From: Lachnospiraceae bacterium Phil5
GTDB lineage: Bacteria; Bacillota; Clostridia; TANB77; CAG-508
DNA: 64,000 bases
NCBI GenBank assembly: GCA_002633185.1
Contig: NWBM01000003.1
Span: forward strand, 100,107-164,106
Direction: 5' to 3'
Below, piece after piece: positions 1-64,000 of this stretch. The stretch's first letter is position 1; each line of letters opens with the position of its first letter. Below the pieces are notes generated by a model. The model had not been told where the DNA came from, searched no databases, and saw nothing but the letters and a program-made list of their open reading frames with translations. A program made the position numbers and the translations under genes.

Positions 1-1
1 T

Positions 2-550
2 GATGAAGTTGACAAAGAACACTACGGTTCAGATATTTCTCCTAGAGAAAATATGAAATTAATTCGAGGAATTTGCGATAATTTTATTAAAAATTTTGAT
101 GACCCAAATGAGAAGAATTTGCTTTTCACTGGTACAACCGGAGTTGGAAAAACATTTCTATCGAGCTGTATTGCAAAAGAATTAATTGATGAAGGAAAAA
201 CCGTACTATATCAAACCGCTCCTATAATGTTAGATATGATAATTGATTATAAATTTGGAAAAAATAATATTTCTGATACTACATACAAAAATCTTTTTGA
301 TGTTGATTTATTAATTATTGATGATTTAGGCACAGAATCTATGAATCAAGTTAAATTCGCTGAATTATTTAATATAATTAATTCCAGACTGCTTAACCAG
401 ACTGGCAAATGTTATAAAACTATTATTTCTACCAACCTAAATTTGGCTATGCTTAATAAAACTTATGGTGAGAGAATTAGTTCTAGATTAATTGGAAATT
501 ATAATATTTGCAGGTTTTTTGGAGAAGATTTAAGGTTTTCAAATCGCTAG
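2..550 (+). CDS. DnaC/DnaI-like helicase loader ATPase, 5' end outside window
   Basis: The reading frame is open from base 2, so the gene starts before the window; the internal Met at 53 is probably not the start. The visible 182 residues form an AAA+ ATPase: Walker A GTTGVGKT, Walker B LLIIDDLG, a sensor-1-like ISTN and an Arg-finger-like ERISSRL. This layout is that of DnaC/DnaI loaders, which place the replicative helicase on DNA; IstB of IS21 elements is the close alternative, but no IS21 transposase is visible. The TAG stop (548-550) touches the GTGG end of a REP repeat. A hairpin with a T-tract at 617-649 would terminate it. Confidence 0.8.
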   Translation, partial: DEVDKEHYGSDISPRENMKLIRGICDNFIKNFDDPNEKNLLFTGTTGVGKTFLSSCIAKELIDEGKTVLYQTAPIMLDMIIDYKFGKNNISDTTYKNLFDVDLLIIDDLGTESMNQVKFAELFNIINSRLLNQTGKCYKTIISTNLNLAMLNKTYGERISSRLIGNYNICRFFGEDLRFSNR

Positions 551-709
551 TGGATTTTTTGAGATTTTTTGGGACACCTCCAAAAAACATCTTAAAAATT
601 AAAAACATTTAAAAGCAAAAAACGATTCTATTTTATAGAATCGTTTTTTCGACTTTTTTCAAGCTTTTTCGAACCAAGATGTTTTTTGGAGGTGTCCCAA
701 AAAATCTAT
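550..709. repeat. REPIN-like inverted pair of REP elements (locus R1)
   Basis: Left copy starts GTGG (550-553) with core GGGACACCTCC at 571-581; right copy is the reverse complement with core GGAGGTGTCCC at 688-698 and ends CTAT (706-709). The two arms face each other around an intrinsic terminator. Just inside the right arm is a Cys-codon-free T-rich stretch (TTTTTTCGACTTTTTTC type) that recurs near loci R6 and R8, so the repeat unit extends beyond the core. The left end touches the stop of the helicase-loader gene and the right end contains the stop of the cohesin gene. Confidence 0.85.
617..649. terminator. Intrinsic terminator between convergent genes
   Basis: AACGATTCTAT (621-631) pairs perfectly with ATAGAATCGTT (635-645) around a TTT loop, flanked by A and T tracts on both sides, so it can work in both directions. 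It lies between the convergent helicase-loader and cohesin genes, inside the spacer of REPIN R1. Confidence 0.85.
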
Positions 710-1812
710 TGTTCCTTAACATATTTTACACCATATGCTATTATCCATGCACATGTTGCTACAACAAGTAGTATTATTGATGTGTATATGCCATCTCCTG
801 TTTGTGGTGATTTTTTTACTTCACTTGATGGTTTAGCTGTATCTTCCTTGTTAGTATCTTCTTTGTTGGTATCTTCTTTGTCTGTATTTTGTTGTTCGTC
901 TTTTTTGTCCTCATCCTTTTTCTCTTCATCTTTTTTATCGTCTTCTTTATTTGTATTTTCTTCATTTTTTGTCTCTTCTTCAACAACTGATGTAACAAAA
1001 CTATCACTATAAACGTTGTTTCCATACACATCAAATACTAAAATATTGTAAAATGTATTTGGCTCTGTTGCCACAACATATTTATCATCAGTTCTCTCAA
1101 CTAAAACTCCATTTACTTTAATGCTTCCAACTTTTCCACCATTAACTTCATCTGGTGTTATAACTAACTGTGTTCCATCTTTTTTCATTTGAATTCTTAA
1201 TTTTATTTCTTTAAATTCTTCTTCATAAACTGTAGGACCTTGAACTTCTGGTACTTCTACTTGATATTCTTCTTCTTCCTCTTTGGTTTCTTCAACGTCA
1301 ATTCCTTTAACATAAACAGAAGTTGTCATACCATCAAGTTCAATTAAGTTCCCATCATTTGAAGCTTCAACATCAATAACTCTAATATTATAATTTCCTG
1401 TTTCAATGTTATCTTTAACTTTGAATGTAACCACTCCAATTTCTGTACGGTCTGATATATATACTTTATTTGTTCCGTTAGGATATACTACAGCTTTTGT
1501 TTCCTCATTGTAATAAACGTTCTTCGATACAGTGCCAGTTTCTTGATTTACTACAACTAAATCTGTATTAAAACCAACAATTTCAAATACATTTTCATCA
1601 CATGTAATTTTACATTTTACTTGATTTAATTCTTGAGCAACATTGTCAATATTTATGCTATCTAGTATTAGAGGAACCTCAACAGTTTCTCCCATTTTTG
1701 CTTCTACGCCCTCTTCAAACATTATTCTGAAAGGAGATGCTGCAAAAGATTTAATTGATATGCATAAACCTAGAATTATAACTAATATTGATATTTTAAT
1801 TATTTTTTTCAT
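706..1812 (-). CDS. Cohesin-domain surface protein with LPXTG-like tail
   Basis: 368 residues: a signal peptide (about 1-25, cleaved after SFA), a cohesin-like beta-sandwich (about 26-170; GETVEVPLILDSI, then FEIVGFN, then VVTFKVKDN), a second beta-rich region to about 285, a highly charged Lys/Glu/Asp/Thr linker with a 5-residue tandem repeat, and a C-terminal sorting-like signal SPQTGDG followed by a membrane segment and positive tail. The motif is a variant of LPXTG, so sortase anchoring is inferred. It lies 19 bases after the dockerin gene, with SD AAAGGAG. Cohesins bind dockerins, so it is probably the cell-wall receptor for its operon partner. The TAG stop lies inside REP R1. Confidence 0.75.
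   Translation of the reverse strand: MKKIIKISILVIILGLCISIKSFAASPFRIMFEEGVEAKMGETVEVPLILDSINIDNVAQELNQVKCKITCDENVFEIVGFNTDLVVVNQETGTVSKNVYYNEETKAVVYPNGTNKVYISDRTEIGVVTFKVKDNIETGNYNIRVIDVEASNDGNLIELDGMTTSVYVKGIDVEETKEEEEEYQVEVPEVQGPTVYEEEFKEIKLRIQMKKDGTQLVITPDEVNGGKVGSIKVNGVLVERTDDKYVVATEPNTFYNILVFDVYGNNVYSDSFVTSVVEEETKNEENTNKEDDKKDEEKKDEDKKDEQQNTDKEDTNKEDTNKEDTAKPSSEVKKSPQTGDGIYTSIILLVVATCAWIIAYGVKYVKEQ
839..883. repeat. 15-bp tandem repeat, three units, in frame
   Basis: Three near-identical 15-base units (GTATCTTCYTTGTTR type; 839-853, 854-868, 869-883) encode the KEDTN repeats in the linker of the cohesin protein. In-frame units could change linker length by slippage. Confidence 0.8.
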
Positions 1813-1831
1813 TTTCTACACTTCTCCTTTC

Positions 1832-4800
1832 CTATTCAAGATATCCATATTCATTAGGCAAATAACCTGGTAATTCTGCAACTGCCCTTGCTAAAGCAAC
1901 TGCATCAAAAATACTACCACTATAAGGATATAGATTTCCATCTTCATCAGGGCCATTTAAAACATTGCTTGCATAGTAATGATATGTTGACTCTCCAAAA
2001 ATACCAGCTAAATATTTAAGCATTGCAGTTAAGTCAGTAGTTTGATATGCTCTTCCATCACCATTTAAATCCCCAGGTATGAATACATTTTCAATCATAA
2101 CTTTATCATGAAAGTTATTAACATTATCAATATCAAAATCGTTATCATCTTCAACCTTAACAACTAAAATATTATACTCTCCACCTCTGTTAAGTCCAAA
2201 TCGATAATCAGCATATGTAACGTTATTATCTTCTGTTCTTTGATCTACAAGTGTTGCTTCCTTGTATATGTATGGTTTATCATCAGTTTCTTTTTTGCTT
2301 AGATTTGATCTATACTCAAAAAATACTCTAATATCTTCCGCTTTCAAATTCGAAAGTTCTAATCTTAAATTATATCTTATAGAACTATATTTTTTAGAAT
2401 CTCCTTCACCTACCACTTTACCTGCCATTAATATATTTGTTGGGTTAGTTACTACAGAATATGGTGTATCTTTACTATCCAACTCAACTTTACTTCCATC
2501 AGGTAAAATTACTTTATCAGATTTTTCATCAACATTTGGAACCAAAATTACTTTACTGTTTTCTGTATTAATTTTAATTTCATCTTTTATTCTAATGGTT
2601 ATTTCATTTTTTGTTGGATTGTTTAGATTGTCTTCTTTTATGGCATTAATTTTGTATGTTCCTTCTTCATTTATTGTGAAATTTATAGGTAATTGTTCTG
2701 TGTTCAAGTTATAAATAGATTTTCCATTATTTATAGAGTTTGGATTTATTACAGTGTTATTTACGTCTTTGATTTCAACTTCGTTATCAGATTCAAGTTC
2801 TAATTTAACTGTTTGAATACCTGACGCATCTTTACAATTTGCTTCTTTATTAAATTCAGCAAATCCTGTAAATGTTGTTCCTGTTTTATATGTACCATCT
2901 TCTGTTACTTCTTCATTTTCTATACATAATCTTGGTTTTAGTACGGTTGCATCGAATATTACTGTTTTCGGATCTACCTCTACATCATTTAATTTGTATT
3001 TTATATTATTTTTAATATTCTCATCTTTAAATACTAATTTGTTTCCTGCGTCATCTACAGCGCAATCTTCTGAATTGTCGTTTAAAGATTTAACAAATTC
3101 AATACTACCTTCGAAATCACTTGTATTTTCTATAATTGTTTCCTTTATTGAAATATTGCTTTCATCGCTCTTTTCTTTTATATCATCATTCGCATTAAAT
3201 GTTGTTGTTCCTTTTTTAAATTGTAATATTCCAGTTTGACCTGTTATCTCTTCATTATATTTAATATGTACATTTGCCTTGTTTATATTTGATATATACT
3301 TCTTTTCGTTCATTTCTTCAGCATCAGCTTCTATTTGAACTTCTATACTTTCAACTGATGGCGATGTTATATCAACTGTGTAGTTTCCTGTTAGCTTATC
3401 AACTATGTTCCCTAAATCTTCTGTAATTTGTTTGTTATAAATTAATGCACCTGACTCTGTTTGATCTAATTTAGATAATGCTTGTGATTCTGGTAGTCCA
3501 CCAAACATTTTTTTTACTACATTTTTATCATAAAATTTTCCATCTAATTTACCAATTTTTATTTCTCCGTCTTGGCAGTTTTCATCGACTGTATATACAT
3601 ATGTAATTTCATTACCATTTTTTTCACTTAATTCAATTCCATCTTCATCTTGTTTTCTGTCGTATCCGCCAAAATTCATATATAAGTCTGGTAATGTATT
3701 TTCTGTTCTAATATCATAATTAAAGTATAATCTTACTTTAAACTTATCATTTACTTTATAAGCTTTTTTATTTTTATCTGAATTTACCACTTCTATTTTT
3801 TTTATTTGTAATGGTTCATAACTAAATTTTATTGCTCCTGTTGGCATTATATATGGATTTCCATATTTATCAACTAATCCAATATATATGTATTTCATTG
3901 TATCCTTATCATTATGATCTGCAGGAATACTTATGGTTATATGATCTCCACCTTTTGCATCTTTTGTATAGGTTTTACTGTTATTTGGATCTGCAAAAAA
4001 CATACTAAATCTCCATCCTTCAGAACTGTTTACCTGATATTTATCAAGTTGTGATATATCTAATTCTCTATTAGACACTCTATACATTACTTTAATACTA
4101 TCGTCTACGTCTTTATCTACAATATCGAATACAATCTTTTGTTCATTTCTGGCTGTATTAGTTGATACTACTCCTGGGTCTTCTCCTTCTATAGTATAAG
4201 TATTATTATTAAATTCAGGTCTATTACTTAATGTAACTCTTTTAGTTTCTGTTGTAGTTCTTCCATATTTGTTTTTTGCTGTTATTTCAAAAGTATAATA
4301 TCCGGCTGTATATTTTTCATCATTTAAATCTATTGTAAACTCAGCTTCTGTTTTTAATCCATAATCACTTTTTTTTGTACTTGTATTTGTTGAATTTATA
4401 TATCCCTCATATACTGATGTTCCTTTTTTATCTAATGTTGCACTCTTATATATAGTACATTTAGCACTAGTAATATGAGTATCTCTTAAAGATTTTGCTT
4501 GAACTTTCAATGTTATTTTTTCTGAAGTGCTTTCTTTAACTTGAGTGCATATTATTGGCTTTGATACAGCTACAACGTGTTCCCAACCCAAATGTCTATA
4601 CCTAGAGCCATTGTGTAGACACATATACAAGTCATATATACCTTCGCCACCATTATTATATGGATCTAGAAATATTTCTACCTCTCCTTTTTGAGGAATA
4701 TATTCTGTCCAATTTAAACTATCATATCCTTGTTTTGAAAAATTATATTTTGTTGGTTCATCATCTTTGCTTCTTTTTATAAATTTTACTTTTACTTTAT

Positions 4801-6292
4801 CACAATCTTTTACGCTGTAAGCATATATTACTTTTCCATCATCACGATATTCAGTACGTTCATTTATTGGTGTAATAGTAGGTTCATTATATGATGGAGT
4901 TGGATTATTGTAAATAGGTTGTCCTAATGTAGGTTGTGTGTTATTGGTATCTGGTTCTACCGTGTCTTGTCCGATTGGATTTGTTGCTGGCGAAGGCTTA
5001 ACTACTTTTGGTTTACTTGAATTATATACGTATACATATTCTCTGTGTACTTCAGCCTTATAGTTGTATGTATCTATCGCTATATATCCTTCCTTCTTAT
5101 TTTTTAATGTAACTTTATAATAATTTTCAATCGGTTCAACAACTGGTTTATATATCGTAGAAACACTCTTATCTGCATTATATACAAATAAACTATTTTC
5201 ATCTGCAACTGCTTTAATTCCTTTAAATGCAGCCGTTGGAGTAATATATATTACAGGATCTTCCGCACTTTTCAAATCAACACCTATACTTTGACTAGCA
5301 GGACATCCATTATAAGTTTTACCATTTTCAACACTGCTACCTGTAACTTTGAAAGACGAACCACTCATATTAGATATTTTTATTGGTATTTGCGCTTGAG
5401 TAATTGAACAATCGTATTTTAGTATTCCTGAATTACCCACTTTGCCAACCGCTTGTACTTGCATCAAATTACTATTACACACAAAAGAATTACTGTTACC
5501 ATCAACTGTTAATGATTTCCTTAGTCCGTACAAAAGCTCTTGATAATCTCGTTCTAATCCTGGTTTTGCTTCATTAGTAATACTTACAGTATGTCCTTTT
5601 GGTATATATAATGTATTCTTATATATAACCGCTTTTTCTTCACCTTTAAGTGGAAGTATTCTTTCTCCTATTTTAATCTTATTTGGTTTTACTTCAATAA
5701 GAATACGTGGACCTATTCTATTATCCGTAGTTTTAATAGTTTCATTATATTGAAGTTCCATATATATTTCCACATTTTTACCATATTTCTTCTTTAAATC
5801 ATTTATCTTTTCAGTTGTCAACACTATTTCATCATTATCTTCAGTATGTGTTTCAAATGCATCAAACTTATTATTACCCTTTGCAAATAATACGGTCCTA
5901 TAATTACTACTATAATCATATCTACAAACCTTAAATCGGGTTCCAGAATATACCTGTAATACATATGTTTCTTTATTTCTAATTGTAAAACGCGCAAATT
6001 CAGGATCTTTTATACCCGAAGCTAGATTGTCTACATAAATACGTAACAACCTTTCTTTAGTACCATATTGATGACCTGAAATTGGTCCGACTGTTCCTTT
6101 TGAAAACAATAGTGGATACATATCTTTATCTTTATCTCCAAGAATATCGACCATATTTCTAAATCTATAATATGTTTCAATTTGCCTTGCAACAGCCGTA
6201 TAAGATGTTCCTTTTAAAAATTGAGCACTTACTTCAAATAAAAGTGTCAAAATTATTGCGGCAATAAAAATTTTACTTATTCTCTCTTTCAT
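1832..6292 (-). CDS. Giant secreted protein with C-terminal dockerin
   Basis: 1486 residues. ATG at 6292 has a strong SD (GGGAGG). The N-terminus has a hydrophobic signal (about 7-25). The central part is long and beta-rich with Ig-like blocks and no catalytic motif I recognise; a Pro/Thr-rich linker lies near residues 430-475. The C-terminus (about 1405-1486) is dockerin-like: FIPGDLNGDGRAYQTTDLTAML is a Ca-binding F-hand repeat, and a weaker second copy runs to about residue 1478. It is first in a two-gene unit with the cohesin protein. An adhesin held at the surface through cohesin-dockerin contact is the simplest reading. The substrate is unknown. Confidence 0.7.
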   Translation of the reverse strand: MKERISKIFIAAIILTLLFEVSAQFLKGTSYTAVARQIETYYRFRNMVDILGDKDKDMYPLLFSKGTVGPISGHQYGTKERLLRIYVDNLASGIKDPEFARFTIRNKETYVLQVYSGTRFKVCRYDYSSNYRTVLFAKGNNKFDAFETHTEDNDEIVLTTEKINDLKKKYGKNVEIYMELQYNETIKTTDNRIGPRILIEVKPNKIKIGERILPLKGEEKAVIYKNTLYIPKGHTVSITNEAKPGLERDYQELLYGLRKSLTVDGNSNSFVCNSNLMQVQAVGKVGNSGILKYDCSITQAQIPIKISNMSGSSFKVTGSSVENGKTYNGCPASQSIGVDLKSAEDPVIYITPTAAFKGIKAVADENSLFVYNADKSVSTIYKPVVEPIENYYKVTLKNKKEGYIAIDTYNYKAEVHREYVYVYNSSKPKVVKPSPATNPIGQDTVEPDTNNTQPTLGQPIYNNPTPSYNEPTITPINERTEYRDDGKVIYAYSVKDCDKVKVKFIKRSKDDEPTKYNFSKQGYDSLNWTEYIPQKGEVEIFLDPYNNGGEGIYDLYMCLHNGSRYRHLGWEHVVAVSKPIICTQVKESTSEKITLKVQAKSLRDTHITSAKCTIYKSATLDKKGTSVYEGYINSTNTSTKKSDYGLKTEAEFTIDLNDEKYTAGYYTFEITAKNKYGRTTTETKRVTLSNRPEFNNNTYTIEGEDPGVVSTNTARNEQKIVFDIVDKDVDDSIKVMYRVSNRELDISQLDKYQVNSSEGWRFSMFFADPNNSKTYTKDAKGGDHITISIPADHNDKDTMKYIYIGLVDKYGNPYIMPTGAIKFSYEPLQIKKIEVVNSDKNKKAYKVNDKFKVRLYFNYDIRTENTLPDLYMNFGGYDRKQDEDGIELSEKNGNEITYVYTVDENCQDGEIKIGKLDGKFYDKNVVKKMFGGLPESQALSKLDQTESGALIYNKQITEDLGNIVDKLTGNYTVDITSPSVESIEVQIEADAEEMNEKKYISNINKANVHIKYNEEITGQTGILQFKKGTTTFNANDDIKEKSDESNISIKETIIENTSDFEGSIEFVKSLNDNSEDCAVDDAGNKLVFKDENIKNNIKYKLNDVEVDPKTVIFDATVLKPRLCIENEEVTEDGTYKTGTTFTGFAEFNKEANCKDASGIQTVKLELESDNEVEIKDVNNTVINPNSINNGKSIYNLNTEQLPINFTINEEGTYKINAIKEDNLNNPTKNEITIRIKDEIKINTENSKVILVPNVDEKSDKVILPDGSKVELDSKDTPYSVVTNPTNILMAGKVVGEGDSKKYSSIRYNLRLELSNLKAEDIRVFFEYRSNLSKKETDDKPYIYKEATLVDQRTEDNNVTYADYRFGLNRGGEYNILVVKVEDDNDFDIDNVNNFHDKVMIENVFIPGDLNGDGRAYQTTDLTAMLKYLAGIFGESTYHYYASNVLNGPDEDGNLYPYSGSIFDAVALARAVAELPGYLPNEYGYLE

Positions 6293-6322
6293 ATTTTTTC
6301 CTCCCTTTTGTTCTTAATTCAA

Positions 6323-6350
6323 ATTTTACAACATAAAAAGATTTTTACAA
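6323..6350 (-). promoter_or_regulatory. Possible sigma-A promoter of the dockerin-cohesin unit
   Basis: On the minus strand TTGTAA (6345-6350) and TAAAAT (6323-6328) are 16 bases apart, 30 bases upstream of the start codon. The match is partial. Confidence 0.4.
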
Positions 6351-6381
6351 GTATCCTGTACTTATAAAAATAGAGATTTAC

Positions 6382-6483
6382 TTACGGTTTTTGGCAATAA
6401 AAAGAAATGTTAAGTTTGTATTACATTTTATGACAATTTATTACACTTATTGTAATAAATTCATAAAAGTATTATTTCCGTAA
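6382..6483. promoter_or_regulatory. Divergent regulatory region with TTACGG boxes
   Basis: The 314 bases between the divergent starts 6292 (-) and 6607 (+) hold no gene. They contain TTACGGTTT (6382-6390, facing the dockerin gene), TTTCCGTAA (6475-6483, facing the plus-strand gene) and a GTTTGTATTACATTTT stretch near 6415. Similar TTACGGAAA boxes occur upstream of the VirB2-like gene and both InlB-repeat genes. Confidence 0.45.
6437..6459. promoter_or_regulatory. Perfect 9-bp inverted repeat, operator-like
   Basis: TTTATTACA (6437-6445) and TGTAATAAA (6451-6459) form a perfect inverted repeat around a 5-base centre, between two divergent genes. There is no T-tract, so a protein-binding site is more likely than a terminator. 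Confidence 0.5.
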
Positions 6484-6533
6484 TCTTTCTTCGTTTTCAT
6501 TTTGAAATATACTTTTTGTATACATACATTTTT

Positions 6534-6562
6534 TTGACTTTTGGGCAGTTTTATAGTATAAT
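6534..6562 (+). promoter_or_regulatory. Sigma-A promoter
   Basis: TTGACT (6534-6539), a 17-base spacer and TATAAT (6557-6562), about 45 bases upstream of the ATG at 6607. Confidence 0.8.
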
Positions 6563-6606
6563 AATTATAGTATCTTTTGATACAATTTTAAAAAGGAGTG
6601 AATATT

Positions 6607-7182
6607 ATGAAAACAACATCTGGTAAGGCACAAACTACTCCGAAGGTTCGGAAAAGACTCCATATCGGCTTCGGTATTGTAGGTTTCATTGTTATTGTTG
6701 CTTCAGCAATTATTTCATATGTAATCTTAATCAAAGCCGACAAAAGCCAAAAGTATGCGTCCATGTGGGACGAAAATTATGGCTTAACAGCATTACCTGA
6801 AGGATTGTCTTATAACGTTACTGATGGATTTAACGATGGAGAATATTGGTGTTTCCAAAAAGACGGCACCGGTGTAATGTTCCATCAAGGAGCCATGCCC
6901 ACAGAAAAGACATCTGAATGGTTAAAACGTGGTCGAGAGAAAGTTAAAAAGTCTAAAGTAGACCAAGTAGACGAAGAAACTCTAGTAGCTGCAAAATACG
7001 ATTATCTCGTCCGAAATGGACATTTTTTCGAAGGCGAAGAAACTATTGTTTTAATGCTAGGGTCTGCACTTTTTGACACACCCGACAGATTTACGGAAGA
7101 TGAGCGCAAAGCCATCCATGATCAACTTGCAATAGTATTCTACTATTGCTCCAAGGATCCAAGTGAGCGCGTAGAGAAATAA
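6607..7182 (+). CDS. Unknown single-pass membrane protein
   Basis: I choose ATG 6607 because AAAAGGAG (6591-6598) is 8 bases upstream; the GTG at 6598 overlaps that SD. The 191-residue product has a basic N-terminus, one membrane segment (about 23-45) and a soluble C-terminal part. No family is recognised. It is a single-gene unit with its own promoter and a strong terminator. Its codon choice (more GCC, GGC, CGT, ACC) is visibly richer in GC than its neighbours, which suggests recent arrival. The gene at 52054 shares these properties but not the sequence. Confidence 0.7.
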   Translation: MKTTSGKAQTTPKVRKRLHIGFGIVGFIVIVASAIISYVILIKADKSQKYASMWDENYGLTALPEGLSYNVTDGFNDGEYWCFQKDGTGVMFHQGAMPTEKTSEWLKRGREKVKKSKVDQVDEETLVAAKYDYLVRNGHFFEGEETIVLMLGSALFDTPDRFTEDERKAIHDQLAIVFYYCSKDPSERVEK

Positions 7183-7200
7183 CGCTCTTACAACCGAACC

Positions 7201-7233
7201 AAAACCGGTGGGTAATATCCACCGGTTTTTTCT
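7201..7233 (+). terminator. Intrinsic terminator
   Basis: AAAACCGGTGG (7201-7211) pairs with CCACCGGTTTT (7219-7229), loop of 7, followed by Ts. It ends the unknown membrane-protein unit. Confidence 0.9.
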
Positions 7234-7240
7234 TTTGAAT

Positions 7241-7294
7241 TTTAGTAGAGTTTTGGTGTAGATTTTTGGGAGGTGTCCCAAATTCTCTACTAAA
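7241..7294. repeat. REP-like element with palindromic ends (locus R2)
   Basis: TTTAGTAGAG (7241-7250) and CTCTACTAAA (7285-7294) are perfect inverted ends around GTAG (7258-7261) and the core GGAGGTGTCCC (7269-7279). It lies between a terminator and the NRPS promoter. Confidence 0.8.
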
Positions 7295-7299
7295 AATCC

Positions 7300-7327
7300 T
7301 TGCTTTTTTTTATTTTTATTATATAAT
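7300..7327 (+). promoter_or_regulatory. Promoter of the NRPS gene
   Basis: TTGCTT (7300-7305), 16 bases, TATAAT (7322-7327). Transcription would begin near 7334, which argues against the ATG at 7336 as the start codon. Confidence 0.65.
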
Positions 7328-7371
7328 ATAGGCAAATGTGTAAACAAATGAGAAGGGATGTCGATTTACAA

Positions 7372-10300
7372 ATGAACAAAGAATTATTTCCACTAACAGA
7401 ACCACAAAAAAACTTTCTACAATTAGAGCAGGTAAATTGTGATGAGCACAATTTATATGCTATTTATTCTATTTTAAAATTTCCCAAAACCGTTGATTTA
7501 AAAATTTTAGATTTAACTGTTAATAAAGTACGTGAACTAAATGATTCAATTAGAATTCATTTTATTAAAGACGATAAAACAAATGAATACATGCAATATA
7601 TTGAAGATTATTGCTATGAAAAAACAGATATTATTAAATCAAATTCTGATGATATTTTAAAAGTTGTAGAAAAAGTTAAAGAAATTCCTTTCTCTGTTGA
7701 TGGAAAACCAAATAAATTTTACATTGTAGTATTACCTTCTTGTGTATATATATTATTTGCCTCACACCATATTTTAGCTGATGGATATGGTATGACAAAT
7801 GTTGCAAATGAATTAAAGGATTTTTATTATTTAATTGAAAACAATATGCCAATTGAAAATTACCCAATATCTAGTTATAAAAACTTTATTAATCGTGAAC
7901 AAGAATATTTAACTTCTTCACGTTTTGAAAAAGATGAATTATATTGGAAAAGCCAAATTGCTCAAACAGAACCATGTACAATTTTTAAAAACAAAACTGA
8001 TTCAAAAAAGGCAAATAGATTTGACTACCCTATTCCATTTGAGTTATCTGAAGAGATTGAAAAATATTGTGAGCAAAATAAAATAACCGAGTATTCTTTT
8101 TACTTAGCTATTGTTTCAATTTATTATAATTATATTTACAATTTGAGTAATTTAACATTTGGAACACCTTTTTTAAATAGACAAAAACGTAATGATGAAT
8201 TTTTCGATACCGGTCTTCATGTGTGCACATTGCCACTTAATATTAATATTGATATAAACTCAGATTTTGTAAGTTTATGTAATAATATTAATTCTGCAAA
8301 TTTATCATTATATAAACATGGAAATTATCCATATAATAAAATTCAAAAAATGTTTAGAAATGAAACTAACACAAACGCTAATTTATATGAAATTGGCTTT
8401 TCTTATCAGATTGGTATTTCTGAAAAAGAATTTGTTTCTAAAAATTATACTAAAAAAGAAAATGATGGAGTTGGAAGCTGCGCATGGATTTTCTCTGGAA
8501 GCCAGTCAAATGCAATAACTTTCCATATTACCCAATTAAATACACAGAAAATATTTTCTATAGATTACATAGTTTCCGTTTTTGAAGATGACGAAATAGA
8601 AAAAATTAATTCAGTTTTATTTAGTTTAATTAATCAAGTTTTAGCGGGTAAAACAGATTTAAATAATTTCAATATTCTTCTTGATGAGGATATTAAACTA
8701 TTAAATAAATTTAATTCAACTGGAAATATAGAAGAAATTGATAAAAATATAATTGATTATTTTGATGATGCTGTAAAAAATCATCCATTAAAAACAGCAT
8801 TAATATGTAATCAAAATGAATTATCATATGAAGAATTTAATAATAAAATTAATTTTTTAACTAATTATTTATTAGAAAATAAAATTGAAAAAAATACTCC
8901 TATCGCTTTATTATTTGATAAAAGTTTTGAAATGATGATTTCTATTTTTGCTGTTCTAAAAGCCGAATGCCATTATGTACCAATACTTCCTGATGAAAAT
9001 ATGGATAGAATTAGTTACATAATAAAAGACTGCAATCCAAGCTGTATTTTAACACATAATAATTATGAAAAAATTGTTTCTAAATTTAAAATAACAACTT
9101 TTAATTTAGATAATATTTTTGGTGATTATTCATCAGATAAAAAATATGAAATTAAAAATACGCATTTACGAACAATTAAGCCAGATGATTTAGCATATAT
9201 GATCTACACCTCTGGTTCTACTGGAAACCCAAAAGGTGTTCAAATAATGCATAAAAATATTACAGGTTTTATTGAATCTTTGAAAAATAATAAAGCATTA
9301 AAACCATTATTTTCAGATGTAAGTATGTCTTTATTAAAATATTCATTTGATGCTTCTGGCATTGATATTTATTCATCATTATTAATTGGAGGTAGCCTAT
9401 TAATAATAAGCAAAAAAGATGAATTAAATCCTGTAAAAGTATTGGAATTAATTGCAAAATATAAGGTAACACGTTCATTCTTAATTCCAAAATGGATTGA
9501 ACATATTGTGCAAACAAGTTTAACTTATAATTATAATCTTTCAAATTTAAAGTTACTTGGAACTGGTGGAGAAGTTTTAAAACCTGCTTTATTAAAGCAA
9601 TTCAGTGAAAAATATCCGCAGATTAAAATTGCAAATTTATATGGACCTTCTGAAACAACAATGTTTACTACTTATAAAATTGTTTCTGAAACAGAAATTG
9701 AATCTAATAATTCAAGCATTGGTTCTCCTATTCCATATAGTAGAATAGCAATTATTAATTCAAACAATTCATTTATGCCTATAAATACTGAAGGTGAATT
9801 AATTGTTTATGAGGATAAAAATTCAATTGAGAACTTAGCAAAAGGATATTTAAATTTAGAAGAACAAACTTCAAATAGATTTATTAATATTTTTAATCCG
9901 CTTACTCAGGAAACCGTTAGAGCCTATAAAACAGGTGATTATGCGAAAATAAATAAAAATTTAGAAATTGAATTTATTGGAAGAAAAGATGATATTGTAA
10001 AAGTAAATGGTGGATATTTAATTGCACTTAATGAAGTTGAAGAAAGAATAAATAGTTTATTAGCTGACACAGAAAGTTATGCTGTTGCAGTTCCATATAA
10101 AAATACTAAAGCAATAGTTTTATTTGTAAAATTAACTGAAAAATCATTTACAACAAATACTATAAAAAATTTCTTAAAACGAAATCTATCATTTTATATG
10201 CAACCAAAGAAAATAATTGATATTCCAGAAATTCCAAGAACATCATCTGGAAAAATTGATAGACAAAAATTAAGAGAAATTGCTGCCCAAAGCTTTAGAA

Positions 10301-11685
10301 TACAGAAAAACAGTATAATAAAACCTAAAACAGATACAGAGCAAGAAATATATAATGCTATACGTGATTTAATAAGTATAGATGAATTCTCTATTACCGA
10401 CGATTTTATAGATGACTTAGGAATAGATTCTCTTGCACTAACATCATTATATGTAGCATTAAAAAATCATAATTTAAATATGCAAGATTTTTATACATAT
10501 CCAAATATACAAGATTTAGCATATTTTATAGATAATAATAAAAAAACAAATTGCATGAAAATTGAAAAATCATCTATAGAAAAATGTAGAATTGTAAATA
10601 ACTCTAAACCAATGGATTTAAGCACAGTTCTGCTTACAGGTGCGACAGGATTTTTAGGAATTCACTTATTAAGAGAATTATTGTTAAATAAACAGACTAA
10701 AAAAATATATTGCATTATAAGAAATAAAATTGGAATTGAAGGCTATGACAGGCTTTTGAAGCTTATAGACTATTACTATAATTCAGATGCAAAACTATTA
10801 AAACTAATTTCTAAAAAAGTTATTGTTTTAAATGGAGATATTACTGAAAATTATTTTAATTTAGAAAAAGATGTTTATCAGCTTCTTCAAAAAGAAGTAA
10901 AAACAGTAATTAATTCAGCTGCAAATGTTAAGCATTTTGAAAAGCCTGAGCAAATAATAAAAGATAATGTATTAAGTGTAGATAATATTCTTGAATTTTG
11001 CGGTGAAAATATTTCACTTGCACACATGTCCACTTTATCTATTGCAGGCTTTAAAGAAAAAAATACTATAGACTCTATTTTTAATGAAAACACTTTATAT
11101 ATTAAACAAGGCTTTAACAATAATCCATATTTAATTAGTAAATTTAATGCAGAAATCCACATTTTAACAGCAATTGTGGATAAAAAAATAAATGCTAAAA
11201 TATTTAGATTAGGAAATATTATGCCAAGACAAAGTGATGGAAAATTTCAGCCTAATTTTAATCAAAATATTTTCATTTCTGCAATGAGAAATATCTACAA
11301 TTTAAAGGTTATTCCTCAAAATTTGTTGGACTTAGACGTGGAATTTAGCCCTGTTGACGAATGTGCAAAAAGTATTATAATTTTATTAAATAGTAAAAGA
11401 AAAAATGTTTTCCATATAGTAAATAATAATCTTATTTCTATAAAAAATTTAATAAAAATATTTGAAGAAAGCTCTTCCCCATTCACTTTAATTGATTATA
11501 ATAAATTCAAAAAAGAGCTTGAACAAAACACTGACAAATATGTTAGAGAATACATTTTGGAAAATAATTTAAATAATTATTCAGAAAAATGTACATTAAA
11601 TGAATTGTCAAAATATAATTTTAAATGGTTAAAAACAGACAATAATTATATAAAAAATATTATAAGTATTATTGGAAAGGAGTAA
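7372..11685 (+). CDS. Single-module NRPS: condensation, adenylation, carrier, thioester reductase
   Basis: Start ATG 7372 is chosen because AGAAGGG lies at 7351-7357 and the earlier ATGs sit at or next to the predicted transcript start. Domains in the 1437-residue product: condensation (about 5-430, active site HHILADG at 132-138); adenylation (about 450-960, YTSGSTGNPKG near 612, NLYGPSETT, YKTGDYAKI, GRKDDIVKVNGG); carrier (Ser about 1020 in GIDSL); NAD(P)-binding reductase (about 1085-1437, TGATGFLG). The product should leave as an aldehyde or alcohol. With no upstream module, the condensation domain may take an acyl donor. By hand alignment the A-domain pocket reads D-A-I-F-G-G-L-M-F-K; I assign no substrate. 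No phosphopantetheinyl transferase is in the window. The kinase gene follows 3 bases later. Confidence 0.9.
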   Translation: MNKELFPLTEPQKNFLQLEQVNCDEHNLYAIYSILKFPKTVDLKILDLTVNKVRELNDSIRIHFIKDDKTNEYMQYIEDYCYEKTDIIKSNSDDILKVVEKVKEIPFSVDGKPNKFYIVVLPSCVYILFASHHILADGYGMTNVANELKDFYYLIENNMPIENYPISSYKNFINREQEYLTSSRFEKDELYWKSQIAQTEPCTIFKNKTDSKKANRFDYPIPFELSEEIEKYCEQNKITEYSFYLAIVSIYYNYIYNLSNLTFGTPFLNRQKRNDEFFDTGLHVCTLPLNINIDINSDFVSLCNNINSANLSLYKHGNYPYNKIQKMFRNETNTNANLYEIGFSYQIGISEKEFVSKNYTKKENDGVGSCAWIFSGSQSNAITFHITQLNTQKIFSIDYIVSVFEDDEIEKINSVLFSLINQVLAGKTDLNNFNILLDEDIKLLNKFNSTGNIEEIDKNIIDYFDDAVKNHPLKTALICNQNELSYEEFNNKINFLTNYLLENKIEKNTPIALLFDKSFEMMISIFAVLKAECHYVPILPDENMDRISYIIKDCNPSCILTHNNYEKIVSKFKITTFNLDNIFGDYSSDKKYEIKNTHLRTIKPDDLAYMIYTSGSTGNPKGVQIMHKNITGFIESLKNNKALKPLFSDVSMSLLKYSFDASGIDIYSSLLIGGSLLIISKKDELNPVKVLELIAKYKVTRSFLIPKWIEHIVQTSLTYNYNLSNLKLLGTGGEVLKPALLKQFSEKYPQIKIANLYGPSETTMFTTYKIVSETEIESNNSSIGSPIPYSRIAIINSNNSFMPINTEGELIVYEDKNSIENLAKGYLNLEEQTSNRFINIFNPLTQETVRAYKTGDYAKINKNLEIEFIGRKDDIVKVNGGYLIALNEVEERINSLLADTESYAVAVPYKNTKAIVLFVKLTEKSFTTNTIKNFLKRNLSFYMQPKKIIDIPEIPRTSSGKIDRQKLREIAAQSFRIQKNSIIKPKTDTEQEIYNAIRDLISIDEFSITDDFIDDLGIDSLALTSLYVALKNHNLNMQDFYTYPNIQDLAYFIDNNKKTNCMKIEKSSIEKCRIVNNSKPMDLSTVLLTGATGFLGIHLLRELLLNKQTKKIYCIIRNKIGIEGYDRLLKLIDYYYNSDAKLLKLISKKVIVLNGDITENYFNLEKDVYQLLQKEVKTVINSAANVKHFEKPEQIIKDNVLSVDNILEFCGENISLAHMSTLSIAGFKEKNTIDSIFNENTLYIKQGFNNNPYLISKFNAEIHILTAIVDKKINAKIFRLGNIMPRQSDGKFQPNFNQNIFISAMRNIYNLKVIPQNLLDLDVEFSPVDECAKSIIILLNSKRKNVFHIVNNNLISIKNLIKIFEESSSPFTLIDYNKFKKELEQNTDKYVREYILENNLNNYSEKCTLNELSKYNFKWLKTDNNYIKNIISIIGKE

Positions 11686-11688
11686 TAT

Positions 11689-13710
11689 ATGAAAAAACAA
11701 AAGACACATAAAGAAGTAAAAAAATTTAAATTTAAATTTTATGCTTTGATATTTTTAGCTGACTTAATTGCTGTAGTAATTTCATATTATGTTATGCCTC
11801 TTGTTCAAAATTTTCCACCATATACAGAAGATTTCGCGTTTCAAGATGCAGTTCAAGTTTTAACACATGTTCAGCAATATACTGTTGCACTGGTATTTGG
11901 TGTAATATTACACGCTCTTTCATTTAAATTCTTAATGAAAGACATTTATAAATATTTAAATAAATTTTATAAAAAAGAACCTATTTCTTATGAGGAAGTA
12001 TTAAAGGTTAGAAAAGATTGTATAAATATTCCATACAAATTCTATGCATTTCAAATTATTCTATTATTTGGTGTTGGATTATTATTTAATTTTATAATGC
12101 TTGCTAACTTATTAAGCATAGTAAGATTTACACTTGCAATTCTTTCAATTGCTGCAATGCTTTCATTCTTATTACTTATAGTATCTCAAAAAATACTATA
12201 TAAAGTAATATTAACAACATATGAAGTCTATCCTAAATATGAAAAAAATACAGGGTACAGAATTACAAATTCTAAAAATATAATAATTCAAATGACTCCA
12301 ATTTTCGTTGTTGTATTAATAGTTATAACATTAATTGGATATTCAAAAGCTGTTACTCAAGAAGGATATGCATCAGCAAATTATTATAAAGCATATATTC
12401 AAACTAGGGAAATATCAAAATATGATGTTTCAATGGATAAATTGAAAAATATATTAAATACAATTCCATTAAAAACAGATAAAGATTACTATTTTATTAT
12501 TACTCCAGATGACAAAGAAATATATACATCAAATCCTAATGGAAAAGTAAGCTCATTTGCCTTATCTTATAGAGATTTCTTTGGTGATAGAACAGATGGA
12601 ATTTGGTATGAACAATTTGGTGTTGATGAGCAATTATTTAGTTATAAACTAGAAGATATTAATGGAAAAACATGGTATGTTGGATTCAAATACGAAACCG
12701 TTGATGCAAGCTTACTTACATATTATTCTGGAATTGTACTTTGTGTTACTATTCTATTTTCATACACATTATACTTCTCAACCAAAAATCTATCAAAAGA
12801 TGTTATTAAAATATCAACAAGCTTGAAAGAAATTTTAACAACTGGTAAAGGTCGCACTTTACCTATAACATCAAATGATGAGTTTGGTGACCTAGCATAT
12901 TATTACAACAAAATTCAGGAATTGAATGCTAGAAACATTGAAGAAATTCAAGACAATCAAGAGAAACTTATGGAAAAAGAACGTTTGGCTACACTTGGTC
13001 AAATGGTCGGCGGTATAGCACACAACTTAAAAACGCCTATAATGTCTATAGCAGGTGCTTGTGAAGGATTAGATGGATTAGTTAGAGAATATGATTCATC
13101 AATTGGAGATCCAGAGGTAACTGTAAATGACCATCACGAAATTGCTTCAGATATGAAAAATTGGATTGATAAAATTGAGACACATACAGAATATATGTCT
13201 GATATTATTACTGCAGTTAAAGGGCAAGTAGTTACTCTATCTAACCAAGAAGTAATTAATTTCACAATTGATGAATTAATAAAAAGAGTTAATATCTTAA
13301 TGAAACATGAACTTAAAAATTCATTAACTGATTTAAATATTGATATGAATAATGTAGACGCAAATTTAACTCTAAATGGAGATATAAACAGCTTAGTACA
13401 AGTATTAAATAACTTAATATCTAACGCAATTCAAAGCTATGACGGTCAAAAAAATAAACAAATTGATTTAGATTTTAATATGCAAAAAGGCAATTTAATA
13501 ATTTCAGTTAGAGATTATGGAAAGGGAATTTCAAAAGAAACTCAAGAAAAACTATTCAAGCAAATGGTTACAACCAAAGGAAAAAACGGCACAGGCCTTG
13601 GATTGTTTATGTCATACTCTAACATTAGAGCACATTTTAATGGTAATATTACATTCGAATCTGAACTTGGTAAGGGAAGTATTTTCCATGTAATTTTGCC
13701 TGTTAAGTAG
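11689..13710 (+). CDS. Multi-pass membrane sensor histidine kinase
   Basis: 673 residues with SD AAAGGAG and only 3 bases after the NRPS stop, so the two are co-transcribed. About six membrane segments (near 20-40, 60-80, 115-135, 140-165, 205-225 and 348-370), with an extracytoplasmic loop of about 120 residues between the last two. A HAMP-like linker follows, then the phospho-acceptor box GGIAHNLKTP (His445) and the ATPase domain (N box NNLISNA, GTGLGLFMS, GKGSIFHV). The loop is a plausible ligand sensor. The likely partner is the response regulator downstream. The TAG stop (13708-13710) is part of the GTAG of a REP pair. Confidence 0.9.
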   Translation: MKKQKTHKEVKKFKFKFYALIFLADLIAVVISYYVMPLVQNFPPYTEDFAFQDAVQVLTHVQQYTVALVFGVILHALSFKFLMKDIYKYLNKFYKKEPISYEEVLKVRKDCINIPYKFYAFQIILLFGVGLLFNFIMLANLLSIVRFTLAILSIAAMLSFLLLIVSQKILYKVILTTYEVYPKYEKNTGYRITNSKNIIIQMTPIFVVVLIVITLIGYSKAVTQEGYASANYYKAYIQTREISKYDVSMDKLKNILNTIPLKTDKDYYFIITPDDKEIYTSNPNGKVSSFALSYRDFFGDRTDGIWYEQFGVDEQLFSYKLEDINGKTWYVGFKYETVDASLLTYYSGIVLCVTILFSYTLYFSTKNLSKDVIKISTSLKEILTTGKGRTLPITSNDEFGDLAYYYNKIQELNARNIEEIQDNQEKLMEKERLATLGQMVGGIAHNLKTPIMSIAGACEGLDGLVREYDSSIGDPEVTVNDHHEIASDMKNWIDKIETHTEYMSDIITAVKGQVVTLSNQEVINFTIDELIKRVNILMKHELKNSLTDLNIDMNNVDANLTLNGDINSLVQVLNNLISNAIQSYDGQKNKQIDLDFNMQKGNLIISVRDYGKGISKETQEKLFKQMVTTKGKNGTGLGLFMSYSNIRAHFNGNITFESELGKGSIFHVILPVK

Positions 13711-13757
13711 TTTTTTGGGACACCTCCAATGTTTTTTGGAGGTGTCCCAAAAAATCT
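13707..13757. repeat. Compact REPIN pair (locus R3)
   Basis: GTAG (13707-13710) then TTTTTTGGGACACCTCCA, a 3-4 base centre, and the reverse copy with core GGAGGTGTCCC (13738-13748). The two arms would form a long hairpin. It carries the kinase stop codon at its left edge and the first base of the next promoter's -35 box at its right edge. Confidence 0.9.
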
Positions 13758-13785
13758 TGACGAATGTTCTTTTTTTTCATATAAT
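13757..13785 (+). promoter_or_regulatory. Sigma-A promoter of the HD-GYP regulator, abutting a REPIN
   Basis: TTGACG (13757-13762), 17 bases, TATAAT (13780-13785). The -35 box begins on the last REP base, so the regulator has a promoter separate from the NRPS-kinase unit. Confidence 0.75.
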
Positions 13786-13816
13786 AAAAAAAAATACCCC
13801 TATAAGGAGTGATAAG

Positions 13817-14869
13817 ATGAGAAAATATAATGAAGCAACACAAACTGAACAAAATTACAAAATACTTGCAGTTGATGATGAGGAAGGAATTATTGATTCT
13901 TTGTCTATTGTTTTGAAGCGTTCTGGATATCATTTTACTGGTATTACAGACCCAATGGAAGCAATAGAATTAATTAAGAAAGAGCATTTTGATTTATTAT
14001 TACTTGACTTTTTAATGACACCTTATCATGGTGATCAAGTTGTTGAAGAAATTCGTAAATTTAATAAAGAATTATATATTTTATTGTTAACAGGTCATAA
14101 AGATTTGGCTCCACCTTTGGAAACTATTAAAAAACTAGATATTCAAGGTTATTGTGAAAAGAGCAACAAGTTTGATCAATTACTTTTATTAATTGAATCT
14201 GGAATCAAATCTATTAAACAAATGGAAGAAATTAAGAGAATTAATGAAGAGTTACAAGATGCAAATGATAAGCTTGAAAAGGCGTATTTAGAAAGCATTG
14301 AAACTTTACGTTATACAGTTGAAGCTAAAGACCCTTATACTAAAGGCCACTCTGATAGAGTTTCTGAATTCTCCGTATTAATTGGTAAAAAAATGGGATT
14401 AAGTGAAGAAGAATTAAAAACTCTACGCATTGGCGGATTATTCCATGATATTGGTAAAATCGGTATTCCAGATAGTATTTTACTAAAAGAATCTAAATTA
14501 ACTGTTGATGAATATTCTGAAATAAAACATCACCCATCGATTGGCGTTCACATACTTTCAAATGCAACAATTTTCAAAGATATAATTCCAATTGTTAAAT
14601 ATCATCATGAAAGATATGATGGTAGAGGATATCCTGAAAACCTTAAAGGAGAAGATATTCCATTGCTTGCTAGAATTACTGCAGTTGCAGATTCTTTTGA
14701 TGCTATGTCTTCTAGACGTACTTACAGAGATAATTTAGAATTAGAGAAGATTATTAGTGAAATTGAAGAAAATAAAAATACGCAATTTGATCCACGTATT
14801 GCAGATGTATTTTTGGATATAATTAGAAATGATTATGATTCAATTAAAGAAATTCAGGAAAAATATTAA
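13817..14869 (+). CDS. Response regulator with HD-GYP phosphodiesterase domain
   Basis: ATG 13817 follows SD AAGGAG (13804-13809). The frame is open upstream but runs through the REPIN and lacks an SD there. Of 350 residues, about 15-135 are a receiver domain (VDDEE, phospho-acceptor Asp64 in LLLLDFLMTP, LTGHKD), 140-165 a coiled-coil linker, and 170-345 an HD-GYP domain with HDIGK (His210-Asp211), KHHPSIG and HHERYDGRGYP. All metal and GYP residues are present, so c-di-GMP hydrolysis is likely. RpfG has the same architecture. The likely kinase is the gene just upstream. Confidence 0.92.
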   Translation: MRKYNEATQTEQNYKILAVDDEEGIIDSLSIVLKRSGYHFTGITDPMEAIELIKKEHFDLLLLDFLMTPYHGDQVVEEIRKFNKELYILLLTGHKDLAPPLETIKKLDIQGYCEKSNKFDQLLLLIESGIKSIKQMEEIKRINEELQDANDKLEKAYLESIETLRYTVEAKDPYTKGHSDRVSEFSVLIGKKMGLSEEELKTLRIGGLFHDIGKIGIPDSILLKESKLTVDEYSEIKHHPSIGVHILSNATIFKDIIPIVKYHHERYDGRGYPENLKGEDIPLLARITAVADSFDAMSSRRTYRDNLELEKIISEIEENKNTQFDPRIADVFLDIIRNDYDSIKEIQEKY

Positions 14870-14890
14870 AATGGAGGCAAAAATCGCACT

Positions 14891-15820
14891 ATGAACTCTG
14901 CATTAAAAAATCTACGCATTGGAATTGTTTTCTCTGGCGGATTCGCTAAAGGTGCATATGAAATTGGATTTTGCAAAGCTCTATTAGAACATACAAATAT
15001 AGAAAATATAAAAGCCGTAAGTGGTGCTTCAATTGGAGCTCTAAACGCTTATGGCTTTATAAATAATAATTTAGATTACTTATTAGATATCTGGAGAAAT
15101 TTGGAATTCAAATCTGCCAAAGAATTCTTCGTAAAATCTAATAAACGAAAAATTATTTATGATTATATTGAGCAAATGCATTCAAATACATGTGTAAACA
15201 ATTCTGCATCATGCTATATAGACTATATAAAAGTACCAAATATTTCGCTTTGTTATAAAAACATAAATAAAGAAATTGGAAATAATCAAAAAGATTTTTT
15301 AAAAGCCTGTGTTTCAGTCCCTGGTTTGTACAACCCTATCTTAGTAAATAATGATTATTTCGTTGATGGAGCTTTCCTTGACAACACACCAATTACGCCA
15401 ATGGAAAACGAAGACTTAGATGTAATATTTGTTTTAAGATTTGACCACGCAAGCGAACAATATGAGGACTTAAAAACTAATGCTTCAATTATTGAAGTTG
15501 TTTTTGAAGATGATAAAAAATTAAAAGATTATTTTTATTTTAATAGCAGTTTAACAAACAAGCTTATTGAACAAGGGTACAGAAAATCAAAAGATATTTT
15601 AGACATTGTTTTTAAATATGGACAAGACCTAGAATATATAAACAAAATTGCACGAATTAATAACCAAGAATCTTATAAACATTTTATTCCTAAAAGTGGT
15701 GAAGAGCTTGTAAATAAAATGAATAAATTAAGAAAAATATTTAAAAACGAATTAGACGATAATAATAATTCTATTAATTATGAAATTGATAGTAATAAAA
15801 TAACCAAAAATGTCATATAA
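14891..15820 (+). CDS. Patatin-like phospholipase
   Basis: 309 residues. It has the patatin features in order: the oxyanion-hole loop SGGFAKGAYEIGF (about 16-28), the nucleophile elbow GASIG and the catalytic Asp in VDGAF. No signal peptide is visible, so it is probably cytoplasmic. SD is ATGGAGG, 13 bases from the ATG at 14891. It starts 21 bases after the HD-GYP gene and is probably in the same transcript. It could release acyl chains for, or hydrolyse, the acyl product of the nearby NRPS; this is inference. Confidence 0.85.
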   Translation: MNSALKNLRIGIVFSGGFAKGAYEIGFCKALLEHTNIENIKAVSGASIGALNAYGFINNNLDYLLDIWRNLEFKSAKEFFVKSNKRKIIYDYIEQMHSNTCVNNSASCYIDYIKVPNISLCYKNINKEIGNNQKDFLKACVSVPGLYNPILVNNDYFVDGAFLDNTPITPMENEDLDVIFVLRFDHASEQYEDLKTNASIIEVVFEDDKKLKDYFYFNSSLTNKLIEQGYRKSKDILDIVFKYGQDLEYINKIARINNQESYKHFIPKSGEELVNKMNKLRKIFKNELDDNNNSINYEIDSNKITKNVI

Positions 15821-15866
15821 TACATAATATAAAAATAATTAATTAATATTATTTTTGTATTATGTA

Positions 15867-15895
15867 TTGACATTTATAATAATATATCATATAAT
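15867..15895 (+). promoter_or_regulatory. Consensus tRNA promoter
   Basis: TTGACA (15867-15872), 17 bases, TATAAT (15890-15895): a perfect sigma-A match, 16 bases before the tRNA. Confidence 0.9.
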
Positions 15896-15911
15896 GTATG
15901 AAGTCATTTAT

Positions 15912-15987
15912 CGCGGGGTGGAGCAGTTGGCAGCTCGTTGGGCTCATAACCCAAAGGTCGGAGGTTCGAGTCCTCCCCCCGCAACCA
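15912..15987 (+). tRNA. Initiator tRNA-fMet (CAT anticodon)
   Basis: 76-base cloverleaf with encoded CCA. Anticodon loop CTCATAA. Two initiator marks are visible: the unpaired C1:A72 at the acceptor end and three G:C pairs (GGG/CCC) in the anticodon stem. Confidence 0.95.
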
Positions 15988-15992
15988 AAACA

Positions 15993-16026
15993 AAAACCAG
16001 TTTCGAATTATTTCGCAACTGGTTTT
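15993..16026. terminator. Bidirectional terminator
   Basis: AAAACCAGTT (15993-16002) pairs with AACTGGTTTT (16017-16026), with T runs on both strands. It serves the tRNA on + and the comEA remnant on -. Confidence 0.85.
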
Positions 16027-16029
16027 ATT

Positions 16030-16684
16030 TTATTTTACTGTTATTTCATCCTTAATTCCATTATATTTTTCATTCCCTACCCCACTTACTTTTTTAATGT
16101 CCTCTTTTGTATTAAATTTTCCATTTTTATTTCTATATTCAATTATTTTAGCAGCAATTGATGGTCCAATCCCGGTTAATGTTTCTAGTTCTGTTTGAGT
16201 AGCCACATTAATATTAACTTTTCCATAACTTTCCCCATTCCCTTCAATTACAATATTTTTACCACCATCTGAACTTATATAATTTTCTTTATTAACATCA
16301 ATATCATCAACACTCGGAATTCTAATTTTATTTCCATCACTTAAAATAAATGCTAAATTTACTTTACTTAAATCAGCCTTTTCGGTAACTCCACCTGCTA
16401 ATTCAATTGCATTAATTATTCTGTCACCGTTCGTGTATTTCAACAATTCCAGGATTTTTTATCTCACCAATAATATGTACAAAAATATAATCATTTTCAT
16501 TATTTTCCTGTTTTTTATTTTCTGTGTCATTTTTATTTGAAATGCCCTGTATCTCATCACTTTCACTTACTACAAAATTATCTTTTTCTTTTTTAGACAT
16601 ACTTATAAACACAACAATAATGCATAATAAAATAATTAAAAATAAAATTATTATGCTCTTTTTATTAATATTAATTTTATTCAT
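16030..16684 (-). pseudogene. comEA: comEA-like DNA receptor gene with a one-base frameshift
   Basis: Two overlapping frames make one ComEA. The first (16684-16424; SD GGAG) encodes a membrane anchor (about 10-30) and the start of the SLBB domain, ending GIVEIHER. The second (to 16030) continues the SLBB domain (GDRIINAIELAGG) and two helix-hairpin-helix motifs (TLTGIGPSIAAKII, KVSGVGNEKYNGI) that bind DNA. Removing one base near 16429 (complement of an ACGG tetramer) restores VEIHEGDRIINAIE, the expected sequence. ComEA captures DNA outside the membrane during competence. It could be a real disruption or an assembly error; the rest is intact. Confidence 0.85.
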
Positions 16685-16904
16685 TGATCACACTCCATAA
16701 ATCAGTTTGAAATTTAATAAATAAAATTTGTAATCACCTCCTATATAAATTAATATTTGAATAATTAATATCTGCTTAACACCACCTCCTTTATTGAAAA
16801 ATTTGATTTAAATTTTCTTGTGAATAAATAAGAATAATTTAAGAATATTTGATAATAAATAATTTTAAAAAAATATATTGAAAAAATTATATTTATAGGG
16901 ATTA
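16685..16904. other. AT-rich spacer with two unused SD-like sites
   Basis: On the minus strand upstream of comEA there are two perfect Shine-Dalgarno sequences, AAAGGAGGTG near 16795 and ATAGGAGGTG near 16744. Neither precedes an ordinary start codon with a sizeable frame. Very short leader peptides are possible. No other feature is seen. Confidence 0.35.
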
Positions 16905-16938
16905 AATTGGTGATGATTAGTTATAATCATCACCAATT
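16905..16938 (-). terminator. Hairpin overlapping the stop codon of the LCP gene
   Basis: AATTGGTGATGATTA (16905-16919) and TAATCATCACCAATT (16924-16938) are a perfect 15-bp inverted repeat with a 4-base loop. It contains the last codons and the TAA stop of the LCP gene. The T-tract is weak, so it may be a stabilising 3' hairpin rather than an efficient terminator. Confidence 0.65.
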
Positions 16939-18338
16939 ATTATTGTGAAATCAACCGAACTTTTTTCATTGCTAGAAGATTCTGCAATTATTCCAACGCC
17001 TATTGTTTCTTTTAATTTATTTGCTACTTCAGACTTCTGTTTTGTTCTGTTCATTATTGTTGTTGTTTTTGTTTTAGATGTAGTTCCAACAGATTCAATA
17101 GTATATCCATTTTCTTTTAATAAATTTTGCATATTTGTTAAATTTTTTTCATCTGATGTTCCATTTAATATTTTTACCGTTATTTTTGTATTTGCTTCTT
17201 GCTCTTCTGTTAACTCAGTTTTAAATAACTCTTGCACCAATTTCTGAGTCTCTTTTTTATTATATGAATAAAACCACAAATTATTTATTTTTTCTGGTAC
17301 ACCTGGAACTGTCCCAGTTTTTAAATTTTCTGTTTTAAAATCTAGCAAATATGGTGCATAATCTTTTAAATTCCAAATACTAAAATTAGTTTCAACATTT
17401 TCATTTGCAATTCTAATGTAATCATCTATTGCAGTAATATTTTTAGGCTTAACAAGCTGCTTAATTACCTCTGTAATAAACTCTCTTTGTGTTCTCATTC
17501 TACCTATATCTTGCTCTCCATAATCTTTTGGATATGTTGAACCATCATTATTATGTCTAAATCTCACACATTGTTCTGCTTTATCTCCATCAAGCAATTG
17601 ATAGCCTTGTTTTAGGTGAATATATAAATCTTGGCTTGGATCATCATAATCCATGTCTATTGGAACATAAAAATATATTCCTCCAACACTATCAACCAAT
17701 TCTCTTAATCCTTTGGTATCAACTTTTATGTAATAGTTGATATCTAATCCTGTAATGTTTCTAACTTTTTCCACTAGTTTATCTGGATTAGTTTGATAAA
17801 CCGCATTTATTTTATCATATGCTGATGCTGAAGCTCTACTTCTTCCAACAAATGTATCTCTTGGAATAGATAGTAATGCCGCATCTTGTGTTTTTGGGTC
17901 ATATGAACATACTAAAAGTGTATCTGTTAAATTTTGACTTTGTCCTACAAGTAAAATATTTACTCTAGACAACCTTGCTAGAGTGTTTGAATCATGTCCC
18001 AACATTGTTGCAACAAAACCACCCATAGTCCATCCATTTTCATTCATTCCTTTTATTATTTTATATCCAAAATGAACAATAACCGCTATTAAAAGTACTA
18101 AAATTATTTTTAGAACTATTTTTTTCTTCTTCTTTTTTGGCTTATGTTTTCTTTCTTTGAAATCCTCTTCAGGACTATATACTTCTTCTTCAACTTTCTT
18201 TTTATTCTTTCTTTTTTCTGAAGAATCTGTTGGTATATTAATTGTTATCTCGTCAACAACTGAGGCTTTTCTCTTCTTTTGTCTTTCAAATTCTAACTCT
18301 CTATCGCTAGACTTTCTTCCTATTTTTTTATTATTCAA
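16917..18338 (-). CDS. LytR-CpsA-Psr (LCP) family protein
   Basis: The start is most likely TTG at 18338 (AGGAG 9 bases upstream); the TTG at 18347 abuts the SD. About 473 residues: a charged basic N-terminus, one membrane segment (about 75-95), the LCP domain (about 125-330; ILLVGQS, TDTLLVCSYDP, LLSIPRDTFV, YDKINAVY, VRFRHNNDG, QDIGRMRTQREF) and a C-terminal LytR_C domain (about 385-470). LCP enzymes attach anionic polymers to peptidoglycan outside the membrane. It is last in the ykvI-like/DUF5711/CvpA/LCP unit. Confidence 0.9.
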   Translation of the reverse strand: MNNKKIGRKSSDRELEFERQKKRKASVVDEITINIPTDSSEKRKNKKKVEEEVYSPEEDFKERKHKPKKKKKKIVLKIILVLLIAVIVHFGYKIIKGMNENGWTMGGFVATMLGHDSNTLARLSRVNILLVGQSQNLTDTLLVCSYDPKTQDAALLSIPRDTFVGRSRASASAYDKINAVYQTNPDKLVEKVRNITGLDINYYIKVDTKGLRELVDSVGGIYFYVPIDMDYDDPSQDLYIHLKQGYQLLDGDKAEQCVRFRHNNDGSTYPKDYGEQDIGRMRTQREFITEVIKQLVKPKNITAIDDYIRIANENVETNFSIWNLKDYAPYLLDFKTENLKTGTVPGVPEKINNLWFYSYNKKETQKLVQELFKTELTEEQEANTKITVKILNGTSDEKNLTNMQNLLKENGYTIESVGTTSKTKTTTIMNRTKQKSEVANKLKETIGVGIIAESSSNEKSSVDFTIIIGDDYN

Positions 18339-18359
18339 AAATCTCAACTCCTAATTATA

Positions 18360-19010
18360 TTAAAAAATTACATTAAGTAATATATTATTGTTACATAATT
18401 TACTTGCAATATAGGAATTATTAATTATTTCTAATACCTCATATCTACCAGATATTGTTGAAATAAAGGTAATTAGGGCAAATGTGATAAATAAAATTAT
18501 CAATCCCTGTAAAATTCCATATATTACGCCACCTATTTTATCACATTGTTTTATTAAAGGCAACTTTGTAATCAAATTTGTTAAAGTTTTTACAAAAATT
18601 AATATAATTCTTGTTGCAATAAATAATGCTATAAAAGCTAAAACATTTATTATATTTATTGAAATTTTTGTAGCTGTTGTGTTTACAACTTCGTTTTTCT
18701 TCTCTTCGGTTGCTTTTTCAACTTCTTCAGATACATATTTTAAAATTGGAGAATTATTCTCTTCTGTTTTTTTATCATCATTTTTCTCACTGTTTTCAAA
18801 AATTTGAACTATTGAACTTTGAATATTTTCATCAAAATTTGTGTTATCTATAACAATATTTGAAACAGGCTTAAATAGCATGAATGCAACACATATTGCA
18901 ATAATAAACGAAAAAATATTAATTAAACATTTTGTTAATCCTTTTTTATATCCAGCATATGTACATAAAGCTATAACCGCAATAACAATTAAATCAGCAA
19001 TAATAGACAT
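18360..19010 (-). CDS. CvpA-family membrane protein
   Basis: Start ATG 19010 with AAGGTG 7 bases upstream (a GTG at 19019 lies within the SD). 216 residues with four membrane segments (about 2-20, 25-48, 105-130, 155-185) and a charged extracytoplasmic loop of about 50 residues between the second and third. The GYKKGLTK motif after the first helix is typical of CvpA. The exact function of CvpA homologues is unsettled; in this operon an envelope role is likely. Confidence 0.8.
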   Translation of the reverse strand: MSIIADLIVIAVIALCTYAGYKKGLTKCLINIFSFIIAICVAFMLFKPVSNIVIDNTNFDENIQSSIVQIFENSEKNDDKKTEENNSPILKYVSEEVEKATEEKKNEVVNTTATKISINIINVLAFIALFIATRIILIFVKTLTNLITKLPLIKQCDKIGGVIYGILQGLIILFITFALITFISTISGRYEVLEIINNSYIASKLCNNNILLNVIF

Positions 19011-19069
19011 TTTATTCACCTTAGTGTATATTTACACTTCCTTTTTTATTTAGATTTTTATGGATTTAC

Positions 19070-20266
19070 CTATAAACCAATAAATTGAATTTTATTTCTA
19101 CAAATAACCCCTGCAATATTATCAGCAAGAACTATATCTTTTATTTCTTGATTTGATGTAAATTTCTTAATTAGCCATCCTTTTTCATTAATAAAATACA
19201 CTTCTGTTCCAACATTAACCGCAATTACTCCCTCTTTAGAATATACACTCTTAGCAATTCCATTTATTGTGTATACTGCAGTTCCTTTTCCATTTGAATT
19301 GTGTATTTCAACATTTGAAGTTTGATTATTAATTCCATTCATATTTTCAATTATTTTAAAATAATTTTTTGAAAGCCTAATACCAGCAAATGTTGTATTA
19401 TTAGATTTTGAAAAATCCTCAACAACACTTATTGCACCGTTTTTCAATGATAATATTTGTGATTCTGTCATGCACATTAATTCATTTTTTTGATGATATT
19501 CTAAGTTACAAACTAACATATTTGATGGAATTTGATATGTATAAATAATTGCATTTTCAGGCTTTTGTTTTGCATCATCTATAGAAACAACTTTAACCCT
19601 TGATTCTATTAAAGTTCCTGATATATCTGATTCACAAAAACTTAAATATTTATTATCACTAGAAACCGATACATCTGTTACTAATGTGCTTGATAGAAAT
19701 GTTTTAAACACTTCATTTCCTTTATTATCAATTAATGTAATAACTGATTTATAGCTTGTACCAGATACTGCAACTGCAACATAACCATTGTCGTTTAATC
19801 CAACCTTTGTTATATTACCATCAACATTATTTTCCCATACTATTTTTTTATCTTTTATTAAATAAACTTTTTGTTGTCCTTTTTCTGCCACAACCAAGTA
19901 TTTTCCTTTTGTTTCAAATACTGGAGTGCTAACGTTAAGCTTCAATGTTTGCACATTTTTTCCTGAAGAATTGTATAAACTAAGCTCATTATTTTTTAAT
20001 ACAACTACATAATCGTGATATGCATATGTATAAATATTTTCCTCTGATTCTATGGATATTGAAGGTGCATTTCCTTCTGAAATAATTTTCATTAAAATAT
20101 ATTTATCCATAAAATTTCTAAATTTACTACTTGATATATATGTAATTACTAAAATAGCAATTATTAAAAGAATAATTAATATTACACCAACAACTGCTAT
20201 TTTTTTCTTATTTAATTTTCTATCTTCATCTAGATTTCCAAATTGTTTATATTCAATTAACTTCAT
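19070..20266 (-). CDS. DUF5711-like membrane-anchored beta-propeller protein
   Basis: Start ATG 20266 fits the SD AAAGAGGA; the ATG at 20272 directly abuts it. 398 residues: short cytoplasmic N-terminus, one membrane segment (about 22-45), then an extracytoplasmic domain of repeated four-strand blades (LSLYNSSGKNV, VYLIKDKKIVWE, ITLIDNKGNEV, VEIHNSNGKGT, VYFINEKGWLIK), as in WD/PQQ-like propellers. DUF5711 proteins of Clostridia commonly neighbour cvpA; family membership is from memory of its look and context. Role unknown, probably envelope. Confidence 0.7.
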   Translation of the reverse strand: MKLIEYKQFGNLDEDRKLNKKKIAVVGVILIILLIIAILVITYISSSKFRNFMDKYILMKIISEGNAPSISIESEENIYTYAYHDYVVVLKNNELSLYNSSGKNVQTLKLNVSTPVFETKGKYLVVAEKGQQKVYLIKDKKIVWENNVDGNITKVGLNDNGYVAVAVSGTSYKSVITLIDNKGNEVFKTFLSSTLVTDVSVSSDNKYLSFCESDISGTLIESRVKVVSIDDAKQKPENAIIYTYQIPSNMLVCNLEYHQKNELMCMTESQILSLKNGAISVVEDFSKSNNTTFAGIRLSKNYFKIIENMNGINNQTSNVEIHNSNGKGTAVYTINGIAKSVYSKEGVIAVNVGTEVYFINEKGWLIKKFTSNQEIKDIVLADNIAGVICRNKIQFIGL

Positions 20267-20296
20267 AAACATTCCTCTTTTGATATTATTTTATAA

Positions 20297-21394
20297 CTAA
20301 TTTATACCAGTTTTTTGGTAATTTTGCAAGGGGTATAACGTGTTTTTATTTCTGTTTTTCTTTGTAAAATTAAGCTTTAATATTAAGATTAATTCTCCAA
20401 ATCCTATTAAGCCTAACGCTGGATATAGCATTTTAACTAGCGTTCCGAAGCTTATTTGAGAAACCGGAATTGCTATAAAACTTATTATTATTAAATTTTT
20501 AATATATTTTTTTCTATTAGTTGTAGTATTATTTAAAAAACTCAATCCCTCTGAAATTGCAGTTGTAATAATTGAAATAGCAATAAGAAAAATATATATA
20601 ATTCTATACATATTTGAATATTTTTGCATTATTGAAATAATTGGCATTTCTAAGCTATATGTTATATCATCTCCCAAAGTAAGTAAATTAAAAACAGATA
20701 TGCTTAGAATAATCAGCATCATGAGAGTTATTATGCTTATGCACATACAACTTTTTTCATTTTTTATTTTTTCACTTATTAACACAATTACCGGAATTAA
20801 AACGGTGCAATTGTAAGATGCATATAAAATACTTTTTATAAACCAGTTGTTTAAAAATACATATTTTATTATTTTTTCATCAATTGGATTTTTTAAAAAA
20901 TTTAAATAATTTGAATCTTTAATCATAATTATTAATAAAAAAAATACAAAAATTGGAATTAAATAATTACTTATTTTTACTAAGCCATTTACATTTTTTA
21001 ATAACACTAAAATAATTAAACTTACTATAATTAATGTTCCAACTATTTTATTAATATTAAATTCTTGCTGAAGAAGGCTTGAAAAACCTGAAATCATAAT
21101 GAAAAATGATACTAATAAAAAAATATTTATTATATTATTTAAAACTATGGAAAAGAATTTGTTTTGATTAACAATACAAAAGCAAAATTCTGAATATGAA
21201 TTTATTTTATTTTTTTTGCATATTTTTAAAACTTTATAAATAACTAAACTAATTATTATAAATGAAATAGCAATTCCTTGTATTCCTTTTTTTCCATATA
21301 TAAAAAAGAATTCATAAATTTCTTTTCCTGATGCAAAACCTGCGCCTACGAAGCTGGCTATAATTACAAATACTATTTTTAATATTTTTTTCAA
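20297..21394 (-). CDS. YkvI-like multi-pass membrane protein
   Basis: 365 residues with about ten membrane segments. The first helix contains VGAGFASGKEIYEFF, the signature of the YkvI group within the amino acid-polyamine-cation transporter fold. Start is TTG at 21394 with GGAGG upstream. It is first in the minus-strand unit leading to the LCP gene. Substrate unknown. Confidence 0.75.
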   Translation of the reverse strand: MKKILKIVFVIIASFVGAGFASGKEIYEFFFIYGKKGIQGIAISFIIISLVIYKVLKICKKNKINSYSEFCFCIVNQNKFFSIVLNNIINIFLLVSFFIMISGFSSLLQQEFNINKIVGTLIIVSLIILVLLKNVNGLVKISNYLIPIFVFFLLIIMIKDSNYLNFLKNPIDEKIIKYVFLNNWFIKSILYASYNCTVLIPVIVLISEKIKNEKSCMCISIITLMMLIILSISVFNLLTLGDDITYSLEMPIISIMQKYSNMYRIIYIFLIAISIITTAISEGLSFLNNTTTNRKKYIKNLIIISFIAIPVSQISFGTLVKMLYPALGLIGFGELILILKLNFTKKNRNKNTLYPLQNYQKTGIN

Positions 21395-21510
21395 ATGCGT
21401 TTTCCTCCTGTTTATTTCTTTGTTAGATATTATGAAAGATATTGATTTTTATGAAAAATTATAGTATTATATTTAATAATTATAATTTATTGAATAGAAA
21501 GGAAATGGTT

Positions 21511-21807
21511 ATGGAGAATAATTTAAATAGTAAGCAACGTGCTTATTTAAGAAGTCTTGCTAATGGGATAGATTCTATTTTTCAGATTGGGAAGTCTGGG
21601 GTTTCTGAGAATTTGATCCAACAGTTGAAGGATGCTTTGGAGGCTAGGGAATTGATAAAGATTTCCGTGCTTGAAACTGCTCCGGATAGTGCCAAGGTGC
21701 TTGGGAATGAGCTTGCAGAGTTGACTGGAGCTGTTTTGGTGCAAACTATTGGGAATAAGATTACTTTGTTTAAGAAGAGAGAGAAAAATAGTAGAATTAA
21801 TTTATAA
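21511..21807 (+). CDS. yhbY: YhbY-type RNA-binding protein
   Basis: ATG 21511 is 8 bases after AAAGGAA; the longer frame from 21442 has no SD. 98 residues forming one CRM domain: LNSKQRAYLRSLANG, then IGKSGVSENLI with the GxxG-like loop, then a helix and LVQTIGNKITLFKK. YhbY proteins bind pre-50S ribosomes. It is a single-gene unit convergent with yhaN, sharing a terminator. Confidence 0.9.
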   Translation: MENNLNSKQRAYLRSLANGIDSIFQIGKSGVSENLIQQLKDALEARELIKISVLETAPDSAKVLGNELAELTGAVLVQTIGNKITLFKKREKNSRINL

Positions 21808-21849
21808 AAAACGCCCCAAACCTTTATGAAAAAGGCGCGGGCGTTTTTT
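21806..21849. terminator. Bidirectional terminator between yhbY and yhaN
   Basis: AAAACGCCC pairs with GGGCGTTTT with an inner CCTTT/AAAGG helix and A/T tracts on both sides. Confidence 0.85.
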
Positions 21850-23888
21850 TATAATTCTATTTTGTTGTATTCATATTTTAGTTTGTTTAGAATTGTCTCT
21901 TCTCTGCTTGTGCAGGTTAGAATTATTATTTGTTTGTCGTAATAGTTGTCTATTAGGAATTTGAATATGTTTTCTAGTCTGTCGTCGTCGTAGAAGGCGA
22001 ATGATTCGTCTAATATTAATGGCATATTCTCTTCTGATATGTCCTTACACATTGATAATCTTAGAGATAAGTATAGTTGATCTATTGTTCCTAAGCTTAA
22101 TTTTTCTGCCGATACGTATTCTCCTGATGGTAGTTCTACCATTAATCCATTTTCGTCGTTAATTGAAACTTTGTTGTATTTTCCACTTGAAATATTTGAT
22201 ATGTTTTGTGATAGGTTGTTCGTGAATTTTGGTGTTACTGTATTTTTCATTTTTTCATATGCATTTTCTAAGGCTTGTTTTACTACTATCATTGCATTAT
22301 TTTTTTTCATTAAATCCTCGTACTCTTCTTCTGCTGTTATTATTTCTTCTTCAACTTTTGCTAAATCGTCAAGTTGTGGCATTATATTTTCTTTGTTTAA
22401 ATCTATTTTATGGATTTCTATTTTTCTATCATTTGTTTCTTGTTGTAGTTTTTCCAGCTTATATTCTAAGTTAGTCGTATCAAGCAATTCTATTAATTCA
22501 TTTTCTTCAATTTTGTCTTTGAATTCTTCTTTTATTTTTTGAATCTCGTTCTCTTTTAAATTCTTTATTTTGCTTTCTATTTCGCTTAATTTGTTTATTT
22601 CTTCATTTTTATTTTTTTCTAAAAGTTGAATTTGCGCATTTTTTGAATCAATTTCATTTATTAATTTTTTGTTTTTATCAAGCTCAATTAATATTTTATT
22701 TTCTTCAACACGATTGTTCATTTCTCTTTTATTTTTTTGTATTAAATCTTTTTCTTTTTTCTTATTATTTTCAATAAAATACATTAAAATTAATATTGGA
22801 AAAATTGCTAACCCTACGAATTTCAATATTTTATTTGGTACAAAAATAAATAATAAAATGTTTATTATTATTGCAATAATTCCAAGTATTATATATTTTT
22901 TAGTAGAGTTTTGGGGATGTTTTTTGGAGGTGTCCCCAAAAACATCTTCACGAAGTTTTCTTAGTTTGTTTTCGTTTCTTGCTATTAGTTCGAATAATTC
23001 ATCTTCTTCTTTGTAGTTGTTTTCTTTTAGTAATTGTTCTTTTTCAGTTTCTAGTTTGCTTATTTCTTCGTCTTTTCTGTCGATTAGTAGTTTATTGTAA
23101 TTTAATTTTGATGTTTCTTTTTGCTCTTCGTCAGTAATATTTTTTAATTTTTTTAATAATAATATTTTAGCTTCATCATTTTTTATTATTTCGTCGATAT
23201 TGCTCTTATTTTCCTCGAAATTGAATTTTTGATCTTTGTATGATAACAAGTTCATCTTTTTTGTTTTAAGGTCTTGTAGTTTATTCTGAACAATATTAAT
23301 AGGCTTTCCTTGGCTTCTATATGTTCCAATTTCATCTAATTGTTTTTTGTATAGTTTGTCCATTGCTTTGTTATATGAAACACTGTCTTCGCCTGTTCCT
23401 GCTATGTTAGCCATTTTCTGGACTAATACATTTTGTGAATTTTTTTCTAATTTTACTTCTTGTTGCATTGCTGCAATTGTTGATAAAAATGTTTGCTCAT
23501 CTACTTTTGTTTGTTCATAGAAAAATTGATTTCCTAAATTTTTATCAATAGAAAATTCTTTTGAGATGTCTTCCATATTGCTGTTATATATTTTAGGATT
23601 TTTCTTTCCGAATTCTCTATATACTTCAAATTGCTCGCCATTGTCTAATTCGTATTTTATTTTCCCAGAAAAATCTTCTTTTCCCCATGGCTTATATCTA
23701 TCATAGTCTGAATACTCTCTACCCTTTTTATTTTTAGATGTTCCATAAAAAATGTTAGTAATAAATTTTAATAAAGTAGATTTTCCAGATTCATTTTTTC
23801 CATATATTAAATTTATATTATCTGATAATTGTATTTCTTTGTTATCTAAATTACCAAATGAATTTATTTTTATGTCTTTTATCTTCAA
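21849..23888 (-). CDS. YhaN-like SMC/Rad50-type ATPase with a REP in frame
   Basis: I prefer TTG 23888 as start (SD AGAGGTG 7 bases upstream) over TTG 23921, which has none. About 679 residues: N-terminal ATPase half (Walker A YGKNESGKST), long coiled coils, a central two-helix membrane segment (about 330-370), more coiled coil, and the C-terminal half with LSLGTIDQLYLSLRLS signature and LPLILDESF Walker B. YhaN pairs with the YhaO nuclease encoded just upstream, as SbcC does with SbcD. A REP element (22903-22949) is translated as a 15-residue segment just before the membrane helices. Confidence 0.85.
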   Translation of the reverse strand: MKIKDIKINSFGNLDNKEIQLSDNINLIYGKNESGKSTLLKFITNIFYGTSKNKKGREYSDYDRYKPWGKEDFSGKIKYELDNGEQFEVYREFGKKNPKIYNSNMEDISKEFSIDKNLGNQFFYEQTKVDEQTFLSTIAAMQQEVKLEKNSQNVLVQKMANIAGTGEDSVSYNKAMDKLYKKQLDEIGTYRSQGKPINIVQNKLQDLKTKKMNLLSYKDQKFNFEENKSNIDEIIKNDEAKILLLKKLKNITDEEQKETSKLNYNKLLIDRKDEEISKLETEKEQLLKENNYKEEDELFELIARNENKLRKLREDVFGDTSKKHPQNSTKKYIILGIIAIIINILLFIFVPNKILKFVGLAIFPILILMYFIENNKKKEKDLIQKNKREMNNRVEENKILIELDKNKKLINEIDSKNAQIQLLEKNKNEEINKLSEIESKIKNLKENEIQKIKEEFKDKIEENELIELLDTTNLEYKLEKLQQETNDRKIEIHKIDLNKENIMPQLDDLAKVEEEIITAEEEYEDLMKKNNAMIVVKQALENAYEKMKNTVTPKFTNNLSQNISNISSGKYNKVSINDENGLMVELPSGEYVSAEKLSLGTIDQLYLSLRLSMCKDISEENMPLILDESFAFYDDDRLENIFKFLIDNYYDKQIIILTCTSREETILNKLKYEYNKIEL
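22903..22949. repeat. REP element inside the yhaN coding sequence (locus R4)
   Basis: It begins GTAG (22903-22906), and GATGTTTTTTGG pairs with CCAAAAACATC around the core (GGAGGTGTCCC 22927-22937). It keeps the yhaN frame open and is read as DVFGDTSKKHPQNST, between coiled coil and membrane helices. Confidence 0.9.
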
Positions 23889-23923
23889 GTTTTTTTCACC
23901 TCTTTTTTTAATTAATTTCAATA

Positions 23924-25003
23924 TTATTTATCAAGTATTTCAAAACCTATTTCTAATGCATTTTCAAGCACTTCTCGGTCTTCCGGATTACTCTCCATTT
24001 TATTCATTATTTCTTTTACAAATAATCCTCTTAAAGTATTTTCGCTCATTATTTTTTCTAAATCATAATTCATTTTTGTGTAGTCTTTTATTTTTATAAT
24101 ATTATTATTTATAATTAATTTTTTTAATTTAAATAAATCAATTTCGAAATTTCTTTTTCCTATTATAGAAATTTTATAGTATTTATTTTCTTCAAATTCT
24201 ATACTGTTTATAACGCTTGCAAGTTCGTCTAAATCTAGCATTTCTGTTACATCAATTTCTTTAATAATAAATTCACAATTATCAACTGGGACAAATGCAA
24301 TTTGTAGTTCCTCTTTTTCTAAATCTCCTACTAAAATTCCGTGTGCACCTAGCTCATCAAATCCCATTGAAACTGTTGAACCACAGTATACTATTCTTTG
24401 ATTTGGTTCGGTGTTGTAGTCTAATTTGTGAATATGTCCTAATGCAACATAATCAAACCCTTTTTCTTTAAGCAATTTTTCAGAAATTGGATTATATACT
24501 TTTTCTAGTGTGTTTGATGCATTTAATGTACCATGTGCAACTAGTATATTTATTTTATTTGGATTTGCTAATTTGAAATCTTCTAGCTCTGTATTTGTGT
24601 AATAAAAATCATCAAAACCATATCCATATACATCAACGTCTTCAAGCTCTACAACACTTAATTCTGGGCCAAATATGTGAACATTACTGTTCCAATTATA
24701 TTTATTGTAAAATGAATTTTTTAAGAATGGATCATGGTTTCCAGGTGAAATAAAAACATGAGTATTAGGTATTTCTTTAAATAAATTGTTTATATAGTCT
24801 ATTGTGCTTTGCCTAATATATTCATGCTCGTAAAAGTCTCCTGCTATAAATAAAAATTGAATTTCGTTTTCTTTTATAAATTTTATTATTTTATTAAATG
24901 CTATTCTTTGGTCTAATCTACGTTTATCTCCTAAATCTGATTTATTTGTTAATGTTGTGAATGATGTGTCAAAATGCATGTCTGCCATGTGAACAAATTT
25001 CAT
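23924..25003 (-). CDS. YhaO/SbcD-type metallophosphoesterase
   Basis: 359 residues, SD AAGGAG. The Mre11-type metal motifs are all present: ADMHFD, IAGDFYEH, SPGNHD, VAHGT and GHIHK. It should be a Mn-dependent DNA exonuclease/endonuclease working with the YhaN ATPase encoded directly downstream. Promoter at 25039-25067. YhaN-YhaO membrane association is implied by the helices in YhaN. Confidence 0.9.
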   Translation of the reverse strand: MKFVHMADMHFDTSFTTLTNKSDLGDKRRLDQRIAFNKIIKFIKENEIQFLFIAGDFYEHEYIRQSTIDYINNLFKEIPNTHVFISPGNHDPFLKNSFYNKYNWNSNVHIFGPELSVVELEDVDVYGYGFDDFYYTNTELEDFKLANPNKINILVAHGTLNASNTLEKVYNPISEKLLKEKGFDYVALGHIHKLDYNTEPNQRIVYCGSTVSMGFDELGAHGILVGDLEKEELQIAFVPVDNCEFIIKEIDVTEMLDLDELASVINSIEFEENKYYKISIIGKRNFEIDLFKLKKLIINNNIIKIKDYTKMNYDLEKIMSENTLRGLFVKEIMNKMESNPEDREVLENALEIGFEILDK

Positions 25004-25038
25004 ATTTATATTCTCCTTGGTTTTTATTTTCTTTATTA

Positions 25039-25067
25039 TTTATATCATAAGTGGAATTTTTAGTCAA
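25039..25067 (-). promoter_or_regulatory. Sigma-A promoter of yhaO-yhaN
   Basis: On the minus strand TTGACT (25062-25067), 17 bases, TATAAA (25039-25044). Confidence 0.75.
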
Positions 25068-25104
25068 TGGTTTTACGAACTTTTGTTTTTTATTAGATAA
25101 AACA

Positions 25105-25137
25105 AAAGAGACACATTATTTACCGCTGTGTCTCTTT
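25105..25137 (-). terminator. Intrinsic terminator after virD4
   Basis: AAAGAGACACA (25105-25115) pairs with TGTGTCTCTTT (25127-25137); on the minus strand TTTTGTTTT follows. It separates the virD4 unit from yhaO. Confidence 0.85.
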
Positions 25138-25144
25138 CTATTTT

Positions 25145-27089
25145 TTATTTTCTCTTTCCAGTATCCTCAACCAAAGGTCCAAATAACTCATCGAATTTTG
25201 CTTCTAATTCTTTTTGAATATCTAATTCAGATGGGTCATTATCTTCATATACTGGGAAATCTACATCTGTATTGTCATTTTCAATATCCTCTTCAAATAA
25301 ATCATCTAAAGATTCAACTTTTAAATCTGTCCCACCACTAACATTGTTGTCTGTATATGGATTATTAGGATTGAATTTTCTCCAAACTCCTCTGTCTCCT
25401 ACATTAAAATCGTTATGGCTTAATTTTACTTGATTCATTTCTTTATACATTGGATAATTGAAATACCAATATTTCTTAGCTCTAATTGGTTTTAAACCTT
25501 TTTCGAAAATAATGCAATCATCATTTCCCATTCTACGTAACTCGTCTGGCGTCATAAGTGCTCTTGCCATTATTTGGTCAGATTCACTCTTTCCAGTTTT
25601 CTTTCCATGAGCATCTCTATTTATTGAATTATTTTTTCTAGATATTGTTTTTTCACCTAGTTCTTTAGAAAAATATTCAACTGTTTTAAATGAGTTACTT
25701 CCTAAGAATACGTGAGTATCGCAGTTACCTAAAATTGTTTCATGTGATTTTTCATATATTGCTTCCAATTGGTCTAAGTTTTGTAAAATTACACTGAATG
25801 ATATTTTTCTACTTCTTGATGTAGAAATCTTTTTATCAAAATCTGGTATTCTACCAATATTAGCAAACTCGTCTAATATAAAGAAACATGGAATTTTTAG
25901 CTTTCCACCTGGATTTTTATCAGCATAATCGTATAATTGTTGTATTAATTGTGAGAAGAAAATTGTTAATAAGAAGTCGTACGCTGTATGAGTGTCTGAT
26001 GAAACTACATATAAAGCTGTTTTCTTATTTGCAATATCTTCAAAATTTATTGTATCTGTTGATGTAACTTCAGCTATTTCTTTTGAATCAAATTTACCTA
26101 ATTTTGATTGCAATGAACTTAATATTGAACTATATGTTTTATCTGATGCAAGTTCAACAGATTTATAATACATTCTTGCAGGGTGATCATAAGGAAGAAC
26201 ACCTATTAATTCAGATAACATATTGTTTCCACCATTATTACTTGCAGCTCTTACTAATTCAGCACAACTTGCTAAGTTTTGTTCTTCTGGTGGACGAACT
26301 GCTAGTAAGTAGTAAATTAGAGCTTTTAATAACATCTCTGCCATGTCATCCCAATATGGATCTGCATTGCTGTTATCACTTTTTTGTCCTTTTACTACAG
26401 TATTTGCAATAACGTCTACATCTAATTCACTTTTAATATGTGCTAATGGATTGTATCCATCACTTGTTGCAGGATTAACTAGATTTAACATTTTAACTTC
26501 ATATCCATGACTTTTTAAGAAACCTGCTGTATCATCATATAACTCGCCTTTTGGGTCTGTAAATACGTATGAACCTAACATTTGGTAAGCATTTGGTTTA
26601 GAATATGATGCTGATTTACCAGCACCAGATCCGTCCAACAATTAGAACGTTTATGTTTCCTGGCTTATCAACTGGTAAATAATTATCTTTTGCAAGAAGA
26701 ATTCCATCTTTTTTGCTTAATACTTTATACTGTTCACCTTTTTCACACCAATCACTTGAACCATGTTCAATTTTATCATATTGACCTTTTGGTAATGTTT
26801 TCATAATCCCTTTTATTAATATAAGTATGTAAATTATTGTGAATACTTCAATACCTGTTACAAAATCTTTAGTAAATGGCTCTTTAAACACTTCTGTTAT
26901 TGGAAGTTTTATTAAATTGTTTACAAAATTATAAGTCATTCCTTCCAACCAACTTTGGCCATTCATTGTAGCTTCTGTAATGGTATAAGTCACTGGCGCA
27001 ACAAGTAGTATGGCTATAATAAGCCATACTACTATATACGCTAAAATATTCTTTTTTAATTTTTTCATGAAACTTTTAAATTTTTCCAT
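25145..27089 (-). pseudogene. virD4: VirD4/TraG-type coupling ATPase with a one-base frameshift
   Basis: Two overlapping frames form one coupling protein of about 648 residues. The first (27089-26616) has two membrane helices (about 15-38 and 75-100) and stops just before the Walker A with VLIVGRIWCW. The second resumes with DGSGAGKSASY, TDPKGELYDD, Walker B FFILDEFANIG, SRSRKISFSVILQ and an acidic tail. Removing one base near 26633 (within GGACGGATC) restores VLIVGGSGAGKS. Coupling proteins deliver substrates to the T4SS channel. It could be a true pseudogene, a phase-variable state or an assembly error; the exact break at the P-loop would kill the protein. Confidence 0.85.
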
Positions 27090-27121
27090 ATAAAGTTCCT
27101 CTTTTCTTCTTTCGTTAATTA

Positions 27122-27424
27122 CTATCTTTCAGCGCTTCTTGTTTTTGGAGCTACTGTATATTTTCCATTTTCATCTTTTACATACTTATTTGTCTTTGTA
27201 ACTATAACTTCTCTTCCTTTTGAGTCCTTTCCTTTTTTGAATACTCCGAAAGAATTTTCTACAATATCAAACATTGGAATACTTTGATTTATTGTTTCTT
27301 TTGGTTTCATAATTATTTTGTCTTTATCAGATACAAAAATACCTCCTGAAACTTTAAATCCCATTTTAATTTCTTCTTTAACTTCCTTTGAAGCTTTTGA
27401 TGAATTTCCACTTGTATAACTCAT
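27122..27424 (-). CDS. Small protein of unknown function in the virD4 unit
   Basis: 100 residues, SD AGAGGAG, no signal peptide or membrane helix. A hydrophilic N-terminus is followed by a beta-rich part (VSGGIFVSDKDKIIMK) and a basic tail. It is unrecognised. It lies between virD4 and another unknown gene under the same consensus promoter, so a T4SS substrate-handling or regulatory role is possible. Confidence 0.65.
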   Translation of the reverse strand: MSYTSGNSSKASKEVKEEIKMGFKVSGGIFVSDKDKIIMKPKETINQSIPMFDIVENSFGVFKKGKDSKGREVIVTKTNKYVKDENGKYTVAPKTRSAER

Positions 27425-27467
27425 CTCAATTCTCCTCTCTTTTTTCTAAATTTTAGATACAATCTAA

Positions 27468-27992
27468 TTACTTTTTATCTTCTCTAATTTCAAAAGCAAA
27501 ATATGGTTTTTGTGGTTTTAATGTAATTTTACCTTTGACTTCATTTGTTTCTTTATCAAAAAACAATGTAGGTTTAATTTCTTCTGCTGTTTCTGGATCT
27601 ATTATAGAAATAGGTCTTTGCAAATTTGGTGTATATTTAAATTCTTTATACATTGTTTCTTCATCTGAATATAATGTATCAAATTTTACAGGTGCAGGTT
27701 TCTTTGAAATACGTATTTTATCCTCTTGCAAAATACCCATGTTAACAACAACCTTTCCGTCGGCAAATGATAAAAATACCAATTTGTTTCCTTCAGGTTT
27801 TGGATTATCAACAAAAAATGTTTTTCTTGTTGCCCCATCTCTTAGTTCTTCAGCATATTCAAGCCTTTCAACTGTATACTTTGGTGCACCACTTAAAACT
27901 TCATTTTTGTTTGTTTCATTAACTTGATATATTACTGTACTAACATTTTGCTTATCGGTAATACTAAAATGTTTACCTTGTATGCTTTCCAT
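27468..27992 (-). CDS. Soluble protein of unknown function, first in the virD4 unit
   Basis: I prefer ATG 27992 (GAGAGGGG 11 bases upstream) over GTG 28004. About 174 residues, mainly beta strands, no membrane segment. Not recognised. First gene behind a perfect promoter at 28058-28086. Confidence 0.65.
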   Translation of the reverse strand: MESIQGKHFSITDKQNVSTVIYQVNETNKNEVLSGAPKYTVERLEYAEELRDGATRKTFFVDNPKPEGNKLVFLSFADGKVVVNMGILQEDKIRISKKPAPVKFDTLYSDEETMYKEFKYTPNLQRPISIIDPETAEEIKPTLFFDKETNEVKGKITLKPQKPYFAFEIREDKK

Positions 27993-28057
27993 ATACCCAT
28001 ACACCCCTCTCTATGAATTCTTTTCATAGTTATTCTTTTGTATAATCATATACACTT

Positions 28058-28086
28058 ATTATACCTTTATTTTCTAGAAATGTCAA
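28058..28086 (-). promoter_or_regulatory. Consensus promoter of the virD4 unit
   Basis: TTGACA (28081-28086), 17 bases, TATAAT (28058-28063): a perfect match, about 60 bases before the first start codon. Confidence 0.9.
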
Positions 28087-28101
28087 CATTTTTATGTAAA
28101 T

Positions 28102-29010
28102 TTACACTGCGTTTCTCGGATCGAATTTAGATACTTGACTTAATTCTTGGAATAGTTCTTTTTCTTTGTCATTCATAGTTTTTGGAATTACTATTTTAAC
28201 TTCTGCAACCAAGTCTCCTCTTCCACCTTTTCCATCTTTATATCCCTTGCCTTGAATTCTTAATAATTCGCCACTTTGAGTACCTTTTGGAACAATTACT
28301 GATGCTTCTTCATCAATAGAGCGTAAGCTAGCTTTTGTACCAAGAACAGCCTCCCATGGAGTAATTAGTAAGTTCGAATATAAATCATATCCAATAAGTT
28401 TGAATTCAGGATTATCTTTAATATTTATTTTTATGAATAAATCTCCACTTCTGCCGCCATTTACGCCAGGTTTGCCTTGTCCCATCAATCTTATTTTTTC
28501 ATGATTTTGAATTCCAGCAGGAATTTTTACATCAAAATTTTTCATTCTTCCATTAACTGTTCTTAAAGAAATTTTTTTATCTAAACCGTAAAAAGCATCA
28601 TTTAATGAAACATCAATTTCTGTATCGATATTCTCGCCTTTTATGGGAGTTTTTTCGTTTTTTGATGTTTTAGTTTTTGCTTCCATTTTTTTGTTTTCTG
28701 TAGTTCCGAAAAAAATATTGAAAAAGTCGCTAAATATTGAAGTTTTTTCTCTTGAACTTTCTTCATATTTAGCTTTCTTTTTACCTATATAATTGTTCCA
28801 CATTCTATCATATTTTCTTCTTGAAACACTTTCTGAAAGCACTCTATATGCTTCATTTATATCTTTAAATCTTTCTTCTGCATCTTTATTTCCAACATTT
28901 ACGTCAGGATGATATTTTTTTGCTTGTTCTCTATATGCAACCTTTATTTCATCAACAGTAGCTTTGTTGTTTTCCAATTCTAATATTTTGTAGTAATCTT
29001 TGAATATCAT
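28102..29010 (-). CDS. DnaJ/CbpA-type co-chaperone
   Basis: 302 residues. The J domain (about 1-70) has the HPD motif (YHPDVN). A linker of about 60 residues follows, then DnaJ C-terminal domains I and II (DVSLNDAFYG, DVKIPAGIQ, GDLFIKINI, GTKASLRSID, GDLVAEVKI). There is no Cys-rich zinc finger, so it is a class II/CbpA-like J-protein rather than DnaJ. It stimulates DnaK ATPase. It follows ddl by 54 bases. Confidence 0.9.
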   Translation of the reverse strand: MIFKDYYKILELENNKATVDEIKVAYREQAKKYHPDVNVGNKDAEERFKDINEAYRVLSESVSRRKYDRMWNNYIGKKKAKYEESSREKTSIFSDFFNIFFGTTENKKMEAKTKTSKNEKTPIKGENIDTEIDVSLNDAFYGLDKKISLRTVNGRMKNFDVKIPAGIQNHEKIRLMGQGKPGVNGGRSGDLFIKINIKDNPEFKLIGYDLYSNLLITPWEAVLGTKASLRSIDEEASVIVPKGTQSGELLRIQGKGYKDGKGGRGDLVAEVKIVIPKTMNDKEKELFQELSQVSKFDPRNAV

Positions 29011-29064
29011 TTAACATCCCCCTCGTATTTTTCCACCATCTTTTGGCACATTATAACATATATT

Positions 29065-30123
29065 TTATGCATTTTCAATAAGCTCATCAAGTAATTTTGA
29101 ATAAGGTTTTCCACATTTTTCCCAAAGTTGTGGATACATGCTTATAGAAGTGAAACCTGGCATTGTGTTTATTTCACTTAAATAAACTTTGTTTGTGTTT
29201 TTATCAACAAGAAAATCAATTCTTGCTAAACCTTTACAATCTAGTGCCTCATAGGCTTTTATAGCCATTTTTCTTATTTCATTTGATAATTCTTCATCAA
29301 TTTGCGCTGGGATTATTATTTTTGAAGCGCTATTATGATATTTCGCATTAAAATCATAAAACTCTTCTGCTGGAATTACTTCGCCTACACATGAGCTTTC
29401 AGGCTTGTAGTTTCCTAAAACAGAACACTCTATTTCTCTTGCGTTTATACCTTTTTCAATTAGTATTTTGTTGTCAAATTGAACTGCATTTAAAATTGCG
29501 TTTGGTAGATTTTCTTTTTGAGAAACCTTGGTTATTCCTACAGACGAGCCTGAATTTGATGGCTTTACAAATACAGGAAGACCTAGTTTACTTATTGCTT
29601 TATCGCAGATATTTTCAATGGTTTCGTCATAGTTGAAGTTTAGATTTTCGTCAATATATATGAATTTGTTTGGTTCTGTATTCTCTGCTTTTATAAACAC
29701 AAAATCAGCTTGATTAATTCCAGCTTTTTCAAGAAGCATTTTAGCATAAGCTTTATCCATACAAATGCTCGAACTTAAAACCTTGCAGCCAACATATGGA
29801 ATGTTAAGCAATTCAAGCATTCCCTGAATTGTACCATCTTCTCCATATAAACCATGCAAAACAGGAAAAACAACATCCAATCCTTTTAAAACTTCAAAAG
29901 GATTATCAATTTTTTGTAACTCTGTTAACTGCTCACCAACTTCTATTGTCTCGATTTGTTTTATATCCTTTGTATATAAAAACCAATCTCCATCTTTACT
30001 CATATAAATTGGTGTAATTTCATATTTCTCTTTATTTAAATTTTTAATTACAGAAAGCCCTGAAACTATTGAAACATCATGTTCAGTTGACTTTCCGCCA
30101 AATATAACGCCAAGTTTTTTCAT
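29065..30123 (-). CDS. ddl: D-alanine--D-alanine ligase
   Basis: 352 residues, SD AGGAGGT. Family marks: FGGKSTEHDVSIVSG at the N-terminus, PVLHGLYGEDGTIQG, VKPSNSGSSVGI, and the metal-binding end RIDFLVD...SEINTMPGFTS. It makes D-Ala-D-Ala for the peptidoglycan precursor. The next step is catalysed by MurF, encoded just upstream in the same direction. The 97-base gap to murF is filled by a REP palindrome. Confidence 0.97.
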   Translation of the reverse strand: MKKLGVIFGGKSTEHDVSIVSGLSVIKNLNKEKYEITPIYMSKDGDWFLYTKDIKQIETIEVGEQLTELQKIDNPFEVLKGLDVVFPVLHGLYGEDGTIQGMLELLNIPYVGCKVLSSSICMDKAYAKMLLEKAGINQADFVFIKAENTEPNKFIYIDENLNFNYDETIENICDKAISKLGLPVFVKPSNSGSSVGITKVSQKENLPNAILNAVQFDNKILIEKGINAREIECSVLGNYKPESSCVGEVIPAEEFYDFNAKYHNSASKIIIPAQIDEELSNEIRKMAIKAYEALDCKGLARIDFLVDKNTNKVYLSEINTMPGFTSISMYPQLWEKCGKPYSKLLDELIENA

Positions 30124-30138
30124 AACTTTACCTCCTAG

Positions 30139-30224
30139 GTAGATTTTTCGGGAAGATTTTTTGGGAGATTTTTTGGGACACCTCCAAAAAATCTTCCCGA
30201 AAAATCTTCAAAAAATATCCCTAT
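30139..30224. repeat. REPIN palindrome between ddl and murF (locus R5)
   Basis: GTAG (30139-30142) at one end and CTAT (30221-30224) at the other. Two perfect 24-base inverted arms (30141-30164 and 30184-30207) enclose a centre that holds the core GGGACACCTCC (30175-30185). The arms share the GATTTTTTGG repeats of other copies. The murF TAG stop is in the CTAT end. Confidence 0.9.
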
Positions 30225-31606
30225 TTTAATTTTTCTACTATTTCTGCAAAATGCATACCGTTTGATGCTTTTACTAGAATTGTGTCTTGTGACTTCATTA
30301 TTTCTTTTATTTTAGAAATTGCGTCTTGATTGTTGTCAAACGTGTAAACCTCTGCTAGTTCTTTTTTTGCTTCAGCTGCAATTACTTTTCCCATTTCTCC
30401 TACTGTAATTAGTATATCTATTTTGTTTTTGCGTACTTCTTCTCCAACTTTTTGGTGAAGTGATTCTGAGAATTCTCCTAATTCTAACATATCTCCTAAA
30501 ACTGCTATTTTTCTGCCTTCTGAGGTTTTTGATAAATATTCTATACTTGCTTTCATTGAATCGTAGTTTGCATTGTAGCAGTCATTTATTAGTGTTACTT
30601 CGTTTAGAAGTTTTATTAGTTCCATTCTGCTTTTACTTAGTTCGAAGTTTTTTATGCCTGTAATTGCATCATCAATTTGGACTCCAATTACTGTTGCTAC
30701 TGTTATTGCACATAGTGCATTGTATACAAAATGTATTCCTCCAACTGGAACTTCAATTTCTTTTTCTTCGTTGTTTATTGTTGTTTTAAATTTGCTTGAA
30801 TTTGCTAACAGCTCGATATTTTTAGCCATTACATCACTTTTATTCTCAATTCCATATGTAGCAACCTTTTGTGGGATTGCTTCATTTTCAAACCAGTCGT
30901 GTAACATATCATTATCATTATTGATAATTAAAACTCCATCATCTTGCATTCCATCTAATATTTCTAATTTTGCTTTTCTTATATTTTCTCTTGAGCCCAA
31001 ATTTCCAATGTGAGCTGTTCCAACATTTGTGATTATTGCAACTGTAGGCTTTGCTATTTTTGAAAGAACACTAATTTCGCCTAGATTATTCATTCCCATT
31101 TCAACAACTAATGCTTCGTGATCATCTAAACTTAAAACCGTTAGAGGAACACCAATATGATTATTTAAATTTCCTTGTGTTTTGAACACTTTATATTTCA
31201 TTCCTACAACACTTGCAACAATGTCTTTTGTACTTGTTTTTCCGACACTTCCAGTGATTGCAATTACCGGGATGTTATATAAACTTCTTTTGTATGATGC
31301 AATTTGTTGTAAAGCTTTTATTGTATCTTCTACCAATACAACTGCACATTTATCTTCATATGTTGTTGATAATTCTTTTACTTCATCTTCGTTAATTCCC
31401 TGTAAAATACACACACTTGCGCCCTTTTCTAATGCTTCTTTATATAGAGAATTTCCGTCGAAATTCTCGCCTTTAATTCCTATGTAAACATCACTTTTAT
31501 TTATTGTTCTTGTGTCTTTAGAAAAATTTTTACAGCAAATACTTTCATCTCCAAATACTTTTTTTGCGTTACACTCTCTTATTATATCTTTTAAATATAT
31601 TTCCAT
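30221..31606 (-). CDS. murF: UDP-MurNAc-tripeptide--D-Ala-D-Ala ligase
   Basis: Start ATG 31606 with GGAGGT 8 bases upstream; upstream in-frame codons lack an SD. 461 residues. Mur ligase layout: N-terminal domain (DTRTINKSDVYIGIKG), ATP-binding loop AITGSVGKTSTKD, TQGNLNNHIGVPLT, EMGMNNLGEI, NVGTAHIGNLGS, and C-terminal NDCYNANYDSMKAS. It adds D-Ala-D-Ala to the muropeptide in the cytoplasm. Forms a unit with ddl and the J-protein. Confidence 0.97.
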   Translation of the reverse strand: MEIYLKDIIRECNAKKVFGDESICCKNFSKDTRTINKSDVYIGIKGENFDGNSLYKEALEKGASVCILQGINEDEVKELSTTYEDKCAVVLVEDTIKALQQIASYKRSLYNIPVIAITGSVGKTSTKDIVASVVGMKYKVFKTQGNLNNHIGVPLTVLSLDDHEALVVEMGMNNLGEISVLSKIAKPTVAIITNVGTAHIGNLGSRENIRKAKLEILDGMQDDGVLIINNDNDMLHDWFENEAIPQKVATYGIENKSDVMAKNIELLANSSKFKTTINNEEKEIEVPVGGIHFVYNALCAITVATVIGVQIDDAITGIKNFELSKSRMELIKLLNEVTLINDCYNANYDSMKASIEYLSKTSEGRKIAVLGDMLELGEFSESLHQKVGEEVRKNKIDILITVGEMGKVIAAEAKKELAEVYTFDNNQDAISKIKEIMKSQDTILVKASNGMHFAEIVEKLK

Positions 31607-31643
31607 TATTATTACCTCCACTGTTAATGTATTCACTGCTCAC

Positions 31644-31672
31644 ATTCTATACTACTTTTTTTAATAAATCAA
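31644..31672 (-). promoter_or_regulatory. Probable promoter of murF-ddl
   Basis: TTGATT (31667-31672), 17 bases, TAGAAT (31644-31649). It lies next to the REP pair R6. Confidence 0.6.
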
Positions 31673-31676
31673 GTGA

Positions 31677-31770
31677 GTGGATTTTTTGGGACACCTCCGA
31701 AAAACATCTTGGTTCGAAAAAAGTCAAAAAAAGAAAGATGTTTTTTGGAGGTGTCCCAAAAAATCTCCCA
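31677..31770. repeat. REPIN inverted pair (locus R6)
   Basis: Left arm starts GTGG (31677-31680), core GGGACACCTCC at 31688-31698; right arm core GGAGGTGTCCC at 31747-31757. The 25-base centre contains the GGTTCGAAAAAAGTC block that also borders loci R1 and R8. It lies upstream of murF and downstream of the SASP gene. Confidence 0.9.
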
Positions 31771-31772
31771 AA

Positions 31773-31838
31773 AAAGAGCACAAACTCCCGGTAAATCCAA
31801 AATTTATTTTGAGAATTTCTTCGGAATTTATGCTCTTT
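31773..31838 (-). terminator. Probable terminator of the SASP gene
   Basis: AAAGAGCACAAA (31773-31784) pairs with TTTATGCTCTTT (31827-31838) with one mismatch and a long loop. On the minus strand a run of six Ts follows. It is 46 bases after the SASP stop. Confidence 0.6.
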
Positions 31839-31883
31839 TATTCAACTATATTCAAATTAAACTATAATAAAACCTAACAATAG

Positions 31884-32054
31884 CTACACTTTTCTGTTAG
31901 CTATTTCTATTGCTTTTTTTACAATATTTCCACAGTTTTTTGATGATACATTTTGCCATCCACCGTCTTGTTTTACTTGTTCATATACTCCAAGTTCTTT
32001 TGCTATCTCTACTTTTAGGTCTTCAGACATTAAACCACTGTTTTTTCTAGACAT
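31884..32054 (-). CDS. Alpha/beta-type small acid-soluble spore protein
   Basis: 56 residues from ATG 32054 (SD GGGAGGT). The two SASP signature stretches are visible: DLKVEIAKELGV, containing the EIA germination-protease site, and SSKNCGNIVKKAIEIA. These proteins coat and protect spore DNA. This is the clearest evidence in the window that the organism sporulates. A forespore-type promoter match is upstream. Confidence 0.9.
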   Translation of the reverse strand: MSRKNSGLMSEDLKVEIAKELGVYEQVKQDGGWQNVSSKNCGNIVKKAIEIANRKV

Positions 32055-32079
32055 AACAAACCTCCCTTTAAGCTTTGAA

Positions 32080-32149
32080 AATAGTATTCCGTTGAAGAAA
32101 TTATTCCAACAGAATACTATTATTTTGTGCGGATTTATATTTAATATGC
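32080..32149 (-). promoter_or_regulatory. Putative sigma-G/F promoter and 5' hairpin of the SASP gene
   Basis: On the minus strand GCATA (32145-32149), 17 bases, CAAAATA (32121-32127), close to the forespore sigma-G pattern. The transcript would begin near 32114, in a hairpin whose outer stem is AATAGTATTC (32080-32089) with GAATACTATT (32112-32121), plus an inner GTTG/CAAC. This may stabilise the mRNA. Confidence 0.45.
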
Positions 32150-32167
32150 TTGAAAATTTTGGTGGAA

Positions 32168-32206
32168 ATTTTGGAGGTGTCCCAAAAAATCTCCCAAAAA
32201 CTCTAC
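32168..32206. repeat. Single REP element (locus R7)
   Basis: Core GGAGGTGTCCC at 32173-32183, then AAAAAATCTCCCAAAAACTCTAC, ending CTAC (32203-32206). On the minus strand it begins GTAG 8 bases after the stop of the 317-residue membrane-protein gene. Confidence 0.85.
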
Positions 32207-32214
32207 TCAATAAT

Positions 32215-33168
32215 TTATTGCAAAGGAATTTCCATTGCGTATAGCTTTAATGCGCTATCTAATACTTCTTGTGTTGTTCCAACACTATAATCATAGTTAT
32301 TTAATATTCTAACTGCGCCAAAGTATATTCCTTGAGAAGTGTTTCCATCATCAAAAAATTTGTTAAATGTAATTGTTTCAAATCTAAATCCGTTTGGTTT
32401 TACTATGAAAGTGTCTACAACTTTGCTTGGATTATCTTTTCTGCTTCCTAAGTTTAGTAATACCTCATTATTTTGCGTACCATCTGCTAAAACTATGTAG
32501 TTGCTATCTGACTTGTTTGTTACCTTAATTCTATATGTTTCAGTTTCGTAATCAATTGTCCTATCAAATATTTCTATTTTCATATATTCGTCTTCAACAG
32601 CTATATGAGGCTGATCTTGGCTGATGAATTCTCCAATTGATAATTTCATTTCACCATTTTCTTCTTTTAAAATTAATTTTTCTTCATAATAATAATATCC
32701 TTCAGATGTACCTGTTGCCAAGAAATCATCTAAAATTTTAATTTGATATACATAGATATTATTTACAATTGAATAACTTTGCAAACTGTAAATTTTCTTT
32801 TTACCTTCAAACACATGATTTACATACCCTGTAAACTCTTCTAATGTAGGATAATAAGCTTGTTTACACTCATCTGTTATCAAATTATATGCATTTTCAT
32901 ATTCACCATTGTTACAATAATTGAAATAAGTATCAACTAAATCTTCAATTGGTTTTTGATATTTTTTAGGAACCTCTTTGTCTGTAAGCACTGCAACATG
33001 AGGCTTATAAGAAAATGATGGTTCTGGCAATTTTTTTGGCATATTTTTTAATACATTATTTATTATTAGAATTATCAAAAAAATTATTATACCAATCAAT
33101 ATTCTTTTCTTATTTCTTTTCCAAAATTGAATCGCTTTTACTCTGAAATTTGTATACGTATTCATCAT
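32215..33168 (-). CDS. Membrane-anchored protein, VirB8-like candidate
   Basis: 317 residues: N-terminal cytoplasmic basic stretch, one membrane helix (about 22-42), then an extracytoplasmic part. Residues about 65-165 (DTYFNYCNNGEYENAYNLIT, YPTLEEFTGYV, NNIYVYQIKILDDF) resemble an NTF2-like fold and match the next gene's product. A beta-sandwich-like C-terminal half follows (RIKVTNKSDSNYIVL). Its start overlaps the stop of the upstream gene (ATGA). VirB8 proteins have an anchor plus NTF2-like domain, and the operon is a T4SS, so this is a candidate VirB8; sequence similarity to VirB8 itself is not visible. Confidence 0.6.
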   Translation of the reverse strand: MMNTYTNFRVKAIQFWKRNKKRILIGIIIFLIILIINNVLKNMPKKLPEPSFSYKPHVAVLTDKEVPKKYQKPIEDLVDTYFNYCNNGEYENAYNLITDECKQAYYPTLEEFTGYVNHVFEGKKKIYSLQSYSIVNNIYVYQIKILDDFLATGTSEGYYYYEEKLILKEENGEMKLSIGEFISQDQPHIAVEDEYMKIEIFDRTIDYETETYRIKVTNKSDSNYIVLADGTQNNEVLLNLGSRKDNPSKVVDTFIVKPNGFRFETITFNKFFDDGNTSQGIYFGAVRILNNYDYSVGTTQEVLDSALKLYAMEIPLQ

Positions 33169-33734
33169 TCCTCAGCCTCCTTCACAACTTGGAATGATAC
33201 AACATAATCATTATAATCGTTTTCACGAATTACAACACGTTGTACCTTAGGCTCGTCGCTTGGAGAACTGTTATAATCCAAGATTTTTAATCTAACAACA
33301 TAAATATTATTATATCTATCAATATCATCATATTCTAATGCATATGACTGTGGATAGAAGTTTTCAACATATTTGATAAAATCATCTATAGTTGGAAAAT
33401 AGTTTTGTTTAAATTCACTGTAAAGCAATTTATAAGCTTTTTCATACTCCTTTTCATCTATCAATTTGATGAATTTTCCGCAATAATATTCAATTCTATT
33501 CCCTTCTTTTAGAGTTGCTAAATATGCTTTTATTTCTTCATCTGTTTGTGGAACTTTGTACTCTTTTGTTTTGTTTTTATTATTATTTATAGAATTAGTT
33601 ATAGCTTGTTCTTCTTGTTGTTTTGGCGCAATTACTCTTTTTAGAAATAACACTAAATTTATTATTAACAGAAAAATAATTATAATTATTAAAATTAGAT
33701 ATTTTTGATTTAATTCTATTTTCTTTTTCTTCAT
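33165..33734 (-). CDS. Membrane-anchored NTF2-like protein, paralogue of its neighbour
   Basis: 189 residues with one membrane helix (about 12-32) and an NTF2-like domain (about 75-180: CGKFIKLIDEKEYEKAYKLL, FPTIDDFIKYV, NNIYVVRLKILDY) paralogous to the following gene. SD AAAGGAAG. The pair is translationally coupled. A VirB8-like role in the T4SS is inferred from anchor, fold and context. Confidence 0.6.
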   Translation of the reverse strand: MKKKKIELNQKYLILIIIIIFLLIINLVLFLKRVIAPKQQEEQAITNSINNNKNKTKEYKVPQTDEEIKAYLATLKEGNRIEYYCGKFIKLIDEKEYEKAYKLLYSEFKQNYFPTIDDFIKYVENFYPQSYALEYDDIDRYNNIYVVRLKILDYNSSPSDEPKVQRVVIRENDYNDYVVSFQVVKEAEE

Positions 33735-33767
33735 AACTAATTCTTCCTTTCTAAAATTTTCTTTCGA

Positions 33768-33824
33768 GTTTTTTCGACTTTTTTCGATTCAAGATGTTTT
33801 TTGGAGGTGTCCCAAAAAATCTAC
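33768..33824. repeat. REP element with extended flank (locus R8)
   Basis: AAGATGTTTTTTGG then core (33803-33813) and CTAC at 33821-33824, preceded by the TTTTTTCGACTTTTTTCGA block seen at R1. The TAG stop of the next gene lies in the CTAC. Confidence 0.9.
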
Positions 33825-34384
33825 TGTTCCTCAAACTCTACTACTTTAGCAATCTTATCTGCGAACTTCATTTTTACATTTATTTTTCTGTAATTAACGT
33901 ATGTTACTTCTGCTTTTACAATTGTATATTCTTCATCAAATTCAATTCCTGTGAATTTTGCGGTTTTGTATTCTTCAAAGTTAATTACTTCTTTTGTATT
34001 GTTTGTTTTTTTGCTTAATTTTTTTAATTCTTCTGAATTGTGTATTCCGCATTTTTGAAAACCGGTTTTGTTGTTTAAATATGCGATTTTTAAGTCGTTT
34101 TCTGAGCTATTTATTGAAGAATATGCTACAGGTAATACACCTGTAACATATTCGTTTAAAACATCTATTATATCGGCTTTTGAAATGTTTCCTACATTGT
34201 ATGTTAATAGTTCTGAGTAGTTTTCTATTGAAAAACCATCTTGACTTCCCATATATTCTTCTGCAGTTGGACTTAATATGATATTTTTATTGTCATTATT
34301 CTTATTTAATAGTATGACTGTTGTGCATATTTCTATAATTATTATTAATATTATAATTATTAAAACTGTTTTATTTTTGTTCAC
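33821..34384 (-). CDS. Small membrane-anchored protein of the T4SS operon
   Basis: 187 residues starting at GTG 34384 (SD AAAGGTGGG). One N-terminal membrane helix (about 5-27), and an extracytoplasmic alpha/beta domain without a recognised family. It follows the giant hydrolase gene by 24 bases. Its TAG stop is inside REP R8. Confidence 0.6.
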   Translation of the reverse strand: MNKNKTVLIIIILIIIIEICTTVILLNKNNDNKNIILSPTAEEYMGSQDGFSIENYSELLTYNVGNISKADIIDVLNEYVTGVLPVAYSSINSSENDLKIAYLNNKTGFQKCGIHNSEELKKLSKKTNNTKEVINFEEYKTAKFTGIEFDEEYTIVKAEVTYVNYRKINVKMKFADKIAKVVEFEEQ

Positions 34385-34408
34385 TTAAATCCCACCTTTA
34401 AATTCACA

Positions 34409-37400
34409 TTAATTTGAATATGTTAAATATCCATCCCATGGCCAAGATTTATTTCCAGTGCTTCCATCATCTGATCCCATTCCAACTTCAACAGGGTAAG
34501 GGTGCTCTGCTGTTCCCGTTCCACGTTTATGTGCATATTCATCCATTACGTCTTTACCTCTGTTAGCAATTCCTTCTGTTCTATCCATATCTAGCCACCA
34601 GAATACTTGATGTCCAAATGTCCACGCTGATTCTCCCGTTACATCTCGAGTCATTTTTACTAATGGATCATCTGGTTTTAATATTATATCACAATCATAT
34701 GTTGCACATACCAAAGCCGCTTCCATTGCGCTAGGAGATATATCACTTTCATGAGCTAAAGCATACTCTATTGTGAATGAACCATCATATTGGCCTGGCG
34801 CTGTAGTTTGTTCTTCTATTGTTGTTCCATGATTTCCATAGTTTTGTAATGCTCTGTTTATTAAAACATATCCAACTGCTTCGCCATAAGCCATTGCTGC
34901 CTCATAAGCATCTGTATATGATATACAGTATCCTCTATCAATATCGTATTGCATTTGATTTACCATACCACTAGGATTTGCTTCGTGATTTATAACATAA
35001 GCAAGCAATACAATCTCATCATCAGTAAACTCATAAGGCTGACTTGATGCTTTACGAGGAGCCATATAATCACTAACATTACTTAAAACTCTACCAATAT
35101 CGTTTTTCAAGAATACTTCAATCTTATCAGTACCAGTTCTACCAATTTCATCTTCTGCTTTATATTTTTTACCCTCTACAGCATCTGATGCTGGAATAAT
35201 TCCTCGAATTGTCATAACATAACCATTCATAATTCCTATATCAGGTTGTTCAACTCCATCAAATTTAATTTCAATAGAATCTTCATGAACCTCTAATACT
35301 TCGCAAGCTGCTGGAGCAATTACTTTTAAATGAGGTTTAAATCCTTTAACATTTTCAGACAACGTATTTAGTTGTTCAGAAGCTCTTTTCTTAGCAAGTT
35401 CTTCTTTTTCTTCATCTGTTAATTGAGATTCATCAATTTCTTCCTCTTCTTCAGCTTCTTCATCCAAAGGATATAATACACTTGCAAATGTTAAATCATT
35501 AACACTATTTTGTGGCCAAACTGATGGATTATATCTTGGAATAAACCATTTTAATTGAACATCTAACTGGTCAAATTCTGCTTCTGTGTAGTAACCTAAG
35601 TCTATTAACATTTCTTTTAAATCTCTGTATATATAATCAGCATCTATTGTGTTACAATTTTTTAGAATTGAAAGACCTGTTGCAGCTATAATTTCACCTG
35701 ATGAAGTTACATTGTCAAAGCTTAGCTGTTCTCTTCTACTTGCAACTTTCATATATTCCCATAGTCCATTTATTCTCTCTACACTATCTTGAACATCTGT
35801 ATATGTTTTCCCTTTTTCAGTTGGAGATACATACTTATAATCATCTGATGCAATGAAAACATAATGGCTTTTTTTAGGAACATATTCACCTTTTTCATTA
35901 GTATTACCTCCGCTTTCCCAAATAAGCTGTGCTGGAGTTTCTGGATTTTTATTATAATTTATTTGTTGTGTATTATTATCTAATAATTGTGTTGTAGCAT
36001 TAATTATTTTTCCTTCAGATACAGTAACCAAAATTGCTGTTCCAGGTTCTGCATTTTCAAGCTGTTGTTGCCAAAATACACTTCTTGCTGTTTCTGCACT
36101 TCCATCAAATTTATAATAATATCCTTGAGTAAATATCTTTTTAGTTGTTCTGTAGCCATCTCCGGCTGTATAACTTGCTTTTACTCCTGCGTTTGCTAAT
36201 ATTTTACCATTTATAGATTCATTGAATTTATTCAATACTGTTTCTTTTTCGTTTTCATCCTCAACTAATACTCCATCTTTTGTTATTATATCTCCTTTTA
36301 CTATATATGGAGATCCACTTTGTGTATTATATTCATAATTTTTTTGAGGATAAAGAATTGCATCCACTTGTAGTCCATCAAACTCTTCTCCTGTATAGCT
36401 CATTTTTATAGGTTCTGACGTTTTTTCATATTCAAAAAGAATGTCTTTGAACCAGTGTTTTGTTACAGTGTCAATATATGGACTTGAATATTCAACATCT
36501 GGATTATTCATATCTACTCCACCTGCAAGTGTAAACACAATATACTGTATTGTCTCCCATGTAATTCCATCTCCAATTTCTTTTAAAATCTGATTCATAG
36601 TCTCAATAAATGGAACTTCATATGACTCTGAGATATTGGATACATTTTGGTAGTCTTCATTTAATTGGTTAAATAATTCATAATATTTTGCAATAGCTGC
36701 ATCTGTATTTCCGCTTTTCCAATAATTTATCATTTCATCATACATATTCGAATAATATTTATATTGACTACTTTCTTGTCTCCAATTTCCTTGCATTTTA
36801 GGGAAATGCCAACTATATCCATCATACTGTCCACTTACTGTTAATAATGCTAAAAACCAATCGATTTCTTTTAATGTTACCCTATAACCTTCCTGCATGT
36901 CATTATCGCTTACAATTCTACTAAGGAATATTGAAATTTGAGCCTCACTGTTATAGTAACTTCCCAAACCTCTTACTGTAATAAAGCTTCTAGTAAGTGT
37001 TTGACCACTTCCAGTATTATACTGAATTGTATATTTTTTATTTAATGCTTTAGGTACTAACTGTATTGTAGAACATGGTATATCCTCTTCATTGTTATAT
37101 CCTTTTGAAGTAAAAAATTGTTCAAATAGCTCATAATTGTTGTCTTGCTGATTACAAGAAAAACCATTAATTTGACTTGTCCTAATACTTCGATATTCAG
37201 AAGTATATTCTCCATCATTATTAACCATTGTTTCCCCACCAGTAATCCTGCTTCCTAATTTACCTGTATTATAATCTATCTCTCCACTTTGATCTATTTC
37301 GTTAACTGCACATACATATGCACCGCTATCTAAATTATAACCATTAAAACCATCGACCACAAAATCGTCATTTACAGATGAGTTTACGGAGTACCTAAGT

Positions 37401-38863
37401 GCTCTTCCCGGTTGATATAATATAACTTGGTCTAGTGCATCTGAATCATAATAGTACTCTTTTCCGTTTCCTAAAGTTTCTGGATCACTATAACTTAGTC
37501 TAACTGCCAATCCTTCATTTCCTAATATAGAACTCATTGCATCTATTACTCTAGATACTCCTTTATATCCTACTCCACCAGAACCATACATACTTTCATT
37601 TATAATATGCTTTTTATACATGTAACTTGCAGCATCACTTAATCCTTGAATTGATAAATTCTGTGATATTTCGGCACGTTTTTTTGCTAGTGCAACATAG
37701 TCAGCCACTGATGTATATCTAGTATTGTTTTTTAACTCTATATATTCATTCATCTTAATACGCAAATCGCTTCTGTCGTCTTTTGCTTTGAATGGTATTT
37801 TTAAAGTTTCTCCATTTTTCAATGTTATTTCAAAATTTAAATCACAATTAAATTTTTCTAATTTTATCTTAACATTGGTCTGTAAATTTTCATTTGTTAT
37901 CATCTCTTTAACAAGACCAGATGACATTGAAGCAATATGTAAAGCCAATGAAAATTCTACCGGCATTCCATATCTACCTGTCCATCCCTCTAATGAATAA
38001 GAAAAATTATCCCTATTAAACCAGTCTGACCAAGAACGGTTTGGATTCGAAATTTTTAATCTTTTATTTTTTCTATCAACTTCAACCTTAGAATCACTAA
38101 ATGTTTCATCATCAATGTATAACATTCCATTCCAATCTTGTTTTGTTCCAAATAACCATCCAGCTATACCATTATCTCTTTGTATATATGCTCTTTCATT
38201 AGCCACTAAATAATAATACATTAAATCTGCATCAGGATTATTAGGATCACTAACCTTACCATTTTTTGCTTTATTTATATTACCTATCTGTGTACTATAA
38301 TCGACTATTACTTGTTTTCCTCTAAGATCTTCACCTGTTTCAGGATTTGTTTCTGCATATGTTACTGTTGGCACAAATCCAAATCCAACTACATCAAATC
38401 CCAAATCACTGCTTATATAATTCAATAGTTCTTTTCTTTTTTCTACGTCTAGTAATTCTGGAGACAACTGGCGGTTATTACCATACCACCAATCTGATAT
38501 TGAATCTACTACACCAGCAATAATATCGTTAAGCTTAGCTTTCATAAATCCAGGCACATTTAAAATAAATCCAATTAAGCCTATGGCTACGAATAGAATA
38601 ATTAAAATAGTTATTATAACACTTAATGCAGGTGCTAAAAACTCAGCAATTTTTGCCAATACTTTCTTGAAAAAGTTCACAATAGGTTCTGTAAATTTTT
38701 GAGCAACCTTCTTTGTGCCTTCCCATGCTAGTTTCCCTGCATTTCTTAATATCTGTCTTTTACCTTCACTAGCTTGTCTTTGTGCAGCAACTTCAGGGTC
38801 TTCTACTTCATTGCCTATTGTATCATTTACCACACCTTGATTGTCTAAATCATTTTCTGCCAT
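34409..38863 (-). CDS. Giant T4SS-associated protein with SleB-like hydrolase domain
   Basis: 1484 residues, SD AAGGAGG. The N-terminus is cytoplasmic (about 1-78), one membrane helix follows (79-102), and the rest is outside. A beta-barrel-like stretch near 1175-1250 (VIAPAACEVLEVHEDSIEI) recalls a peptidase M23 fold, without its metal ligands. Residues about 1275-1465 resemble the SleB/Hydrolase_2 lytic domain: AYVINHEANPSG with the likely catalytic Glu, GYVLINRALQNYG, APGQYDGSF, HQVFWW. It probably opens peptidoglycan for the secretion channel, as VirB1 does. An acidic stretch (near 1135) and many uncharacterised residues remain. Confidence 0.7.
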   Translation of the reverse strand: MAENDLDNQGVVNDTIGNEVEDPEVAAQRQASEGKRQILRNAGKLAWEGTKKVAQKFTEPIVNFFKKVLAKIAEFLAPALSVIITILIILFVAIGLIGFILNVPGFMKAKLNDIIAGVVDSISDWWYGNNRQLSPELLDVEKRKELLNYISSDLGFDVVGFGFVPTVTYAETNPETGEDLRGKQVIVDYSTQIGNINKAKNGKVSDPNNPDADLMYYYLVANERAYIQRDNGIAGWLFGTKQDWNGMLYIDDETFSDSKVEVDRKNKRLKISNPNRSWSDWFNRDNFSYSLEGWTGRYGMPVEFSLALHIASMSSGLVKEMITNENLQTNVKIKLEKFNCDLNFEITLKNGETLKIPFKAKDDRSDLRIKMNEYIELKNNTRYTSVADYVALAKKRAEISQNLSIQGLSDAASYMYKKHIINESMYGSGGVGYKGVSRVIDAMSSILGNEGLAVRLSYSDPETLGNGKEYYYDSDALDQVILYQPGRALRYSVNSSVNDDFVVDGFNGYNLDSGAYVCAVNEIDQSGEIDYNTGKLGSRITGGETMVNNDGEYTSEYRSIRTSQINGFSCNQQDNNYELFEQFFTSKGYNNEEDIPCSTIQLVPKALNKKYTIQYNTGSGQTLTRSFITVRGLGSYYNSEAQISIFLSRIVSDNDMQEGYRVTLKEIDWFLALLTVSGQYDGYSWHFPKMQGNWRQESSQYKYYSNMYDEMINYWKSGNTDAAIAKYYELFNQLNEDYQNVSNISESYEVPFIETMNQILKEIGDGITWETIQYIVFTLAGGVDMNNPDVEYSSPYIDTVTKHWFKDILFEYEKTSEPIKMSYTGEEFDGLQVDAILYPQKNYEYNTQSGSPYIVKGDIITKDGVLVEDENEKETVLNKFNESINGKILANAGVKASYTAGDGYRTTKKIFTQGYYYKFDGSAETARSVFWQQQLENAEPGTAILVTVSEGKIINATTQLLDNNTQQINYNKNPETPAQLIWESGGNTNEKGEYVPKKSHYVFIASDDYKYVSPTEKGKTYTDVQDSVERINGLWEYMKVASRREQLSFDNVTSSGEIIAATGLSILKNCNTIDADYIYRDLKEMLIDLGYYTEAEFDQLDVQLKWFIPRYNPSVWPQNSVNDLTFASVLYPLDEEAEEEEEIDESQLTDEEKEELAKKRASEQLNTLSENVKGFKPHLKVIAPAACEVLEVHEDSIEIKFDGVEQPDIGIMNGYVMTIRGIIPASDAVEGKKYKAEDEIGRTGTDKIEVFLKNDIGRVLSNVSDYMAPRKASSQPYEFTDDEIVLLAYVINHEANPSGMVNQMQYDIDRGYCISYTDAYEAAMAYGEAVGYVLINRALQNYGNHGTTIEEQTTAPGQYDGSFTIEYALAHESDISPSAMEAALVCATYDCDIILKPDDPLVKMTRDVTGESAWTFGHQVFWWLDMDRTEGIANRGKDVMDEYAHKRGTGTAEHPYPVEVGMGSDDGSTGNKSWPWDGYLTYSN

Positions 38864-38886
38864 AGACTCACCTCCTTATAATATTT

Positions 38887-40893
38887 TTATTTTGAACCAT
38901 ATAATTTTTTATATTTTTGTGCTCCCTTGCTCTGTGTAAGTGTTTTTATAGAGTCACTAGCGTTGTCATCACCTTTAACTTTAAGTGTTTTCTTCATTTT
39001 TGAATATGAGTTCTCAATGAATTTACGTTTTAACTCTCTTTCTCTTTCATCTTGTATTGAATCATATTTTAAAGTATGATCTTCATATGAATCAATAACT
39101 CCATTTAAGTTTTGTCTTATTTGTTCTTCTGTTGCATTTGGATTTACCGTTTGTCTATATGCATGTACATACTCTGCATATTGTTCAGTAAATTCATCTT
39201 CATTTTCTTCCAACATTCTATCACTCTTATAATCATCTATTGCATTATCTATTTTATTGCTTACCCCATATGCAGTCATTCCAAGACCAATTGCATCATT
39301 AAGATTTCCCATTCCAAGTCCTACACCTGTTCCTGCTAATGTAACACCTACTTTAGCTGAATTCTTAAGGAAGTCTTTTACTCCTCCATCATTTCCTGCT
39401 GCAAATTTATATGCTCCTGTAAATCCTCCTGCAATTCTTCTTCCTTTTTTAGCTAAGTAACTTCCTACTCCATGTCCTTCTTGTGACTGAGGTTCACTTC
39501 CAGAACTAATATTAGCAGTAGAAATTACACTTGGAGCAGAATTTGTTTCTGAGCCAGATGTTTCGCCTCTATCTGTAGATTGTTGTGCTCCAGTTGTATT
39601 TGATTGTTGTCCATTATTGGTATTTTTAGTTTGATTATTTGTTGTACCTTTAGTATTGTTTTTTTGGTTTGCTCCAGCTTCAACTTTTCTTTTTTCGTCC
39701 TGTTCATTATTTTTCTTGCCTTTTTCCTCTTGAGTTTTTGTCTTTTTCTTTCCAGACTCATCTTTCATTTTAGGCATTCTATTTGATTTATTTGATGATT
39801 TTTCACCTTTAGCTTTAGAACCAAGAGCAGTAACAGCACCAAGTGCCAAAGCACCCATACCTTGCATTCCAGGCATACTATCTGCTTGAATACTAAATAT
39901 TTTCTTTATAATGTTTTCCGCTTCCTTAACGAATTGTAATACTATAATATATATTATAAATCCACCAATTCCTTCTCGATCAGTCATTGAGTCAACTGCT
40001 GTTTGAATTAATGTTATATACAAAATACAGTGAAATGGTTGAATTATTACATTATATATAAATTCTTTTAGCCAAGTATTTAATGCTTGATGTTTACCAT
40101 CAGCAATTTTATCTATTGAATATGTAATTGTAATTAATGGTGCTATTAACATTAAAAATGATAATACTAAAATACGTTTTATATACATAAATAAGAATGT
40201 AATTTCCATGCCTATTAATATCATAAATATCAACGACTCGCCAAAACCTGCTATAGGTACCAAACCTTGTTTCACGAGTGAAGCTGTATTTAGTACAACA
40301 TCATCACCCATAGTATCTTCTAATATTGAAACCAATGTATTATTAACATAGAATGTTACAACCATTATGTAGTGCAATACAAATACTAATGCCAAACTTA
40401 CTGCCCAGTTTGTAAGCATTTTCTTGTATCTAGCCTCACGCTCAGATAAAGTTGAAGTAGCCATTCTAATTGCAATATATAATAATACAAATAAAAGTAT
40501 TGCAATAGCTAAATTTCTTAAAACATAGTAATATTGACTTACTTTTTGAGATATATTAAACATTACATCTCCACTTTTCCATACATTACCATCTTTCATG
40601 CCTATTCCATTGAAAAAGGATGCTGTTGTAAGTGAACTATGGTTAAAGAATATATTCCTTAAAACCGAACCACCTGTTTTGGAAGCGTCATCTGTTAATG
40701 AAGTCATAATTCCTTGTCCAATTAATCCAATTGCAAGCATGAATAATTGTGCTGCATATATAAATATTGCTCCAAGTCCAATTACTCCAAGCACACCAAT
40801 TAATGCATAGCTTTTATTGGTAAATCCATATACAACAATTAAAACAATTGCAATTATTATCGTTCGTAATATAATTTTCTTATTCTTTTTCAC
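38887..40893 (-). CDS. VirB6-like polytopic channel protein (paralogue 3)
   Basis: 668 residues from GTG 40893 (SD GGGAGGTG). A hydrophobic core with about seven helices to residue 350, including LRNLAIAILLFVLLYIAIRMA, KKMLTNWAVSLALVFVLHYIM and WLKEFIYNVIIQPFHCILY, blocks also present in the other two VirB6-like proteins of the operon. A long polar cytoplasmic tail (about 370-668; Asn/Gln/Thr/Lys-rich) follows. VirB6 forms the inner-membrane channel of T4SS. Confidence 0.8.
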   Translation of the reverse strand: MKKNKKIILRTIIIAIVLIVVYGFTNKSYALIGVLGVIGLGAIFIYAAQLFMLAIGLIGQGIMTSLTDDASKTGGSVLRNIFFNHSSLTTASFFNGIGMKDGNVWKSGDVMFNISQKVSQYYYVLRNLAIAILLFVLLYIAIRMATSTLSEREARYKKMLTNWAVSLALVFVLHYIMVVTFYVNNTLVSILEDTMGDDVVLNTASLVKQGLVPIAGFGESLIFMILIGMEITFLFMYIKRILVLSFLMLIAPLITITYSIDKIADGKHQALNTWLKEFIYNVIIQPFHCILYITLIQTAVDSMTDREGIGGFIIYIIVLQFVKEAENIIKKIFSIQADSMPGMQGMGALALGAVTALGSKAKGEKSSNKSNRMPKMKDESGKKKTKTQEEKGKKNNEQDEKRKVEAGANQKNNTKGTTNNQTKNTNNGQQSNTTGAQQSTDRGETSGSETNSAPSVISTANISSGSEPQSQEGHGVGSYLAKKGRRIAGGFTGAYKFAAGNDGGVKDFLKNSAKVGVTLAGTGVGLGMGNLNDAIGLGMTAYGVSNKIDNAIDDYKSDRMLEENEDEFTEQYAEYVHAYRQTVNPNATEEQIRQNLNGVIDSYEDHTLKYDSIQDERERELKRKFIENSYSKMKKTLKVKGDDNASDSIKTLTQSKGAQKYKKLYGSK

Positions 40894-40905
40894 TATTGCA
40901 CCTCC

Positions 40906-43900
40906 CTAAAAATTATCCAATATTCCGCGTATGTATTCATTATATTTCATCGCGTTTTCTTTATTTTTAGCTTTGTTAGCTTGGTCCATTCCTCTTATTT
41001 TTTTCATGTTGTCTTTTATTTCTCCTATTGCTTGTTGTACACCAGCTTTTTGTTTTGCATTATTCGCTGCTTTTGTATTTGAATTAATCATACTCTGTTC
41101 CTCTAATACTGTATATATAAGTTGTTCTAACTGTGCATTTGATCCTTCTGAAAGGATATTGTTAGCATTTAATTTTGCCATATCTGCAGAACCACGTGCC
41201 ACTTTACCTTTTTGCTTTTTAATAATTTCTTCTTTAATTTTATTTCTTGTTGCCGTAGTAAAGTTTACAGATACACCTTCATTATTTAATGTTTTTTGTA
41301 TTGCATTTAATAAGTTATCATAATTATGTTCAGATACAACTTTACGACTTGAAGCTTCGTCTTTATTTGCAATTGCTTCTGTAAGAATTTCTGCAAATTC
41401 CTTCTTTTCTTTTCCATCCAATGTTTTTCCGCTATTTGCAATAACTTCTTCAATTTGTTTTTGAGTTTCAGCATTTATTACAACATTTGATTTAGAAGGG
41501 TCTATATCTTTCTTTAATTCTTCTAATACTCCTTGTAAATCTGAAGAATTTAATTCTTTACCAACTGTTCCATTTGCTGAATATGCATTTATTGCTTTTC
41601 TAATTAAATCAGCATCCACTGTATTTCTTTTAGCATATATTACTGCACCTTGTACTTGTTTCTTTAAATTATCATGTAATTGTGCTCTTTCTTCATTAGT
41701 CATATTAGGATTATTTTTAATTATGTTATTTTCAATATTTTTTATCTTTTTAATATTTTCACTAACTATATGTTCATTTTGAGCAATTCTTGCTAATGTT
41801 TGTTGTGCACTTTGTTTTTTAGCAATGTTCTTATCTGCTTTTTTATCGTCCATTTGAACATCACCAACAAGTCCTCTACGAGTATGTGGATTATATCTTC
41901 TGTACATTTTTAGTTTGTCTCCATTAGCAGATTTAAGTGTTCCATAACTTTTAATAAACACTGCTGCACTGCTTGCTAAACCTTCTGGCAATCTTCCAAC
42001 AGCTGTCATCATTCCCAATCCACCCAAAATCATTTTTTTGCCTGTATTTAATTTGCGAGTAAACTTTCCTCTTCTCTCTTTTTTCTCAGCATTTATTGAA
42101 TTATAAATATCTCTTCTTAAAGTATAATCATTTGTCATTATCATTGCTTTATAAGAATTTCTTCTTATTTTCATCATTCTAATTGGCAATAAGCTTGCTA
42201 AAATTTTTCCTTTCATTGCTTTACGAACTAAGTAATTATTTTCTGCTCTAGCCAATGTTTGTTCTTCTGTATCACCTTTTCTATAATTTAAACTATATCT
42301 TAAAAGTGGTCTAATCCCTTCTTCTCCACTAACTACCTTCTTTCCAACTTTATATGGTATCATTGCTATTCCAAACAACATACCTCCTTTTTGTAGCCAG
42401 TCTTTATATCCTTGCATATTGGTTGGTTTAACAGTATCATCCATTAATCCACCTTTTATGTTGAATATCTTCATAAATATTCCATCAGCTTGCAACATGA
42501 ATTTAAATGTTAACAATGCAACTATAATTCCTCCTGCAGATGTAAATGCAGAACTTATTGCTATTGACATTAATGTTACATATATCATGCAATGTATTGT
42601 TTGAAGTAATACATTGAACACATAATCTTTCATCCATGTTATAAATATACCGCCATTTCCTCTTCCTTTACCAGATGATTTTTCAATTGCATATCTTAAA
42701 CCAATTATTGAACCATAAAGTGCAAGTACATATATAGCTATCATCCTTTTTAGATATACAAATAAATATCTTATAAAGTAATACACCATTACAGCATACA
42801 TTATTAATCCAACTGTTCCATCATAGAAGTTCCATGAATATGCTTTTGTTCTTATTGCATCATATAATGTTAATTCTTGCATGTCTCCACCCATTATTGC
42901 TTGAGCTGCTGTAACAGATTCTTTCATAAATAAATCCACGAATATATTGTTTACATATAAAACTAAATACATAAAATAATGTATAAAGAATATTATGCAT
43001 AGTCCAACAAGCCAATCCACTAGCATTCTGCTGTATTTTGCTTTTCTTTCAGCTATATTTGAAAGCGCCATTCTTATTCCCATATATAGCATTACTAAAA
43101 GCATGGCTGCAATTGAAAAGTTTCTAAATATTACATACATAGTAGCTAAATTTTTTCTAATATTATATAACCATGATGTTGGATTACCATTTTCATCAAC
43201 TAGGCTGTATCCACCGGCTGTTTCATAATCAAAGAAATTTGCATCTGTTAAAGGTAATCTGTTAAATAATAAACTTTCAACAGTTACTCTTTGACCCGAA
43301 TATGATGTTGTACTAACACCTGTAATTTTATCTACAAATGATACTGCATTGTTATGTCCGCTTAGTTTTAATACAGTGCTTTGAATTAATGTTTCAAAAA
43401 TATTTATCCATCCTACAATTACTGCTCTTATTAAGAATAATGCTAAATTAACTATTAACTTAAATATTGCAGCTAAGCCATCAATTATAAAATCTAATAA
43501 AGATATATGTGTTGAACCATCATAACTGCTTTTTATTGGCATTCCATTATATGTATTTTCAACATCATAATATCCTCTGCCATTGTACATTGTATTTGCT
43601 TTTGAGTCTGGTATGCTTCCCGCTGTTGCTTTATTAATTCTATATATTTCTTTTAAACCATATTGTGGTTCATATTCTGTATCCTCTTCTCCTGGTTCTA
43701 AACCAGCTTTATGTTCTTCTTCTAAAGCTCTTCTAACCTCTACAAAATATGTTTGAATGTAATCGTATCTTAATGCTCCATATTTTTTCTCTCCAGGGTG
43801 TACTGCATATCCTCTTAAGTTTTCTTCTGGTGTAGCATATATAACTTTTGTTCCACCAACATAAAGTAAATAATCATTTTCAGACGTTATTAATATATCT

Positions 43901-44403
43901 CCTGGTAAAATCTTTCCTGAATTCATTAATTCTACAGTTGTCTCTTTTGCATCATTACTACTTGAATTATTATCGGAATCCTCTTCTGAATTCTCTTCCG
44001 AACTTTTTAATGCATTTTCTAAATCCGCAACCTCAATTTTGTCAAAATTGTCTGTATTCATTACCTTTCCTGTTTTTATTGGAAATTTTGAGTTCTCTAG
44101 TGAAAGACCATATTTATATACAAAATTAATCCATGACAACCTGCTTATTTTATTACCTGAAGGATTTTGCATGTCAGCTATTGCACTATATTCTGTTGTT
44201 ACTCCCCCTTCTTCAATCGGACTATCTTCGCTACTCCAGTTATTAAAGAAATTTATGGCAAAAGTTGATACATAATTTCCAGCTCTTTCTTGAGTTAGCA
44301 TTACTTCACTATCTTCTGCTCTTGAAACATTTGAAAATAGCATAGGAAGAACAGTACAAATAAGCATATATATAACTAAAGATTTTTTTAATATTTTTTT
44401 CAT
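40906..44403 (-). CDS. VirB6-like protein fused to an N-terminal NlpC-like domain (paralogue 2)
   Basis: 1165 residues: signal peptide (1-29), an extracytoplasmic domain (about 30-290) with RLSWINFVYKYG and LPGDILITSENDYLLYVGG, like NlpC/P60 but with Ser where Cys is expected, then the VirB6 core (about 295-660; LRN/RNFSIAAMLLVMLYMGIRMA, MLVDWLVGLCIIFFIHYFMY, WMKDYVFNVLLQTIHCMIY), then a charged coiled cytoplasmic tail of about 450 residues. SD GGAGG. It probably combines channel and wall contact functions. Confidence 0.7.
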   Translation of the reverse strand: MKKILKKSLVIYMLICTVLPMLFSNVSRAEDSEVMLTQERAGNYVSTFAINFFNNWSSEDSPIEEGGVTTEYSAIADMQNPSGNKISRLSWINFVYKYGLSLENSKFPIKTGKVMNTDNFDKIEVADLENALKSSEENSEEDSDNNSSSNDAKETTVELMNSGKILPGDILITSENDYLLYVGGTKVIYATPEENLRGYAVHPGEKKYGALRYDYIQTYFVEVRRALEEEHKAGLEPGEEDTEYEPQYGLKEIYRINKATAGSIPDSKANTMYNGRGYYDVENTYNGMPIKSSYDGSTHISLLDFIIDGLAAIFKLIVNLALFLIRAVIVGWINIFETLIQSTVLKLSGHNNAVSFVDKITGVSTTSYSGQRVTVESLLFNRLPLTDANFFDYETAGGYSLVDENGNPTSWLYNIRKNLATMYVIFRNFSIAAMLLVMLYMGIRMALSNIAERKAKYSRMLVDWLVGLCIIFFIHYFMYLVLYVNNIFVDLFMKESVTAAQAIMGGDMQELTLYDAIRTKAYSWNFYDGTVGLIMYAVMVYYFIRYLFVYLKRMIAIYVLALYGSIIGLRYAIEKSSGKGRGNGGIFITWMKDYVFNVLLQTIHCMIYVTLMSIAISSAFTSAGGIIVALLTFKFMLQADGIFMKIFNIKGGLMDDTVKPTNMQGYKDWLQKGGMLFGIAMIPYKVGKKVVSGEEGIRPLLRYSLNYRKGDTEEQTLARAENNYLVRKAMKGKILASLLPIRMMKIRRNSYKAMIMTNDYTLRRDIYNSINAEKKERRGKFTRKLNTGKKMILGGLGMMTAVGRLPEGLASSAAVFIKSYGTLKSANGDKLKMYRRYNPHTRRGLVGDVQMDDKKADKNIAKKQSAQQTLARIAQNEHIVSENIKKIKNIENNIIKNNPNMTNEERAQLHDNLKKQVQGAVIYAKRNTVDADLIRKAINAYSANGTVGKELNSSDLQGVLEELKKDIDPSKSNVVINAETQKQIEEVIANSGKTLDGKEKKEFAEILTEAIANKDEASSRKVVSEHNYDNLLNAIQKTLNNEGVSVNFTTATRNKIKEEIIKKQKGKVARGSADMAKLNANNILSEGSNAQLEQLIYTVLEEQSMINSNTKAANNAKQKAGVQQAIGEIKDNMKKIRGMDQANKAKNKENAMKYNEYIRGILDNF

Positions 44404-44432
44404 TTATACTATTCCTCCTTTCTTTAAAATTT

Positions 44433-45956
44433 CTATAAATTTATTGATGTTTCATCATAGTATAAAACATTTTCTTTTATTTCTTTTAATGAATATTTTT
44501 CATTTCCTTCAATAATTGTTTGATATTTCATTTCTTTAGCATTATATTTATATATTCCTTTTCCTGAAATTGAGTATATAAATATTTCGTTATTATACCA
44601 AATTCCACTTGATAAACCTTCTCTTAATTCAGAATTTGGATTTTCTTTTTTTATTGATACAAAACATAACTGATTTGTGTTTGGATTAATATATGTTTTG
44701 TATTTTTGACTAGTGTTTATAACTGGTAATGTAGCAAAATTATCTTTTTCAGAATAATCACAAGTGTTATTAAGTCTTTTTATTTCTTCTAAATAAACTA
44801 AATTATCATTTTTGAAATTAATATTTTGTGGTAAACTTGCTTTTTCACTTTTTATATCTTCAAAAGAATTTTGTCCATCTACCTTTCCTGTATAATTACT
44901 ATATATTGTAATTCCATTATCTGACTGATTATTATAATTAAAGCTTATTCCTTTTAATGTGTATTGTAATATTAACTTATTTGAACTTAACTCATAAATA
45001 TCATAATCTAGCCATTTTTGCTTTATTTCATTAATTAGTTCTTGTGTGTTGCTTGTATTTTTATATTTTTCAATTATTTGAATAATTTCATCTGTTGAAT
45101 ATGTTTTAATAGGATAAATTGAAATTTCATCTTGTGAAAAAAATACATAAAACTTTTCTGTTTTGTATCCTATTGCACCATATTTTGTGAATGTTGCTTC
45201 ACCTAAAGCTTCTTTGATTTGTTCTTTGTTTGAATTTACTTTCAAATTTTCAATTACATTTTCTGGATATTTTTCTGTAAATATAATATTGTATATTTCT
45301 CCGTTTATTTTCTTAACTTCTAAACCTTCATCAAAATAAATATCATATCCATTAAATGTGCTTTCTTTTGTTCCTAAGTATGTATTATTAATTGTCCAAT
45401 TTTGAGAAACAATTTTATTTAATAAATCACATGTTTTTTTAATTTGTGTAATTTTATCTTCTTCATAATTTGTTACATTTTCAATGTTTTCTAATTTATT
45501 AAAATAAAATTTTTCATTATTTATATAATAGTTAGATACTTTATTGTTTTTGCAAAATACTATAATTTCAATGTTTTTATCTTTATCTATAATTCCAAAG
45601 TTTTTATAGTTTGTTGCAGATGCAGAATATTGAATTAAATTTTCATAATAATTTTTATTTTCTAAACTTAAATCATATTTTAATTTTGCTGTTACTATTA
45701 AATCTAATTGCTCATCTTCTGCCTTATTTTCACTAATAAACTCTGAATCTAAGTATACTAAAACTTCTTCAATTGATTTGAATTGTTCTACAGCTGTGTA
45801 TGTTGAAACTTGTTTCTTTAAATTCTCTGTTGCTTCTTGTTTTTGTTCATTTTCCTTTTTCTTCTTTACAATATCTATTATTGAAAATATTATGCCTAAT
45901 AGAATTACAAAAATAAATATAAAAATTATTATTTTTTTTGCTTTCTTTTTTGACAT
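44433..45956 (-). CDS. Membrane-anchored extracytoplasmic protein of the T4SS operon
   Basis: 507 residues: one N-terminal membrane helix (about 7-28), then a large soluble domain of repeated alpha/beta pattern. I do not recognise a family. Low-complexity Asn/Lys/Ile use fits the local composition. It lies between two VirB6-like genes and shares their direction, so it is probably a structural T4SS part outside the membrane. Confidence 0.55.
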   Translation of the reverse strand: MSKKKAKKIIIFIFIFVILLGIIFSIIDIVKKKKENEQKQEATENLKKQVSTYTAVEQFKSIEEVLVYLDSEFISENKAEDEQLDLIVTAKLKYDLSLENKNYYENLIQYSASATNYKNFGIIDKDKNIEIIVFCKNNKVSNYYINNEKFYFNKLENIENVTNYEEDKITQIKKTCDLLNKIVSQNWTINNTYLGTKESTFNGYDIYFDEGLEVKKINGEIYNIIFTEKYPENVIENLKVNSNKEQIKEALGEATFTKYGAIGYKTEKFYVFFSQDEISIYPIKTYSTDEIIQIIEKYKNTSNTQELINEIKQKWLDYDIYELSSNKLILQYTLKGISFNYNNQSDNGITIYSNYTGKVDGQNSFEDIKSEKASLPQNINFKNDNLVYLEEIKRLNNTCDYSEKDNFATLPVINTSQKYKTYINPNTNQLCFVSIKKENPNSELREGLSSGIWYNNEIFIYSISGKGIYKYNAKEMKYQTIIEGNEKYSLKEIKENVLYYDETSINL

Positions 45957-45975
45957 TTATTATCTCCTATCTATT

Positions 45976-47289
45976 TTATCTTTTATGTCTAAATCTTCCT
46001 AATCCTGGAAATCTTGGTGCTTTTGGAGGTTTTGCTTTTTCTAAATGATCTCCTCCTTGTAATCCAATTACTTTTCTTGAAATCTTATCTGCTTTTCCCA
46101 TTCCCCATAAGAAGAATATTGCCAAAACCGGCATAGCCTTTGCAATTTCTCCTGCTGATGCAATAAAAACAACATATGTAATTGCATGTACTATCTGAAG
46201 CGCATATCTAACAGATATTTCTTTAATCCATATTGAAAAGGATTGGGCTCTGTTATCTCCAACTTTGTCTATTGCATACGCTGAACAAACAAGTGGAGAA
46301 ATTGTAATTAGAAATACTATTTCGCAATATCTTTTTATATAAGCAAATAGGAATTTTACTTGATAATAAACAAAAATTGTTACCATAAATAAAGCACTTA
46401 TTAGTTGCATTCCAGTTCCTGCTGAAGTTGTTACTGAAGCAATGTCACCTTTAAATATAGAATATTCTATATTCTCTACTTCCCATGCTTCTGCAATTCT
46501 TTTTATAACATCTAAAGCCCAATTTGCTATATAACTTATAATAATTATTATGTAGTGCATGAAAAATATCAGTAACATTGATGTAAACCATGCTATCAAC
46601 ATATTTTTATATTTAGCAATATTTTCAGATGATGTTGAAAGTGCCATTCTAATTGCTATATATAACAATATAAAAACACAAAGTGCTAATGACAAATTAC
46701 GTAATACCATATAAAACTTTAGTACTTTAACATTAATTTTTTCTATCATTGCTGTATTATTTTCTTTAACTATTGTGTCCATCTTAGAAAAATTAAGATT
46801 GAAAAACTCGTAGTTTCCTATTACTAAGTCGTATATTGTGAAATATGTTTTACCATTTTCATCCTCTGGCATTTCACTTCCAGTTGCTTCAACAACCCAC
46901 TGAGGTATGTTGTTAAGCCATCCTCCAACAATAAATGTCCAAGCTGATACAAATGAACTACTAGTGCTACTAGAAGAATTTTCGACCATTGTTTGCATGT
47001 TAAAACTCTTAGTCTGTAGAGCGAAACCTCCACTTTTTGTTTTTTCCAATGTTGTTTTTCCCTTTGTTAAGTTTTCTAACACACTTCCACCAAAAGTGTC
47101 TTTATTTTGAACTCCTGGTACGTCTGGTGTTAATTCCTCAACATCTTCAGGAACTTTTCCATCATTTATTGGCTCAGAGGTTTCTTGACTATCCTCATCA
47201 TCACCATAAAAATCTGCAAAAGAATAGTTACATATTAAATTAAATAACATAAGTATTATAGTAAATACTATAACTATCTTTTTCTTCAT
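45976..47289 (-). CDS. VirB6-like polytopic channel protein (paralogue 1)
   Basis: 437 residues: signal peptide (1-25), an acidic extracytoplasmic stretch to about 190, then the shared core (LRNLSLALCVFILLYIAIRMA, KNMLIAWFTSMLLIFFMHYI, WIKEISVRYALQIVHAITY) and a short basic tail (FPGLGRFRHKR). Its ATG directly follows the virB4 stop. One of three paralogues. Confidence 0.8.
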   Translation of the reverse strand: MKKKIVIVFTIILMLFNLICNYSFADFYGDDEDSQETSEPINDGKVPEDVEELTPDVPGVQNKDTFGGSVLENLTKGKTTLEKTKSGGFALQTKSFNMQTMVENSSSSTSSSFVSAWTFIVGGWLNNIPQWVVEATGSEMPEDENGKTYFTIYDLVIGNYEFFNLNFSKMDTIVKENNTAMIEKINVKVLKFYMVLRNLSLALCVFILLYIAIRMALSTSSENIAKYKNMLIAWFTSMLLIFFMHYIIIIISYIANWALDVIKRIAEAWEVENIEYSIFKGDIASVTTSAGTGMQLISALFMVTIFVYYQVKFLFAYIKRYCEIVFLITISPLVCSAYAIDKVGDNRAQSFSIWIKEISVRYALQIVHAITYVVFIASAGEIAKAMPVLAIFFLWGMGKADKISRKVIGLQGGDHLEKAKPPKAPRFPGLGRFRHKR

Positions 47290-49254
47290 TTAGTTCTCCT
47301 TTGATTTTCTTTTTGCTATTTCATTTAAGTTTGTTTCTATAAATTCGAATTCTTTCTTAGTTGGGTTAATTGCTATAATTGCAGTTGAATCTCCAACTTT
47401 TAATAATCCTTCACCTCTTGTACAAGTTGTTAAGAATTCTGCTTCACCTTCAGATAATTTAAATACTTCTCTTATATATTGAATTTCAGATTTATCTTGT
47501 GCTAAGAATAATTTTGTATCTGATGATGTTAAAACTACTTGTACTTCTTGTTTTTCATAGAAATCTTGGAATTTCTGTGAAATAACTGCTAGTGAAACAT
47601 TTCTTTTTCTAGAACGTCTTGCCATGGTATTTAAGAAGTCTACAGCTTCAGGATATGGAAGAAGCATCCATGCTTCATCAACAAGCACCCTTTTCTTTGC
47701 TGCTTTTGTTTTGTCTTCACTGTTTTTCTTAACATATTTTTCCCAAACCCATGAAAGAAGAATTTGTTGTGCAAGTGGTCTTGCAAATCTTTCTTCCAAT
47801 TGAGATATATCTAGGTTTATAAATGGCATATCTTCTAATAGTTCAAATGTAGATTGTCCATCAAAATAAGCCATTTGTCCTTTTAACTCTCTTACATATT
47901 GTTTCATTACTTTTGCTAAGTAACTGTAGTGGAATCTGTAATCTGGGTTTGTATTTTTCTTTGCTTTATGTATTAATCTTTTATACCAAGAACCTATTGT
48001 TGGCATTTCTTTCTTTTGTCTTCCTAAATAACTATCTTCTATTACACGCTCATCTCTTTTTATGTATAAGCTGTCTACATCATTAGTTATTTGTCTTGCT
48101 TTATACTCTTCTGCTACTGTTTCTGCTATAATTTGTTTTGTTAGCTCATTTACTTCAGTACTTCTTGTACTTCCTCTTGCCATTGTAATTAGTGCTTGTG
48201 TAACATCTTCAACTTTATTTTCTACATTTAAAATAACTCTCTCTTTACCAGTTATTTCATCTTTGAATAATTCAGGTTCAATATCAAATAAGTTAATAAT
48301 TGTGTTTGAATTTGGACTTATTACAACATTTACTCCACCTAATGCTTCTGCAACTAGTCCATATTCACCTTCGGCATCTAGCGCTAAGCTTTCAATTCCC
48401 ATTAAAACAGATGAACGCGCAGTTAGCGTTTTAATAGCAACAGATTTACCAGCACCAGACTTACCAAATATAACCATGTTATAGTTATTTAATTCATGAC
48501 TGAAATTATCATATAAAATTGGTAATCCTGTTTGACGGTTATATCCTAGTGGAATTCCATCTTCATGTCCAATGTCTGAACCTATGAATGGGAATACTGT
48601 TGCCATTGAGTTACGGTCAAATGTGTGTGTTTTATTTATTTTATTATCAACATATGGCATGTTAGAGTTAAATGCATCTTCTTGCATTGCCCATGCTGGC
48701 TTAATTCCAATCAATGTTTTAGCCATTTCAGCTGAAAGTAATTCTGTTTGTTTATCTAAGTCTTCTAAATTGTATGAGAATAATGTACATATAATTGAAG
48801 ATTCATATAATTTATTGAAACCTCCAGCAATTGAATCTCTTAACTCTTCTGCCTCTAATCTTTTTTGTGCTAATAATCTTTCTCTGTTTATATCTCCTCT
48901 TTCAGCTGCAACAATTCTTTCAGATTCAATTTCATTTATTCTTCTATTTAATTCTGTTTGAGATGTATTTTCTGTTATTGGTTTAATAAATACTGAAACA
49001 TTTACATCACCAAATGTATACATACTTCTTAAAAATTCTGGGAATGTACACATTCTTGGCATTGTTGAAATTATCATGCTTCTAGCGTATTTAGTTGTAC
49101 TTGATACAATTTCTATGTGATTTGTATGGGTTGCATCTACACCAGCTGGTGCTATAATGTCTTTTACCGATTTCTGATTTTTTCTTAATAAGCTTGTTTC
49201 CTTTTTTGTATCAACTTCATTTTCTTTCTTTTTATTATTTAACTTTAAATTCAT
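47290..49254 (-). CDS. virB4: VirB4-type T4SS ATPase
   Basis: 654 residues, SD AGGAGGAG. Walker A FGKSGAGKSVAIK (about 262-270), ALDAEGEYGLV, Walker B RVLVDEAWMLL (about 519), MARRSRKRNVSLAVISQ and a C-terminal RGEGLLKVGDS. This is the universal energising ATPase of T4SS and the best anchor for calling the operon. Confidence 0.95.
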   Translation of the reverse strand: MNLKLNNKKKENEVDTKKETSLLRKNQKSVKDIIAPAGVDATHTNHIEIVSSTTKYARSMIISTMPRMCTFPEFLRSMYTFGDVNVSVFIKPITENTSQTELNRRINEIESERIVAAERGDINRERLLAQKRLEAEELRDSIAGGFNKLYESSIICTLFSYNLEDLDKQTELLSAEMAKTLIGIKPAWAMQEDAFNSNMPYVDNKINKTHTFDRNSMATVFPFIGSDIGHEDGIPLGYNRQTGLPILYDNFSHELNNYNMVIFGKSGAGKSVAIKTLTARSSVLMGIESLALDAEGEYGLVAEALGGVNVVISPNSNTIINLFDIEPELFKDEITGKERVILNVENKVEDVTQALITMARGSTRSTEVNELTKQIIAETVAEEYKARQITNDVDSLYIKRDERVIEDSYLGRQKKEMPTIGSWYKRLIHKAKKNTNPDYRFHYSYLAKVMKQYVRELKGQMAYFDGQSTFELLEDMPFINLDISQLEERFARPLAQQILLSWVWEKYVKKNSEDKTKAAKKRVLVDEAWMLLPYPEAVDFLNTMARRSRKRNVSLAVISQKFQDFYEKQEVQVVLTSSDTKLFLAQDKSEIQYIREVFKLSEGEAEFLTTCTRGEGLLKVGDSTAIIAINPTKKEFEFIETNLNEIAKRKSKEN

Positions 49255-49289
49255 ATGTCTTCTCCTCCTAAAACACGGATTAAATATCT

Positions 49290-50486
49290 TTAGTTACTTT
49301 TCTTTTTTGCCATTTCTTTTACAGATTTTTCAGCTTTCTTTTCTCCAGTTAAATTTGCTTTTGATATTTGTTTTTTTGTTTCATTATATAATTCGTCTGT
49401 CATATCATATTTGTAAGCTTCTACATAATCTAATGCTCTTTGTTTTATTTCATCAGCATGTTCTCTTCTTAATTTACGTATTTTATTTGCTCTGTCTATA
49501 CTCTTTGCTGTTAAATCAATTGCTTGTTCATCTATATTTTTAGCAATTAATTCTTTTTTCTTATCTAAAACATCTTTTGCAATGTTGTATAAGCTATCAT
49601 ATTCTGCGTTAACAGATTTTCTTATGTTGATTATTTCTGAGTCGTCTCTGTTATATGCTACATATAGAAGTTCAGCTAATTCTTCAGAATTTAGAACTCT
49701 ACCACTTACACCACATGCAGATAAACCTCTTATTAATGTTTGAGCTCTTGTATATAATTCAGAAAATGCAATTCCATCAATTTCTTCTTTTGAATAGTTT
49801 TGAACTTCTCCACCAATTTCAGATTTGTAATAAGAAATAACTACATATGTATTTTGTTGTAAAACGTCTCTGTTTTGGCTTAATCTCGCAACATATCTTG
49901 TTACATCTAAACCATATTCTAAAATGTTTTCTTTTCTTCTTTTATCAAATTGAAGTTTCTTTACTATTTCCATTCTTCCATTTGCAGTTTCCTTCTTTAT
50001 TTGTGCTTCAAGAGTTTGGATTTCTTGTGAAATTTCATTCATTTTTTCTGCGTATTTGTCTATGTTTTCAGTTAAGTTAAGTCTTCTTGTTTGAACATAT
50101 AATTGAATTGGGAATCTTAAAATGTTTAAGAATTGTACGAATCCGCTTTCAACTGCAATTTTTTCTTCTTCACCAAGTAAGTCGAAGTTTACCCCTTTAC
50201 ATTGAATTACCATTACATATTCTTCACCTTTTTTTCTAAGAATCATGTTATCTACAATACTATCAAAAGCTAAGAATTTGCTCATTGATTCAATTCCTTG
50301 CATTTTAACTTCTATTCCTTTTGTTCCACCTTCATTTACTGTTTTAGCTGGGAATATTACTTTTTTACTTTGATTTTTGTTTTTCCACCATATGTAAATC
50401 ACAATTCCTATTAAAACTAAAAGCACTATAATACATATTGATATAATTGTGTAAATTAAACCTATTGTTCCACTTGCATTTTCCAT
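49290..50486 (-). CDS. T4SS protein like a detached VirB4 N-terminal part
   Basis: 398 residues with one N-terminal membrane helix (about 9-33) and a cytoplasmic domain with IRF/QTRRLNLTENIDKY, VTRYVARLSQNRDV and YVVISYY, then a coiled-coil tail. It looks like the N-terminal domain of VirB4/TraC-type proteins split from the ATPase, as in several Gram-positive conjugation systems (assignment from pattern). It overlaps no neighbour and precedes virB4 by 35 bases. Confidence 0.65.
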   Translation of the reverse strand: MENASGTIGLIYTIISICIIVLLVLIGIVIYIWWKNKNQSKKVIFPAKTVNEGGTKGIEVKMQGIESMSKFLAFDSIVDNMILRKKGEEYVMVIQCKGVNFDLLGEEEKIAVESGFVQFLNILRFPIQLYVQTRRLNLTENIDKYAEKMNEISQEIQTLEAQIKKETANGRMEIVKKLQFDKRRKENILEYGLDVTRYVARLSQNRDVLQQNTYVVISYYKSEIGGEVQNYSKEEIDGIAFSELYTRAQTLIRGLSACGVSGRVLNSEELAELLYVAYNRDDSEIINIRKSVNAEYDSLYNIAKDVLDKKKELIAKNIDEQAIDLTAKSIDRANKIRKLRREHADEIKQRALDYVEAYKYDMTDELYNETKKQISKANLTGEKKAEKSVKEMAKKKSN

Positions 50487-50487
50487 T

Positions 50488-50823
50488 TTATTCTTCCTCC
50501 TTCGTATAAGAATATACTTTTCTATTTGTCTTGAATTTAGCGTATCTAACTATAATTTCGTCTATTGAATCGCCTTCTATATTCTTCGTAAAATTCCAGC
50601 CTGTTATTTTTGGAATTTTTACAGTTCCAATTCCATAGCCTATTAGTGCCAATAGAACCAATAGAATTATTCCTAAAAATCTTAAGCCTATCGCTCCAAA
50701 TATTAGTAATAATATTCCTCCAATTGCAGCTCCTATTGCAGTTGTTATAAGTGACTTAACACTAAAGATTATTAAAATTCTTGTTTCACCTTTTAAATTT
50801 TTGGGTATATAATGCGTTGCCAT
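50488..50823 (-). CDS. PrgI/VirB3-like membrane protein
   Basis: 111 residues with two membrane helices (about 20-50 and 50-70) and an N-terminal YIPKNLKGETRI, as in PrgI-type proteins of Gram-positive T4SS. SD AAAGGAGG. Stop and next start are one base apart, implying coupling. Confidence 0.7.
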   Translation of the reverse strand: MATHYIPKNLKGETRILIIFSVKSLITTAIGAAIGGILLLIFGAIGLRFLGIILLVLLALIGYGIGTVKIPKITGWNFTKNIEGDSIDEIIVRYAKFKTNRKVYSYTKEEE

Positions 50824-50849
50824 TTTTATATTCCTCCTTTGTTATCTGA

Positions 50850-50883
50850 GTAGATTTTTGGGGACACCTCCAAAAAACATCTA
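50850..50883. repeat. REP element (locus R9)
   Basis: GTAG (50850-50853) ATTTTTGG, core GGGACACCTCC (50861-50871), AAAAAACATCTA. Here the TAG stop of the VirB2-like gene (50881-50883) overlaps the non-GTAG end, opposite to most copies. Confidence 0.9.
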
Positions 50884-51378
50884 AATATTTTTATTTTTTG
50901 CAATTATTATTGATGTTGTATTTAAGTCTGCCGATTTTTCTACTTCTGTTTCTACTCTATTCATAATATTTTGAACCAAGTTCCATATTCCTACTGCACC
51001 AAAGAAAACTATTGCTGCTATAACATATCCCACAAATTGTTGTTGTAATTTAGCTTTCTGATCTGGCTTAGCTGTAATCCATTTAATAGCCATCACTGCA
51101 AGTACTCCTAAGAATATTACAACTCCTACTGCAGCTAATATACTTCCTATAGGAGCTAATTGGGTTGCAAAGTTATCAATACTTGTTCCATCAACTGGAT
51201 TATCAGAACCTTTGTGTATAAAGCTTTTTCCAGCACTTATAATATCTCCTATTCCTCCTTCTGCAACTCTTATAGGTTCTGTTGTTGAAAGTTCAGCAGC
51301 ATTAACATTTGTTCCTAAGCTTGCAAATGCAATTATTACAATTGCTAACACTTCAATAATTCTCTTTAAATTTTTCAT
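50881..51378 (-). CDS. VirB2/TrbC-like pilin-type subunit
   Basis: 165 residues from ATG 51378 (SD GGAAGGA; TTG 51384 is less likely). Signal peptide (about 1-28, cleaved after VNA), short polar part, two hydrophobic helices (about 75-98 and 115-140), a basic stretch between (KPDQKAKLQQQ). This is the VirB2 pattern. First gene of the T4SS operon. Confidence 0.75.
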   Translation of the reverse strand: MKNLKRIIEVLAIVIIAFASLGTNVNAAELSTTEPIRVAEGGIGDIISAGKSFIHKGSDNPVDGTSIDNFATQLAPIGSILAAVGVVIFLGVLAVMAIKWITAKPDQKAKLQQQFVGYVIAAIVFFGAVGIWNLVQNIMNRVETEVEKSADLNTTSIIIAKNKNI

Positions 51379-51549
51379 CGTCAATCATCCTTCCATTTTT
51401 TGCTTTTTTCTTTTTTGGCTTGATTCATTTTTTCGTCAAAATAAATTATATTAATATAATTATAAAACACTTTTCTACAAAAAAACACCCTAAAGACTAT
51501 TATTTAATATAAATGTAATATTATAAATATATTACAAAGTTTGATTTTC

Positions 51550-51558
51550 TTACGGAAA
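51550..51558 (-). promoter_or_regulatory. TTTCCGTAA box upstream of the T4SS operon
   Basis: TTACGGAAA on +, TTTCCGTAA facing the VirB2-like gene. An imperfect partner TTACG lies 14 bases away in inverted orientation. The same box precedes both InlB-repeat genes. Confidence 0.4.
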
Positions 51559-51730
51559 AGGCACACTTCGTAATTACACTGTCAAAAATCTTTTGTTAAT
51601 TAAATATATCTTTAGGGCTTACAGGCTTTTTGCCATTTTAATTATTTATATTTATAATTTTGAAAAATATTTGTAAAATTTACTTTCTTTATATGCCTAT
51701 TTTCGTGTTTGTTATAATAAAATTGGCATA

Positions 51731-51867
51731 AAAAAAAGACACAATTATCCCAAGTTCTGTCTTAAAATATTTTGTATTTAGTTAGCATAAATTTATAGAT
51801 TATATTTATACACTATAATATTTTTTAGTAATATTTAACAAACATTACAACATAACTTGAAATTTCT
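51731..51867 (-). ncRNA. Candidate small RNA with own promoter and terminator
   Basis: Minus-strand promoter TTGACA (51897-51902), 17 bases, TAAAAT (51874-51879) and a hairpin AAGACA/TGTCTT (51758-51763 with 51736-51741) followed by eight Ts. The 137-base span has no convincing coding frame. No known RNA family is recognised. Confidence 0.4.
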
Positions 51868-51873
51868 GCAATT

Positions 51874-51902
51874 ATTTTATAATAAAAATGTCGAATTGTC
51901 AA
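51874..51902 (-). promoter_or_regulatory. Promoter of the candidate small RNA
   Basis: TTGACA-17-TAAAAT on the minus strand, divergent from the promoter at 51912. Confidence 0.55.
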
Positions 51903-51911
51903 GGGTTTGAG

Positions 51912-51940
51912 TAGACTTTTTGCTGTTTTTATGGTATAAT
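51912..51940 (+). promoter_or_regulatory. Extended -10 promoter
   Basis: TAGACT (51912-51917), 17 bases, TATAAT (51935-51940) preceded by TGG, so an extended -10. It drives the gene at 52054. Confidence 0.65.
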
Positions 51941-52053
51941 ATATTGTACATAAAGACATTGGGAGCCAGCATAATTATGCTTCCAAAATTTTTACATACA
52001 TATATGCATCAAAACAAAGAGATTTATTTTACATCAACAAGGAGGAAAACAAT

Positions 52054-52539
52054 ATGTTTACACTTATCTATCTCTTTATCCGTGCGTTTGTAACAGGCGT
52101 TAAAATTAATGGTTATGGTGATTTCCGGAGTCATTTATTGAACTGCTTAGACATATACACATTTATTTTCTGGGCTATTCTTGTAACTTTCTGGGTAATT
52201 TGTGTACATGCCAGCAAATACGATGAAAACGAGGAACACCATGCAGTGGAGCGGATTGAAGCATCTTCATTGATATTTATAATTCCGCTCGCAGTTCTCG
52301 CATCAAACGAAAAAGTGCATAACAAAAACCTTTTAAATAGCAGAACTAACAATATATGGTTTGGAATTGCATTTATTGCGCCATTCATTTATTTGCTGTT
52401 ATGCTGTTTCATAGGTAAAAAATTTGCCAAAGGAAATATCTTTTTTGCACTTTCGCAGTTTCTCTTTTATGAAGCACTTCCATTCCTTATTGGAGGAACA
52501 ATCTTTGTTGTAGCGAAGATTGTTGAGAAGATTTTTTAG
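52054..52539 (+). CDS. Unknown multi-pass membrane protein
   Basis: 161 residues, SD AAGGAGG 8 bases upstream. Four hydrophobic segments (about 1-15, 30-52, 70-85, 100-122, with a last one at 130-155), and a charged loop after residue 55 (HASKYDENEEHHAVER). No family recognised. A single-gene unit with an extended -10 promoter, long leader and a strong terminator. Codons are richer in GC than around it, as for the gene at 6607. It may be imported. Confidence 0.7.
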   Translation: MFTLIYLFIRAFVTGVKINGYGDFRSHLLNCLDIYTFIFWAILVTFWVICVHASKYDENEEHHAVERIEASSLIFIIPLAVLASNEKVHNKNLLNSRTNNIWFGIAFIAPFIYLLLCCFIGKKFAKGNIFFALSQFLFYEALPFLIGGTIFVVAKIVEKIF

Positions 52540-52560
52540 AATATATGTATGTAAAATTAA

Positions 52561-52592
52561 CCCCTTATGCAATGCATAAGGGGTCTTCTTTT
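52561..52592 (+). terminator. Intrinsic terminator
   Basis: CCCCTTATGC (52561-52570) pairs with GCATAAGGGG (52574-52583), followed by a T-rich run. Confidence 0.9.
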
Positions 52593-52597
52593 TTGTG

Positions 52598-52631
52598 AAG
52601 ATGTTTTTGGGAGGTGTCCCAAAAAATCTAT
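52598..52631. repeat. REP element (locus R10)
   Basis: AAGATGTTTTTGGG, core GGAGGTGTCCC (52610-52620), AAAAAATCTAT. The ABC-F gene's TAG stop (52628-52630) lies in it. Confidence 0.9.
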
Positions 52632-54208
52632 TCAATTCCAAGGTACTCATTATATCCAACTTCTCTATCAACAACTCCACTTTGCTTAATATCAATAATT
52701 CTATTTGCAACTGTTTGCATTAATTGGTGGTCGTGCGATGTGAATATAATGTTTCCTATAAATTTCATCATTCCATTGTTTAAAGCTGTAATACTTTCCA
52801 TATCTAAGTGATTTGTTGGTTCGTCGAAGATTAAGAAGTTTGCGCCTGAAAGCATCATTTTTGCTAGAACACATCTTACTTTTTCTCCTCCAGATAGAAC
52901 TTTTACATTTTTTAAAGCTTCTTCTCCAGAGAAAAGCATTCTTCCTAAAAAGCTTCTAACATATGTTTCATCAGGATCTTTTGAATATGTTCTTAGCCAT
53001 TCTGTAATACTTTCATCTTCAGTAAATAAATAGTTGTTATCCTTAGGAAAATAAGTGTTTGAGATTGTTGTTCCCCATACTAATTCACCTTCATCTGGCT
53101 CAAGTTCACCTGCTATAATTTGGAACAATACAGTTTTTGCAATTTCGTTATCTGCTAAAACTGCAATTTTGTCTCCTTGTTTTACTGTGAATGAAACATT
53201 GTCTAATATTTTTTGTCCATTGATTGTTTTTGAAATGTTTTTTACTTGTAATATTTCTTTTCCAGGCTCTCTATCTGGCTTGAAATCTACATATGGATAT
53301 TTTCTGTTTGATGGTTTTATTTCATCTAACTCAATTTTTTCTAATGATTTCTTTCTTGATGTTGCTTGTTTAGATTTTGAAGCATTTGCACTAAATCTTG
53401 CAATGAATTCTTGTAATTCCTTAATTTTTTCTTCTTTCTTTTTATTAGCTTCTTTCATTTGTTTTAAAGCTAATTGGCTTGATTCATACCAGAAATCATA
53501 GTTTCCAGGATATACTTTAATTTTTCCGAAGTCTACATCAGCAATGTGTGTGCATACTTTATTTAGGAAATATCTATCGTGTGAAACTACAATTACAGTA
53601 TTTTCAAAATTTATTAAGAATTCTTCTAACCATGATATGCTTTTTAAATCTAAGTCGTTTGTAGGCTCGTCTAATAGTAATATATCAGGATTTCCGAATA
53701 ATGCTTGAGCTAGTAATACTTTAACTTTTTCTTTTCCCTCAAGCTCACTCATTAATTTATAATGATTTTCTGTGTCTATTCCTAAGTTATTTAAAAGCAC
53801 TGCTGCATCAGATTCAGCATTCCATCCATCTAATTCGGCAAATCTTTCTTCTAATTTAGCAGCTTTCATTCCGTCCTCTTCTGAGAAATCTGGCTTCATA
53901 TATATTTCATTTTTTTCTTTCATGATATTGTAAAGCTCTTGATTTCCCATTATTACAGTATCTAGAACTGTGTATTCTTCATAGGCAAAGTGGTCTTGTT
54001 TTAACACTGAAAGTCTTTCTGTTTTTTCCTTAGTAACCTCGCCTTTGCTTGGTTCTAACTCTCCAGATAAAACCTTTAAGAAAGTTGATTTTCCAGCACC
54101 ATTTGCTCCTATAATACCATAACAGCATCCTTTATTAAACTTTATATTTACATCTTCAAAAAGCGTTCTTTTTCCAAATCTTACAGTTACGCCTACTGCA
54201 TTTAACAT
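52628..54208 (-). CDS. ABC-F family ATPase
   Basis: 526 residues, SD AAGGAGG. Two ABC domains: the first has Walker A GANGAGKST and DEPTNDLDL with a degenerate signature (SELEGKEK); the second has LSGGEKVR and DEPTNHLDM but a degenerate P-loop (ADNEIAKT). A basic linker joins them. There are no membrane helices. ABC-F proteins act on the ribosome. The pattern resembles YkpA/YbiT more than resistance types. Confidence 0.9.
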   Translation of the reverse strand: MLNAVGVTVRFGKRTLFEDVNIKFNKGCCYGIIGANGAGKSTFLKVLSGELEPSKGEVTKEKTERLSVLKQDHFAYEEYTVLDTVIMGNQELYNIMKEKNEIYMKPDFSEEDGMKAAKLEERFAELDGWNAESDAAVLLNNLGIDTENHYKLMSELEGKEKVKVLLAQALFGNPDILLLDEPTNDLDLKSISWLEEFLINFENTVIVVSHDRYFLNKVCTHIADVDFGKIKVYPGNYDFWYESSQLALKQMKEANKKKEEKIKELQEFIARFSANASKSKQATSRKKSLEKIELDEIKPSNRKYPYVDFKPDREPGKEILQVKNISKTINGQKILDNVSFTVKQGDKIAVLADNEIAKTVLFQIIAGELEPDEGELVWGTTISNTYFPKDNNYLFTEDESITEWLRTYSKDPDETYVRSFLGRMLFSGEEALKNVKVLSGGEKVRCVLAKMMLSGANFLIFDEPTNHLDMESITALNNGMMKFIGNIIFTSHDHQLMQTVANRIIDIKQSGVVDREVGYNEYLGIE

Positions 54209-54303
54209 TTTATTTTTCCTCCTTGTGGGTTGTTTTTATCTGCCATATTATACACTATAATCTTCTTTTTGTCTAGAAAATGTAATATTTTTTTAAATTA
54301 ATA

Positions 54304-54332
54304 TTGACATTGTTTATTTTTTATGTTATTAT
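54304..54332 (+). promoter_or_regulatory. tRNA-Arg promoter
   Basis: TTGACA (54304-54309), 17 bases, TATTAT (54327-54332). Confidence 0.8.
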
Positions 54333-54344
54333 GGTTTGTGTTAT

Positions 54345-54421
<77 letters not shown>

Positions 54422-54452
54422 AAAAAAGAACACTTTATAATGTGTTCTTTTT
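54422..54452. terminator. Bidirectional terminator
   Basis: AAAAAGAACAC and GTGTTCTTTTT around a short loop, between tRNA-Arg and the convergent unknown gene. Confidence 0.85.
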
Positions 54453-54459
54453 TATTTTT

Positions 54460-54978
54460 CTATCTCTCATAATGCTCATATTTTTCAGGATTTAATACAA
54501 TATCAACAACTTTATGCATATATGCGCCATATCTAAAATCTTTTGTCATTTCATTAATCTCATCAATTGCCTTTTTTCTATAATATGATTCCATATAATC
54601 TTTATTAGTTTGTCCTTTCATTTTAGGATAACCATCAGCCTTTCTTGAAAATGATAATCCTAAATCGTTTTGCTTTCTAAATTGTTCAATTTTTGTATCA
54701 TACAAATTTTTAATTCTACCACCATATTGTTCAACTAATAGCTGTATTAACTTGCCTTGTACAAATGAACGATCTTCTTTGTTGTATCCTCTTGTTCTAA
54801 CTTTACTACGCATTTCATCAACTGTTTTATATGCATCCATGAAATTTCCTTCTCTTGTTGCTTTGTTAATATCTATTAATTCTGATGTAAACTTTTGTAT
54901 TGGTAGTAATTCAACTTCTTTTTTCTCTTCAACTGGACCTAACATTGACTCTGTAAATGGCTTTTTAAAACCTCTCAT
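54460..54978 (-). CDS. Soluble protein of unknown function
   Basis: 172 residues, SD AAAGGAGG. Mostly helical and charged, no signal peptide or membrane segment. FSRKADGYPKMKGQTNKDYMESYYRK is a conspicuous basic stretch. Family unknown. It has its own probable promoter (55122-55151) and a GC-rich leader hairpin, so it is independently expressed rather than part of the surface-protein unit upstream. Confidence 0.65.
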   Translation of the reverse strand: MRGFKKPFTESMLGPVEEKKEVELLPIQKFTSELIDINKATREGNFMDAYKTVDEMRSKVRTRGYNKEDRSFVQGKLIQLLVEQYGGRIKNLYDTKIEQFRKQNDLGLSFSRKADGYPKMKGQTNKDYMESYYRKKAIDEINEMTKDFRYGAYMHKVVDIVLNPEKYEHYER

Positions 54979-55029
54979 ATATTTTCCTCCTTTAATAATA
55001 TGTGTTAAGCTTCTTTATTTAAATAACAA

Positions 55030-55061
55030 ATCGCCCTCTAGCCATTTTAGGCCAGAGGGCG
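55030..55061 (-). other. GC-rich leader hairpin
   Basis: TCGCCCTCT (55030-55038) pairs with AGAGGGCGA (55053-55061) plus an inner GCC/GGC helix. On the minus strand only ATTTGTTATTT follows, so it is a weak terminator, attenuator or mRNA stabiliser in the leader of the 172-residue protein gene. Confidence 0.55.
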
Positions 55062-55121
55062 AATATAATGGCTTGTTTGTTACTATATATATTCACTCTT
55101 ATGTATCAATTTATTGGTTAT

Positions 55122-55151
55122 ATTTTATCATATTTTTTAGGATTATGTCAA
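55122..55151 (-). promoter_or_regulatory. Probable promoter of the 172-residue protein gene
   Basis: TTGACA (55146-55151), 18 bases, TAAAAT (55122-55127), next to REP R11. Confidence 0.6.
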
Positions 55152-55157
55152 TATCTA

Positions 55158-55203
55158 TAGATGTTTTTTGGAGGTGTCCCAAAAACTCTACCCAAAACTC
55201 TAT
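55158..55203. repeat. REP element with doubled GTAG end (locus R11)
   Basis: TAGATGTTTTTT, core GGAGGTGTCCC (55170-55180), AAAAACTCTAC (CTAC 55188-55191), then CCAAAACTCTAT. The AGAGTTTTGGG unit is repeated, so the GTAG end is doubled. The TAG stop of the surface-protein gene lies in the last CTAT. Confidence 0.9.
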
Positions 55204-58200
55204 TGATAATATGTAACGTAGTATGTATCTCCTCCAATTACTTCTGTGTCGTCAACTCTTGTAGAGCCTGATTCTGTATTTGCTACTGTTCCATTAATTG
55301 AGCTATTTATACCTTTTACTATTCCATCATAGAAGTTGAATGTTCCTGTGTTATAGTTAAATACACCGTCTGTATATGCTTGTACTGATGGTGATGTTGC
55401 ATCTATTCCTCCTCCTGATTCTCCTAATATAAGTGTTGATGATTGTTGATTTACTATTCCAGGTCCTGTATTTGATGTTATTGTTGCTCCAGTAATTATA
55501 AGTGTTCCTCCTGCATTTTGAACAGCACCTCTTAGATGGTGATCCCATTCTCCTGCGTTATTAGCGCTTATTACTGTTGATCCTGAAATTATAATTGTTC
55601 CTCTTGCATAATTGTAAACTGCTTGTTTTTCACCTGATCCAGTTTGTGTAACTGTTGCATTATGTATAGTTAATGTTCCTCCATCATTGTTTATACTTGA
55701 TTGTGTTGATGATGATGTTACAGTTCCGTTTGTTACTAGTAATGTACCATAATTTTCAATTGCCGAAGGTCTCTTTTCTGTATTCGTCATTTTTGATCCA
55801 TTATTAGATAATGTGTAACCATTTAAATCTAATATAATATTTTGATTTGCAAATATATCTGTAGATTCTAGTGTATTATTTAATAATGTAATTGTTGTTT
55901 GAGTATTGTCTCTTGGGACATCATTTATTGCGTCTTGTAATGATGCATAATTAATTGCTCCAATTGATGCTACTGCACTTGATATCCAATGTGCATATAA
56001 ATCTACATCTCCAGTTATAACATCGCCTTCTCTAACTTGTGTTCCATTGTTTGGATCTGTGAACCATCCAGTAAAGTAATAATTTGGTCTTGTTGGTACA
56101 GGTAATGCTGTTAATGCAGTTCCAGGTGTTACTTCCCTTTCTGCTTCAGTTACACTACCTAAATTTGCATCAAATGTTACAATATATTTTAAAGGATTCC
56201 AATGTGCATAATATGTAACATCTGCTGTTATTTGTGTACTTGCTGATATTTGTGTTCCAGTATTATCTTCAGTTGTGAACCATCCAACAAATTCATTATT
56301 TGTTTTTGTCGCTGTTGGTAAACTTCCAACTTGACTTCCTACATTTACTGTTCTTGTTTGTTCCTCTGGATTTCCTCCAGGTGCAAGGAATGTTACTAAT
56401 GCTTCAGTTTGTGTCCAATGTGCATAATATGTTGTATGGCCATTAACAGTTGTAGTAGTTGTAACTTGTGTTCCACCTTCAGCTGCTGTATACCAACCAT
56501 CCAATGTACAACGTGCTTTTGTTGCTGTTGGTAATGTTCCTACTGGATCACCTGGTTCTAAATGTTTATATTCAAATTCTGGTGTTCCACCTCTTGCATC
56601 AAATGTTACTTTTGCAGGTGCATCTAAAAATGCTGTGCGATATGTATCTCCATTTATTTGTTCTGTTGAATGATCTAATGTTGAATTACTATCAATTGTA
56701 TCTATATAATTTTCATCATTAAATGCACTTGTTTTTCCTTTTACAATTCCATCATAGAATTCTAATGTTCCAGCTGTTGTTGTTGTAACACCATTTGTAT
56801 AACCTTGAATTACTGGTGAATCTGTATGTACTTCTGCATCATCAGTACCAATTATAAGTGTTCCTTTGTTATCTACACCTTTACCTGTTTCAGATATTAT
56901 TGTTCCTCCTGTTATTTGAATTGTTCCGGTATCTATATTTTCTACTGCAGAATAATTTGCTGAAGTAATTGTTCCTCCTGAAATTATTATTGTTCCTGCA
57001 GTTCCATTATTTGGTTTAGCATTTTGTACTGTTGCTCTTTCTGTAGTTGTTGCACTTAATTGTGAATCTCCTGTTATTTCCATTGTTCCACCAAGATTGT
57101 ATACCGCCTGTCTAGATCCTGTTGCTGTAATGATTACATTATCAATTTTTACATTTCCAGTTGCATTATTATTTATTACACCTGCTTTAGCACCTGATGT
57201 AAGTGTTCCATTCCTTACTTCTAATGTACCATCATTTTCAAAAGTACTTGCACTTGATGTATTAGATGCAGTATTGGTAATTGTATGTCTTTGCAAGTTT
57301 AGTATTATGTTCTTTGTGCTTGCTATAGTAATTTTAGAACTAATACTTGTATTTTTTAACAACTTGATTGTTGTTTGCTCTCCATTTGTATGTACTGCAG
57401 CAAATGCTGCACTTAATGTTGTATATTTTTGATTACCTATTTGTGCTACATACAATTCATCTTCCCATTGTGCATATAAATCTACATATCCTCCATTTAT
57501 TGTAGTTAAATTGTTAACACTTTCTTCATCTTCGTAACTTGTTCCTAATCCATCTGGCTCTGTATTCCATTCTGTAAATGAATATTCATCTTTTTGGAAA
57601 TCATTTGGTGTTAATGTTGCAGCTGTTCCATATGTCATTTGTTGATTATTCATTGTTCCAGTTCCACCATTTGAATTGAATCTTATGTAATATGTGTTTG
57701 GTATATAGTTTGCAGTGTATGTTCTATCTCCTGTGCTACCTTGTTGTATTGTTACAGTTGTATTTGTGTCACCTGTTAAATCTGTACCAGACCAGCCTTT
57801 GAATGTATATCCATCTTTTGTTGGATTATTTAATGTAATTGCTGATGTTTGCATATTGTATGTTGTTGGATTGCTTGTTGCAACTGTTCCACCATCTAAA
57901 TTGTATGTTATGTTGTAAGTTGCTAATTCCCATTGTGCATATAGTATTACTGTTGAGCCTGCTGTATTAGTTAAATTACTTACCAATTCACCATCATTAT
58001 AATTATTTCCACTTCCATTTGCTGCTGTATTCCAGCCATTGAATGTATATCCTGTTTTTGTAAAACTGTTTGATGTTAAATTGCTCGATACTCCCATTGT
58101 CATTGTTTGATCATTCATTAATCCTGTACCTGTATTAGCATCAAAATGCACAGTGTAAGTTTGGGCAATTGAAAAATTATTTATAATTGTCGCATTTGAC

Positions 58201-58334
58201 GTGAAATATGAAAGGATTCCGCTTATATTATTTAATGCAAGCAAAATAAGCAAAATGACACTTATTATCATTCTGCTAGCACTATTCATTTTAACTTTTC
58301 CGTTATAATGTTTTGCTTCGTATCTTTTGTGCAT
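55200..58334 (-). CDS. Surface protein: SipW-type signal, InlB-like repeats, beta-helix
   Basis: Start ATG 58334 matches the paralogue's MHKRY; a TTG at 58340 is better spaced from GGAGG and cannot be excluded. About 1044 residues. The N-terminal part has a basic stretch and helix then SGILSYFTSNATIINNFSIA, the SipW-dependent (TasA/camelysin) signal pattern. Then at least six Listeria-Bacteroides repeats of about 45-70 residues (FDANTGTG...GWNTAANG...LYAQWE) in two clusters, alternating with two right-handed beta-helix blocks (ISGGTI, NNGTL). No sortase motif. Probably a matrix or adhesion protein. The TAG stop lies in REP R11. Confidence 0.8.
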   Translation of the reverse strand: MHKRYEAKHYNGKVKMNSASRMIISVILLILLALNNISGILSYFTSNATIINNFSIAQTYTVHFDANTGTGLMNDQTMTMGVSSNLTSNSFTKTGYTFNGWNTAANGSGNNYNDGELVSNLTNTAGSTVILYAQWELATYNITYNLDGGTVATSNPTTYNMQTSAITLNNPTKDGYTFKGWSGTDLTGDTNTTVTIQQGSTGDRTYTANYIPNTYYIRFNSNGGTGTMNNQQMTYGTAATLTPNDFQKDEYSFTEWNTEPDGLGTSYEDEESVNNLTTINGGYVDLYAQWEDELYVAQIGNQKYTTLSAAFAAVHTNGEQTTIKLLKNTSISSKITIASTKNIILNLQRHTITNTASNTSSASTFENDGTLEVRNGTLTSGAKAGVINNNATGNVKIDNVIITATGSRQAVYNLGGTMEITGDSQLSATTTERATVQNAKPNNGTAGTIIISGGTITSANYSAVENIDTGTIQITGGTIISETGKGVDNKGTLIIGTDDAEVHTDSPVIQGYTNGVTTTTAGTLEFYDGIVKGKTSAFNDENYIDTIDSNSTLDHSTEQINGDTYRTAFLDAPAKVTFDARGGTPEFEYKHLEPGDPVGTLPTATKARCTLDGWYTAAEGGTQVTTTTTVNGHTTYYAHWTQTEALVTFLAPGGNPEEQTRTVNVGSQVGSLPTATKTNNEFVGWFTTEDNTGTQISASTQITADVTYYAHWNPLKYIVTFDANLGSVTEAEREVTPGTALTALPVPTRPNYYFTGWFTDPNNGTQVREGDVITGDVDLYAHWISSAVASIGAINYASLQDAINDVPRDNTQTTITLLNNTLESTDIFANQNIILDLNGYTLSNNGSKMTNTEKRPSAIENYGTLLVTNGTVTSSSTQSSINNDGGTLTIHNATVTQTGSGEKQAVYNYARGTIIISGSTVISANNAGEWDHHLRGAVQNAGGTLIITGATITSNTGPGIVNQQSSTLILGESGGGIDATSPSVQAYTDGVFNYNTGTFNFYDGIVKGINSSINGTVANTESGSTRVDDTEVIGGDTYYVTYYQ

Positions 58335-58499
58335 TGGCAATTATAAGCCTCCTTTCTTTTTTTTTATATTTACGTTTTTTGTTTTTCTATATATATATTA
58401 TTTATATTTTATTGTTTCTATACTTATACTATAACTCTTATATTTTATAGATTTCAAATTACAATTTTATAATATTTTCAAACTAAATTTTATAGATAT

Positions 58500-58559
58500 T
58501 TACGGAAATTCGCGGTTTGGGAGGTTATTGGTTAAATATTAAATTTGTGTGACATTTTG
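58500..58559 (-). promoter_or_regulatory. Shared upstream boxes of the first InlB-repeat gene
   Basis: TTACGGAAA (58500-58508) and ATTTGTGTGACATTTTGAG (58541-58559). Both recur in the same order upstream of the paralogue (62887-62959). They lie about 165 bases from the start codon. The stretch 58341-58500 holds only the leader and a GTTATAGTA -10-like box. Confidence 0.5.
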
Positions 58560-58560
58560 A

Positions 58561-58625
58561 GTAGAGTTTTTGAGATTTTTGGGGAGATTTTTGGGATTTT
58601 TTGGGACACCTCCAAAAAACATCTT
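58561..58625. repeat. REP element flanking the RAYT (locus R12)
   Basis: GTAGAGTTTTTGAG, then several GATTTTTGGG units, core GGGACACCTCC (58603-58613) and AAAAAACATC. It follows the RAYT gene with its non-GTAG side toward the gene. Confidence 0.9.
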
Positions 58626-58636
58626 CAATTTTCAAT

Positions 58637-59398
58637 TCAAACTTTCAGTTTATCCATAGTTCCGTAAGAGATTTGAAAAAATTTTCTAATATTAACATAA
58701 GAAATATTGCATTCATATTTCAAATACTTTATTAATTTTTTTAGAGTTTCTCTTTCACTTAAAATATCTTGTAATTTTACTTTGTTAATTTCTATAAATT
58801 CTTTAACGCCATTTAATATATACTCTTTTGCTTCCATAAATGTTGGTCTTTCAACATCCATAAACATTTTTCCTCCATCTTTTTCGAATATTCTTAAATA
58901 ATCACTGCTTTCACCAAATATTTGCTTTAAAATATCACTTTGGGCAATACCTTTATTCAATTTGTAATCATTATAAGATGAATACTTATAATCTTCACAT
59001 TTCGAAACCATCTTAGCTTTTACTGGATTTTGATGTATGTAATTAATGCAATTAGCTAAGTGCTTCTGGCTATAAATTGGTTCTATTTGAAATCGATTTC
59101 TGAAGAGTACGCCACATCTTCCGTGCTCTTTGTTATACATGCGAGCGTATTTTGAATTAACCTTGTACATGAACTCGCTTAACTGTTTGATATCTTCTGT
59201 ATGTATTGCAAAATGAGAATGATTGCTCATTATACAATATGCTAAAATATCCAAGTCGAAATCTGGATAAATTTCTTGCATGATTTTCATATAGCTTTCA
59301 ATACAATGATTATCATTGAAAATAAATTCCTTGTTAACTCCTTGAACCATTACATGCAAAAATGATGTAGTTAAATTTTTACGTGCTAATCTTGGCAT
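58637..59398 (-). CDS. REP-associated tyrosine transposase (RAYT), IS200/Y1 family
   Basis: 253 residues, SD AAAAGGAG. The Y1 HUH nuclease domain is complete: HVMVQGVNKE, the HUH motif in SNHSHFAIH, MYKVNSKYARMYN, HGRCGVLFRNRF and the catalytic Tyr in CINYIHQNPVKA. The C-terminal part (about 200-253, LKKLIKYLKYECNISYVNIRKFF) looks like a helix-turn-helix extension found in Firmicute RAYTs. RAYTs cut single-stranded DNA at GTAG-hairpin REP sequences. It is flanked by inverted REPs. It may still be active, as no disrupted motif is visible. Confidence 0.92.
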   Translation of the reverse strand: MPRLARKNLTTSFLHVMVQGVNKEFIFNDNHCIESYMKIMQEIYPDFDLDILAYCIMSNHSHFAIHTEDIKQLSEFMYKVNSKYARMYNKEHGRCGVLFRNRFQIEPIYSQKHLANCINYIHQNPVKAKMVSKCEDYKYSSYNDYKLNKGIAQSDILKQIFGESSDYLRIFEKDGGKMFMDVERPTFMEAKEYILNGVKEFIEINKVKLQDILSERETLKKLIKYLKYECNISYVNIRKFFQISYGTMDKLKV

Positions 59399-59429
59399 AA
59401 TAAATCACTCCTTTTTTATATTTTGACGA

Positions 59430-59476
59430 AAATAGGGGCAAGTTATAATTTTTGTAATTATAACTTACCCCTATTT
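59430..59476. other. Long hairpin just upstream of the RAYT
   Basis: A 20-bp stem with one mismatch: AAATAGGGG/CCCCTATTT and AAGTTATAATT/AATTATAACTT. It lies 31 bases before the RAYT start and inside the RAYT unit. It could shield the transposase from read-through or hold its SD. Confidence 0.75.
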
Positions 59477-59510
59477 CTTTATGAGCTTATATTAGCTTTG
59501 ATTTTTTGTC

Positions 59511-59547
59511 AAGATGTTTTTTGGAGGTGTCCCAAAAAATCTCCTAC
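59511..59547. repeat. REP element flanking the RAYT (locus R13)
   Basis: AAGATGTTTTTTGG, core GGAGGTGTCCC (59523-59533), AAAAAATCTCCTAC. The TAG stop of the second InlB-repeat gene lies in the CTAC (59544-59547). Confidence 0.92.
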
Positions 59548-62500
59548 TGATAATATGTTACATGATATGTTTGTCCTCCAATTGTTTCTGTTGTATCTAC
59601 TCTTGTTGCTCCTGTTTCTGTATCAGATACTGTTCCGTCAATTGAACCGGTTTTTCCTTTTATTATACCATCATAAATATTTAATATTCCACCTGATTTG
59701 TTTTGTATACCGTATGTATATGCTTGTATTGATGGTGTTATTGAGTCTATTGTTCCATCTTTTGTTCCTATTGTAACTGTATTTGAATAATTGTTGTTAT
59801 CTGTTGATTGGTTAACGATTCCAGGACCTGTTAATGATTCTATTGTTCCTCCTGTAATAATTAAGGTTCCAACTCTATTTCCTGTATTCAAGTTTTGAAT
59901 TACTCCTCTATTATTACCATTATACGCTCCACTATTTTTTGCTGTTATATATGCTGTTCCAGATATTTCTACTGTTCCACCATTGTTATAAATAGCTTGT
60001 TTGTTTTTCTTATCACCAGTTCCGGTTTGGATAATATTTCCTCCTGTTATTATCAACCTTCCTCCTGGATCATTATTTATTGTTGATGATTTTGTATCTG
60101 CCGTTATTGTTCCATTTGATATTCTAAGTGTTCCTTTATTTCTTATTGCCACCTGTTCTTCGCCTACAACTTTAGTTCCATCATTAAATAATGTATAGTT
60201 CTGTAAATTTAATACAATATTTTTATTTGCTGCAATGTCGATGGCTTCTATAATATCTGATAATACTGTTATTGTTGTTTCTGTATTATTTGTTGGCACA
60301 GCATTAACTGCAGCTTGTAATGTTGGATATTTTACATCACCTATTTGTGCAACTGAACTATCTATCCAATGTGCATAATATGTCTCATTTTGTGTTATTA
60401 CTTCTGTTCCATCAATTATTGTTCCTCCATTTGGATCTGTAAACCATCCAGCAAATCCATAATCTGTTCTTGTTGGAACAGGTAATGATTCAAGTACATC
60501 TCCTGCTGAAATATGTCTAGTTATTTCTGTATCACTTACATTACCTATGTATCCTCCATTTGCATTAAATGTTACATCTACAGGTATTGAATTCCAATGT
60601 GCATAGTATGTTGTATCATGTGTTATAGTTTCTGTTCCATCAATTTGTGTTCCATTAGTTGGATCTGTAAACCATCCGGCAAATGTTTTGTATTGCTTTG
60701 TTACTGTTGGCAATGATTGAACTCTTGATCCTACATTAACAATTTCTGTAGTTTCTGCTGGAGTTCCTCCATTTGCATTAAATTTAACTTCTGCTTCTGT
60801 TTGAGTCCAATGTGCGTAGAATGTTGTTGCTGCTGTAATAACTTCTGTTGCATCAATTTGTGTTCCATTAGTTGGATCTGTAAACCATCCATCAAGTGAA
60901 TGACGAGGTCTTGTTGCTGTTGGTAAGCTACCGACTGGAGCATTAACATCAACAAGTCTTACAGTCTCTGATGTAGTTCCACCATTTGCATCAAATCTAA
61001 CTTGAACTTTTGCTGAATGTAAATATGCTGTTTGATATGTTTCATTATCAATATCTTCTGTTGAATGAGCTATTTCATATTCATCTTCAATTTCTGTTAC
61101 ATAATTTTCATTATTAAATGCATTTGTTTTTCCTTTAACAATTCCATCATAAAATTCTACTGGTGCTGAGCTTGTTGTTTTTACACCATATGTTGCACCT
61201 TGGATTACTGGCGATGTTATATCAACACCTCCGCCTTCTTCTCCTATAATAAGTGTTCCTTTGTTGTCAACACCTTGTGCATTATTAGAAGTTACTGTTC
61301 CACCTGTAATAATTACTGTTCCAGTTGCTGCATTTTCAATTACACCTCTTGTTGTTGTAGCCGTTGAAATAATTTGTCCACCTGAAATAGTAATTGTACC
61401 AGCCGTTCCATTATCTGGTTTATTGTTTTGAATTGTAGCTCTATCTGATGCACTTGAACTTAAATATGTATCTCCTGTTATTATTACATCTCCACCATTA
61501 TTGTAAATTGTTTGTCTCTCACCTGTTGTTATAATTCTACCTCCACTTACAATTAATGTTCCTGTTGCATTGTTATCTATTGCTCCATAAGCTGCAGTTG
61601 ATGTTATTGTTCCATTTGTAAATTCCATTGTTCCATTATTTTTTATAACATTTCGATTACCTGTATTGCTTAAAGTAAAGTGTTGAAAATCGAATACTAT
61701 ATTTTGATTTTCTGCTACAGTAAGTGTACCTGGCAAAGTGATATTTCTTAATAATTTGATTGTTCTTTGAACTCCATCTGCCGGAACTGCCGCTATTGCT
61801 GCTGATAATGATGAATATTTTTTATCTCCTACTACTTCAGCTACATTTGTTTCATCTTCCCATTGTGCATATAAATCGACTATTGCTCCGTTTGTTGTGG
61901 CTAAATTCGCAACACTAACTCCATCTGAGAAATGTTGTCCTGTTCCATCTGCTGAAGTAGTCCATTCTGTAAATACATATGCTGGTTTTGTATAATCATT
62001 TTGTGTTAGATGTGCAGTTGTATCATATGTCATTTCTTGATTTGACATTGAACCTGTTCCACCATTTGCGTTGAATCTTATGTAATATGTAATTGGTGTG
62101 TAGTTTGCTGTATAAGCTCTATCTCCAGTACTTCCTTGTGGTATTGTTACTGTTAAGTTTGTGTTTCCTGTTAGATCTGTTCCTGACCATCCTATAAATG
62201 TGTATCCTGTTTTTGTTGGATTGTTTAATGTAAATGTTGCTGTTTCTTCTGTATATGTTGCTGGATTGCTTGTAGAAACTGTTCCACCATTTAATGTATA
62301 TGTTATATTGTATCCATTTGGTTGCCATTGTGCATATAGTGTTACTGTTGATCCGGCTACATTTGTTAAATTGCTTACTAATTCCTCATCATCGTAGCTA
62401 TCACCACTTCCATTGGCTGCTGTATTCCATCCATTGAATGTATTTCCTGCTTTTGTAAAGCTATTTTGATTTAAATTTGCTGATACTCCCATTATCATTC

Positions 62501-62729
62501 TTTGATCATTCATTGAGCCTGTACCAGTATTAGCATCAAAATGCACAGTGTACATCGGAGCAATTGTGAACTCATTTGTAATTGTTGCATATGATGTGAA
62601 ATAAGAAAGGATACCGCTTATACAATTCAATGCAAGCATAATAAGCAAAATGACAGTTGTATTCATTTTGCCGATATTGTTGAATTTTATTTTACCGTTG
62701 AAGTGCTTTGCTTTATATCTTTTGTGCAT
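59544..62729 (-). CDS. Surface protein, tandem paralogue with InlB-like repeats
   Basis: 1061 residues, ATG 62729 with AAAGGAGG. Same architecture and mostly alignable sequence as the gene at 55200: MHKRYKAKHFNGK, SipW-type SGILSYFTSYATITNEFTIA, repeats ending LYAQWQ, AHWT, AHWN, AHWI, beta-helix blocks (ISGGQI, ITGGTV) and the same C-terminal THVTYYQ-type end. No wall anchor. Separated from its paralogue by the RAYT unit. Stop TAG lies in REP R13. Confidence 0.8.
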   Translation of the reverse strand: MHKRYKAKHFNGKIKFNNIGKMNTTVILLIMLALNCISGILSYFTSYATITNEFTIAPMYTVHFDANTGTGSMNDQRMIMGVSANLNQNSFTKAGNTFNGWNTAANGSGDSYDDEELVSNLTNVAGSTVTLYAQWQPNGYNITYTLNGGTVSTSNPATYTEETATFTLNNPTKTGYTFIGWSGTDLTGNTNLTVTIPQGSTGDRAYTANYTPITYYIRFNANGGTGSMSNQEMTYDTTAHLTQNDYTKPAYVFTEWTTSADGTGQHFSDGVSVANLATTNGAIVDLYAQWEDETNVAEVVGDKKYSSLSAAIAAVPADGVQRTIKLLRNITLPGTLTVAENQNIVFDFQHFTLSNTGNRNVIKNNGTMEFTNGTITSTAAYGAIDNNATGTLIVSGGRIITTGERQTIYNNGGDVIITGDTYLSSSASDRATIQNNKPDNGTAGTITISGGQIISTATTTRGVIENAATGTVIITGGTVTSNNAQGVDNKGTLIIGEEGGGVDITSPVIQGATYGVKTTSSAPVEFYDGIVKGKTNAFNNENYVTEIEDEYEIAHSTEDIDNETYQTAYLHSAKVQVRFDANGGTTSETVRLVDVNAPVGSLPTATRPRHSLDGWFTDPTNGTQIDATEVITAATTFYAHWTQTEAEVKFNANGGTPAETTEIVNVGSRVQSLPTVTKQYKTFAGWFTDPTNGTQIDGTETITHDTTYYAHWNSIPVDVTFNANGGYIGNVSDTEITRHISAGDVLESLPVPTRTDYGFAGWFTDPNGGTIIDGTEVITQNETYYAHWIDSSVAQIGDVKYPTLQAAVNAVPTNNTETTITVLSDIIEAIDIAANKNIVLNLQNYTLFNDGTKVVGEEQVAIRNKGTLRISNGTITADTKSSTINNDPGGRLIITGGNIIQTGTGDKKNKQAIYNNGGTVEISGTAYITAKNSGAYNGNNRGVIQNLNTGNRVGTLIITGGTIESLTGPGIVNQSTDNNNYSNTVTIGTKDGTIDSITPSIQAYTYGIQNKSGGILNIYDGIIKGKTGSIDGTVSDTETGATRVDTTETIGGQTYHVTYYQ

Positions 62730-62886
62730 CTTAAATATAAGCCTCCTTTCTTTTATGTTTTATATTTCTCTTGTTTTTATATATTATTTAGTATTATATA
62801 ACCTTCTGATATAACTACTATAACACGTATTATTAATAAAATCTAAGCATAAAATTGCTAATTGAATATTTATAAAATTTATATCT

Positions 62887-62959
62887 TTACGGAAACAACA
62901 GTTTAATTGATTTATTTCTTTTTTATTAAATTTATATTATATTTGTGTAACAATTTGAG
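62887..62959 (-). promoter_or_regulatory. Shared upstream boxes of the second InlB-repeat gene
   Basis: TTACGGAAA (62887-62895) and ATTTGTGTAACAATTTGAG (62941-62959), as upstream of the paralogue. The region 62730-62886 holds only AT-rich leader with a GTTATAGTA box. Confidence 0.5.
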
Positions 62960-62995
62960 CTGAAATTGGCTTGATTATTAGGGGGGTGTGGTGGA

Positions 62996-63142
62996 GTAGA
63001 GTTTTAAAAAACATATTAATACTTCGTTTGTTTGCTGGCGATTAGCTTTTTGGAAAGACATTTTTGTAGAACGCCAAACTGCGCACACACTGCGTATTAA
63101 TATGTTTTAGGATATTTTTTGGAGGTGTCCCAAAAACTCTAC
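62996..63142. repeat. Composite REPIN with long inner hairpins (locus R14)
   Basis: GTAGAGTTTT (62996-63005) and AAAACTCTAC (63133-63142) are inverted ends. Inside, AAAACATATTAATAC (63008-63022) pairs with GTATTAATATGTTTT (63094-63108), and a further GGCG/CGCC helix encloses a GC-richer centre. Only the right arm has the core (63121-63131). It lies between ypeB and the surface-protein gene. Confidence 0.8.
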
Positions 63143-63150
63143 TTAATTTT

Positions 63151-64000
63151 CTACATTGTTAAAGTTCCGTCTGGCGTTTCTAATATTACCAATACATCTT
63201 CTTCTTTGCCTGTTAGAACGTTTATATAAACTAAAAACTGTCTTTCTTCTACATATCCTTTGAATTCCCAGCATAGTAGCTCGGTTTGATATTCTGTTGG
63301 TATCATTGCTAGGCCTTCTGATGTTATTTCTAGGTTTTTATTTATTTTGTTTCGAGCTTCTTCTTTTGATATTACTGGTGTTGCAAGGTTTCTTACATAA
63401 TGTGAATTTAAATATCCGGTTGTTTCCATTCCTAGAATTTCTCCATTGTCAAGTGCTATTTTTAATTTTATCAAATCAGGATATATTGTTACATTATCTT
63501 GAACATATGCATAATTTATTGTGACAATTCCATTTTGCTTTAGATAATACGTAGGCTTCATATCTCTTACTTCCCTAGTGTTTAGGAAATTGATTCCTAT
63601 TTCATTTGCTTGTTCTTGTGTTATTATTTCAGCTTTTACATCCTTGTTGCTATTTGCAAGTACAACGTGGCCTCCTATTTGTGAAATTGATATCCATGCA
63701 TCTAATCCGTTATTCTTTTTTACTGAGAAATCGTAACATTCTATGTTTGCGTTTTGTGTTAGCCCATTTGATTTTATTTCTTTAATATTTTCTTGTCCCC
63801 AGAATTCTATGGCTATTTGTTTTGCTGTCTCTTCATCTATTTTATCGCCTGTTAGGCCTTTTCTTTCAGGATTTGTAAGATGGTCTGAAAATGCACCATC
63901 ATATATTAAGCCAGCATATTCATGAAAATTTTCTTCCATGTTGCTGAAGCTATCTTTTGAAAAATTGCTTACTTCTTGTGCAAATACTGGGCTTCCTTTT
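63151..64000 (-). CDS. ypeB: Spore germination protein YpeB, N-terminus outside window
   Basis: The frame is open to the window edge (FAQEVSNFSKDSFSNMEENF upstream of the Met at 63939), so the gene continues. The 283 visible residues match the C-terminal YpeB part: ALIYDG-type GLIYDGAFSDH, then PepSY-like domains (DEETAKQIAIEFWG, SKEEARNKINKN, EYQTELLCWEFKG). YpeB holds the cortex-lytic enzyme SleB in the spore; sleB itself would lie outside the window. Stop TAG, then GTAG of REP R14 nine bases later. Confidence 0.9.
   Translation of the reverse strand, partial: KGSPVFAQEVSNFSKDSFSNMEENFHEYAGLIYDGAFSDHLTNPERKGLTGDKIDEETAKQIAIEFWGQENIKEIKSNGLTQNANIECYDFSVKKNNGLDAWISISQIGGHVVLANSNKDVKAEIITQEQANEIGINFLNTREVRDMKPTYYLKQNGIVTINYAYVQDNVTIYPDLIKLKIALDNGEILGMETTGYLNSHYVRNLATPVISKEEARNKINKNLEITSEGLAMIPTEYQTELLCWEFKGYVEERQFLVYINVLTGKEEDVLVILETPDGTLTM

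Follow-up and report, generated by a model that had tools for sequence, protein, structure and literature searches.

A single-copy Y1 transposase and its probable cognate family of terminal hairpins in a small clostridial genome

The stretch of 64,000 nt analyzed here (the window) belongs to a genome assembly of 1.045 Mb that is 77% complete (G000). It carries a gene for a Y1/HUH single-strand DNA transposase of 253 aa, placed between terminal inverted repeats (TIRs) and preceded by a hairpin in its leader:

58595–58625, + strand: terminal inverted repeat on the gene's downstream side (core 58603–58613), 31 nt, 100% complementary to 59511–59541
58637–59398, − strand: transposase gene, putative TIRYT (Pfam Y1_Tnp, single match in the genome, AlphaFold model)
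59430–59476, − strand: hairpin of 21 bp within the transposase gene's leader (inverted repeat, 95% complementary, 5-nt loop)
59511–59541, − strand: terminal inverted repeat on the gene's upstream side (core 59523–59533), perfect partner of 58595–58625

The initial annotation had described a Y1 transposase with HUH and Tyr motifs enclosed by inverted repeat copies, and this description was borne out by the perfect 31-bp TIRs and by the Y1_Tnp match of the protein (E 7.5e-12). Tandem GAGATTTTTGG-like units and a GTAG precede the TIR at 58595–58625. The sequence of the TIR is TGGGACAC, which lacks one G relative to GGGGWSAS, a motif described for some but not all TIRYT TIRs (PMC3733652). The hairpin at 59430–59476 could possibly control the expression of the transposase gene. 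On either side of the unit lie genes for two large surface-type proteins that are paralogues and contain Listeria-Bacteroides (Flg_new) repeats (55200–58340 and 59544–62729), both of which finish at a repeat copy with an identical TYYQ-TAG. An Rfam scan of the window returned two tRNAs only.

The HUH-type motif of the protein is NHSH, its middle S being mostly A or V in relatives, the Tyr motif is YIHQNP, and H15, N59, H60, H62, G96, R102, Y120, N124, and P125 are invariant across 60 relatives. A protein search together with PF01797 detected this single Y1 transposase in G000. The AlphaFold model (pLDDT 89.7) has as its best PDB match the E. coli TnpAREP with a DNA hairpin (4er8; Z 17.0 over 153 residues, rmsd 2.8), while IS608 TnpA was matched with Z of about 10. 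The C-terminal helices of the model (209–251) fall outside the 4er8 match. The C-terminus of the window protein itself has no Pfam HTH match; a putative HTH is suggested by these helices and by the relatives, where HTH_23 was found in 10/27 and HTH_28 in 8/27. The protein carries RFQIEPI and YIHQNP, i.e., an F-Q variant and Y[IV]xxNP, and the position of the W that reads GTAG (W94-Q95) is occupied by F here and by F or Y in the relatives. In subclasses 2.2, 2.4, 2.5, and 2.7, this W is used to read GTAG (PMC6006769). The best NCBIfam model is REP_Tyr_transpos (NF047646), with 67.3 bits against a cut-off of 80.

The core of the repeat, GGGACACCTCC, is present in the window as 17 exact copies, which reproduces the initial count and compares with about 0.001 expected from composition, while no one-mismatch variants were found there. 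Apart from the two copies in the TIRs, the exact core search placed them as follows:

571–698: inverted pair (571–581 +, 688–698 −)
7269–7279, − strand: single core
13717–13748: inverted pair (13717–13727 +, 13738–13748 −), directly 3' of the stop of a histidine kinase gene at 13710
22926–22936, − strand: core in frame within an ORF
30175–30185, + strand: single palindromic copy
31688–31757: inverted pair (31688–31698 +, 31747–31757 −)
32173–32183, − strand: single core
33803–33813, − strand: single core where ORF 33821–34384 stops with TAG
50861–50871, + strand: single core, with GGGGACAC
52610–52620, − strand: single core directly 3' of the TAG that ends an ABC-F gene (52628–54208), where relatives have the empty site
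55170–55180, − strand: single core where ORF 55200–58340 stops with TAG
63121–63131, − strand: single core adjoining an element of another repeat family (family C, see below)

At 22926–22936 the host ORF is unbroken and a short peptide has apparently been added. Inverted pairs that resemble non-autonomous derivatives of the unit had been proposed for several loci elsewhere; besides the gene unit, only 571/698, 13717/13748, and 31688/31757 are such pairs below 130 bp in the window, and in at least one case (30175) a proposed pair proved to be one palindromic copy.

In G000, whose sequence context was read as stretches around the repeat copies, 120 exact cores and 14 with one mismatch were counted, against 0 and 2 for the reversed control, so that 118 copies lie beyond the two of the transposase unit. 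The repeats are thus real, given 17 copies in the window and 120 in the genome versus 0.001 expected and none in the reversed control, and the proposal of a short hairpin repeat family with a single cognate Y1 gene was upheld. The density of about one per 4 kb stated initially holds for the window (one per 3.8 kb) and not for the genome (one per 8.7 kb), a difference of about twofold.

The consensus of the 120 copies is GTAGATTTTTT-GGGACACCTCC-AAAAAACATCTT, with conservation fading beyond about −12 to +23; the 100% conservation of the core in this collection is partly selection, as the copies were gathered by the exact core, and only 14 one-mismatch copies exist. The GTAG end in the initial annotation corresponds to the majority letters at −11 to −8 (per-position frequency 0.62/0.52/0.81/0.74) and is no constant tag: exact GTAGA stands at the expected place in 36/120 copies, and a GTAG lies within 40 nt of the core in 59/120 copies versus 16/120 in a control stretch. 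As a single strand, the monomer folds into a hairpin TTTTTTGG/CCAAAAAA with the loop GACACCT, and no T-tract follows downstream. The architecture varies between copies, some being perfectly palindromic, with an outer-type sequence in each arm, and others having the CATC arm on the inner side, while in several the outer arm is repeated as units of 12–13 nt. The exact 31-mer of the gene-unit TIR is shared by 20/120 genomic copies, and GGGGACAC is present in 14/120 as well as in the TIRs of two homologues (L032, L033). Among neighboring core pairs closer than 400 nt, 25/29 are in the head-in inverted orientation, and 26 inverted pairs (52 copies, core-to-core distance 31–237 nt, with the gene unit in addition) were recognized in G000. 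An exact 21-mer of the repeat had no match in 84,980 species genomes, a set that may omit records close to G000, and a literature search with the loop sequence GGGGACGGTTC returned no relevant paper.

Homologues of the transposase were found in 25/56 genomes of the same order and occur in MAGs named Clostridia, in agreement with the low-GC Firmicute host assumed initially; the related genes are diverged and low-copy. A repeat absent elsewhere in the genome, or equally numerous in RAYT-less relatives, would have refuted the initial annotation, which withstood this test: next to the 120 copies in G000, GGGACACCTCC was found in 0/56 relatives, and the two nearest homologues have different cores of their own. 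The G006 homologue (55% identity) is bracketed by GGGACACTGAC, present there in about 70 copies with many pairs 38–39 nt apart, and the G029 homologue (51% identity) by GGGACACCTAC, with about 18 copies and pairs 43–49 nt apart. Neither GGGACACTGAC nor GGGACACCTAC was found in G000, and the GTAG foot is absent from the cognate repeats of both relatives. In three genomes, each transposase is matched to its own amplified core, and the inverted pairs in G000, together with the spacing of mostly 38–39 nt in G006, constitute a REPIN-like organization.

A wider set of 76 related genes in named genomes (mostly Clostridia, with other phyla too) has a GGGAC-anchored flanking inverted repeat in 51 cases, versus 5 with the reversed motif, and the commonest loop among these TIRs is GGGGACGGTTCT. 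Across 75 TIRYT loci, the pairing score was 5.48 for stems with their own arm versus 3.01 for swapped arms (sd 0.14, maximum 3.55 in 500 swaps); the TIRs are hairpins in which the loop is conserved and the stem varies in a compensated manner. The excess of GGGGACRS over the reversed control has a median of 3.6 in genomes with a TIRYT and 1.2 in those without (p 2e-4), with 6/25 TIRYT-bearing relatives lacking the excess and six TIRYT-less ones showing it, some of the genomes being incomplete. In Mantel comparisons with protein distance, loop (r 0.17) and stem (r 0.09–0.20) both track weakly, and loop reading is therefore not singled out by co-divergence. Whether pairs inserted into pre-existing hairpins was asked by scoring outer arms as locus-specific palindromes, with a strong result in G029 (12.5 vs 2.7), a weak one in G006 (9.7 vs 7.0), and no significance in G000 (7.6 vs 6.9, shuffle sd 0.49). 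Three pairs in G029 (L208, L212, L216) are flanked by perfect locus-specific outer inverted repeats of 13–20 bp, and L212 without its insert would resemble a terminator, i.e., a hairpin and then a run of T's.

Stop codons are directly adjoined by many of the copies. Where continuous stretches were read, the stop is TAG in 14/20 genes that end at an element versus 21/83 others (p 0.0004). Considering all copies, the upstream stops on the same strand lie mainly at −10 (15 TAG), −22/−23 (13 TAG), and −35 relative to the core, positions that equal the TAG place of the repeat plus its 12–13-nt multiples. Comparison with orthologues of three genes, i.e., the ABC-F ATPase (GIE*), RimM (LLEGLV*), and a sigma factor (KRIYK*), revealed unchanged C-termini, with the element starting at the stop codon in each. 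For instance, at rimM the empty site in G005 reads TTAGTATAG joined to GAAAGGAATG, while G000 has TTAGTATAG followed by ATTTTTGGGGACACC...AAAA and then GAAAGGAG. At each of the three junctions, TAG is present in one or more close relatives that lack the element, so that TAG may be the target instead of the repeat's end, as these three loci suggest. TAG at none, one, or both ends of pairs (10/13/3) equals independence, and these counts thus do not separate element end from target. In G006, the stop of rimM is immediately followed by a related hairpin, TGTTTTTGGGGACACCGGTGAAAAACATCA (L279), which shares its junction with the copy in G000, by independent or shared insertion.

Taken together, the best interpretation of the unit is a TIRYT/TIRtron whose TIR family has expanded, and its protein features and the GGGAC motif place it in TnpAY1 subclass 2.1 or a close neighbor. 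The initial annotation was thus right about the kind of system and wrong about the family: its assignment to the RAYT/REP groups with GTAG in Proteobacteria had to be abandoned given F/Y in place of W, a score below the NCBI cut-off, an unconserved GTAG, and a GGGAC motif that is that of TIRYT TIRs. Y1 genes flanked by TIRs with the GGGGWSAS motif and moderately abundant TIR families were described as TIRYT/TIRtron by Di Nocera et al. 2013 (PMC3733652), and the present unit resembles them in having a Y1 gene within TIRs unrelated to GTAG REPs, a motif close to that type (one G short in the window TIR), and TIR families with dimers. It differs in its 120 TIRs in 1.04 Mb, which is large for the genome, in the hairpin form of its TIRs (conserved loop, compensated stem), in its Clostridia host, and in the many copies that abut stops. 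Quentin et al. 2018 (PMC6006769) placed most TIRYTs in subclass 2.1, a subclass that has C-terminal HTH domains and corresponds to RAYT group 1 in Bertels et al. 2017, and they found no REP-like sequences beside its genes. The length of about 240–250 aa, the F-Q variant of the W motif, and Y-I-H-x-N-P agree with this subclass, as does an HTH_23/HTH_28-like C-terminus in some of the relatives, whereas the hairpins with genome-wide families do not. Proteobacterial RAYT/REP systems and REPINs (PMC3116915, PMC8266576) share the single-copy Y1 gene, cognate palindromic repeats, spaced inverted pairs, and a mostly intergenic location; here, however, the constant part is the loop, there is no constant GTAG foot, and the protein belongs to another subclass. 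As far as the literature was compared, the hairpin architecture demonstrated by covariation, the strict match of transposase and core, the REPIN-like pairs, and the stop-codon junctions appear to be new.

We consider it highly probable that this is a TIRtron with a single-copy TIRYT whose cognate terminal hairpin has multiplied into about 120 REP/REPIN-like copies. When single-stranded (e.g., on the lagging-strand template), the repeat would form a hairpin that exposes GGGACACCTCC at the tip; the loop would be recognized by TIRYT, perhaps with the help of the C-terminal domain, and Tyr120 would cleave at the HUH metal site. Either the complete gene-bearing unit or, much more frequently, hairpins and inverted pairs on their own would then be moved or copied, and new copies would end up downstream of genes, abutting stops that are often TAG. 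The sequences themselves show the gene, the repeats, the correspondence of each core to its genome and transposase, the covarying hairpin, and the stop-codon junctions, and from these we infer binding, cleavage, copying, and the choice of strand and target by TIRYT. Since contact with the loop is known in IS608, ISDra2, and some TnpAREP (PMC8266576), loop reading is plausible here by analogy.

A canonical RAYT with GTAG REPs, whose GTAG foot would be the guide read by the transposase, could be argued from the consensus GTAG, its enrichment near cores, and the best PDB and NCBIfam matches (E. coli TnpAREP, REP_Tyr_transpos). We judge it improbable, as exact GTAGA is limited to 36/120 copies, the foot is missing from the cognate repeats of G006 and G029, the guide-region W is replaced by F/Y, the model score (67 bits) stays below 80, and the loop motif agrees with TIRYT TIRs. 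Canonical GTAG RAYT identity was rejected on these motif, residue, and cut-off tests. Even less credit is given to the hairpins being host elements (terminator-like or regulatory) between two of which the transposase landed by chance. Their position at gene ends, their folding as single strands, and known insertion sequences that target REPs (e.g., ISPpu9, PMC8450116) would fit such an origin, but the TIRYTs of the nearest relatives are each bracketed by the repeat of their own genome with differing cores, GGGAC-anchored TIRs recur at 51/76 wider loci, a T-tract is missing after the hairpin, and the core occurs in 0/56 relatives.

An ordinary IS200/IS605 insertion sequence with MITE derivatives seems the least probable of all. 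The Y1_Tnp domain, terminal hairpins, and non-autonomous pairs speak for it, and the HUH-Tyr fold is shared with IS608 and ISDra2; however, G000 has one gene copy and no multicopy IS, the genes of relatives are diverged and low-copy, Y---NP stands in place of Y---Q, an extra C-terminal region is present, and no TnpB was found among the ORFs neighboring the transposase. IS608 and ISDra2 insert 3' of a short target motif (TTAC in IS608), and TAG may play that role for the TIRYT unit. A bolder reading, possible though rather unlikely, would be that the repeats prefer TAG stops as their chromosomal target, that the element is a near-neutral gene-end inserter, and that the whole TIRYT branch reads the loop and not a foot tetranucleotide.

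Although little studied, the subclass 2.1/TIRYT branch ranks second in size among these transposases. It was reported to be devoid of REP-like repeats, yet it has them here, in Clostridia with small AT-rich genomes, and one rule extends over 75 loci, the loop being constant and the stem free yet compensated. The three genomes with three cognate cores offer ready pairs for studying how the protein chooses its hairpin. Should the enzyme itself direct insertion to stop codons at gene ends, the tolerance of a compact genome for more than 100 insertions would be explained.

Two other repeat families were noticed in G000. A second TIR-type family, GGGGACGGGGACAAAATG, for which no second Y1 gene was found in the G000 assembly, forms inverted pairs nested in GGGACACCTCC pairs (C1:48600–48756, C1:73049–73192, and C3:169232–169366 of G000). 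Family C, an element of about 100 bp (TAATACTTCGTTTGTTTGCTGGCGATT...CGCCAAACTGCGC...GTATTA), has 9 copies in G000 (L235–L243; at about 63020–63120 in the window), several of them inside GGGACACCTCC pairs and others enclosed by inverted repeats specific to the locus, which gives the impression of insertion into hairpins.
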